Of a DNA stretch of 35,248 bases, positions 1-35,248 are shown one piece after another (within the stretch, counting starts at the first letter, position 1; each line of letters begins with the position of its first letter). The stretch comes from Acidobacteriota bacterium (GTDB lineage Bacteria > Acidobacteriota > Polarisedimenticolia > Gp22-AA2). The notes below the pieces were generated by a model that searched no databases, was not told the DNA's origin, and saw only the letters and a program-made list of their open reading frames with translations. A program made the translations under genes and the position numbers. The DNA lies in contig QHXY01000163.1 in NCBI GenBank assembly GCA_003223145.1, forward strand, positions 1 to 35,248, read 5' to 3'.

Positions 1-1
1 G

Positions 2-124
2 CTCACCGATCCCGAAAAGACCCCTGGCGTGCGCCGGGCGATCGCCCGCGTGGCGCACCGGCTGGCCGCGGCGACCGGGGCGCGTTACGGGAGCACCAAC
101 ATCGAGGATGACCTGATCCGCTGA
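2..124 (+). CDS. C-terminal end of an unidentified protein (5' part outside window)
   Basis: An open frame enters from the left edge and stops at TGA 122-124, giving 40 residues that end in NIEDDLIR. The piece is rich in Ala and Arg and looks like an amphipathic helix followed by a short polar tail. It lies 10 bases before the Rieske gene on the same strand, so the two are probably cotranscribed. I do not recognise the family and give no function. Confidence 0.55.
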   Translation, partial: LTDPEKTPGVRRAIARVAHRLAAATGARYGSTNIEDDLIR

Positions 125-134
125 GGGGGGATCC

Positions 135-446
135 ATGCCGATCAAGGCGCGCTGCGGGCGGGCGGACGAGATTCCGCCGGGCAGCAGCAAAGTGGTGCAG
201 GTCAACGAGCACGTGGTGGCGATTTTCAATATCGACGGGCGCCTGCACGCGATCGACAACACCTGCCCGCACCAGGGAGGGCCGCTCGGAGAAGGCTATC
301 TCGAGGAGACGGCGATCGTCTCCTGTCCCTGGCACGGATGGACCTTCGATGTCCGCACCGGGGAATCGCCGATCGATCCCGAGATGAAGGTCCGCTGCTA
401 CCCCGTCCGCGTCGAGTCCGGGGACATCATCCTCGAGATCCCCTAG
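135..446 (+). CDS. Rieske [2Fe-2S] ferredoxin-type protein
   Basis: A 103-residue protein that is a single Rieske domain. The two cluster-binding loops are complete: CPHQGG with Cys44 and His46, and CPWHGW with Cys64 and His67, so a [2Fe-2S] cluster held by two Cys and two His is expected. There is no signal peptide or membrane segment, so it is a soluble electron carrier like the ferredoxin partner of ring-hydroxylating dioxygenases or the small subunit of NADH-nitrite reductase (NirD). No oxygenase or nitrite reductase gene is visible here, so its partner is unknown. ATG 135 follows a purine-rich stretch of G residues. It converges on trmB with 19 bases between the stops. Confidence 0.9.
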   Translation: MPIKARCGRADEIPPGSSKVVQVNEHVVAIFNIDGRLHAIDNTCPHQGGPLGEGYLEETAIVSCPWHGWTFDVRTGESPIDPEMKVRCYPVRVESGDIILEIP

Positions 447-465
447 CAGCCCGGGACCGACAAGC

Positions 466-1146
466 CTAGGCGGGCCGGGCGTAGCTGGCGCGGTGGATGA
501 CCCGCCCCAGGGCGAGATACTTCACCTCGTAGCTCGTCCGGCCTTCGGGACTGTCGATCGGGAAAAGCGGATCGGCGGTCTCCACGAGCCCGGCGTGCGA
601 CGGGATGACGGCGCGGATCTCGTCGAAGTACTCCAGCACGTCGGTGGAGACATCGAGGTAGCCGCCCGCCGCCAGCGCTCGTCCCAGATGGGCGGCGGTG
701 GCCGCGGTGAACAGCCGACGCTTGCGGTGCCGCTTCTTGGGCCAGGGATCGGGACAGTACACGTGCACGCGCGACACCGAGCGGGCCGGAAGCAGGTCGG
801 CGAGCACATGGCGGGCGTCGGCGCGGTACAAGCGGACGTTGGTCAGGCCGCGGCGTTCCGCCCGATCCTTGGCGACGCGCAGGTATTTGAGCGACCACTC
901 GATCCCGAGGAAATTCACCTCCGGGCGCGCCTCGGCCTGCGCCAGCAGGAAGCGTCCCTTGCCGATGCCGATCTCCACCTCGACAGACAGGGCGTTTCCG
1001 AACAGGGCCCCGAAGTCGAGCGGCCCGCTTACCCGGCCGGGAACGATCTCGAGCGCGGGCCGTTCCCCGTCCGGCGCGAGGGGCGCCGAGGTCATCCCCT
1101 CGGGCGACGGAACGGGGATCGTCGTGTCGTCGACGCGCTCAGCCAT
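466..1146 (-). CDS. trmB: tRNA (guanine-N7-)-methyltransferase
   Basis: A 226-residue class I SAM-dependent methyltransferase that makes m7G, in the family at position 46 of the tRNA variable loop. The SAM-binding motif EIGIGKGRF is at about residues 58-66, the GIEW acidic motif at about 81-84 and the family signature PDPWPKKRH at 132-140. The length is typical for TrmB. The frame stays open upstream to 1368, but that part is antisense-like sequence inside the ThyX-like gene, so I start at ATG 1146, which gives the expected N-terminus. It lies 11 bases after the stop of the ThyX-like gene and is probably translated from the same mRNA. No clear Shine-Dalgarno site is seen. Confidence 0.93.
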   Translation of the reverse strand: MAERVDDTTIPVPSPEGMTSAPLAPDGERPALEIVPGRVSGPLDFGALFGNALSVEVEIGIGKGRFLLAQAEARPEVNFLGIEWSLKYLRVAKDRAERRGLTNVRLYRADARHVLADLLPARSVSRVHVYCPDPWPKKRHRKRRLFTAATAAHLGRALAAGGYLDVSTDVLEYFDEIRAVIPSHAGLVETADPLFPIDSPEGRTSYEVKYLALGRVIHRASYARPA

Positions 1147-1157
1147 GGCGGATCGGT

Positions 1158-2798
1158 TCAGATGACGCGGCGGTAATCCTGGAGACGATAGGTCCAGACG
1201 CGCTCGCCGCAGTAACGCCTTCCCTCCGGACAGATCGGGCGCGTGCCGGCCATGAGCCTGAGGTTGCAGGGCGGCAGCAGATAGCGCCCGATGCGCGGGT
1301 TGACCGCGCCGATCTGCAGCGCCTCGTCGAGGGAGGCGCGCCAGATCTCCTCCTGCGCGTTGTAGCACAGCCGCATGGCGTGCTTGTGATGCAGGTCGAG
1401 CAGGTTCGCCGACTCGGTGAAGCGGATCGCCAGGGCGTTCGGCAGCACGTAGCCCGCGAACTCGTCCCCGGCGCCCAGGGCGCGCAGCCGGGCGAACCCG
1501 TCCCAGGCCGACCGCATCGCCTCGCGGTAGCGCTCCAGGCAGCGCTCGTCCGACAGGACCAGGAGGGGCGTCACGTAATCGGGCTCGGCCGTCAGGTGCG
1601 TGTGCAGGATCGGCCGCGAGGCCGGCGTCATCCGGTGCCGCTGGTTCTGCGAATCGGCGGTGTGGCTCAGGCGCTTGCGGAACGTGTAGTGACAGTGGAC
1701 CATGCAGCGCGACAGTTTGCTCAGGGTGGTCAGATTGAGCGCCTCGCCCAGGTGACGATTGCGGCCGGGGTCCATCACCAGATCGATCGCCTCGCCGTCG
1801 GGCAGCCGCTCGCCCGTCAGACCGAGCACTTCGCGCACCGCGCGCGCCAGCGTCTCCTCGTTCTTCGCAGGATAGTCCGCCAGGACCGATACTCGGTCGC
1901 CGAGCCCGTGGTCGAACTCCTGCAGGAACGCCCGGCGCCCGGCGTCCTCGCCACGGCCGAGAAGCGCCGTCGCGCGGTACTCCGCGGTCTCCTCCTCAGG
2001 GATCGGCTCTTCGAGAATGGCCGTGTACGCCGGCTCCCGCGCCAGCAGCTCCTCGATCATGCGGCCGACGACCGTCCGCTGCTCCAGGGGTGTGTCGGGC
2101 TCACGGCAGATACGGTAGTAGCGCAGGAGCGTGAGGCCGCTGACCGTGTGGTACAGGTAGGCGAAGGTCGCGACCGGCAGGACGTAGCGCGCCACCTCCT
2201 GGGCCTTCTTCTGCACCTCCTTGTCGTATTTCGCGGCGTAAGGCCGGCGCGCCGGGTAGCGGGCGTAATAGGCGCTCGACGCGGGCCCCGCCAGCAGGCG
2301 GCACAGTTCCTCGTAGGCCTGCTGCTGGCGCCCGATCGTCTCGTGGTAGACCGCCAGCGCCCCGCTCTCCAGCGGAGGCACCGCGTAGGTCCCCGGCTTG
2401 ACCGTCACGTATCTCTGGCTTACCTGCTCCGAGTTGTAGAACGGATGGCTGTGGAGGAACGACCACAGGAACTGCCGGCTGACGTTGCTCAGCGCGAACT
2501 GGAAGTGGGCGTGCTGCAGCGTCGTATGGTGCCCCGCCTGGTACAAGTCCCGCGCCAGCGAGTCGCGCCGTCGCTTCCGCTCCTCGCGCTTCTCGGTGGG
2601 CGCGGCGGGATCGCCGAGGATCTGCTCGTCCGGCACGATACCGCTTCCCGAGTAGCACGTTCTCGCCGTCGCCACCACGTTGTCGAAGGCGCGGGCGAAG
2701 GCGTTGGTGATGCGCACCTCGGGAGCCGGGGAAAGAAAGCGCCGGCCGTCACGGGTGGAATCGGGGCCGGATGCGGATCGCGCCGCGGGCAAGGTCAC
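1158..2798 (-). CDS. tandem ThyX-like protein (FAD-dependent thymidylate synthase family, two domains)
   Basis: A 546-residue protein built from two diverged ThyX-like halves. The first half has the family hallmarks TARTCYS (44-50) and GHHTTLQHAHFQFALSNVSRQ (89-109), then SEQVSQRYV (123-131) in place of the usual RHRxxS...SxR signature. The second half has SRCMVHCHYTF (363-373), RLSHTADSQNQRHR (376-389) and MRLCYNAQEEIWR (475-487), which matches the family's C-terminal RLCxxAQxEI stretch. Three cysteines (511, 523, 530) close the protein. Classical ThyX is about 220-250 residues with one intact RHR motif, so catalysis of dUMP methylation is not assured. The GTG start at 2798 lies 6 bases after a perfect TATAAT, suggesting a leaderless mRNA. 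GTG at residue 28 is an alternative. The gene leads the trmB transcript. Confidence 0.75.
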   Translation of the reverse strand: MTLPAARSASGPDSTRDGRRFLSPAPEVRITNAFARAFDNVVATARTCYSGSGIVPDEQILGDPAAPTEKREERKRRRDSLARDLYQAGHHTTLQHAHFQFALSNVSRQFLWSFLHSHPFYNSEQVSQRYVTVKPGTYAVPPLESGALAVYHETIGRQQQAYEELCRLLAGPASSAYYARYPARRPYAAKYDKEVQKKAQEVARYVLPVATFAYLYHTVSGLTLLRYYRICREPDTPLEQRTVVGRMIEELLAREPAYTAILEEPIPEEETAEYRATALLGRGEDAGRRAFLQEFDHGLGDRVSVLADYPAKNEETLARAVREVLGLTGERLPDGEAIDLVMDPGRNRHLGEALNLTTLSKLSRCMVHCHYTFRKRLSHTADSQNQRHRMTPASRPILHTHLTAEPDYVTPLLVLSDERCLERYREAMRSAWDGFARLRALGAGDEFAGYVLPNALAIRFTESANLLDLHHKHAMRLCYNAQEEIWRASLDEALQIGAVNPRIGRYLLPPCNLRLMAGTRPICPEGRRYCGERVWTYRLQDYRRVI

Positions 2799-2804
2799 GG
2801 CTCG

Positions 2805-2834
2805 ATTATACCGGCGCCCCGGCGCGACGATCAA
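2805..2834 (-). promoter_or_regulatory. promoter of the ThyX-like/trmB unit
   Basis: On the minus strand TTGATC (2829-2834) and a perfect TATAAT (2805-2810) are separated by 18 bases. The predicted transcription start falls on or next to the GTG start codon at 2798, leaving no room for a ribosome-binding site. Confidence 0.6.
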
Positions 2835-2961
2835 CGAGTCGCTGGACGGTGTATGATGAACGCTCCCTTGAAACGCAGTCGAGACACGGACGGCGGCTGA
2901 CGATGCGACACCCGGGGAACGCGAGCCTTCGGACTTCGGCGGCGAAGTCCGTCCCGGGTCC

Positions 2962-2989
2962 GCCGGCCGGGTACCCCTGCCCGGCCGGC
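2962..2989. repeat. perfect inverted repeat / hairpin
   Basis: The arm GCCGGCCGGG (2962-2971) is exactly complementary to CCCGGCCGGC (2980-2989) around an 8-base loop. It lies just upstream of the plus-strand TATAAT at 3015, where it could be an operator. No T-run follows, so it is not a standard terminator. Confidence 0.5.
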
Positions 2990-3014
2990 CGGCGGCCGCG
3001 GACGCGTGAGCGGT

Positions 3015-3020
3015 TATAAT
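3015..3020 (+). promoter_or_regulatory. -10 element upstream of the dehydrogenase operon
   Basis: A perfect TATAAT about 100 bases before the GTG start of the E3 gene. The sequence where a -35 box should be is only G and C, so an activator or the adjoining hairpin may matter. The predicted leader contains the hairpin at 3064-3083. Confidence 0.4.
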
Positions 3021-3063
3021 CCACGCCGTTCGGCGCGACACGGTCTCCACCGGCGGGCCCCTC

Positions 3064-3083
3064 GATCCGGCCGGGGCCGGATC
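3064..3083 (+). other. hairpin in the leader of the E3 gene
   Basis: GATCCGGC (3064-3071) pairs perfectly with GCCGGATC (3076-3083) around a 4-base loop. It ends 36 bases before the start codon, close to the spacing of the bulged leader element found before the E2 and mqnD-like genes, but it lacks their conserved core. Function unknown. Confidence 0.4.
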
Positions 3084-3119
3084 ACGAAGAGGCGCGCGGG
3101 CGCGCGTCGGGAGGTCACG

Positions 3120-4529
3120 GTGGCCGACACCCAGGCGAACTTCGATGTCACCATCATCGGCAGCGGGCCCGGGGGCTACGTCGCCGCCATCCGGGCAGCC
3201 CAGCTCGGTCTGAAGACCGCTCTGGTCGAGAAGTCCCCCGCCCTGGGCGGCACCTGCCTGCACGTCGGCTGCATCCCCACCAAGGCCCTCCTGTACAGCG
3301 CCGAGGTCCTGGACCTGGCCCGCGACGCCGGGCGCTTCGGCGTGAAGACCGGTGAGGTTCGGCTCGATCTCGCGGCGGTCCACAAGCACAAGAGCGATGT
3401 GGTGCGCCGCGACGCCAAGGGGATCGAGTTTCTGATGAAGAAGAACGGCATCACCGTGTACCAGGGTCACGGCCGGCTGAAGGGATCGGGGGCGGTCGAG
3501 GTGGCCACCAGGGACGGCGCCCGACAGCTCCTGCCGTCCAAGAACGTCGTCCTGGCCACCGGTTCGGTCCCCAAGATGCTCCCCGGGCTCAAAGTGGACG
3601 GCACGCGCGTCGTCACCAGCACCGAGGCCCTGGCCCTCGAGTTCGTTCCGAGGACGCTGATGATCCTCGGGGCGGGGGCGGTGGGCGTCGAGTTCGCCTC
3701 GATCTACGCGCGTTTCGGGAGCGCCGTCACGCTCGTCGAGATGCTTCCGAGGGTGCTGCCGATCGAGGACGAGGAGTCGTCGGCCGAGCTGCACAAGGCG
3801 TTCAAGAAGCGCGGCATCGACGTCCGCGTCGGCACCAAGGTGGAGAGCGTGAAAGTCGCCGACAAGGGGGTCGAGGTTCAGGTGCAGTCGGAGAAGGGCG
3901 GCAAAGAGACGCTGAAAGCCGACGTCCTGCTGGTGGCGGTGGGGCGCCGCGCGGTGACAGACGACCTGGGTCTCGAGGGGACCCGGGTGAAGATCGAGCG
4001 CGGCTTCGTGCAGGCGGACGCGCGCATGCGGACCGGCGAGCCCTCGGTGTACGCCATCGGCGATCTCCTGCCGACGCCCGCCCTGGCGCACGTCGCGTCG
4101 CACGAAGGGATCGTCGCGGCCGAGTCGATCGTCGGCAGGAACCCCGCCCCGATCAACTACGATCAGGTCCCCAACTGCACCTACTCGGAGCCGGAGGTTG
4201 CGAGCATCGGGCTCACCGAGCAAACGGCGCGTCAGCGCGGCCACAAGGTGCGCGTCGGTCGCTTCCCGTTCCCCGTGCTCGGCAAGGGGCGCATCATGGC
4301 GACGCAGGAAGGGTTCGTGTAGCTGATCGGCGCCGAGCGCTACGACGAGCTTCTCGGCATCCACATCGTCGGGCCGAGGGCGACCGAGCTGATCGCCGAG
4401 GGGGGCATGGCGCTGCGGCTAGAGTCGACGGTCGAGGACCTGTTCCAGGCGATCCACGCCCACCCGACGTTGTCCGAGGCGATGGGCGAGGCCGCGCTGA
4501 GCCTGCTTTCCCGCGGCATCCATCTTTAA
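3120..4529 (+). pseudogene. lpdA: dihydrolipoamide dehydrogenase (E3), interrupted by an in-frame TAG
   Basis: The E3 flavoprotein reoxidises dihydrolipoyl groups of the 2-oxoacid dehydrogenase complex and passes electrons to NAD+. GTG 3120 follows GGGAGG by 5 bases. The FAD fold GSGPGG (about 14-19), the redox pair Cys46/Cys51 in CLHVGC, and a second Rossmann motif GAGAVGVEFA are present. The frame then meets TAG at 4320-4322 (codon 401), where the family has Lys in GFVK. The same frame continues without any shift to TAA 4527-4529, giving a normal total of 469 codons. The part after TAG holds the dimer-interface domain and the catalytic His448/Glu453 pair (HPTLSE), so the 400-residue product should be inactive unless the codon is read through or is a sequence error. 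TAG is a normal stop for other genes here. Confidence 0.85.
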
Positions 4530-4553
4530 GCCGGCCCCGGTCACGGTGGGACG

Positions 4554-5633
4554 ATGAGCGCCGTCCTCAGAAGGAGCCGGAAATCGCCGGCGAAAGACGG
4601 CCCGGCGGCGCGGCGCGACATCCCGCCCGGGATGCGGCCCCCGCCCCTCGAGCCGATGCGGAACCCGGGACTGTCGCGTGCCCGGCTCCTGGACATGCAC
4701 CGCTTTCTGCGGTTGAACCGGGTGCTGGAGGATCAATTGTCAGCGCTCTACCGGCAGGGGAAGATCGTCGGAGGGCTGTACAGCAGCCTGGGCCAGGAAT
4801 CAATCTCGGTGGGTACGGCGTGCGCCCTCGAGCCGGGCGATCTCCTGGCGCCGATGATCCGGAATATCGGCTCGCTGCTGGTACGCGGAGTGCCTCCCCT
4901 GAGTCTGTTCCTGCAGTTTCTGGCGCGGCACGCCGCGCCCACCGCGGGGAAGGACGGCACGCTCCACTTCGACGACCCGGGGCGATCGATCATCGGGCCG
5001 ATCAGCGTGCTGGGCACCCTGATCCCGGTGATGACCGGCGCCGCCCTGGCGGCGCGGATGCGCGGCGAGAGCCGTGTGGCGCTGACCTACATCGGCGACG
5101 GCGGGACCTCGACCGGCGACTTTCACGAGGGGCTGAACCTGGCCGCCGTGCTGGGCCTGCCCCTCGTCCTGGTGGTCGAGAACAACGGCTACGCCTACTC
5201 GACCCCGGTGGACAGGCAGTTCGCCGTCGACAGCCTGGCCGAGCGCGGCCCGGCGTACGGCATCGCCTCGGAATCGGTCGACGGGACCGACGTCCTGGCG
5301 GTTTACGCGGCCACGCAGCGGGCCGCGGCGAGAGGCCGCGGGGGCGGGGGCCCGACGCTCCTGGAGTGCCGGGCGTTCCGCCGCAGGGGGCACGCGGAGC
5401 ACGACGACATGTGGTATGTGCCCAGGGACATCGTGGCCGCCTGGGAACAGCGGGACCCGATTGATCGCTTCGAATCCTTTCTTGTCGAACAGGGCCACGC
5501 GACGAAGGGCGACCTGCGATCGGTCGAGGAGAACCTCGCGGCCGAGCTCGACGAGACGGCGCGACAGGCGCTCGGCAGCCCGTACCCGCCGCCGGAGGAG
5601 ACGCTGCGGGGCGTTTACGCCGGGGGCGATTGA
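4554..5633 (+). CDS. 2-oxoacid dehydrogenase E1 component, alpha subunit (first copy)
   Basis: A 359-residue thiamine-diphosphate enzyme subunit of the pyruvate / branched-chain 2-oxoacid dehydrogenase type. It decarboxylates the 2-oxoacid and, with E1-beta, transfers the acyl group to the lipoyl arm of E2. The ThDP motif runs from GDG (181-183) through the NN pair (210-211), with YAYST just after. The YRQGKIVGG region and the RRxGHAEHDD loop match the family. The N-terminal 40 residues are basic and unlike relatives, so a later start is possible. It follows the E3 gene by 24 bases and is 8 bases before a second, distinct alpha gene. The substrate (pyruvate or branched-chain oxoacid) cannot be fixed from sequence alone. 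Confidence 0.9.
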   Translation: MSAVLRRSRKSPAKDGPAARRDIPPGMRPPPLEPMRNPGLSRARLLDMHRFLRLNRVLEDQLSALYRQGKIVGGLYSSLGQESISVGTACALEPGDLLAPMIRNIGSLLVRGVPPLSLFLQFLARHAAPTAGKDGTLHFDDPGRSIIGPISVLGTLIPVMTGAALAARMRGESRVALTYIGDGGTSTGDFHEGLNLAAVLGLPLVLVVENNGYAYSTPVDRQFAVDSLAERGPAYGIASESVDGTDVLAVYAATQRAAARGRGGGGPTLLECRAFRRRGHAEHDDMWYVPRDIVAAWEQRDPIDRFESFLVEQGHATKGDLRSVEENLAAELDETARQALGSPYPPPEETLRGVYAGGD

Positions 5634-5641
5634 GGGCGCGG

Positions 5642-6672
5642 ATGCTGGCGAAGGAGGGGAACAGACACCGGCCGGGAGGGGGCGGCCTGCGCGCCGTCCC
5701 GGCGCGGGCCGGTGAGGTTTTGCCGGCGCCGGACGACGCGGCGCTGCTCAAGATGCTCTACTCCATGAAGCTGACGCGCGCCCTGGAGTTCCGCATCGAG
5801 CGGAAGCTCTACCGCCAGGGAAAGATCGTCGGCGGCGTCTACGTGGGGCGCGGCCAGGAGGCGATCTCGGTCGGGGCCGCCATGCACATCCGACGGGGCG
5901 GCGGACAGGACGTGGACGACATCGTCTCGCCCTCGCACCGCGACATGGCGGTGTTCCTCATGCAGGGCGTGTCCCCCCAGAGGATCCTGGCCCAGTACAT
6001 GGGTCGCGCCGCCGGGCTGACGCGCGGCCGGGACGGCAACATGCACATGGGCGATCTGAGGCACCGGCTCGTGGCCTTCATCTCGCACCTCGGCGACAGC
6101 GTCCCCGTCGCGGCCGGGTGCGCCCTGACCTTCAGGCTGCGCGGCACAGACCAGGTTTCCTTCTGCTTTTTCGGAGAGGGTGCCACCAGCCGCGGCGACT
6201 GGCATGAGGGGGTCAACTTCGCGGCGGTGCAGAGGCTGCCGGTGGTGTTCATCTGCAACAACAACCAGTACGCCTACTCGACGCACGTGTCCCGGCAGAT
6301 GCGGGTGAAGCAGGTCTCCGACCGGGCGCGCGGCTATGGCCTACCCGGCGAATCCGCGGACGGCAACGACCCGTTCGCGGTCTTCGACGCGGTCGGCCGT
6401 CGCTCCTGGAGTTCGTCACGTTCCGGATGACGGGACACTCCGCCCACGACGACGCCGGCTACGTGCCGAAGGCCCAGTTCGACGAGTGGGAGCGCAAGGA
6501 CCCGATCCGCCGGTTCCAGGACGAGCTCCTGCGGCGCAGACTGGTCGATGCGGCGGCGCTGCGGGAAATGGAAGCGCGTATCGAGGCCGAGCTGGACGAG
6601 GCGGTGGCCTGGGCGGAGAAACAGCCGTACCCGGAGCCGGAGGAGTGCCTGACGGGTGTCTATCATGAGTAG
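5642..6672 (+). pseudogene. 2-oxoacid dehydrogenase E1 component, alpha subunit (second copy), frameshifted
   Basis: A second alpha subunit, clearly homologous to its neighbour but well diverged. ATG 5642 follows GAGGG by 5 bases. The first frame runs to TGA 6428-6430 and carries FGEGATSRGDWHEG (Glu179 where most have Asp in the GDG motif) and the NNNQYAYST end of the ThDP motif. The rest of the protein (LLEFVTFRMTGHSAHDD onward) continues in the next frame to 6672. Compared with the first copy about 12 codons are missing between DAV and PSLLEF near 6393-6402, so about 34 bases seem to be lost, which explains the shift. Total length would otherwise be about 355 residues. As written the product is cut to 262 residues with a wrong tail. 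Real decay and assembly error are both possible. Confidence 0.85.
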
Positions 6673-6708
6673 AGGCGGCCCCGGGGCCGCCCGCGTGGAG
6701 GGACGCAC

Positions 6709-7686
6709 GTGGCCCTGACGACCTACGTTGAGGCGATCCGGCAGGGGATCTGGGAGGAGATGGAGCGCGACGAGCGCGTCTTCATCCTCGGCGAGGACGT
6801 CGGCATCTACGGCGGCGCCTTCAAGGTCACCGAGGGGATGCTGGAGCGCTTCGGCGAGATGCGCGTCATCGACACGCCGATCTCGGAGTCGGCGATCGTC
6901 GGGGCGGCGATCGGCGCCGCGCTGATGGGCATGCGGCCGATCGCCGAGATGCAGTTCATCGATTTCATCTCCTGTGCCTTCGATCAGATCACCAACTTCG
7001 CCGCCAAGAACCGTTACCGCTGGGGCGCCGGCGTGCCGATCGTCATCCGGGGACCGAGCGGCGGAGGGGTGCACGGCGGGCCGTACCACTCGCAGAACCC
7101 CGAAATGTATTTCGTGCACACCCCCGGTCTCAAAGTCGTCGCGCCGGCGACGGCTTATGACGCGAAGGGTCTCATCAAGGCCGCCATCCGCGACGAGGAC
7201 CCGGTCATTTACCTGGAGCACAAATACCTCTACCGCCGCATCAAGGAGGAGCTCCCGAAAGACGACTACATCGTGCCGATCGGCCGCGCCGCCGTCCGCC
7301 GCGAAGGGAAGGATCTGGCGATCCTGACGTACGGGGCGATGCTGTACCAGGCGCTCGAAGCGGCCGACGTGCTGGCGCGCGAGGCCGGGCTGCAGACGGA
7401 GGTCGTCGACTTGCGCAGCCTGCTGCCTCTCGACAAGGATGCGATCCTGAGCGCGGCGAAGAAGACCGGGAAGGTCCTGGTGGTCCATGAAGACACGCGG
7501 ACAGGCGGCATCGCGGGCGAGATCGCCGCGATCATCAACGAGGAGGTCTTCGAGTACCTGGACGGCCCGGTCCTGCGGGTGACGGCGCCCGACACGCCGG
7601 TGCCCTACAGTCCGCCGCTGGAGGAGTTCTTTCTCCCCAACAAGGAGAAAATACTCAAGGCCGCGAGACAGTTAGCGGCCTATTAG
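6709..7686 (+). CDS. 2-oxoacid dehydrogenase E1 component, beta subunit
   Basis: A 325-residue transketolase-type subunit that pairs with E1-alpha to form the ThDP site. The N-terminal pyrimidine-binding part has FILGEDVGIYGGAFKVTEG and DTPISE, with the conserved Glu of the SE pair that activates the cofactor. GPSGGGVHGGPYHSQ and the C-terminal transketolase domain (LRSLLPLDKDAI, HEDTRTGGIAGEI) follow the family exactly. GTG 6709 is chosen because GGAGGG (6697-6702) lies 6 bases before it. The gene is intact, unlike the E3 and second alpha genes of the same operon. The TAG stop is inside a short stem followed by T residues. Confidence 0.93.
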   Translation: MALTTYVEAIRQGIWEEMERDERVFILGEDVGIYGGAFKVTEGMLERFGEMRVIDTPISESAIVGAAIGAALMGMRPIAEMQFIDFISCAFDQITNFAAKNRYRWGAGVPIVIRGPSGGGVHGGPYHSQNPEMYFVHTPGLKVVAPATAYDAKGLIKAAIRDEDPVIYLEHKYLYRRIKEELPKDDYIVPIGRAAVRREGKDLAILTYGAMLYQALEAADVLAREAGLQTEVVDLRSLLPLDKDAILSAAKKTGKVLVVHEDTRTGGIAGEIAAIINEEVFEYLDGPVLRVTAPDTPVPYSPPLEEFFLPNKEKILKAARQLAAY

Positions 7687-7701
7687 GTGTCCGCACCTTT
7701 T
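7685..7701 (+). terminator. small hairpin with T-run after E1-beta
   Basis: AGGTG (7685-7689) pairs with CACCT (7694-7698) around a TCCG tetraloop and is followed by further T residues to 7701. The stem is only 5 bp, so at best it is a weak terminator or pause site before the bulged leader element of the E2 gene. Confidence 0.35.
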
Positions 7702-7706
7702 AGAGC

Positions 7707-7750
7707 TCCGGGCTGCAGCCGACGCTGGACATCGCGCGGCTGAGCCCGGG
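7707..7750 (+). ncRNA. candidate structured leader element, copy 1 (upstream of E2)
   Basis: In the 99-base gap before the E2 gene, bases 7707-7714 pair with 7743-7750 (last pair T-G), G7715 is unpaired, CAGCCG 7716-7721 pairs with CGGCTG 7737-7742, A7722 is unpaired, and 7723-7725 pair with 7734-7736 around an 8-base loop. The same design, with the same two bulges and the same core, occurs at 32586-32663. The element ends 35 bases before ATG 7786. It resembles a cis-acting RNA; a ligand or protein partner is unknown. Confidence 0.55.
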
Positions 7751-7785
7751 TGGAGATGGAAGGGACTCAGGAGAAGGAGCACACG

Positions 7786-9189
7786 ATGCGGGTCGACGTG
7801 ATCATGCCTCAGATGGGGGAAAGCATCGCGGAGGGGACCCTCACCCGGTGGCTCAAGAAGCCCGGCGACAAGGTGGCCCGCGACGAGCCGATCTTCGAGA
7901 TCTCGACCGACAAGGTGGACGCGGAAATCCCGTCGCCCGCGGCCGGGACGCTGGCTGAGATCAAGGTGCAGGAGGGCCAAACCGTCCCGATCAACACCGT
8001 GGTGGCGCAGATCGAGTCGGAGGCGGGGACCGCGGTGGCGGCGGGGAAGACAGCCCCCGCTCCCGAAGCGGCGGCGAAAGCCGCGCCCGCCGCGGCTCCC
8101 GCCGCGGGGCTGGCCCCGTCGCGCCAGGGCGGTCCGACCGACGGGCGCGAGCGCGACATGGCTCCGCGGCCGGCGGCCGCGTCCGTGGTCTTCGCCGGAG
8201 CGCCGGCGGCGGGTGCCGGGGAGATCCCGAGGGCCGCCTCGCTGATCGGCTCAGGGGCGACCGTCGAGGACCTCCGCCGGGTCCGGTCCTCACCCGTGGT
8301 CCGCAAGATTGCCCAGGAGCACAATGTCGACATCTCGCGCATCCGCGGCACCGGTCTCTCCGGCCGCGTCACCAAGAAAGACATCCTCGAGGCGCTCGAG
8401 GGCGACGCCGCGACCGCTTCCGCGGCCCCGGCGCGGTCCGCCGCCGCCACCCCGGCGCGCGCCGCCGCGCCGGCGCCGGTCTACGCCCCCGGCGAGCGTG
8501 TCTCCGTCGTGCCGATGAGCCCCATGCGCAAGAAGATCGCCGAGCACATGGTCATGAGCCGGCGGACCTCGGCCCATGTCACCACCGTCTTCGAGGTCGA
8601 CATGAGCCGGGTGATGCGTCTGCGCGAGGAGAACCAGAGGGCCTTCCAGGAGCGCCACGGCGTGAAGCTGACGCCGACCCCGTTCATGGTGAAGGCCGCG
8701 GTCGAGGCGCTGAAGACGTTCCCCGAGGTAAACGCCTCGATCGACGGCGACAACATCGTGTACAAGAAGGACATCCATGTCGGCATCGCCGTGGCCCTCG
8801 ACTGGGGCCTGATCGTGCCGGTGGTGAAGCATGCCGACGACCTCAGTCTGTCCGGCATCGCCAAGGTGGTCACCGATCTGGCGGAGCGCGCGCGCTCCAA
8901 GAAGCTCACCCCGGAGGAGGTGCAGGGGGGCACCTTCACCATCACCAATCCCGGCATCTTCGGCAGCCTGTTCTGCACGCCGATCATCAACCAGCCGCAG
9001 GTGGCGATCCTCGGCGTCGGCGCGATCCAGAAGCGGGTGATCGTGGTCGAGGACGCCATCGCCATCCGTCCGATGGTGTTCCTGGCGCTGTCGTTCGATC
9101 ACCGACTGATCGACGGCGCGGTGGCCGACCAGTTCATGGCGCACATCAAGTCGACGCTCGTGGAAGGGAAGTTCACCGAGATTGTCTGA
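7786..9189 (+). CDS. 2-oxoacid dehydrogenase E2 component (dihydrolipoamide acyltransferase)
   Basis: A 467-residue E2 core protein that carries the lipoyl arm and transfers the acyl group to CoA. One lipoyl domain is at about 2-77, with the modified Lys43 in STDKVD. An Ala/Pro-rich linker, the peripheral E1/E3-binding domain (about 168-205, SSPVVRKIAQEHNVDI...GRVTKKDI), another linker and the catalytic domain (about 240-467) follow. The catalytic motif is FDHRLIDG with His439 and Asp443. ATG 7786 follows GGAGAAGGAG closely. A start at GTG 7750 would add 12 polar residues and overlap the leader element, so I reject it. The stop overlaps lipB by 8 bases. Confidence 0.94.
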   Translation: MRVDVIMPQMGESIAEGTLTRWLKKPGDKVARDEPIFEISTDKVDAEIPSPAAGTLAEIKVQEGQTVPINTVVAQIESEAGTAVAAGKTAPAPEAAAKAAPAAAPAAGLAPSRQGGPTDGRERDMAPRPAAASVVFAGAPAAGAGEIPRAASLIGSGATVEDLRRVRSSPVVRKIAQEHNVDISRIRGTGLSGRVTKKDILEALEGDAATASAAPARSAAATPARAAAPAPVYAPGERVSVVPMSPMRKKIAEHMVMSRRTSAHVTTVFEVDMSRVMRLREENQRAFQERHGVKLTPTPFMVKAAVEALKTFPEVNASIDGDNIVYKKDIHVGIAVALDWGLIVPVVKHADDLSLSGIAKVVTDLAERARSKKLTPEEVQGGTFTITNPGIFGSLFCTPIINQPQVAILGVGAIQKRVIVVEDAIAIRPMVFLALSFDHRLIDGAVADQFMAHIKSTLVEGKFTEIV

Positions 9190-9901
9190 GGATCGGGGCT
9201 TGCGGCGCTGCGTCCACGCGTTCCTGGGCCGGGTCGGTTACGACGAGGCGACGGACCTCCAGAACGGCTGCGCCCGCGCCCTGAAGACCGGGCTCGGCGA
9301 GGAGCGTCTTCTCCTGCTGGAGCACGATCCGGTCATCACGCTCGGGCGCAACGCGCGACGCGAGGACGTGCTGATCGCCGAAGAGACGCTGCGGGCGCAG
9401 GGCGTGGCCGTGGCGGTGACCGACCGTGGAGGTCAGGTCACCTACCACGGGCCCGGCCAGCTCGTCGGCTACCCGATTCTCGATCTCGCCCCGGACCGCC
9501 GCGACGTGGCCCGTTACCTGCGCGACCTCGAGGAGGCGCTGATCCGCACCCTCGGCCACTTCGACGTCGCCGCTTCCCGCATAGCGGGTCTGACGGGAGT
9601 GTGGGCGGGCGGCGGCAAAATCGCCAGCATCGGCGTGCACCTGTCGCGCTGGGTCACCACCCACGGCTTCGCGCTCAACGTGAGCACCGATCTGTCGCGG
9701 TTCCGCCTGATCGTCCCGTGCGGATTGAAGACACGCGACGTCACCTCCATGCAGCGCCTTCTTGGTCGCACGGTGCCCCTCGAGGACGTGGTCGCGGCCC
9801 TGGTCCCCGAGTTCGCGGCCGTATTCGGCCGGGAGATGATCGAACAGAACGCGGCTGCCGCGGCCCCGCCCCGGCGCACGGCCGCGCAGGAGGTTGCCTG
9901 A
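9182..9901 (+). CDS. lipB: octanoyl-[acyl-carrier protein]:protein octanoyltransferase
   Basis: LipB moves octanoate from acyl carrier protein to the lipoyl-domain lysine, the first step of lipoate assembly. The 239-residue product has the signature RGGQVTYHGPGQ (82-93), the active-site Lys146 in GGGKIASIG and the acyl-accepting Cys180 in PCGLKTRDVTSM. The start is either TTG 9182, inside the E2 gene, or TTG 9200, which has GAGGA seven bases before it and gives a more usual N-terminus. Coupling to E2 upstream and lipA downstream means that the lipoylated enzyme and its cofactor are made from one mRNA. Confidence 0.93.
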   Translation: MSEDRGLRRCVHAFLGRVGYDEATDLQNGCARALKTGLGEERLLLLEHDPVITLGRNARREDVLIAEETLRAQGVAVAVTDRGGQVTYHGPGQLVGYPILDLAPDRRDVARYLRDLEEALIRTLGHFDVAASRIAGLTGVWAGGGKIASIGVHLSRWVTTHGFALNVSTDLSRFRLIVPCGLKTRDVTSMQRLLGRTVPLEDVVAALVPEFAAVFGREMIEQNAAAAAPPRRTAAQEVA

Positions 9902-10827
9902 TGCCCCGGAGCGCGGGGACCGTGGCGGCGGGACCCAAACCGTCCTGGCTGCGTATGCGCCTGGAGACCGGACCGAACTTCTCCCTGGTGCGGGGCATGG
10001 TGCAGGGTCTCGGGCTGCACACCGTCTGCCAGGAGGCTCGCTGCCCGAACATCTACGAATGCTGGGGCGACCGCACCGCCACCTTCATGGTCCTGGGGGA
10101 CGTCTGCACCAGGAGCTGCGGCTTCTGCGCCGTCGCGACCGGCCGCGCTCGTCCGGTGGACCCGCAGGAGCCGGAGCACATTGCCGAGGCCGTTCGTCAC
10201 CTGGATCTGCGGCACGCCGTCATCACCATGGTGGACCGCGACGACCTTCCCGACGGCGGTGCCGGGCACGTCGCCGCGGTGATCCGGGCCGTCAGGCGAC
10301 GCAACCCCGAATGCGAAGTGGAGATCCTGACCTCCGACTTCCGCGGCGTCGAGCGGCCGCTCGGGATGATTCTGCCGGAGGGGCCGGTCACCTTCAGCCA
10401 CAACATCGAGACCGTCCCGAGACTCTATCCAACGGTGCGTCCGGGCTCACGTTTCGAGAGGTCCGTCGGCCTCCTCAAGGAGGCCATCCGTTGGCGCGGC
10501 CCGGCGGCACGGCCACTGGTGAAGACTAGTCTGATGGTCGGCTTGGGCGAGGGCGCGGATGAGCTGGGCGCGATCTTCGCCCGGCTGGCGGACGAGGGCG
10601 TCGAGATTCTGACCGTCGGTCAGTACCTGCGCCCGACCCTGCTGCACCTGCCGGTGGCGCGCTACTATCACCCCGACGAGTTCGCTGCGCTGCGGGACCA
10701 GGCGCTCAGCCTCGGCTTCCGGCACGTCGAGGCCGGGCCTCTCGTGCGCAGCTCCTATCATGCCCGACGCCACCCCGAGTCGGCCGTGTCGCATTCCCCG
10801 CTTGACAGGGCTGCCGGCAATCCTTAA
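9901..10827 (+). CDS. lipA: lipoyl synthase (radical SAM)
   Basis: LipA inserts two sulfur atoms into the protein-bound octanoyl chain. The 308-residue protein has the auxiliary-cluster motif with Cys43, Cys48 and Cys54 (CQEARCPNIYEC), the radical SAM motif with Cys69, Cys73 and Cys76 (CTRSCGFC) and the C-terminal RSSY motif (283-286) whose Ser binds the auxiliary cluster. VDRDDLPDGGA is conserved, though Met replaces the usual small residue before it. ATG 9901 shares one base with the lipB stop (TGATG). The 3' end contains the promoter of the next operon, with the -10 box on the stop codon. Confidence 0.95.
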   Translation: MPRSAGTVAAGPKPSWLRMRLETGPNFSLVRGMVQGLGLHTVCQEARCPNIYECWGDRTATFMVLGDVCTRSCGFCAVATGRARPVDPQEPEHIAEAVRHLDLRHAVITMVDRDDLPDGGAGHVAAVIRAVRRRNPECEVEILTSDFRGVERPLGMILPEGPVTFSHNIETVPRLYPTVRPGSRFERSVGLLKEAIRWRGPAARPLVKTSLMVGLGEGADELGAIFARLADEGVEILTVGQYLRPTLLHLPVARYYHPDEFAALRDQALSLGFRHVEAGPLVRSSYHARRHPESAVSHSPLDRAAGNP

Positions 10828-10830
10828 TAT
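10802..10830 (+). promoter_or_regulatory. promoter of the rrf2-iscS-iscA operon
   Basis: A perfect -35 box TTGACA (10802-10807) and a -10 box TAATAT (10825-10830) are spaced by 17 bases. The -35 box is inside lipA and the -10 box covers the lipA stop codon. The operator at 10829-10849 begins within the -10 box, so bound regulator would block polymerase. Confidence 0.7.
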
Positions 10831-10849
10831 ACGACAGTAGATGTCGTAT
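10829..10849. promoter_or_regulatory. perfect 8+5+8 inverted repeat, probable Rrf2 operator
   Basis: ATACGACA (10829-10836) and TGTCGTAT (10842-10849) are exact reverse complements around GTAGA. The repeat covers the end of the -10 box and the expected transcription start, the classic place for autorepression. It is AT-richer than its surroundings. The downstream gene encodes an Rrf2 regulator, which is the obvious ligand. Confidence 0.7.
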
Positions 10850-10875
10850 TTAGGCCTGCAGCCCGGGGAGCCACG

Positions 10876-11298
10876 TTGATACGATTGTCGAAACGGACTG
10901 ATTACGGTTTTCTGGCGATCCGGCACTTGTGCTCGGCCCCCGCGGGGGAGTACCGCAGCGCCCGGGAGATCGCGGCCCGTTACAGCATCCCGCCGGCCCT
11001 CATGGCGAAGCTGCTCCAGAGGCTGGCGCGGCGCGGGCTGGTCGCTTCGCACCACGGCATCAAGGGGGGCTATCAGATGGCGCGTCCAGCCTCCCAGATC
11101 ACCCTGTGGGAGATCATCGAGGCGCTGGAGGGCCCGGTCCCGCCGCACGAGTGCGCGCACCTGTCGATTGAGGAGTGCCGCCGCGCGGGCTCCTGCGACG
11201 GCCGGAGGCCGGTCCTGGCCGTGCAGAAGAAGATCGCCGAGGTCCTCGGGCGCACCACGCTGCACGACCTGGTGAAGCAGGAAGGAGCCGGCGAATGA
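10876..11298 (+). CDS. Rrf2-family transcriptional regulator (IscR-like)
   Basis: A 140-residue winged-helix regulator. The N-terminal [18 protein letters not shown], the recognition region [19 protein letters not shown] and the wing [19 protein letters not shown] are typical of Rrf2 proteins. Cys93, Cys101 and Cys107 (spacing 7 and 5) match the three-Cys site that binds an Fe-S cluster in IscR-type sensors, so it probably reads cluster status and adjusts iscS-iscA expression. TTG 10876 is chosen because GGGGAG lies 5 bases before it and the reading begins as in relatives. Its last codon overlaps iscS by 4 bases. Confidence 0.9.
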
Positions 11299-12497
11299 CC
11301 CGGACGCCCGTCTACATGGACAGCCACGCCACGACCCGGGTCGATCCGCGCGTCGTCCAGGCGATGCTGCCTTGCTTCGACACCGAGTTCGGCAACGCCG
11401 CGTCGCGGACGCACGCCTTCGGCTGGCGCGCGGAGGAGGCGGTGACTCGCGCGCGCACTCACATGGCGCGTCTGATCGGGGCGGATCCGAAGGAGATCGT
11501 GTTCACCTCGGGCGCCACCGAGAGCGACAACCTGGCGATCTTCGGGGCCTTCGAGGCACTGAGATCGAAGGGCGACCACATCGTGACCGGTGCGACCGAG
11601 CACCATGCCGTCCTCGACCCGGTCGCCAGGCTGCAGTCGCGCGGTGCGCGCGTCACGGTCCTGCCGGTCGATCGCGACGGCCGCGTCGACCCGGGCGACG
11701 TGCGCCGTGCCATCACCGGGCGCACGGTCCTGGTCTCCCTCATGTTCGCCAACAACGAGGTCGGAACGCTCCACCCGGTCGCGGAGATCGGGGCGATCTG
11801 CAAGGAGGCGGGAGTCCTGTTCCACAGCGATGCCGCGCAGGCCGTCGGCAAGGTGCCCGTTGACGTGCAGGCGCTGGGCGTCGATCTCCTGTCGATGTCG
11901 GCGCACAAGGCGTACGGACCGAAGGGCGTCGGCGCATTGTTCGTGCGGCGCAAGAACCCGAGGGTGGCGCTGGAGCCGATCCTGTTCGGCGGGGGCCACG
12001 AGCGCGGGCTGCGTTCCGGCACGCTGAACGTTCCCGGGATCGTCGGCTTCGGAGAGGCCCTGCGGATCGCCGCGGCCGAGATGCCCGAGGAGTCGCGCCG
12101 TCTGCGCGCTCTGCGCGATCGGCTGCACCAGGAGATCGCCGCGCGCCTCGCGGACGTGACCCTCAACGGCCATCCGGTGGAAAGGTTGCCGCACAACCTC
12201 AACCTCAGCTTCGCGTACGTGGAGGGGGAGGCCTTGATGTCGGCCCTCGACGACATCGCGGTGTCGTCCGGCTCGGCCTGCACGTCGGCCAGCAAGGAGC
12301 CGTCGCACGTGCTGCGCGCCATGGGCAGGACCGACGACCAGGTGGTGACATCGATCCGCTTCGGTCTGGGGCGCTTCAACACCCGGGACGAGGTCGACTA
12401 CGTCGTCGAGCGCGTCGAGGGCGCGGTCACGAGGCTGCGCGCCCTCTCGCCCCTGTACGAGGCGGCTGGCGGCGGTGCCAGGTTCTCGAGGCGGTGA
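11295..12497 (+). CDS. iscS: cysteine desulfurase (IscS/NifS family)
   Basis: A 400-residue PLP enzyme that removes sulfur from cysteine and supplies it as persulfide for Fe-S clusters and other sulfur cofactors. The PLP lysine is Lys205 in [10 protein letters not shown] and the persulfide cysteine is Cys329 in [25 protein letters not shown] near the N-terminus and the ATESDN and TEHHAV motifs are conserved. ATG 11295 overlaps the regulator stop (ATGA). Downstream is an A-type carrier, with no IscU, HscA, HscB or ferredoxin gene. It may also supply sulfur for LipA cluster repair, which is inference from its position next to lipA. Confidence 0.94.
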
Positions 12498-12516
12498 GAA
12501 ACGTCAAGGAGGAACG

Positions 12517-12840
12517 ATGATTCAGGTCACGGAGAAGGCGGCGGAACAGATCAAGAAAATCATGGACAAGGAAGGGTTGCGGGACCACGGCCTGAGAGTC
12601 GCCGTGGTCGGCGGCGGCTGCTCGGGCATGTCGTACAAGCTGCAGTTCGAGAAGACACCGAGCGCGGACGACAAGGTCTACGAGCAGGGCGGCGTGCGCA
12701 TCATCATCGACAAGAAGAGCTCGATCGTCCTTAACGGCACGACGCTCGATTTTTCGGACGGGCTCAACGGCACCGGTTTCACCTTCAGCAACCCGAACGC
12801 CAAGTCCACCTGCGGCTGCGGCACCTCGTTCTCGGCGTAA
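12517..12840 (+). CDS. A-type Fe-S carrier protein (IscA/ErpA/HesB family)
   Basis: A 107-residue single-domain protein with the three conserved cysteines of the family, Cys35 (GGGCSG) and Cys99/Cys101 (CGCG), which hold iron or an Fe-S cluster for delivery to target proteins. The sequence is full length. ATG 12517 follows AAGGAGG with ideal spacing. It is the last gene of the regulator-iscS-carrier operon and the only scaffold or carrier visible in it. Confidence 0.93.
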   Translation: MIQVTEKAAEQIKKIMDKEGLRDHGLRVAVVGGGCSGMSYKLQFEKTPSADDKVYEQGGVRIIIDKKSSIVLNGTTLDFSDGLNGTGFTFSNPNAKSTCGCGTSFSA

Positions 12841-12854
12841 AAGCCCGCACGATG

Positions 12855-12884
12855 TTGCGCGCCCCGGATCGCGCGTGCTAGGAT
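12855..12884 (+). promoter_or_regulatory. possible promoter of the deoxyhypusine-synthase-like gene
   Basis: TTGCGC (12855-12860) and TAGGAT (12879-12884) with an 18-base spacer lie in the 102-base gap before the gene. Both boxes are imperfect. Confidence 0.35.
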
Positions 12885-12942
12885 CCGCGGCAGCGCCACG
12901 CAAAGCAATCGCGCTCTCGATCACCGAACAGCAAGGGCGGGG

Positions 12943-14073
12943 ATGGCTCACAAGAAGAGCTTTCTTTCGGGCCAGAGGATTTACCCGGATCCGATCCGCG
13001 GCGGAATGACCGTGGATCGGCTGATCGAGGAGACGTTCCTCGCCTACAACGGCGGGCGTCTGCAGAAGGCCTGCCGCCTGTTCTGCGAGAAGATGCTGCA
13101 GGAGGACGTCACCATCGGGCTGAGCCTGTCCGGGGCGCTCACTCCGGCCGGCGTCGGCCGCTCGTGCCTCATCCCGCTCATCAAGTCCGGCTTCGTCGAC
13201 TGGATCGTGTCGACCGGCGCGAACCTGTACCATGACACGCACTACGGGCTCGGCATGTCGCTGCACCGCGGCACGCACGACGTGGACGACACGCTCCTGC
13301 GCCGCGAAGGCGTCATTCGGATTTACGACATCCTGTTCGACTATAACGTCCTGCTGGACACCGACAACTACCTGCGCGCCATCATGGCGGAGAAGCCCTT
13401 CAACAAGGAGATGAGCACCGCCGAGCTCCACTATCTGCTCGGCAGGTACCTGGCGGCGCGCGAGAAGGAGATGGGCGTGGAGGACACCTGCGTCCTCACC
13501 GTCGCCTACCGCGCCGGCGTGCCGTGCTACGTCTCCTCGCCCGGCGACTCGTCGATCGGCATGAACGTCGCCGAGCTGGCGATGCGCGGCACCGGCCCGC
13601 GCATCTATGTGTCGCGCGACGTGAATGAGACCGCCGGCATCGTGTACGCCGCCAGGCAGGGAGACGGCAAGAGCGGCGTGGTGATGCTCGGCGGCGGATC
13701 CCCGAAGAACTTCGTTCTGCAGACCGAGCCGCAGATCCAGGAGATCCTCGGGCTGACCGACCGCGGCCACGACTACTTCATCCAGATTACCGACGCGCGC
13801 GCCGACACCGGTGGGCTGTCAGGCGCCACGCCGTCCGAGGCGGTCTCCTGGGGCAAGGTGGACCCGGATCGACTCACCGATTCGGTGGTCGTGTACACCG
13901 ACAGCACCATCGCGGTGCCGCTGCTCGTGGCCTACGCGATGTCACGCGTCAAGCCGCGCCCGCTGAAGAGGCTGTACGACCGGCGCGACGAACTGGTCGA
14001 AAAGCTCAGGAAGGATTTTCTCGCCGAGCACGAGCGCCGACAGAGGGAGCGGGTGACAGGCCCGCACCGGTGA
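12943..14073 (+). CDS. deoxyhypusine synthase-family protein
   Basis: A 376-residue member of the deoxyhypusine synthase family, whose eukaryotic and archaeal members move the aminobutyl group of spermidine to a lysine of eIF5A through an enzyme imine, using NAD+. The imine-forming lysine is kept (Lys305 in EAVSWGK), as are Trp303 and Glu299. However, the family histidine pair after GGG is replaced by Asn256-Phe257, and the acidic residue before SGA is Leu292. Bacteria have no eIF5A, so a small amine rather than a protein is the likely acceptor, as in homospermidine-type synthesis. [12 protein letters not shown] is also conserved. The last 68 bases overlap the convergent oxidase gene. Confidence 0.85.
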
Positions 14074-15190
14074 CCCTGTTCTGGAAGCGACCGGGGTCGA
14101 AAGCCGTCAAGTCGAAGCCCGGGTCCTCGCCGCGCAGCAGGCGGAGGATCACCAGGGCGGTCAGCGGAGCGAGCAGGATCCCCTGGCGCAGGTGGCCGCA
14201 GGCGTACAGCAGGCCCGGCGCCGCGCCGCGGCCGATGGCGGGGAGATCGTCCCCGGTGGCCGGGCGCAACCCGGCCCAGGCGGAATGAAAGGGGGCGTCC
14301 CGCAACGCGGGGACCAGGGCGACCGCCGCGGCCGTCAGCGCCGCGATCGCCGGGGCGGTCACCCTCCTGTCGAAGCCGGCGCGCTCCATCGTGCTGCCCG
14401 CGAGGACGCGGCCATCGCGCCGCGGCACCAGGTAGAAATCACCCGAGTACAGGGGCCGACCGGGGACCGCCGCGGGACCAAGGCAGGCGATCTGACCACG
14501 CACCGGGACCGACGGCACGGGAGGGAGACCGTCGCCGGCGATCTCCCCCGACCACGCGCCCGCCGCGATCACGACGGCGCCGGCGCTCACGCGCTGCGAC
14601 CCGGCCTGCACGCCGACCACGCGGCCGTTCTCGACCAGGAGACGGTCCACGCGCACGCCGCGCTCCAGGCGCGCCCCGCTAAGCTCGGCCGCCCGTTCCA
14701 GGCCCTGCACCAGAAGGACGTTGTCCACGCTCCGATCGCGCGGCAGGTAGAGCCCCTCGACGCAATCCTCGCGCAGAGACGGCTCCAGACGCCGTAACTC
14801 CCCGCCCCGTACGCGTTCGGCGGACAGACCGATCGATCTCTGGAAGGCGCACTGGCGATCCAGCGCCTCCGCCTCTCCGGCTCGCGCCGCCACGACCAGG
14901 GTGCCCCGGTCCAGCAGGGCGGGATCGATGCCGCTCTCGTCCGCGACCTGACGGGCGAAGACGGCGTACAGATCGCGGCTCGCCAGGCACAGCGGCAGGA
15001 GCGGGTCGGGTCGGTCCGCCCCGAGCTGGGGCCCGAGGAGGCCCGCCGCCGCCGAGGACGCCTCCCGCCCGATCGTTCCCTTTTCGAGCAGCCGCACGCG
15101 CACGCCGGCGCGGGCCGCCTCGCGCGCGATCGCCAGGCCGATGATCCCGCCGCCCACGACCAGGACGTCGTCGATCGGTCGTCCGCTCAT
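14006..15190 (-). CDS. thiO: glycine oxidase ThiO-like FAD-dependent amine oxidase
   Basis: A 394-residue D-amino-acid-oxidase-fold flavoprotein. The N-terminal dinucleotide motif [19 protein letters not shown] (about 11-29) and [20 protein letters not shown] fit ThiO, which oxidises glycine to the imine used for the thiazole of thiamine. The C-terminal [20 protein letters not shown] and [18 protein letters not shown] are the family FAD/substrate motifs. No other thiamine gene is nearby, so a role on another amine is possible; its neighbour, the deoxyhypusine-synthase homologue, also handles amines. ATG 15190 gives the exact family N-terminus. Confidence 0.85.
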
Positions 15191-15340
15191 GACCGTTGCA
15201 GTCTAGACCCGGCCCTCACGAGGGTCAACGCGGCCGGAACCGGGGCGCTGAGATGTCGGCGCTGCGGCGGGCGCGAGACACCGCGGCGCGTCTCATGTTC
15301 GCGCCCGCGACATCGCCGGGGGGTCACCCGTGCCACTCGG

Positions 15341-15369
15341 TTGACTTGAATGGACGGCGTTCCTATCAT
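15341..15369 (+). promoter_or_regulatory. promoter of the MFS exporter gene
   Basis: TTGACT (15341-15346) and TATCAT (15364-15369) with exactly 17 bases between. The expected transcript starts near 15376, downstream of the first ATG (15350), which helps fix the true start of the gene at TTG 15401. Confidence 0.65.
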
Positions 15370-15400
15370 TCGACGCTTCGCCGCCACTCGAGGTGCCGCA

Positions 15401-16546
15401 TTGCAGAACCGGCGCGAGCTCGCGATCCTGTTCATGACGCTCTTCCTGCTCATGCTGGGCGTCGGGATCATCATTCCCAACATCGCCTACCACGCCCAGG
15501 AACACCGGGCCTCGGCGTTCCAGATCAGCCTGCTGTTCACGCTGTACTCGCTGATGCAGTTCCTGTTCGCCCCGTTCTGGGGCCACCTGTCCGACCGGGT
15601 GGGCAGGAAGCCGGTGCTCCTGCTCGGGCTCTTCGGGAACGCCGTGGGGCTCGCCCTGTTCGGGGTCTCCTCCGGTCTTCCCGAGCTGTACGCCGCGCGC
15701 GGGCTGTCGGGGCTCATGTCGTCGGCGGCGCTGCCGACCGCCATGGCCTACGTCGCCGACGTCACCGACGAGAAGAGCCGCGGGCGGGGCATGGGGCTCC
15801 TGGGGGCGGCCATGGGGCTGGGTTTCATCTTCGGGCCGGCCATCGGTGGGGCGCTGTCGGGGTTCGGCCACAGTGTGCCGTTCCTCGCGGCGTCCGGTCT
15901 GAGCCTCGCGACCTGTCTTCTGGCGGCCCTGCTGCTCAGCGAGAGTCTGGGCGCGCGGGCCCTGCCGTTCTATCTCGTCGCCTTCTTCGTCACCTTCGCG
16001 ATGGCGGCGCTCGAATCGATCTTCCCGCTGTTCATCCAGGACCGTTTCGGGTTCGGCGCGCGCGACATGGGCGCGATGTTCCTGTTCATGGGAACCGGCG
16101 TCGTCCTGGTGCAGGGTTTCCTTCTGGGGCGCTGGATCGGGGCGCTCGGCGAGGAGAACGTCATGCTGTGCGGTCTGCTGGTGAACGCGCTCGGCTTCCT
16201 GCTCGTGATCGCCGCGACCGGTCGCGTGTCGCTCACGGCGGCGTTGTTGGTGAGCGGCATGGGCAATCAGGTCATGCGACCGACCAACGCCTCGCTGCTC
16301 ACCAAGAGGACCCGGCGTGGGAAGGGGGCGGCGATTGGAATCATGGATTCGTTCGATTCGGCGGGCCGCATCCTCGGACCGATCGTGGCGGGGTCGCTGT
16401 ACGGTCCGGATCCGCGCTACCCGTATCTCGCCTCCGCGGCGATCCTGGCGACGGTCGGGACGGCGTTGTGGCTGAGGAGAGGAAGGCGGCCGGGCGGCGC
16501 GCGCAAGACCGCTCCGGAGATCAGTTCGTCTTCGGAGGAGCCTTGA
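15401..16546 (+). CDS. major facilitator superfamily transporter (TetA/multidrug efflux type)
   Basis: A 381-residue polytopic inner-membrane protein with about 12 hydrophobic segments. The loop after the second segment reads GHLSDRVGRKPVLL, the MFS motif A, and the fifth segment has GLGFIFGPAIGG, the motif C typical of drug:H+ antiporters. The substrate is unknown. The frame is open from ATG 15350, but that ATG lies between the -35 and -10 boxes. TTG 15401 has GAGGTG five bases before it and gives a normal MFS start (MQNRRELAILF). The gene ends inside the convergent unknown gene, overlapping by 26 bases. Confidence 0.88.
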   Translation: MQNRRELAILFMTLFLLMLGVGIIIPNIAYHAQEHRASAFQISLLFTLYSLMQFLFAPFWGHLSDRVGRKPVLLLGLFGNAVGLALFGVSSGLPELYAARGLSGLMSSAALPTAMAYVADVTDEKSRGRGMGLLGAAMGLGFIFGPAIGGALSGFGHSVPFLAASGLSLATCLLAALLLSESLGARALPFYLVAFFVTFAMAALESIFPLFIQDRFGFGARDMGAMFLFMGTGVVLVQGFLLGRWIGALGEENVMLCGLLVNALGFLLVIAATGRVSLTAALLVSGMGNQVMRPTNASLLTKRTRRGKGAAIGIMDSFDSAGRILGPIVAGSLYGPDPRYPYLASAAILATVGTALWLRRGRRPGGARKTAPEISSSSEEP

Positions 16547-17159
16547 GGATGTGCTCCTGCAGCGGGCGGAGATCGTTGATCACCACCTGGGTCACCCGAC
16601 TCTGGTCCACCAGGAAGTAGGTGCGCACGGTGTCGTCCGGGTTGGCGTACTGGTATTTCTGGCGCGTGGGCGGGTCGGCGCCCGGTCTGGGCCGCCGTTC
16701 GGGGCCCCGCGGGCGCTCGCCGAGGATGTCGACCGGCTTGCCGTAAGCCCCGAGGACATCGTTGACCGTCGAGCCCTTGCCGATCCCCTGACTGGTGCGG
16801 TAGCCGCCCTCGGCCATGCCTTCGTAGGATCCGTCCAGGTTGAACCCCACCGACGCCAGCTTGAGATCGCCGGGATGGCCGACGGCGATGCACGAGATGC
16901 CGGCCTCCTGCGCCGTGACGGTCACGGCGTCCTCCTGGCCCGAGAACGGCGTGACCTGCGCCTTGGGAAATTTCTTCCGGAATGCCTGCAGCGGCTGGCC
17001 GATGTACGCCAGTCCGGGGACGCCGATGTGCAGCTCGATGGTGCCGGCGGGCGGCGCCTGGTTCGGGACATCGCCGCCGGCCCGCGCCCCGGTCGTCGGT
17101 TTCGCCGCACGCTGTGCCTCTCCAGGAAACCGGGCCCCGCGCCATGTTCCCGGCAGCGG
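16521..17159 (-). CDS. unknown, probably exported protein with unresolved 5' end
   Basis: The frame is open on the minus strand from 17159 down to TGA 16521-16523. The part from about 17050 onward reads as real protein: IELHIGVPGLAYIGQPL, then FPKAQVTPF, EAGISCIAVG, a GFNLDGSYEG block and GIGKGSTVNDVLGAYGKP, a pattern seen in small periplasmic domains. Before it is a Pro/Ala/Gly-rich linker. No ATG or TTG occurs in this frame before the coding part, and the only GTG (16925) would remove well-formed sequence. A TATAAT and an ATG lie just upstream in another frame, so part of the signal-peptide region may have been lost or shifted. I do not recognise the family. Confidence 0.6.
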   Translation of the reverse strand, partial: PLPGTWRGARFPGEAQRAAKPTTGARAGGDVPNQAPPAGTIELHIGVPGLAYIGQPLQAFRKKFPKAQVTPFSGQEDAVTVTAQEAGISCIAVGHPGDLKLASVGFNLDGSYEGMAEGGYRTSQGIGKGSTVNDVLGAYGKPVDILGERPRGPERRPRPGADPPTRQKYQYANPDDTVRTYFLVDQSRVTQVVINDLRPLQEHILKAPPKTN

Positions 17160-17178
17160 TCATCCCGGCGAGGCCGGG

Positions 17179-17184
17179 ATTATA
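17179..17184 (-). promoter_or_regulatory. extended -10 element for the unknown minus-strand gene
   Basis: On the minus strand TGC precedes TATAAT, forming an extended -10 box; no -35 match is seen. It is back to back with the plus-strand -10 at 17234. Confidence 0.45.
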
Positions 17185-17233
17185 GCATGCCGATCTCGGC
17201 GAACTGCCCCGGCCGCTCTCCCGGAACTGGGGG

Positions 17234-17239
17234 TAGAAT
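17234..17239 (+). promoter_or_regulatory. -10 element for the methyltransferase operon
   Basis: TAGAAT (5 of 6 consensus bases) about 45 bases before ATG 17285, without a recognisable -35 box. It would drive the chain of genes from 17285 to 21203. Confidence 0.4.
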
Positions 17240-17284
17240 GAGGTCCTTCCGGCGCGGTGACGGACGCGGATCGAGGTGGACCGC

Positions 17285-18058
17285 ATGCAGTCGAAAGGTC
17301 ATCATCGGGGTCGATCGGCGATCGTGCGGACCGCTTTCGCGCGCCAGGCCCGGGCGTTCGCACGCAGCCCCCTGCAGACCGATCCCGGGCGGCTGCGGCG
17401 CCTGGTGGAGTTCCTCAGCCCGGTACGCGGCGAGCGGGCGCTCGACGTCGCCTGCGGGCCGGGCATCGTGACCGCGGCGCTCGCGGGCGCGGGGCTTTGC
17501 GTCATCGGGATCGATCTGACCCGTGAGATGATTCGCGAGGCCACGGCGATCGGGGCGAGCTGCCTGCAGGGGGACGTCGAGCGGTTGCCCTTCGCGGCAG
17601 GGACCTTCGACGTGACGGTCTGCCGCAACTCCTTCCACCATTTCGCCGACCCCGGCGCGGTCATGCGGGAGATGACGCGCGTGCTGCGCCCGGGCGGGCG
17701 CGTCGTCGTGGAGGACATGCGCGCCCCGGAGGACGAGGGGAAGCGCGCGTATCATGAGACGATCGAGCGCCTGCGTGATGTGGCCCACGTGCGCACGCTC
17801 ACCCCCGGCGAGTTCCGCGAGCTGGCGCGCGCGGCGGGTCTTCAGGGTTTCGAGGAGAAGCCCGTGTCTTTCGTCATCGACTTCGACGAGTGGATGGACA
17901 GGGCCTACCCGGCGCCGGCGGATCGCGCGCGGGCGCGTCTCATGATGCAGGCCTGCCAGGGGGAGGACCTCGCCGGCCTGCGCGCGTGGAGCGAGCACGG
18001 CCGGCTGATGTTCGAACGGCGGAGCCTCCTGTGGCGGGCCTTCCGTCCTGGAGAATGA
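17285..18058 (+). CDS. class I SAM-dependent methyltransferase
   Basis: A 257-residue methyltransferase of the UbiE/Coq5-like group. The SAM motif ALDVACGPGIVT, the acidic IGIDLT turn, GDVERLPFAAGTFDVTVCRNSFHHF and LRPGGRVVVED are in the usual order in the first 150 residues. The C-terminal part (LTPGEFRELARAAGL) is also typical of small-molecule methyltransferases. The substrate cannot be told. ATG 17285 has GAGGTGG just before it; GTG 17276 is a less likely start. It is first in a chain with Nudix, SDR, thioesterase, DJ-1-type and DUF72 genes. Confidence 0.85.
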   Translation: MQSKGHHRGRSAIVRTAFARQARAFARSPLQTDPGRLRRLVEFLSPVRGERALDVACGPGIVTAALAGAGLCVIGIDLTREMIREATAIGASCLQGDVERLPFAAGTFDVTVCRNSFHHFADPGAVMREMTRVLRPGGRVVVEDMRAPEDEGKRAYHETIERLRDVAHVRTLTPGEFRELARAAGLQGFEEKPVSFVIDFDEWMDRAYPAPADRARARLMMQACQGEDLAGLRAWSEHGRLMFERRSLLWRAFRPGE

Positions 18059-18065
18059 GGCGACG

Positions 18066-18641
18066 ATGGACGGCGGCGCCGCTGAATTCCTGCACGATGA
18101 CGGCACCGGTCCCTACCGGCACTGCCCGCGCTGCGGCGGACCGCTCGCCGCGCGCGTCGTCATGCGGCACGACCCGCCCCGGCTGGTGTGCACGGCCTGC
18201 GGCTTCGTGTTCTATCTCGACCCCAAGGTGGCGGTCGGCGCCATCTGCCGCACGCAGGGGAAGATTGTGATGCTGCGGCGCGCCATCGAGCCCGCCTACG
18301 GCAAATGGGTGTTCCCGGGCGGGTACGTCGATCGCGGAGAGACCCTGGAGGCGGCGGCGCGCCGCGAGACGCTGGAGGAGATCGGGGCCGACATCCGGCT
18401 CATCCGGCTGGTCAATGTCTATTCCTACACGGGCCGGCCGGTCGTCGTGGTGGTCTACGAGGCCGAGGTGGTGGGCGGGGCGATCCAGGGAGGCGAGGAA
18501 GCCCTCGAGGTCCGCGCCTTCGCCCCGGACGAGATTCCGTGGGATGCATTGGCCTTCCGCAGCACGCGGGAGGCCCTCATCGAATGCCTGCGCACCGGGG
18601 CGCAGGGGGGCGCCGGAGCGTGCGGCGAGGGGAGGGACTGA
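18066..18641 (+). CDS. Nudix hydrolase with N-terminal zinc ribbon
   Basis: A 191-residue protein. Cys20/Cys23 and Cys42/Cys45 form a zinc ribbon like that of NADH pyrophosphatase-type Nudix enzymes. The Nudix box GGYVDRGETLEAAARRETLEEIGA (starting at about 85) is complete, with the REXXEE core that binds the divalent metal. It should hydrolyse a nucleoside diphosphate linked to another group; ADP-ribose, NADH or a CoA derivative are all possible. The start lies 7 bases after the methyltransferase stop, and GAGG overlaps that stop. Its TGA shares one base with the next ATG, so translation is coupled. Confidence 0.9.
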   Translation: MDGGAAEFLHDDGTGPYRHCPRCGGPLAARVVMRHDPPRLVCTACGFVFYLDPKVAVGAICRTQGKIVMLRRAIEPAYGKWVFPGGYVDRGETLEAAARRETLEEIGADIRLIRLVNVYSYTGRPVVVVVYEAEVVGGAIQGGEEALEVRAFAPDEIPWDALAFRSTREALIECLRTGAQGGAGACGEGRD

Positions 18642-19441
18642 TGCTGCTGGAAGGACGGGTGGCGGTGGTCACCGGCGGCGGCCGCGGCATCGGGCGCGCC
18701 ATCGCCGAGATGTTCTACCGGGAAGGGGCGCGCGTCGCCGTCGCCTCCCGCAACACGAAAAACCTGCAATCCTTCACGATGGAGCTGAACTCGGGCGACC
18801 ACCGGATCGTGCCGTTCCGCTGCGACGTCACCGACAAGGACCAGGTCGAGGTGATGGTCGGCAACGTCGTGGAGGTGTGGGATCGCATCGACATCCTGGT
18901 GAACAACTCGGGGGCCTCCGGCATGACCCCGATCGAGCCGGGTGACGGCCCGGGCCACGACGACGCGGTCGAGGCGAAGTGGCAGGAGATCCTCTCCACG
19001 AACCTGACGGGTCTGTACTACTGCACGCGCGAGGCGGTACGGCACATGCCCTCGGACGGTGCGGGCCGCATCATCAACCTCTCCTCGGTCCTGGGGAAGT
19101 TCGGCGTGCCGGGGTACGCCGCCTACTGCGCGAGCAAGCACGGGGTCATCGGGTTCACCAAGGCGCTCGCCCTGGAGCTGGCGCCCAGGAAGATCACGGT
19201 CAACTCGCTCTGCCCCGGCTGGGTCGCGACGGAGATGGCGGCGCAGGGTGTCGCCGAAGGCGCGCGGCGCCAGGGGCTCACGCCCGAGGAGTTCCGCAGG
19301 CGGGCCGAGGAGCGCGTGCCGCTCGGCCGCTTCATCGCGCCGGAAGAGGTGGCCCGTCTCGCCCTGTTCCTGGCCTCCGACGCGGGAGCCGGCATCACCG
19401 GCCAGTCAATCAACATCGACGGTGGGGCGGCGATGTGGTGA
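18641..19441 (+). CDS. short-chain dehydrogenase/reductase
   Basis: A 266-residue classical SDR. The cofactor motif TGGGRGIG is at 11-18, the NNSGA motif follows, and the catalytic residues are Ser149, Tyr162 and Lys166 (SSVLGKFGVPGYAAYCASK). SRNTK after the second strand suggests preference for NADP(H), with Arg and Asn where NAD enzymes have Asp. The C-terminal GQSINIDGGAAMW is typical of the FabG-like branch. With a thioesterase immediately after it, a 3-hydroxyacyl or related thioester substrate is plausible but not shown. It overlaps both neighbours. Confidence 0.9.
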   Translation: MLLEGRVAVVTGGGRGIGRAIAEMFYREGARVAVASRNTKNLQSFTMELNSGDHRIVPFRCDVTDKDQVEVMVGNVVEVWDRIDILVNNSGASGMTPIEPGDGPGHDDAVEAKWQEILSTNLTGLYYCTREAVRHMPSDGAGRIINLSSVLGKFGVPGYAAYCASKHGVIGFTKALALELAPRKITVNSLCPGWVATEMAAQGVAEGARRQGLTPEEFRRRAEERVPLGRFIAPEEVARLALFLASDAGAGITGQSINIDGGAAMW

Positions 19442-19884
19442 CCGCGAGCCTGACGGCCGAAGGCTACGCCCTGGCGCTTCCGGTGGAGGTGCGGTTCCGC
19501 GACATGGACAGCATGGGGCACGTGAACAACGCGGTGTTCTTCACCTATTTCGAGAACGCCCGCATCGCCTACTGGAGGGCGGTGCCCGCCATCCACACCC
19601 GCCGCGCCCTGGACTACATCCTGGCCCGGGCCGAGTGCGACTTCCGGAGCCCGGCGACCCTCGAGGAGGAGCTGACCTGCCACATCCGCGTCGGATCGTT
19701 CGGCCGCTCCTCGTTCACCTTCGAGTATCTGTTGCGGGAGACGAGCACCGGCCGCGTGGTGGCCGAGGGCAGGACGGTGCAGGTCATGTACGACTACACG
19801 GCCCGGACGACGCGGCCGATCGACGAGGATCTGAAGGCGGCCATCCGGGATTTCGAGAAGCGGGAGATCCCGTCCCGCGCTTGA
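19438..19884 (+). CDS. acyl-CoA thioesterase (4HBT/YbgC type, hotdog fold)
   Basis: A 148-residue hotdog-fold protein. RFRDMDSMGHVNNAVFFTYFENARIAYW near the N-terminus is the 4HBT signature, with the catalytic Asp in DMDSMGHVNN. Such enzymes release free acids from acyl-CoA or acyl carrier protein. GTG 19438 overlaps the SDR stop by 4 bases (GTGA); GTG 19435 is also possible. Being translated directly after the SDR suggests that the two act on the same thioester. Confidence 0.88.
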   Translation: MTASLTAEGYALALPVEVRFRDMDSMGHVNNAVFFTYFENARIAYWRAVPAIHTRRALDYILARAECDFRSPATLEEELTCHIRVGSFGRSSFTFEYLLRETSTGRVVAEGRTVQVMYDYTARTTRPIDEDLKAAIRDFEKREIPSRA

Positions 19885-19897
19885 TCGGGAGGTGTGC

Positions 19898-20413
19898 ATG
19901 AGCAAGGGAAGCGTCGCGGTTCTCGTGGAAAACGATTATCAGGACATGGAGGTCTGGGTGCCGCTGTACCGCCTGCGGGAGGAGGGGTACCGGACCGTGG
20001 TGGTGGGACCGGCGGCCAAGGAGTACCGATCGAAATACGGCTACCCGATCACGGCCGAGATCGCGGCGTCGCAGGCGCGCGCCGGAGACTTCGCCGGTGT
20101 GGTGATCCCCGGCGGCTGGGCCCCGGACCGCCTGCGGCAGGACCCCGCCGTGCTGAAGCTGGTGCGCGACCTGTTCGAGACCAAGCGTGTGGTCGCCGCG
20201 ATCTGTCACGCCGGCTGGGTCCTCGCCTCGGCCGGCGTCGCGCGGGGCCGGCGCCTCACCTGCTACCAGGCGATCCGGGACGACCTGGTGCACGCCGGGG
20301 CCGAGGTCGTGGATCAGGAGGTGGTCCGGGACGGCAACCTGATCACCTCGCGCATGCCGGACGACCTGCCGGTCTTTTGCCGCGAGATCATCAGGGCGTT
20401 GCGCGAAGTCTGA
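19898..20413 (+). CDS. DJ-1/PfpI-family protein
   Basis: A 171-residue member of the DJ-1/PfpI superfamily. The nucleophile elbow AAICHAGWVLA gives Cys103 and His104, and VIPGGWAPDRLR (69-80) supplies the oxyanion loop. ENDYQDMEVW near the N-terminus holds the conserved Glu. Proteins of this type are described as glyoxalase/deglycase or stress-response enzymes rather than true proteases. ATG 19898 follows GGGAGG by 5 bases; GTG 19892 overlaps that site and is rejected. Confidence 0.88.
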   Translation: MSKGSVAVLVENDYQDMEVWVPLYRLREEGYRTVVVGPAAKEYRSKYGYPITAEIAASQARAGDFAGVVIPGGWAPDRLRQDPAVLKLVRDLFETKRVVAAICHAGWVLASAGVARGRRLTCYQAIRDDLVHAGAEVVDQEVVRDGNLITSRMPDDLPVFCREIIRALREV

Positions 20414-20435
20414 GCGCCGAGGCGGACGGGACCCG

Positions 20436-21203
20436 GTGAACCCAAGGCTGAGGATCGGCGCCTCGAGCTGGAGCGCTCCCTCCTGGGAAGGCGTTTTCTA
20501 CCCTCCGGGGACCCCGCCCGCCGACTATCTGGCCTACTACGCCGGACGGCTGGACACGGTCGAGGTGGACGCCACCTTCTACCGGATCCCAGGCGAGAGG
20601 ATGGTCGATGCCTGGCGCGAGCGCAAGACGATCACCCACGAGAAGCTTCTGGTCGAATGCGCGCAGGAATGTGGGGCCTTCCTGAAGGTGATGGATCGTC
20701 TGGGCGACAAGCTCGGCCCGCTCCTCCTGCAGTTCCGCTATTTCCGCAAGGACGAGCTCGCCGATCCGAAGCCGTTCCTAGACCGGCTGGAGGTCTTCCT
20801 GGCGGGATTGCCGCGCGGCCGCCGGTACGTGGTCGAGGTGCGGAACAAGTCGTTCGTGAACACGCGATTCCTCGATCTCCTGCGGCGCAACGGGGCGGCT
20901 CTCGCGCTGATCGATCACCCGTGGTTCTTCGACATCGAGCAGCTGATGCGCAAGAGCGACGTCCTGACCGCCGAATTCGCCTACGTCCGGTGGCTCGGCG
21001 ACCGCAAGGCCATCGAGCACAGGACCACGCGCTGGGATCGCCTGATCGTCGACCGCAGGCGCGACATGGGGCGGTGGATCCCCGCCATCCGCACCATCCT
21101 GGACCGCGGCCTGACGATCTACGGCTATTTCAACAATCACTATGCCGGCTACGCCATCGGCTCGATCGACACGTTCCGGAGCCTGTGGGACGGCTCCGGC
21201 TGA
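20436..21203 (+). CDS. DUF72-family protein, apparently lacking one core strand
   Basis: A 255-residue DUF72 (YecE-like) protein. IGASSWSAPSWEGVFYPP, YYAGRLDTVEVDATFYRIP, KLGPLLLQFRYF, YVVEVRNKSF and YGYFNNHYAGYA are the family landmarks. Between DAWRER and KTITHEKLL, near base 20620, about 12 residues found in relatives (a PxxFxFxxKxP strand of the TIM-type barrel) are absent. The frame is kept. The family has no settled biochemical role. It ends the gene chain that starts at 17285 and converges on the GlcG-like gene. GTG 20436 is the start. Confidence 0.85.
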   Translation: MNPRLRIGASSWSAPSWEGVFYPPGTPPADYLAYYAGRLDTVEVDATFYRIPGERMVDAWRERKTITHEKLLVECAQECGAFLKVMDRLGDKLGPLLLQFRYFRKDELADPKPFLDRLEVFLAGLPRGRRYVVEVRNKSFVNTRFLDLLRRNGAALALIDHPWFFDIEQLMRKSDVLTAEFAYVRWLGDRKAIEHRTTRWDRLIVDRRRDMGRWIPAIRTILDRGLTIYGYFNNHYAGYAIGSIDTFRSLWDGSG

Positions 21204-21228
21204 TCCGGGCAAGGGGCGGCGGGAGCGC

Positions 21229-21693
21229 TCAGCGCCTCCGGCGCGCCGGGCGGCTCCGGCTCTCCAGGGCGTTGATCCCGGATGTCGCGACCTCCCGATC
21301 TTGCTGGATGGTCCCGCTGCTGCAGCCGATCCCGCCGACGATGTGGCCGTCGACGTAAATCGGCAGACCGCCGCCGACGATCATGAAACGTCCGTTGTTG
21401 CTGACATGGATGCCGAACGCAGGTCTCCCCGGTCCGGCGATCTCGGCATACTCGTGCGTGGCTCGGCGGGCGCACGCGGCGGTCCAGGCCTTGGAGATCG
21501 CGATGTCGATGCTGCTCAGCTTGGCTCCGTCCATCCGGTTGAACACGAGGAGATGACCGGCGTCGTCGACGACCGCGATGTCCATCGGGACGCCGATCGA
21601 GGCGGCTCTGCGGGCGGCGGCGGCCATGATCAGGCGGGCACCCTGCAGGCTCAGGCGCGGAGTATTTCGGATCACGTAGTTGGCCTTGGACAT
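21229..21693 (-). CDS. GlcG/HbpS-family protein
   Basis: A 154-residue protein of the GlcG/HbpS (DUF336) family. LSLQGARLIMAAAARRAASIGVPMDIAVVDDAGHLLVFNRMDGAKLSSIDIAISKAWTA and GGLPIYVDGHIVGGIGCSSGT are the family pattern. Members bind haem or small ligands or act as dehydratases; none of these can be assigned here. There is no signal peptide. ATG 21693 follows GGGGGGAGGG on the minus strand. The C-terminus is an Arg-rich tail. Confidence 0.85.
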   Translation of the reverse strand: MSKANYVIRNTPRLSLQGARLIMAAAARRAASIGVPMDIAVVDDAGHLLVFNRMDGAKLSSIDIAISKAWTAACARRATHEYAEIAGPGRPAFGIHVSNNGRFMIVGGGLPIYVDGHIVGGIGCSSGTIQQDREVATSGINALESRSRPARRRR

Positions 21694-21763
21694 GCCCTCC
21701 CCCCGGGTCCCCGCGTTAGACTCCCTGACCCTCCTCAGGGGATCGCGGGCAGATTTTTGACGG

Positions 21764-21790
21764 AGTATACAGCAACTCCGACGACCTCAA
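21764..21790 (-). promoter_or_regulatory. possible promoter of the GlcG-like gene
   Basis: On the minus strand TTGAGG (21785-21790) and TATACT (21764-21769) are 15 bases apart, which is shorter than usual. They are about 70 bases before the start codon. Confidence 0.3.
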
Positions 21791-21818
21791 GGACAGACGC
21801 GGCGACTCCGGGGCCGCA

Positions 21819-21847
21819 TTGCCCTGACCGGAGGAGGACCCTATATT
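21819..21847 (+). promoter_or_regulatory. promoter of the YfiR/kinase/regulator operon
   Basis: TTGCCC (21819-21824) and TATATT (21842-21847) with a 17-base spacer, about 90 bases before ATG 21938. Confidence 0.5.
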
Positions 21848-21937
21848 TGCCGCCGCCGTCCGGGATCCTGCAGTCCCGGGTCGAGAGGCGGGACGTGCGC
21901 TCTGACCAGGACATCCGACCGCCTCGCTGGAGAAGCT

Positions 21938-22567
21938 ATGCGGCCGCGGGCGGCGCTTCGCCGTCAAAGAGGTGCACTTCACCCCGCAGGCCGCCAGCGA
22001 CTCTTGCCGGCCGGCGTGCTGGTGTTGTTCGCCACGGCCTCGCTGATTGACCCGTCGCGTGCGCAGCTCGGGCCGCCACCGGACTTCGAGCACGACGTCA
22101 AGGCCAGTTTCGTGTACACCGTCGCCAAGTTCGTCGAGTGGCCGGACCGGGCATTCGAGCGGCCCGGAGCGCCCCTGGTCTTCGAGGTTCTCGGCGAGGA
22201 CCCGCTGGAGGAGGCGCTGCAGCGGGCGGCCCGGGGCAAGACGGTGAACGGCCACCCGGTGGAGATTCTCAAGGCCGGGGACGCCCGCGACCTTACTCCC
22301 TGTCACGTGCTTTACATCGGCCGCTCCGAGGCCGGACGCCTCCGGGGCGTCCTGGATCGGGTCCGGGACGCCACGGTTCTGACCGTGGGGGAGCTGGAGA
22401 GCTTCGCCGAGGACGGCGGGGTGATGGGGCTCCGCCTGGAGCAGAACATGATCCGCTTCGAGGTCAACGTCGACGCGGCGGCAAGGGCTCACCTGTCCAT
22501 CAGCTCCAAAATCCTGAAGCTCGGGACGGTGATCCGGGAGCGGAAACGCGCCAGGGGAGCGCCCTGA
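21938..22567 (+). CDS. YfiR-family periplasmic protein (DUF4154)
   Basis: A 209-residue exported protein. An Arg-rich start and a hydrophobic core ending in SRAQ (LLPAGVLVLFATASLIDPSRAQ) form a signal peptide. VKASFVYTVAKFVEWP is the YfiR hallmark, followed by the alpha/beta domain with LEEALQRAARGKTVNGHPVEI and a C-terminal FEVNVDAAARAHLSISSKILKLG. In the known YfiBNR system, YfiR holds the periplasmic domain of a CHASE8 diguanylate cyclase in check. Here the next gene, coupled by TGATG, is a kinase with that same kind of periplasmic domain, so YfiR probably controls the kinase. Confidence 0.85.
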   Translation: MRPRAALRRQRGALHPAGRQRLLPAGVLVLFATASLIDPSRAQLGPPPDFEHDVKASFVYTVAKFVEWPDRAFERPGAPLVFEVLGEDPLEEALQRAARGKTVNGHPVEILKAGDARDLTPCHVLYIGRSEAGRLRGVLDRVRDATVLTVGELESFAEDGGVMGLRLEQNMIRFEVNVDAAARAHLSISSKILKLGTVIRERKRARGAP

Positions 22568-25500
22568 TGCGCTTTAGAGATCTGTCGATCCGGCAGAAGC
22601 TGATGGCGCTGATGATGCTGACCAGCAGCGCCGCGCTGTTGCTGGCCTGTGTCGCCTTCATGACCTACGAGTCGGTCAACATGCGCCAGGAGATGGCGCG
22701 CGAGCTTTCGGCGCTGGCCGGCATTATCGGCGACAACTCGACGGCCGCGCTCTCCTTCAAGGACCGGAAGGCGGCGGAAGAAACCCTGGCGACCCTGGCG
22801 GCGAAGGACCAGATCGTCGCCGCCGCCCTGTACGGGGCGGACGGCGCCCTGTTCGCCCGCTACCTCAGGGCCGGCGCGCGCCCCGAGACCGTGCCCGCGG
22901 CGCCGGAGGACGAGGGCTACCGGTTCGTCTCGGGCGGCCTGGAGTTGTTCAGCCCCGTCCTGATGGATCGGGATCGCATCGGCACGGTGTACGTGCGTTC
23001 CGATCTCAGCCTCATGGTCGCGCGCCTGAAGCGTTACATCGCCATCGTCATCGTCGTGATGGGGGCGTCCACCATCCTGGCCCTGTTGCTCGCATCGCGC
23101 CTGCAGGAGGTCATCTCGGGCCCGATCCAGGAACTGGTCGAAACGACCCGGGTGGTGGCGACCGGTAGAAATTACGCGGTCCGGGCGGTCCGCCGCAGCC
23201 GGGACGAGATGGGTCTTCTGATCGACGGCTTCAACGACATGCTCAGCCAGATCCAGGAGCGCGACCGCGCCCTGGAGTCGGCCCGCGAAGCCCTCGAGCT
23301 GCGCGTGCTCGAGCGCACGCGGGAGCTGCAGCAGCAGGTCGCCTTCATCCAGCTCCTGCGCACGGTGGCGGCCCTGGCCAACGAGACCTCCACCATCGAA
23401 GAGCCGCTGCAGGCCTGCCTGGACGCGGTCTGCGCCCTGACGCGCTGGCCCGTCGGCCACGTCTATGCGCTGTCTTCGGAGACGCCGCACGTCCTGGCGC
23501 CCCTGCCGATCTGGCATCTCGACGATCCCGGACGCTTCACCGACCTGCGCAGGGTGACCGAGGCCACCCCGCTGAAGCGCGGCGCCGGGCTGCCGGGGCG
23601 CGTGATGCAGACCGGCGGGCCGATCTGGATCCGCGACATCCGTGAAGAGCCCGACTCTCCCAGGGCGCGGACCGGGGTCGACATCGGCGTGCGCGCCGCC
23701 TTCGCGTTCCCGGTCGTGGTGGGTGGCGAGGTGGCGGTCGTGCTGGAGTTCTTCACGACCGAGGTGATCGAGCCGGACGAAAGGCTCCTGCAGGTGATGA
23801 CCCAGGTCGGCACGCAGCTCGGCCCGGTCATCCAGCGCCGCAGGGCGGAGGAGTCGCTCCGTCGCAGCGAGGAGAAGTACCGCTCGCTGGTGGCGAACAT
23901 CCCGGACGTGACCTGGACGTCGGATTCCACAGGGCGGACGGTCTTCATCAGCCCCAATGTCGAGACGCTGTGCGGTTTCACTCCGGGAGTGATCTACGGC
24001 GACCCGGACCTCTGGCTGAGCCGCGTCCACCCCGGCGACGTGGAGAAGGTGCGGGAGGCGTACCGCGGGCTGTTCGCGGGCAACCGCAAGTTCGAGGTCG
24101 AGTACCGATTGCGGCGCCGGGACGGGGAATGGATCTGGCTGTACGACAGGACGCTCGGCGCCTACGAGAAGAACGGCGTGGCGTGCGCCGACGGCATCTT
24201 CTCCGATATCACCGAGCGCAAGCAGGCGGAGCTCGAGCTGCAGAAGGCGAAGGAGGCCGCCGAGCACGCCAGCCGGGCCAAGAGCGAGTTCCTCGCCAAC
24301 ATGAGCCACGAGATCCGCACGCCTATGAACGGCATCATCGGCATGACCGAGCTCGTGCTCGACACCCGGTTGACTTCCGAGCAGCGCAACTATCTCGACA
24401 TGGTGAAGAGCTCGGCCGACTCCCTGACGACCCTGATCAACGACATCCTCGACTTCTCCAAGATCGAGGCGGGGAGGCTCGATCTCGAGCCGATCGACTT
24501 CGGTCTGCGCGACTGCCTGGACGACACCATGCGCATCCTGGCGGTGCGGGCCCACGCCAAGGGGCTGGAGCTGGCCTGTCACATCCTTCCCGAAGTGCCG
24601 GACGCCCTGATCGGCGATCCCGGACGTCTGCGCCAGGTGCTGATCAACCTGGTGGGCAACGCCATCAAGTTCACCGATCGCGGCGAGGTCGTGGTGCGGG
24701 TCGAGGCCGACGCCGCGCCGCCGCACGTGGCCCAGCTGAGGTTCGGCGTGAGCGACACCGGAATCGGCATCGCGCGCGACAAGCACGCCGCGATTTTCGA
24801 GGCCTTCGCCCAGGCCGACGGATCGACCACGCGCAAGTACGGCGGCACCGGCCTGGGGTTGACCATCTCTTCGCAGCTCGTCGAGATGATGGGGGGCCGG
24901 ATCTGGGTGGAGAGCGAGGTGGGCCGGGGGAGCACCTTCTATTTCACGGCGCGCCTCGGGCTTCAGGACAAACTGGCGTCCGCGGCCGCCGCGCCGCCGC
25001 CCGAGGAGCTCAAGGGGTTGCGGATCCTGGTGGTCGACGACAACGCCACCAACCGGATGATTCTGGAGGAGATGTTCAGCGGGTGGCGGATGCGACCAAC
25101 CTCGGTGGACGGCGGCGACACGGCCCTGGCGGCGTTGCGGGCCGCAGCCCGCCGCGGCAACCCGTTCCGCTTGGTCGTCCTGGACGCCAACATGCCCGGT
25201 ATGGACGGCTTCAGCGTCGCCGAAAGCATCCAGGCCGACGCGTCCCTCACGGGCCAGGACCTGATCATGCTCACGTCCGGCGGCCAGCGGGGCGAGGCGG
25301 CGCGCTGCCGTCAGGTCGGCATCTCGGCGTACCTGACCAAGCCGACGCGCCGGTCGGAGCTGCTGGATGTGGTCATGACCGTGCTGCACCCGGCGACCGG
25401 CGCCGGCCGGCGCGGAGGGCTGATCACACGCCACTCCTTGCGCGAGGAACGCCGCCGCCTGCGGGTCCTCCTGGTGGAGGACAATCCGGTCAACCGGGCC

Positions 25501-26226
25501 GTGGCTGCGCGTCTGCTGGAGCGGCGCGGCCAGATCGTCACGATCGCGCGCAACGGGCGGGAGGCCGTCGACCTGATCAAGGCGCGGCCCTTCGATGTCG
25601 CACTCATGGATCTTCAGATGCCGGAGATGGATGGTCTGGAGGCGACCGCCGCGATTCGCGCCTCCGAGGAGGGCACCGGCAGGCGCCTGCCCATCGTCGC
25701 CATGACCGCGCATGCCATGAAGGGGGACCGGGAGCGCTGCCTGCGGGCCGGCATGGACGCCTACGTGTCGAAGCCGATCCAGGCCGGGGACCTGTTCGAG
25801 GCAATCGATGCGGCAACGGGCGCCACCTCGGGTGGAGCGGGGGAGCCTGACGCGCCGGGCCCCGCGACCTCGCGCGGCAAGGGAGTGGTCGACCGGGCCG
25901 CCCTGCTGTCGCGTCTGGAGGGGGACGCCAGCCTCCTGACCGAGATTGTCGGCCTGTTTCTGCAGACGGCGCCGCGGCTCATGCGCGACCTCAAACAGGC
26001 CCTGACCTCGAAAGACGCCGGGAAGCTGGAGCGCGCCGCCCACACCCTGAAAGGGGCGGTCGCGAATTTCGGGGCCCGGCCGGCTTTCGAGGCGGCATTC
26101 AAGATGGAGCAGCACGGGCAGCGGGGCGACCTGGCGGCCGCCAGGAAGGCGTGGGCGTCGGTCGAGAAGGAGATGGCCCGGCTGAAGAAGGAGCTGGAGC
26201 GTCTCGCGGAGGAGCACGCGGCATGA
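22567..26226 (+). CDS. hybrid sensor histidine kinase (CHASE8-HAMP-GAF-PAS-HisKA-HATPase-REC-REC-HPt)
   Basis: A 1219-residue inner-membrane kinase. Order: membrane segment 12-34; CHASE8-like periplasmic domain to about 155 ([25 protein letters not shown]); membrane segment 157-177; HAMP; coiled coil near 235-265; GAF to about 425; PAS with PAC to about 555; HisKA with His581 in [11 protein letters not shown]; HATPase with N and G boxes; REC1 with Asp873; REC2 with Asp1015; HPt with His1159 in [11 protein letters not shown]. All phosphotransfer residues are present, so a four-step relay inside one protein is possible. The coding frame runs upstream to 22138 inside the yfiR-like gene, but ATG 22567 is the true start (TGATG with the preceding stop). 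The ATGA overlap at the end couples it to the regulator gene. Confidence 0.92.
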
Positions 26227-26870
26227 GAATCCTGATCGCCGAAGACGACGCGGTGTCCCGACGGGTGCTCGAGGCCACCTTGGTCAAGTGGGGGTTCGAG
26301 GTCACCACCACCACCAACGGGACGGAAGCCTGGCAGGTCCTCGTGGCGGAGGGCGCCCCGAAGCTCGCGATCCTCGACTGGATGATGCCGGAGATCGACG
26401 GCCTGGAGATCTGCCGCCGCATCCGGCAGCGTCCTGGCGCCGGTCCCCTGCACATTATCTTGTTAACCGCCCGGGGCCGCAAAGAGGACGTCATCGCCGG
26501 GCTGCAGGCGGGGGCCGACGATTACGTCACCAAGCCGTTCGACCACGAGGAGCTGCGCGCCCGCGTGCAGGTCGGCGTGCGTCTGGTCGAGCTGCAGTCG
26601 ATGCTGGCCGATCGCGTCGTGGAGCTGGAGGAGGCAATCGCCCGCGTGCGCCAGCTGCGGGGCCTCCTGCCCATCTGCTCGTACTGCAAGAAGGTCCGCG
26701 ACGACAAGAACTACTGGCAGCAGGTCGAGCAGTACGTCAGCACGCACGCCGACGTGAAATTCAGCCACGGGATCTGCCCCGACTGCTACCGCGAGGTGGT
26801 CGAGCCCCAGCTCGACGCGGCGCAGCGCGCCGGCGACGCCGAACCGGATCCCCGCAAGAAGCTCGGCTAG
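26223..26870 (+). CDS. response regulator with C-terminal Cys-rich module
   Basis: A 215-residue protein. The receiver domain (1-120) has the acidic pair in AEDD, phosphorylated Asp52 in LDWMMPEIDG, the Thr of LLTARG and Lys in TKPFDHEEL. A coiled-coil linker (about 120-148) leads to a small module LLPICSYCKKVRDDKNYW with a second CPDC pair, probably a zinc-binding unit. There is no DNA-binding, cyclase or other known output domain. The same module is found at the end of other receiver and PAS proteins, but I know of no fixed function. It is the natural final acceptor for the HPt of the preceding kinase. Confidence 0.88.
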   Translation: MRILIAEDDAVSRRVLEATLVKWGFEVTTTTNGTEAWQVLVAEGAPKLAILDWMMPEIDGLEICRRIRQRPGAGPLHIILLTARGRKEDVIAGLQAGADDYVTKPFDHEELRARVQVGVRLVELQSMLADRVVELEEAIARVRQLRGLLPICSYCKKVRDDKNYWQQVEQYVSTHADVKFSHGICPDCYREVVEPQLDAAQRAGDAEPDPRKKLG

Positions 26871-26882
26871 GGTCCGCCGTTG

Positions 26883-26888
26883 TAGGAT
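26883..26888 (+). promoter_or_regulatory. -10 element directly before the acyl-CoA ligase start
   Basis: TAGGAT is separated by only 6 bases from GTG 26895, the same arrangement as at the ThyX-like gene. No ribosome-binding site is visible, so the mRNA may be leaderless. No -35 match is seen. Confidence 0.4.
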
Positions 26889-26894
26889 CGGCCC

Positions 26895-28418
26895 GTGGAT
26901 CCCCTGACGCTCCTCGACCACGCTTGCCGGGTCACCGGGGGCCCCGCCGTCATGTGCGGGCCGGTGCGGCTCGACTATCAGGGATTGCGCGCCCTGGCGG
27001 ACCGCATCGGACGCGACCTCGAGGCCCGGGGCGCCCGTCCGGGCGATCGGGTCGCCGCCCTGTTCCCGAACTGTCACCTGTACCTGGCGTGCTACTTCGC
27101 GGCCCTGCTGCGCCGCCTGGTCCTCGTGCCCCTGAACGTCCGCCTGTCCCGCCGCGAGATGCGCGCCATCCTCGCGCACAGCGGCGCGCGCGTCCTGATC
27201 GGCGAGCCGGTCCTGGCCGCCCCGCTCCTCCGGCACGGCGCCGCGGCGGGCGACGGCTGGATCGCCGGACCCACCGGGATAGGCGGCGCGGGCGCGGAGG
27301 CGAAGACGCCCCCCGACACGGTCCATCTCTACTACACCAGTGGCACGACCGGGGAGCCCAAGGGGGTCATCCTGACCGGCGGCAACCTCGGGGCGCACGT
27401 CGACATGACACTGCGGGAGCTGGGATTCAGCGCCAGGGACGCGTGGCTGCATGCCGCGCCGATGTTCCATCTGGCGGACGCCTGGGCCGTCTGGACGGTG
27501 ACGGCGGCCGGTGGCACGCACGTCCTGCTGCCGCGCTTCGAACCGGCGGCGGCGCTCGAGCTGATGTGCGGGGAGGGCGTGACCATCACCAACCTTGTGC
27601 CGACGATGCTGATGGGGCTCCTGGCGGAGGCGCAGAAGCGCGGTCGCGCGCCGCGGTCGCTGCGCCTCCTTCTGAGCGGCGGCGCGCCGATCGCCCCGAG
27701 CGTGGTGGCGCGGATCGGGGAACGGCTGGGCTGCGACTACGCCCAGACCTACGGTCTCACGGAGACGTCGCCCTTTCTCACCTTTTCGATGCTCCACGAG
27801 GAGCAGCGCGCACTGCCGACCGAGGCGAGGCTGCGTCTTCTGGCGCGAACCGGCCGGCCGGCGCGCGGCGTGGAACTGCGTGTCGTTCGACCCCCGGGAG
27901 CGGAGGTCTTCGGGGACGTGCCAGCGGACGACCAGACCGTCGGCGAGGTGGTGGCGCGCGGCCCCACCGTGACGCCCGGCTACTGGCGCGACCCGGAGGC
28001 GACGCGCGCGGCGTTCCTCGGCGGCTGGTTCCACACCGGCGACCTCGGGACGATCGACGCGCACGGTTCCCTGAATCTGGTCGATCGTCTCAAGGACGTG
28101 ATCCTGACGGGCGGGGAGACGGTCTACAGCACGGAAGTGGAGAGCGCGCTCTACGAGCACCCCGGGGTGCGCGAGGCCGCCGTGTTCGGCGTGCCCGACG
28201 ACACCTGGGGCGAGTCGGTGCGCGCCGCCGTGGTCCCGGGTGAGCGCGGGGTCGCGGCGGGCGAGCTGGTCGCCTTCTGCCGCGAGCGCCTGGCGCGCTA
28301 CAAGTGTCCGCGCCAGGTGGATTTTGTGGAGGCGCTGCCGCGCACCGGCTCCGGCAAGATCGACAAGAAGGCCCTCCGCGAGCCGTTCTGGCGCGGGCGC
28401 TCCCGGCAGATCAACTGA
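26895..28418 (+). CDS. AMP-binding acyl-CoA synthetase
   Basis: A 507-residue enzyme of the ANL superfamily that activates a carboxylic acid as acyl-AMP and then forms the CoA thioester. YYTSGTTGEPKGV at about 145 is the P-loop-like core motif, TYGLTET the adenine-binding motif, GGWFHTGDLG the ribose-binding motif, DRLKDVILTGGETVYSTEVE the hinge, and TGSGKIDKKAL contains the catalytic Lys near the C-terminus. The substrate chain length is not evident. The protein is full length. Its TGA abuts the convergent helicase stop so that the two stops share the palindrome TGATCA, leaving no intergenic base. Confidence 0.92.
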   Translation: MDPLTLLDHACRVTGGPAVMCGPVRLDYQGLRALADRIGRDLEARGARPGDRVAALFPNCHLYLACYFAALLRRLVLVPLNVRLSRREMRAILAHSGARVLIGEPVLAAPLLRHGAAAGDGWIAGPTGIGGAGAEAKTPPDTVHLYYTSGTTGEPKGVILTGGNLGAHVDMTLRELGFSARDAWLHAAPMFHLADAWAVWTVTAAGGTHVLLPRFEPAAALELMCGEGVTITNLVPTMLMGLLAEAQKRGRAPRSLRLLLSGGAPIAPSVVARIGERLGCDYAQTYGLTETSPFLTFSMLHEEQRALPTEARLRLLARTGRPARGVELRVVRPPGAEVFGDVPADDQTVGEVVARGPTVTPGYWRDPEATRAAFLGGWFHTGDLGTIDAHGSLNLVDRLKDVILTGGETVYSTEVESALYEHPGVREAAVFGVPDDTWGESVRAAVVPGERGVAAGELVAFCRERLARYKCPRQVDFVEALPRTGSGKIDKKALREPFWRGRSRQIN

Positions 28419-30464
28419 TCAGCGGAGAGCGCGCAGGAACTGCTCCGCATCGTCGAGGGACTCCGTCCGCCGGCAGCGCGGCAGCGACTCGAGGAAGGCG
28501 GCGCCGTAGGGACGGGTCGCGAGGCGCGGGTCGAGGACCGCGACCAGGCCGCGGTCGTCGCGGCTGCGGATCAGGCGGCCGAATCCCTGCCGGAACGTCA
28601 GGATCGCCTCGGGCAGGGAGTCCTCCGTGAACGGATCGCCGCCGCGGGCGCGGATCGCCTCGGCGCGGGCCTCCGCGATCGGGTGGCCCGGCACCTCGAA
28701 CGGCAGCCGCGTGATGATCACCAGGCGCAACGCGTCCCCCGGCACGTCCACGCCCTGCCAGAAGGTCATCGTCCCGAGCAGCGCGCCGCGTCGCGTCATG
28801 CGGAACTTCTCGAGGATGGAAGACCCCAGCCCCGGCTCCTGGCGGAGCAGGTCAAGGTCCCGGAGGTCGGGGTCGCGAGCCAGGGCCCCGTGAACCTGCT
28901 GCAGCAGGGCGTAGGACGTGAACAGCACGAAGGCGCCGCCGCCGGAGGCGCGCAGCAGACGCCGGCATTCGCGGACGATCCCCGAGGCGAAGCCGTCCGC
29001 ATCGGTCATCGGGTCGGGGATCGTCGCGGGCAGGTACAGCAGCGCCTGCTTCTCGAAATCGTAGGGCGATCCGAGGATCGCTTCCGAGGCGGCGGCGAGC
29101 CCCAGGCGGCGGCGCAGGTGCGCGAACGATCCGCCTGCCGCCAGGGTGGCCGATGTGAGAACCACCCGGCGCCCGTCCTCGAACAGTCGCGGCCGCAGCA
29201 CGTGCGCCACCTCGATCGGGGCGACGTGCAGGATGGCGCTGCTGCGGCGGCGCGCCCCGCACTCCACCCAGTAGACGGCGTCCGGGGCCCGTTGCTCCAG
29301 GAACACCGCCAGACGTTCGCGCAGGTCACGGGCCCGGGCGGCCAGGGAGGCGAGGGCGAGCGACTCGGCCGGCGCCGCCTCAGCGGACCTCCCCTCCAGG
29401 GCGCCCTCCAGGTCCCGCAGCGGAGCCCGCAGGCGGTCCTCCAGGACACCCGCCTGGCGCACGCGAGCGATTAGACCGCGGTCCTCGCCTCGTCGCTCGC
29501 CACGGCCCGGGGCGCGCGCCAGCGCCGCCGCCACCCGCCGCACGTCCGCGAAGAACCCGTCCGCCGCCTCCTCGACGCGCGGCACGATCCCGGAGAGGGA
29601 CCCGGCCGCCACCGCCGCTGCGGGAGCGTCGCGTCGGCCGCGGCGGCGGGTCTGGCCCGCGCCGAGATCCTCCAGGAGACGCCCCACCGAGCGATCGGAG
29701 ACGCTCAGCCCGAGCTGAGACACGACCGCCTCGTCGACCCTGTGCGCCTCATCGAGAATGACCGCCGAGTGCGGGGGAAGGATGCGGCCGCCCGACTTCA
29801 TGTCTAGGAAGAACAGCGCGTGGTTGACGATGAGCAGGTCGGTGTCGCGCGAGCGCGCCAGGTCCCTGCGGTACAGGCAGTCCTCCCAGAACGGCCCGCG
29901 TGCGCCCAGACAAATGTCCCGCTCCCGCCGCACGCGCTCCCAGATCGCTTCGGGTATGGCGAACGGGATCTCGGAGCGCAGCCCCGACGGCGCAAGCGCG
30001 GCGTGACGCCGCAGCGCCTCGGTGACCTCCGCCAGGCGTGGTTCGAGCAGGTCGCCCCGCGTCAGGCCCAGCTCGCTGAGGCGCTGCACGCACAGGTAGT
30101 TCTCCGCCCCCATCAGCAGGGCGCACCGGAAGGAGACTCCGAGAGGCTCCAGGGCGCGCTCCAGAAGCGGCAGGTCCTTGCGCACCAGCTGCTCCTGCAG
30201 CGCGCGCGTGTGCGTCGAGACCACCACGCGGCGCTCGGCAGCGGGAAGGGCGGGATCGCGCGCCGCCCAGAGGATCGCCGGGACCAGATACGCCAGGGAC
30301 TTTCCGATGCCGGTCCCGGCTTCGATCAGGAGGTGCCGGCCGGACGCGAGGGCCGCGGCGACCTCCTGCGCCATGCGCGCCTGCTGCGGGCGCGGCTCGA
30401 AAGAGGGGAGGGTCCTGGCGAGTGCGCCGCCCGGGGCGAACAACGCGGCGGCATCGGATATCAT
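28419..30464 (-). CDS. DinG/XPD-family ATP-dependent DNA helicase
   Basis: A 681-residue superfamily 2 helicase. Walker A is AGTGIGKS (49-56) after the RPQQ Q-motif, Walker B is DEAH (238-241), and motifs V and VI are seen in MTFWQGVDVPGDALRLVIITRLPF and RQGFGRLIRS. In the Fe-S domain, Cys125, Cys185 and Cys196 match the DinG ligands, but the remaining position is Gly190 at exactly the expected spacing, so the 4Fe-4S site lacks one ligand. Family members unwind DNA with 5'-3' polarity in repair and collision resolution. ATG 30464 lies 22 bases after the SirB1-like gene. Confidence 0.9.
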   Translation of the reverse strand: MISDAAALFAPGGALARTLPSFEPRPQQARMAQEVAAALASGRHLLIEAGTGIGKSLAYLVPAILWAARDPALPAAERRVVVSTHTRALQEQLVRKDLPLLERALEPLGVSFRCALLMGAENYLCVQRLSELGLTRGDLLEPRLAEVTEALRRHAALAPSGLRSEIPFAIPEAIWERVRRERDICLGARGPFWEDCLYRRDLARSRDTDLLIVNHALFFLDMKSGGRILPPHSAVILDEAHRVDEAVVSQLGLSVSDRSVGRLLEDLGAGQTRRRGRRDAPAAAVAAGSLSGIVPRVEEAADGFFADVRRVAAALARAPGRGERRGEDRGLIARVRQAGVLEDRLRAPLRDLEGALEGRSAEAAPAESLALASLAARARDLRERLAVFLEQRAPDAVYWVECGARRRSSAILHVAPIEVAHVLRPRLFEDGRRVVLTSATLAAGGSFAHLRRRLGLAAASEAILGSPYDFEKQALLYLPATIPDPMTDADGFASGIVRECRRLLRASGGGAFVLFTSYALLQQVHGALARDPDLRDLDLLRQEPGLGSSILEKFRMTRRGALLGTMTFWQGVDVPGDALRLVIITRLPFEVPGHPIAEARAEAIRARGGDPFTEDSLPEAILTFRQGFGRLIRSRDDRGLVAVLDPRLATRPYGAAFLESLPRCRRTESLDDAEQFLRALR

Positions 30465-30486
30465 CGGAACGCTCCGATCGCCCGAG

Positions 30487-31332
30487 TCAATTCATGCGCT
30501 GCGCGAGACGCTTCAACTCGTTGAGCCGTTCCCGGATCTGGGTGGCGTCCGGCGCCTCCGGCGCGAGGGTCAGGTAGCGCTCGAGGTCGGCGGCCGCCTC
30601 GGAGAGAAGGGCCAGGCGGTAGTGGATCAATCCCCGATCCCGGATCTCCTCGGGCCGGTCCGGGGCGGCGCATAACAAGAGTTGCTGCACCTTCAAGGCC
30701 ATGTGGAAATCGCGCTGCTGCCGGTAGATCCACTTGAGGTTGTTGATCATCCTCTCGAGAATTTCCCGTTTCGGCGCCGGGCGCAGGAACTCGGGCCGGT
30801 ACTCGAGCTGTCCCTTGTACATCTCGGCGATGCGGACGCGGCACTCCTCCTCCGTGAGGAGCTGGCCGCGGTTGAAGGGATCGATGAGGAGGTCCGGCAA
30901 CGGCTCTGGCCCGTCGTACCGCACCAGGAAGTGTCCCGGGAACGCCACGCCCGCGAGCGGGCAGCCGATCCGTCTCCCGACTTCGAGATAGATCGTCGAC
31001 AGGGTGATCGGGATGCCGATACGCCGGTCCAGGACGTCGTTCAGGAACGAGTTGCGCGGATCATAGTACTCCTCGCGGTTGCCGCGGAAGCCCATCTCCT
31101 CGAACAGCAGGCGGTTCAGGTGGGCGATCTGGCTCTTGGCCCCCTCCGTCCCCTTCATCCGCCCGCGGATCTCGCGGGCCATCTCGTCCAGGCGCTCCAG
31201 GTAGCCGTGGACGTCGAGTTCGGGATACTCCTCGCGCGCGATCAGCAGCGAGGCATGCCCGAGGTCGATCGCCCCGTCCGGCAGGTCCAGGAGGGCGGCG
31301 AAGGCCTGGCGCGACTTCTTGGGATCATCCAT
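30487..31332 (-). CDS. SirB1-like transglutaminase-fold/TPR protein
   Basis: A 281-residue protein of the SirB1/transglutaminase-like family. LNRLLFEEMGFRGNREEYYDPRNSFLNDVLDRRIGIPITLSTIYLEVGRRIG and CPLAGVAFPGHFLVRY carry the fold, although the usual catalytic Cys of true transglutaminases is Ser/Thr-rich (GIPITLSTIY) here, as in most SirB1 proteins. The C-terminal third (WIYRQQRDFHMALKVQQLLL...) is a TPR-like helical repeat. The family role is unclear. ATG 31332 is preceded by GGAGGG at 5 bases; the GTG at 31338 lies in that site and is rejected. Confidence 0.85.
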   Translation of the reverse strand: MDDPKKSRQAFAALLDLPDGAIDLGHASLLIAREEYPELDVHGYLERLDEMAREIRGRMKGTEGAKSQIAHLNRLLFEEMGFRGNREEYYDPRNSFLNDVLDRRIGIPITLSTIYLEVGRRIGCPLAGVAFPGHFLVRYDGPEPLPDLLIDPFNRGQLLTEEECRVRIAEMYKGQLEYRPEFLRPAPKREILERMINNLKWIYRQQRDFHMALKVQQLLLCAAPDRPEEIRDRGLIHYRLALLSEAAADLERYLTLAPEAPDATQIRERLNELKRLAQRMN

Positions 31333-31350
31333 GAACACCCTCCGACATTT

Positions 31351-31381
31351 ATATTACCCGCCCCCGCCCGCCGGTTGACAA
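31351..31381 (-). promoter_or_regulatory. possible promoter of the SirB1-like/helicase unit
   Basis: On the minus strand TTGTCA (31376-31381) and TAATAT (31351-31356) are 19 bases apart. The -35 box is the complement of, and shifted one base from, the plus-strand TTGACA. Confidence 0.35.
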
Positions 31382-31403
31382 CCCCCGGGGCGCCTTCTAT
31401 TCT
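31375..31403 (+). promoter_or_regulatory. promoter of the second MFS gene
   Basis: A perfect TTGACA (31375-31380), a 17-base spacer and TATTCT (31398-31403). Only 8 bases separate the -10 box from ATG 31412, so transcription should start at or next to the start codon. Confidence 0.6.
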
Positions 31404-31411
31404 CCGCCCCG

Positions 31412-32575
31412 ATGCCCCTGGCCGCTCCTCTGGCCCTCAGCCTGTTCTATCTGACATCGTTCGCCGTTCTGGGCGTCTACCTGCCGTACTTCAATCTCTA
31501 TCTCGACGCTCTCGGTTTCTCCGGACTGCAGATCGGTCTGTTGACGATGCTCCTGCCGCTCTCGGGCGCCCTCGTTCCGACCTTCGGCGGCATGCTGGCC
31601 GACCGGTTGGGGTGGCGACGCGGGCTGGTGATCGGCTCGAGCCTGATGGCGCTTGTGGCCTTCGGCTTTGTCCCCGGTGTGCGGACCTTCCCCGCGATGG
31701 TCGCGGTCGTCGCCGTCTACGCGGCGCTGCGCGCGCCGGCGCTGCCGTTGATCGAGGCCGCCGCGATGGAGGTCTCCGAGGCGGGCGGCCCGCATTACGG
31801 GCGGATGCGCGCCTGGGGATCGCTCGCGTTCATCGTCATGGCCCTGGGGACCGGACCGGTCGTCGCACGCTGGGGGGCGCGTGCCGCTCTGTTCATGATC
31901 ATCGTCCTGCTCGCCCTGAACGTCCTGTCCACGCTGATGCTGCCCGGTGAGAAGCGGACGACGGTCCCCGCCGGGGCGACCGGGAGCCTCCGGCATTTCG
32001 TCCGACGACCGCGGATCCTCCTGTTCCTCCTGGCCTGCCTGCTGTCCCAGGCGTCGCACGGCCCGTACTACGTCTTCTACAGCATCTATCTCGAGAAATC
32101 CGGCTACCCGCCGCAGGCGATCGGCGTCTTGTGGGGCATCGCGGTTGCCTGCGAGATCGTCGCGATGCTCCTGATGCCCACCATCCTCGGCCGTCTCGGG
32201 ACGCTGCCGACGATGGGCGCGTCGGTTCTTCTGGCCGCGGTTCGCTGGTGGGTCTGCGCCACCAGCGCGGCGCCCGCGGCGATGATCCTGGCGCAGACCC
32301 TGCACGCCGCCACCTACGCCGCCTTCCATGTAGCGGCCGTCACCCACACGCACCACCTGTTTGGCGCGGAGCGCCGTTCGAGCGGACAGGCGATCTACGG
32401 ATCGGCGACGTACGGGGGCGGCAACATGCTCGGCATGCTCGTGAGCGGCGTCCTGTACGACCGCTCCGGAATGGCCGGCTTGTTCGCCGGGGCGGCGGTC
32501 GTTGCGCTGGCCTCCGGCCTCCTGATCGTCGCCGTGTCACGCCGGGAGGCTCGGGGGGCTCGATGGCAAGTATAA
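31412..32575 (+). CDS. major facilitator superfamily transporter (MFS_1-like, HcaT/LacY-related)
   Basis: A 387-residue protein with about 12 hydrophobic segments. YFNLYLDALGFSGLQIGLL at the N-terminus and GGMLADRLGWRRGL (motif A) are typical of the MFS_1-like family that includes the HcaT 3-phenylpropionate carrier. The second half has FYSIYLEKSGYPPQAIGVLWGIAVACEI and a His-rich loop THTHHLFG. The substrate is unknown. ATG 31412 has no ribosome-binding site but is positioned for leaderless translation. The TAA stop lies inside the TATAAT of the following gene. Confidence 0.87.
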   Translation: MPLAAPLALSLFYLTSFAVLGVYLPYFNLYLDALGFSGLQIGLLTMLLPLSGALVPTFGGMLADRLGWRRGLVIGSSLMALVAFGFVPGVRTFPAMVAVVAVYAALRAPALPLIEAAAMEVSEAGGPHYGRMRAWGSLAFIVMALGTGPVVARWGARAALFMIIVLLALNVLSTLMLPGEKRTTVPAGATGSLRHFVRRPRILLFLLACLLSQASHGPYYVFYSIYLEKSGYPPQAIGVLWGIAVACEIVAMLLMPTILGRLGTLPTMGASVLLAAVRWWVCATSAAPAAMILAQTLHAATYAAFHVAAVTHTHHLFGAERRSSGQAIYGSATYGGGNMLGMLVSGVLYDRSGMAGLFAGAAVVALASGLLIVAVSRREARGARWQV

Positions 32576-32576
32576 T
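32571..32576 (+). promoter_or_regulatory. -10 element of the mqnD-like operon
   Basis: A perfect TATAAT overlapping the stop codon of the MFS gene. No -35 match is seen. The expected transcript starts at about 32583, three bases before the structured leader element. Confidence 0.5.
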
Positions 32577-32585
32577 TTAAGAACG

Positions 32586-32663
32586 TCCGGCATGCAGCCG
32601 ACGGCGGGCGGGCCGCCGGGGTTGCAGCCTGGTCTGGCGCGGCCCGCCGCGGCTGATGCCGGA
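32586..32663 (+). ncRNA. candidate structured leader element, copy 2 (upstream of mqnD-like gene)
   Basis: Bases 32586-32593 pair with 32656-32663, G32594 is unpaired, CAGCCG 32595-32600 pairs with CGGCTG 32650-32655, A32601 is unpaired, and 32602-32609 pair with 32642-32649; the 32-base apical part can fold further. The design and core are those of the element at 7707-7750. Two outer pairs differ by compensatory changes (G-C to C-G, C-G to A-T). It ends 33 bases before ATG 32697. It has the position of a cis-regulatory RNA at the 5' end of the mRNA. Confidence 0.6.
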
Positions 32664-32696
32664 GGAGGGCCGGCCCTTGGGACGGGATCAAGAATC

Positions 32697-33548
32697 ATGA
32701 ACACACAGCGCAGTCCTCGCACGGTTCGGTTCGGTCACAGCCCTGACCCGGACGACGCCTTCATGTTCTACGGGCTGGCCTCCGGGAAGGTGGCGGCGGA
32801 CGGCTACGAGATCGTCCAGGTCCTGCAGGACATCGAGAGCCTCAACCGCATGGCCCTGGAGGGGGCGATCGAGGTCACGGCGGTGTCGTTCCACGCCTAC
32901 GCCTACCTCTCGGACCGTTACCTGCTCCTGCCGTGCGGCGCGAGCATGGGGGACGGCTACGGGCCGATCGTGATCGCGCGCCGGCCGGCGACCCTCGACG
33001 AGGTGAGGGACATGACGATCGCGGTGCCGGGACGGCTGACGTCGGCCAGCCTGGCGCTGCGTCTGGCCCTGGGCGACGTTCGGACCGAGATCGTTCCGTT
33101 CGATCGGATCCTGGAGTCGGTGGCGGGCGGAGCGTCGGAGGCGGGGCTCCTGATCCACGAGGGCCAGCTGACCTACGGGCAGAGCGGTGCGCACAAGGTC
33201 CTCGATCTGGGAGAGTGGTGGAAGCGCGAGACCGGGCTGCCGCTTCCCCTGGGGGGGAACGCCATTCGCCGGGACCTCGGGCCGGAGGCGATCACCGCGA
33301 TCGGCGCGGCGTTCAGGAGGAGCATCGAGTACGGATTCACCCACCGCCGGGAGGCCCTGGACTACGCGCTCGATTTCGGCCGTGGACTCGCCCGGCCGCT
33401 CGCCGACCGCTTCGTCGGCATGTACGTCAACCAGGACACCCTCGACTACGGCCCGCGCGGGCGCCGGGCGGTCGAGACATTTCTGACGCGGGGCCACCAG
33501 ATCGGCGTCATCCCGCACCGCGCGCCGATCGAGTTCGCCGTGCTATGA
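32697..33548 (+). CDS. MqnA/MqnD-family periplasmic-binding-fold protein
   Basis: A 283-residue protein related to MqnD (1,4-dihydroxy-6-naphthoate synthase) and MqnA of the futalosine route to menaquinone. FGHSPDPDDAFMFYGLASGK near the N-terminus, the EVTAVSFHAYAYLSDRYLLLPCGASMGDGYGPIVIA block and LLIHEGQLTYG with its conserved Glu and Gln fit the family. Some members are uncharacterised and may not make menaquinone; no other mqn gene is in view. The frame is open from ATG 32592, but that is inside the leader hairpin, and ATG 32697 gives the family start. It overlaps the next gene by 4 bases (ATGA). Confidence 0.82.
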   Translation: MNTQRSPRTVRFGHSPDPDDAFMFYGLASGKVAADGYEIVQVLQDIESLNRMALEGAIEVTAVSFHAYAYLSDRYLLLPCGASMGDGYGPIVIARRPATLDEVRDMTIAVPGRLTSASLALRLALGDVRTEIVPFDRILESVAGGASEAGLLIHEGQLTYGQSGAHKVLDLGEWWKRETGLPLPLGGNAIRRDLGPEAITAIGAAFRRSIEYGFTHRREALDYALDFGRGLARPLADRFVGMYVNQDTLDYGPRGRRAVETFLTRGHQIGVIPHRAPIEFAVL

Positions 33549-34542
33549 GCCCGATGCCGAACGACCCGGCCGCGGCCGCCGGCGAGTACCGGGCGGCCCA
33601 CGCGGACGCGGTTCTCACCGACAGGTCGGAGCTCGGCCGCCTGGAGATCACCGGAAAGGACGCGCTCGATCTCCTGCACCGCCTCACCACCAACGACGTC
33701 CGGTCGCTCCAGCCGGGGCAGGGGACGACGGCGGCCTTCCTGACCGGCAAGGGCCGCATCGTCGACCTGGTCACGCTGCACCGCCTGGAGGATCGTCTTC
33801 TCTGCCTGACCGGCCCGGGTCGGGGCGCCGCCGTCGCCGCGTACATCGATCGGTACACCTTCCGCGAGGAGGTTCGGGTCGAGGACCGCGGCCGGTCCCA
33901 TGGCATTCTCGGGATCTTCGGGGCGCGCGCGTCCGGGCGTGTGGCGCTCCTGTTCGGCCGGGAGGCGGCCGGTCTCCCGCTCCACCACAGCGTCGCGACC
34001 GCGATCGACGGTCTCACCGTCCTGCTGGCGCGCGCCTTCCCTCTGGCGGGAGACGGTTACCACCTGATCGCGGCGGCCGGCGACCTGCCGGCCCTGCGGC
34101 TCGCCATCCTGCGCCGCGCCGAGGGGCTGGCCGAGGCGGGACCGGTGTGTATGGAGGTCCTGCGCATCGAGACCGGCCAACCGGCGGCCGGGCGGGAGCT
34201 GACCGAGGATTACAACCCCTGGGAAGCGCGCCTGGACGAGGCCATTTCGCTGACCAAGGGCTGCTATGTCGGGCAGGAGGTCGTGGCGCGCCTCAACACC
34301 TACAGGAAGGTCACGAAGCTCCTCGCCCGTATCCGCGTCGACGGCGGTCTGCCCGTTCCCGGGGCGCGCCTCGAGTCGGCGGGGCAGCCGATCGGCATCC
34401 TGACGAGCGCCGCCCGCATCCCGGGCGAGGAGCGCGCCGTGGCGCTCGGCTACGTGCGCGACGAGGACGCCGCACCCGGCAAGGAGATCGACGTGGTCGA
34501 CGGTGACCGCCGTCTCCGGGCGGCGATACTGGAACCGGCGCG

Positions 34543-34546
<4 letters not shown>
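33545..34546 (+). CDS. ygfZ: YgfZ/GcvT-family folate-binding protein
   Basis: A 333-residue protein of the tetrahydrofolate-dependent YgfZ family, which helps keep certain Fe-S enzymes (for example MiaB-type radical SAM enzymes) active. The signature KGCYVGQE is at 238-245 with Cys240, and LHRLTTNDVRSLQPGQGTTAAFLTGKGRIVDLV at about 45-75 is the folate-binding part. The length is normal. The N-terminal 20 residues are Ala-rich and variable. It overlaps both neighbours by 4 bases, so the three genes are translated together. Confidence 0.9.

Positions 34547-35248
<702 letters not shown>

Follow-up and report, generated by a model that had tools for sequence, protein, structure and literature searches.

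The two bulged hairpins in the window, the whole 35,248-nt stretch of Acidobacteriota DNA analysed here, belong to a small and unevenly distributed family of stem-loops with the fold of integron attC sites and without their R boxes. Integron attC sites are the recombination sites of cassettes. On balance, we lean towards the view that attC-derived hairpins were inserted into native transcription units and kept there as mRNA-end structures. The two copies and their neighbouring features are:

7707..7750, + strand: copy 1, attC-type bulged hairpin in the E1beta-E2 intergenic leader (sequence, fold)
7707-7714/7743-7750: outer stem of copy 1, 8 bp including one T-G pair
7715, + strand: extrahelical G of copy 1, at the place of the first attC extrahelical base, 5' arm
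7716-7721 (CAGCCG)/7737-7742 (CGGCTG): core stem of copy 1, 6 bp
7722, + strand: extrahelical A of copy 1, 7 nt past the G, at the place of the second attC extrahelical base
7723-7725/7734-7736: inner stem of copy 1, 3 bp
7786..9189, + strand: E2 gene, lipoyl acyltransferase of a 2-oxo acid dehydrogenase complex (translation, orthologs)
32571-32576, + strand: TATAAT, probable -10 box of mqnD, overlapping the MFS stop codon, 9 nt before copy 2
32586..32663, + strand: copy 2, attC-type bulged hairpin with a long terminal stem-loop (sequence, fold)
32586-32593/32656-32663: outer stem of copy 2
32594: unpaired G of copy 2
32595-32600 (CAGCCG)/32650-32655 (CGGCTG): core stem of copy 2
32601: unpaired A of copy 2
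32602-32609/32642-32649: inner stem of copy 2, 8 bp
32697..33548, + strand: mqnD-like gene, menaquinone biosynthesis by the futalosine pathway (translation, orthologs)

In a 2-oxo acid dehydrogenase operon, copy 1 follows the E1beta gene and stands 35 nt ahead of the ATG of the E2 gene at 7786. Orthologs of E2 are present in 11 of the 12 genomes of the host's order. We saw no clear promoter in this leader, and copy 1 may be internal to the operon transcript. Copy 2 stands between an MFS gene and, 33 nt downstream, the ATG at 32697 of a gene that we take to be mqnD from its sequence and general knowledge. The initial annotation had described the same bulged hairpin in both leaders, and sequence and fold bear out its stems, bulges and distances to the start codons. 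When compared with 200 shuffles each, the folds gave z-scores of -3.79 (copy 1) and -3.90 (copy 2), and no shuffle was as good. The core pattern with a gap matched once in the window and never in 100 shuffles; copy 2, whose loop is too long for the gapped pattern, is outside this count. An alignment of the two copies by MAFFT was left out because it misaligned the palindrome. Rfam, searched at gathering and permissive thresholds, returned nothing relevant for the hairpins (a true attC array was also without a match), in line with the annotation's remark that they fit none of the familiar riboswitch consensus patterns. We rejected a plain intrinsic terminator, since neither window copy is followed by a T run. 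Both hairpins are confirmed as real and as the same structure, neither chance nor a known riboswitch. What the annotation had overlooked were the TATAAT at 32571-32576, the identity of the fold with that of attC, and the presence or absence of the hairpins in relatives.

Running the core pattern on 60 related genomes revealed more hairpins, whose outer stems, which lie outside the pattern, pair with differing sequences. With a covariance model (R1), about 50 sites turned up across 41 genomes of the class. Read with their flanks, these are of two kinds. The first are ordinary integron attC sites, in same-strand arrays, in which (C)CTAAC, similar to R'', precedes the hairpin and GCGTTRGRC follows it (e.g. 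L053, L054 and L055). The second have the same core without boxes, often a -10 box just upstream and a gene just downstream; they include both window copies, and we refer to them as leader hairpins. Genomes of the host's family carry about one to four of these each, upstream of unrelated genes and nearly all in sense. In the genomes searched, box-less leader sites were found only in the host's order and in one more family of the class, with the best 20-150 candidates scored per genome, such that weak copies may be missed, and with the window's genome 88% complete. One candidate in the latter (G000:C288, 20 bits) was dropped as too weak. We also scanned 84,980 species for a -10 box followed by a hairpin. 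The box-less type appeared only in Acidobacteria MAGs, and the remaining matches were ordinary attC sites beside a TATA or apparently chance. Contigs that recur in a scan of named genomes assign the group to Acidobacteria MAGs of groundwater and soil. In the literature searched, we found no description of R-box-less attC hairpins in leaders.

By definition, attC sites have two or three extrahelical bases on the R''-L'' arm, among them a G within the L'' box and, 6-8 nt downstream of it, a second base that is commonly T; their terminal structure is variable (PMC2727003). The window hairpins fit this definition: both extrahelical bases lie on the 5' arm, the A coming 7 nt after the G, and the terminal stems are 3 or 8 bp long. 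The fold common to the family consists of TGCAGCCGACG...CGCGGCTGA, an unpaired G, then, 7 nt further along the 5' arm, an unpaired A or G, and a terminal stem that varies. The first extrahelical base is G in 33 of the 33 hairpins collected by regular expression. Leader hairpins share with attC the 6-bp CAGCCG/CGGCTG stem, in an imperfect inverted repeat with an L''/L' stem, the location of both extrahelical bases on the 5' (R''-L'') arm at 7 nt from each other, the variable inner stem (from 3 bp to a long stem-loop) and the orientation relative to the upstream ORF. The second extrahelical base is A or G in leader hairpins; the published definition of attC gives T as the common one. A covariance model built only of nine attC sites from four phyla, with R boxes or recognisable remains (R3), matched copy 1 at E = 3.5e-13, copy 2 at E = 1.3e-5 and all other leader hairpins tested, with an attC sample that is not neutral because its sites were found via the core pattern or a model derived from the leader hairpins. 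Five of the nine come from Bacteroidetes, Kangiellaceae, Marinobacter and Parachlamydia records. A model of leader hairpins only (R2) matched array attC and canonical attC sites across Acidobacteria with E-values from 1e-5 to 5e-11; in one of these searches, the attC sites scored down to 3e-10. When R2 was run on 297 genomes of the phylum, the sites that we read outside the class were attC with R boxes or their remains.

The leader hairpins depart from attC in their outer parts. None of them has the pair of R'' (RYYYAAC) and R' (GTTRRRY), and the window copies have neither box; the leader site G005:C200 carries an R''-like CCCTAAC. The unpaired central spacer of attC is also missing, as pairing in the outer stem continues up to 8 bp and no R stem follows. 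Among 33 distinct hairpins, the outer stem measures 6-7 bp in all 15 that have AAC and GTT properly placed, whereas it is mostly 8 bp in leader hairpins, of which none has both boxes. AttC sites occur in cassette arrays and have an outer stem of 6 bp; leader hairpins are single sites in housekeeping transcription units, usually with 8 bp. Pairing of the attC spacer lowered recombination about 8.5e4-fold (PMC2727003). Since they lack the R boxes and have a paired spacer, leader hairpins should be inert in recombination.

The hairpins occupy particular positions in transcription units. At eight sites, representing six independent promoters, as one gene was counted in three species, the distance from the end of a TATAAT, TATACT or TATGAT to the stem is 6-9 nt; at G007:C163 one stem mismatch results in a computed distance of 12. 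By comparison, TATAAT occurs twice per strand in the 35-kb window. The -10 boxes served to infer transcription starts. At other sites the stem begins 0-2 nt past a stop codon (E2 in G006, G007:C106 and the 3' hairpins of a 193-aa gene in G001 and G004). All these statistics rest on about 11 independent loci, the copies being few. Nearly all hairpins are sense to a gene, and one (G004:C74) faces no gene on its own strand. In G012:C212 (L061) we observed about five tandem attC-type hairpins on the reverse strand, at about 1450-1700, in a run that begins directly past a TATAAT and stops before a molybdopterin oxidoreductase gene.

The genes downstream, named by sequence inspection, are E2, mqnD, DUF362-like, a response regulator, moaA-like, gcvT-like, dnaJ, deoxynucleoside-kinase-like, a quinone oxidoreductase, the molybdopterin oxidoreductase and the 193-aa gene. 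The initial annotation had suggested a covariance-model search for more copies, and proposed that a preference of these copies for certain genes would support a cis-regulatory RNA. The search did find copies ahead of genes, in sense and covarying, but no gene preference. We found no support for a riboswitch-like RNA with such a preference and rejected it: the hairpin stands ahead of unrelated genes, and congeners differ in whether a given leader carries it. One could still suppose a cis-regulatory RNA that recognises a protein or ligand, has no link to integrons and resembles attC through convergence, which would account for the sense orientation ahead of genes, the 5'-end position and the covariation around invariant unpaired bases. 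We regard this as improbable, as the downstream genes have no common pathway, the hairpin is missing in close orthologs and found also past stop codons at gene ends, and the match to attC extends to both bulges and the 6-bp core.

The comparison of orthologous leaders reveals how irregular the presence of the hairpin is. For mqnD, it was found in the window's genome only and is missing in G001, G002, G004, G005 and G007. The TATAAT is retained in four of these hairpin-less leaders (G002, G004, G005 and G007), which indicates that the TATAAT at 32571-32576 is native. For E2, hairpins are present in the leaders of G000, G003, G004 and G006 and absent from those of G001, G002 and G005. On the E2 tree, which has moderate support, presence and absence are scattered and split three of three sister pairs, such that the hairpin must have been gained or lost several times. 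An insertion would behave in this way, an ancestral riboswitch would not. The 193-aa gene has a promoter without hairpin in G002 and G006, and a hairpin in G001, G003 and G004. In two of the latter (L125 at G001:C105 and L121 at G004:C18), an attC-type hairpin lies 9 nt past the -10 box and a second one, of the TGGAG type, immediately behind the stop codon, while G002 and G006 have neither. Hairpins of the TGGAG type are also among the attC sites found elsewhere in the phylum. The leaders are too diverged for the exact ends of the insertions or target duplications to be read.

The structure itself seems to be under selection. Five stem pairs have changed on both sides among the four E2 leaders, where 95% of the cells pair against 28-45% in slid controls. 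Among 14 leader hairpins, eight pairs have changed on both sides and 97% are paired, a figure partly biased since some of the sites came from the structural model. These compensatory changes, in the family and in the four orthologous E2 leaders, uphold the earlier proposal of a conserved structured element ahead of start codons. Template-switch repair of palindromes can also yield compensatory pairs, but it would tend to erase the two bulges, and these are kept throughout.

Covariation also bears on whether the leader hairpins are orphan attC sites in decay. Single orphan attC sites are acknowledged as possible (PMC9024848). Short or empty cassettes may have inserted by chance outside integrons and lost their R boxes, leaving hairpins without function; this would explain the attC core in common, the patchy presence, the degenerate attC cluster in the same genome and the CCCTAAC at G005:C200. 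However, such decay should not spare the L stem and the bulges any more than the R boxes. The stem, the two bulges and their polarity on the 5' arm have nevertheless been preserved, and the outer stem is longer than that of attC. It also fits poorly with the compensatory stem changes between orthologs and with the clustering of starts 6-9 nt past -10 boxes. We consider such decay rather unlikely, while giving it appreciable weight. Leader hairpins resemble CALIN and orphan attC (in IntegronFinder terms) in being attC-like sites distant from an integrase, but the latter keep R boxes and follow cassette ORFs, whereas the former are box-less and come after -10 boxes or native stop codons.

We then considered what may have moved the hairpins. 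Of 41 genomes of the class, 23 encode a full-length IntI above the curated threshold, congeners included, and congeners carry attC arrays along with IntI. The assembly of the window's genome has no full-length intI; it has three attC sites with degenerate R' boxes on the - strand of another contig (L181, G000:C277, at 3333-3419, 6360-6445 and 7431-7513). Y1 transposases (IS200/IS605, RAYT; PF01797) were found in none of the 12 genomes of the order, with positive controls. IntI is thus a candidate mobiliser of the leader hairpins, given its presence in congeners, the degenerate attC in the window's genome and the lack of Y1/RAYT in the order. The initial annotation had also considered a dispersed palindromic repeat. 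The sites are indeed dispersed and insertion-like, but they are rare, oriented and of attC architecture, in an order without REP-type transposase. A REP- or MITE-like DNA element, with a transposase that recognises bulged hairpins as its mobiliser, would match the dispersed, palindromic and patchy sites and the tandem run past the TATAAT in G012:C212; REP/BIME too are dispersed bulged palindromes, at times in tandem runs. Yet leader hairpins are few and mostly in one orientation to genes, and the order lacks RAYT/Y1 transposases, which makes this origin very unlikely.

Our preferred reading, insertion of attC-derived hairpins followed by retention at mRNA ends, can be put as a sequence of steps. 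The family would consist of attC-type stem-loops with the L''/L' stem, two extrahelical bases and a variable end, without R''/R' cleavage boxes, and would descend from attC. In one class of Acidobacteriota, the hairpins would have inserted in sense, possibly aided by the integron integrase, at the transcription start or directly past a stop codon, and would then have been retained. At or near the 5' end of the mRNA, a hairpin may hinder 5'-end-dependent decay, tune ribosome access, or both. Such a role at mRNA ends would be the most probable use of the leader hairpins and fits their position. AttC hairpins in mRNA impede ribosomes (PMC8876359), and mRNA with a hairpin at its 5' end resists RppH and is more stable (PMC3997798). 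Like ompA-type 5' stem-loops, leader hairpins would place a stable stem at the beginning of the mRNA or close to it, ahead of the Shine-Dalgarno site, a position deduced from the -10 boxes; they differ from these in being a family conserved in sequence and bulges with mobile behaviour.

If this is true, attC hairpins spread and serve outside integrons, at the starts and ends of housekeeping transcripts, and vary between congeners. A broader possibility, to which we give limited credence, is that gene-less attC hairpins, spread by IntI or another single-strand route, were domesticated at transcript ends, or else that attC arose from mRNA hairpins. The latter would bear on the origin of attC. 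In any case, attC-like matches outside arrays need to be checked for R boxes.

Some attC-like sites were observed in other settings. A contig of a Parachlamydia sp. MAG (L080, JAJFUZ010000369.1) has several attC sites on one strand, at about 737, 2589, 4267, 4996 and 6455. Provided that the contig was binned correctly, they point to an integron or a cluster of cassettes in a Chlamydiae MAG. At two other loci (L025 at G030:C33 and L062 at G012:C251), the R' position after attC-like sites is taken by GTGTGCCCAGCATGG/GTGTGCTCAGCATGG, a putative 5' end of a group IIC-attC intron.
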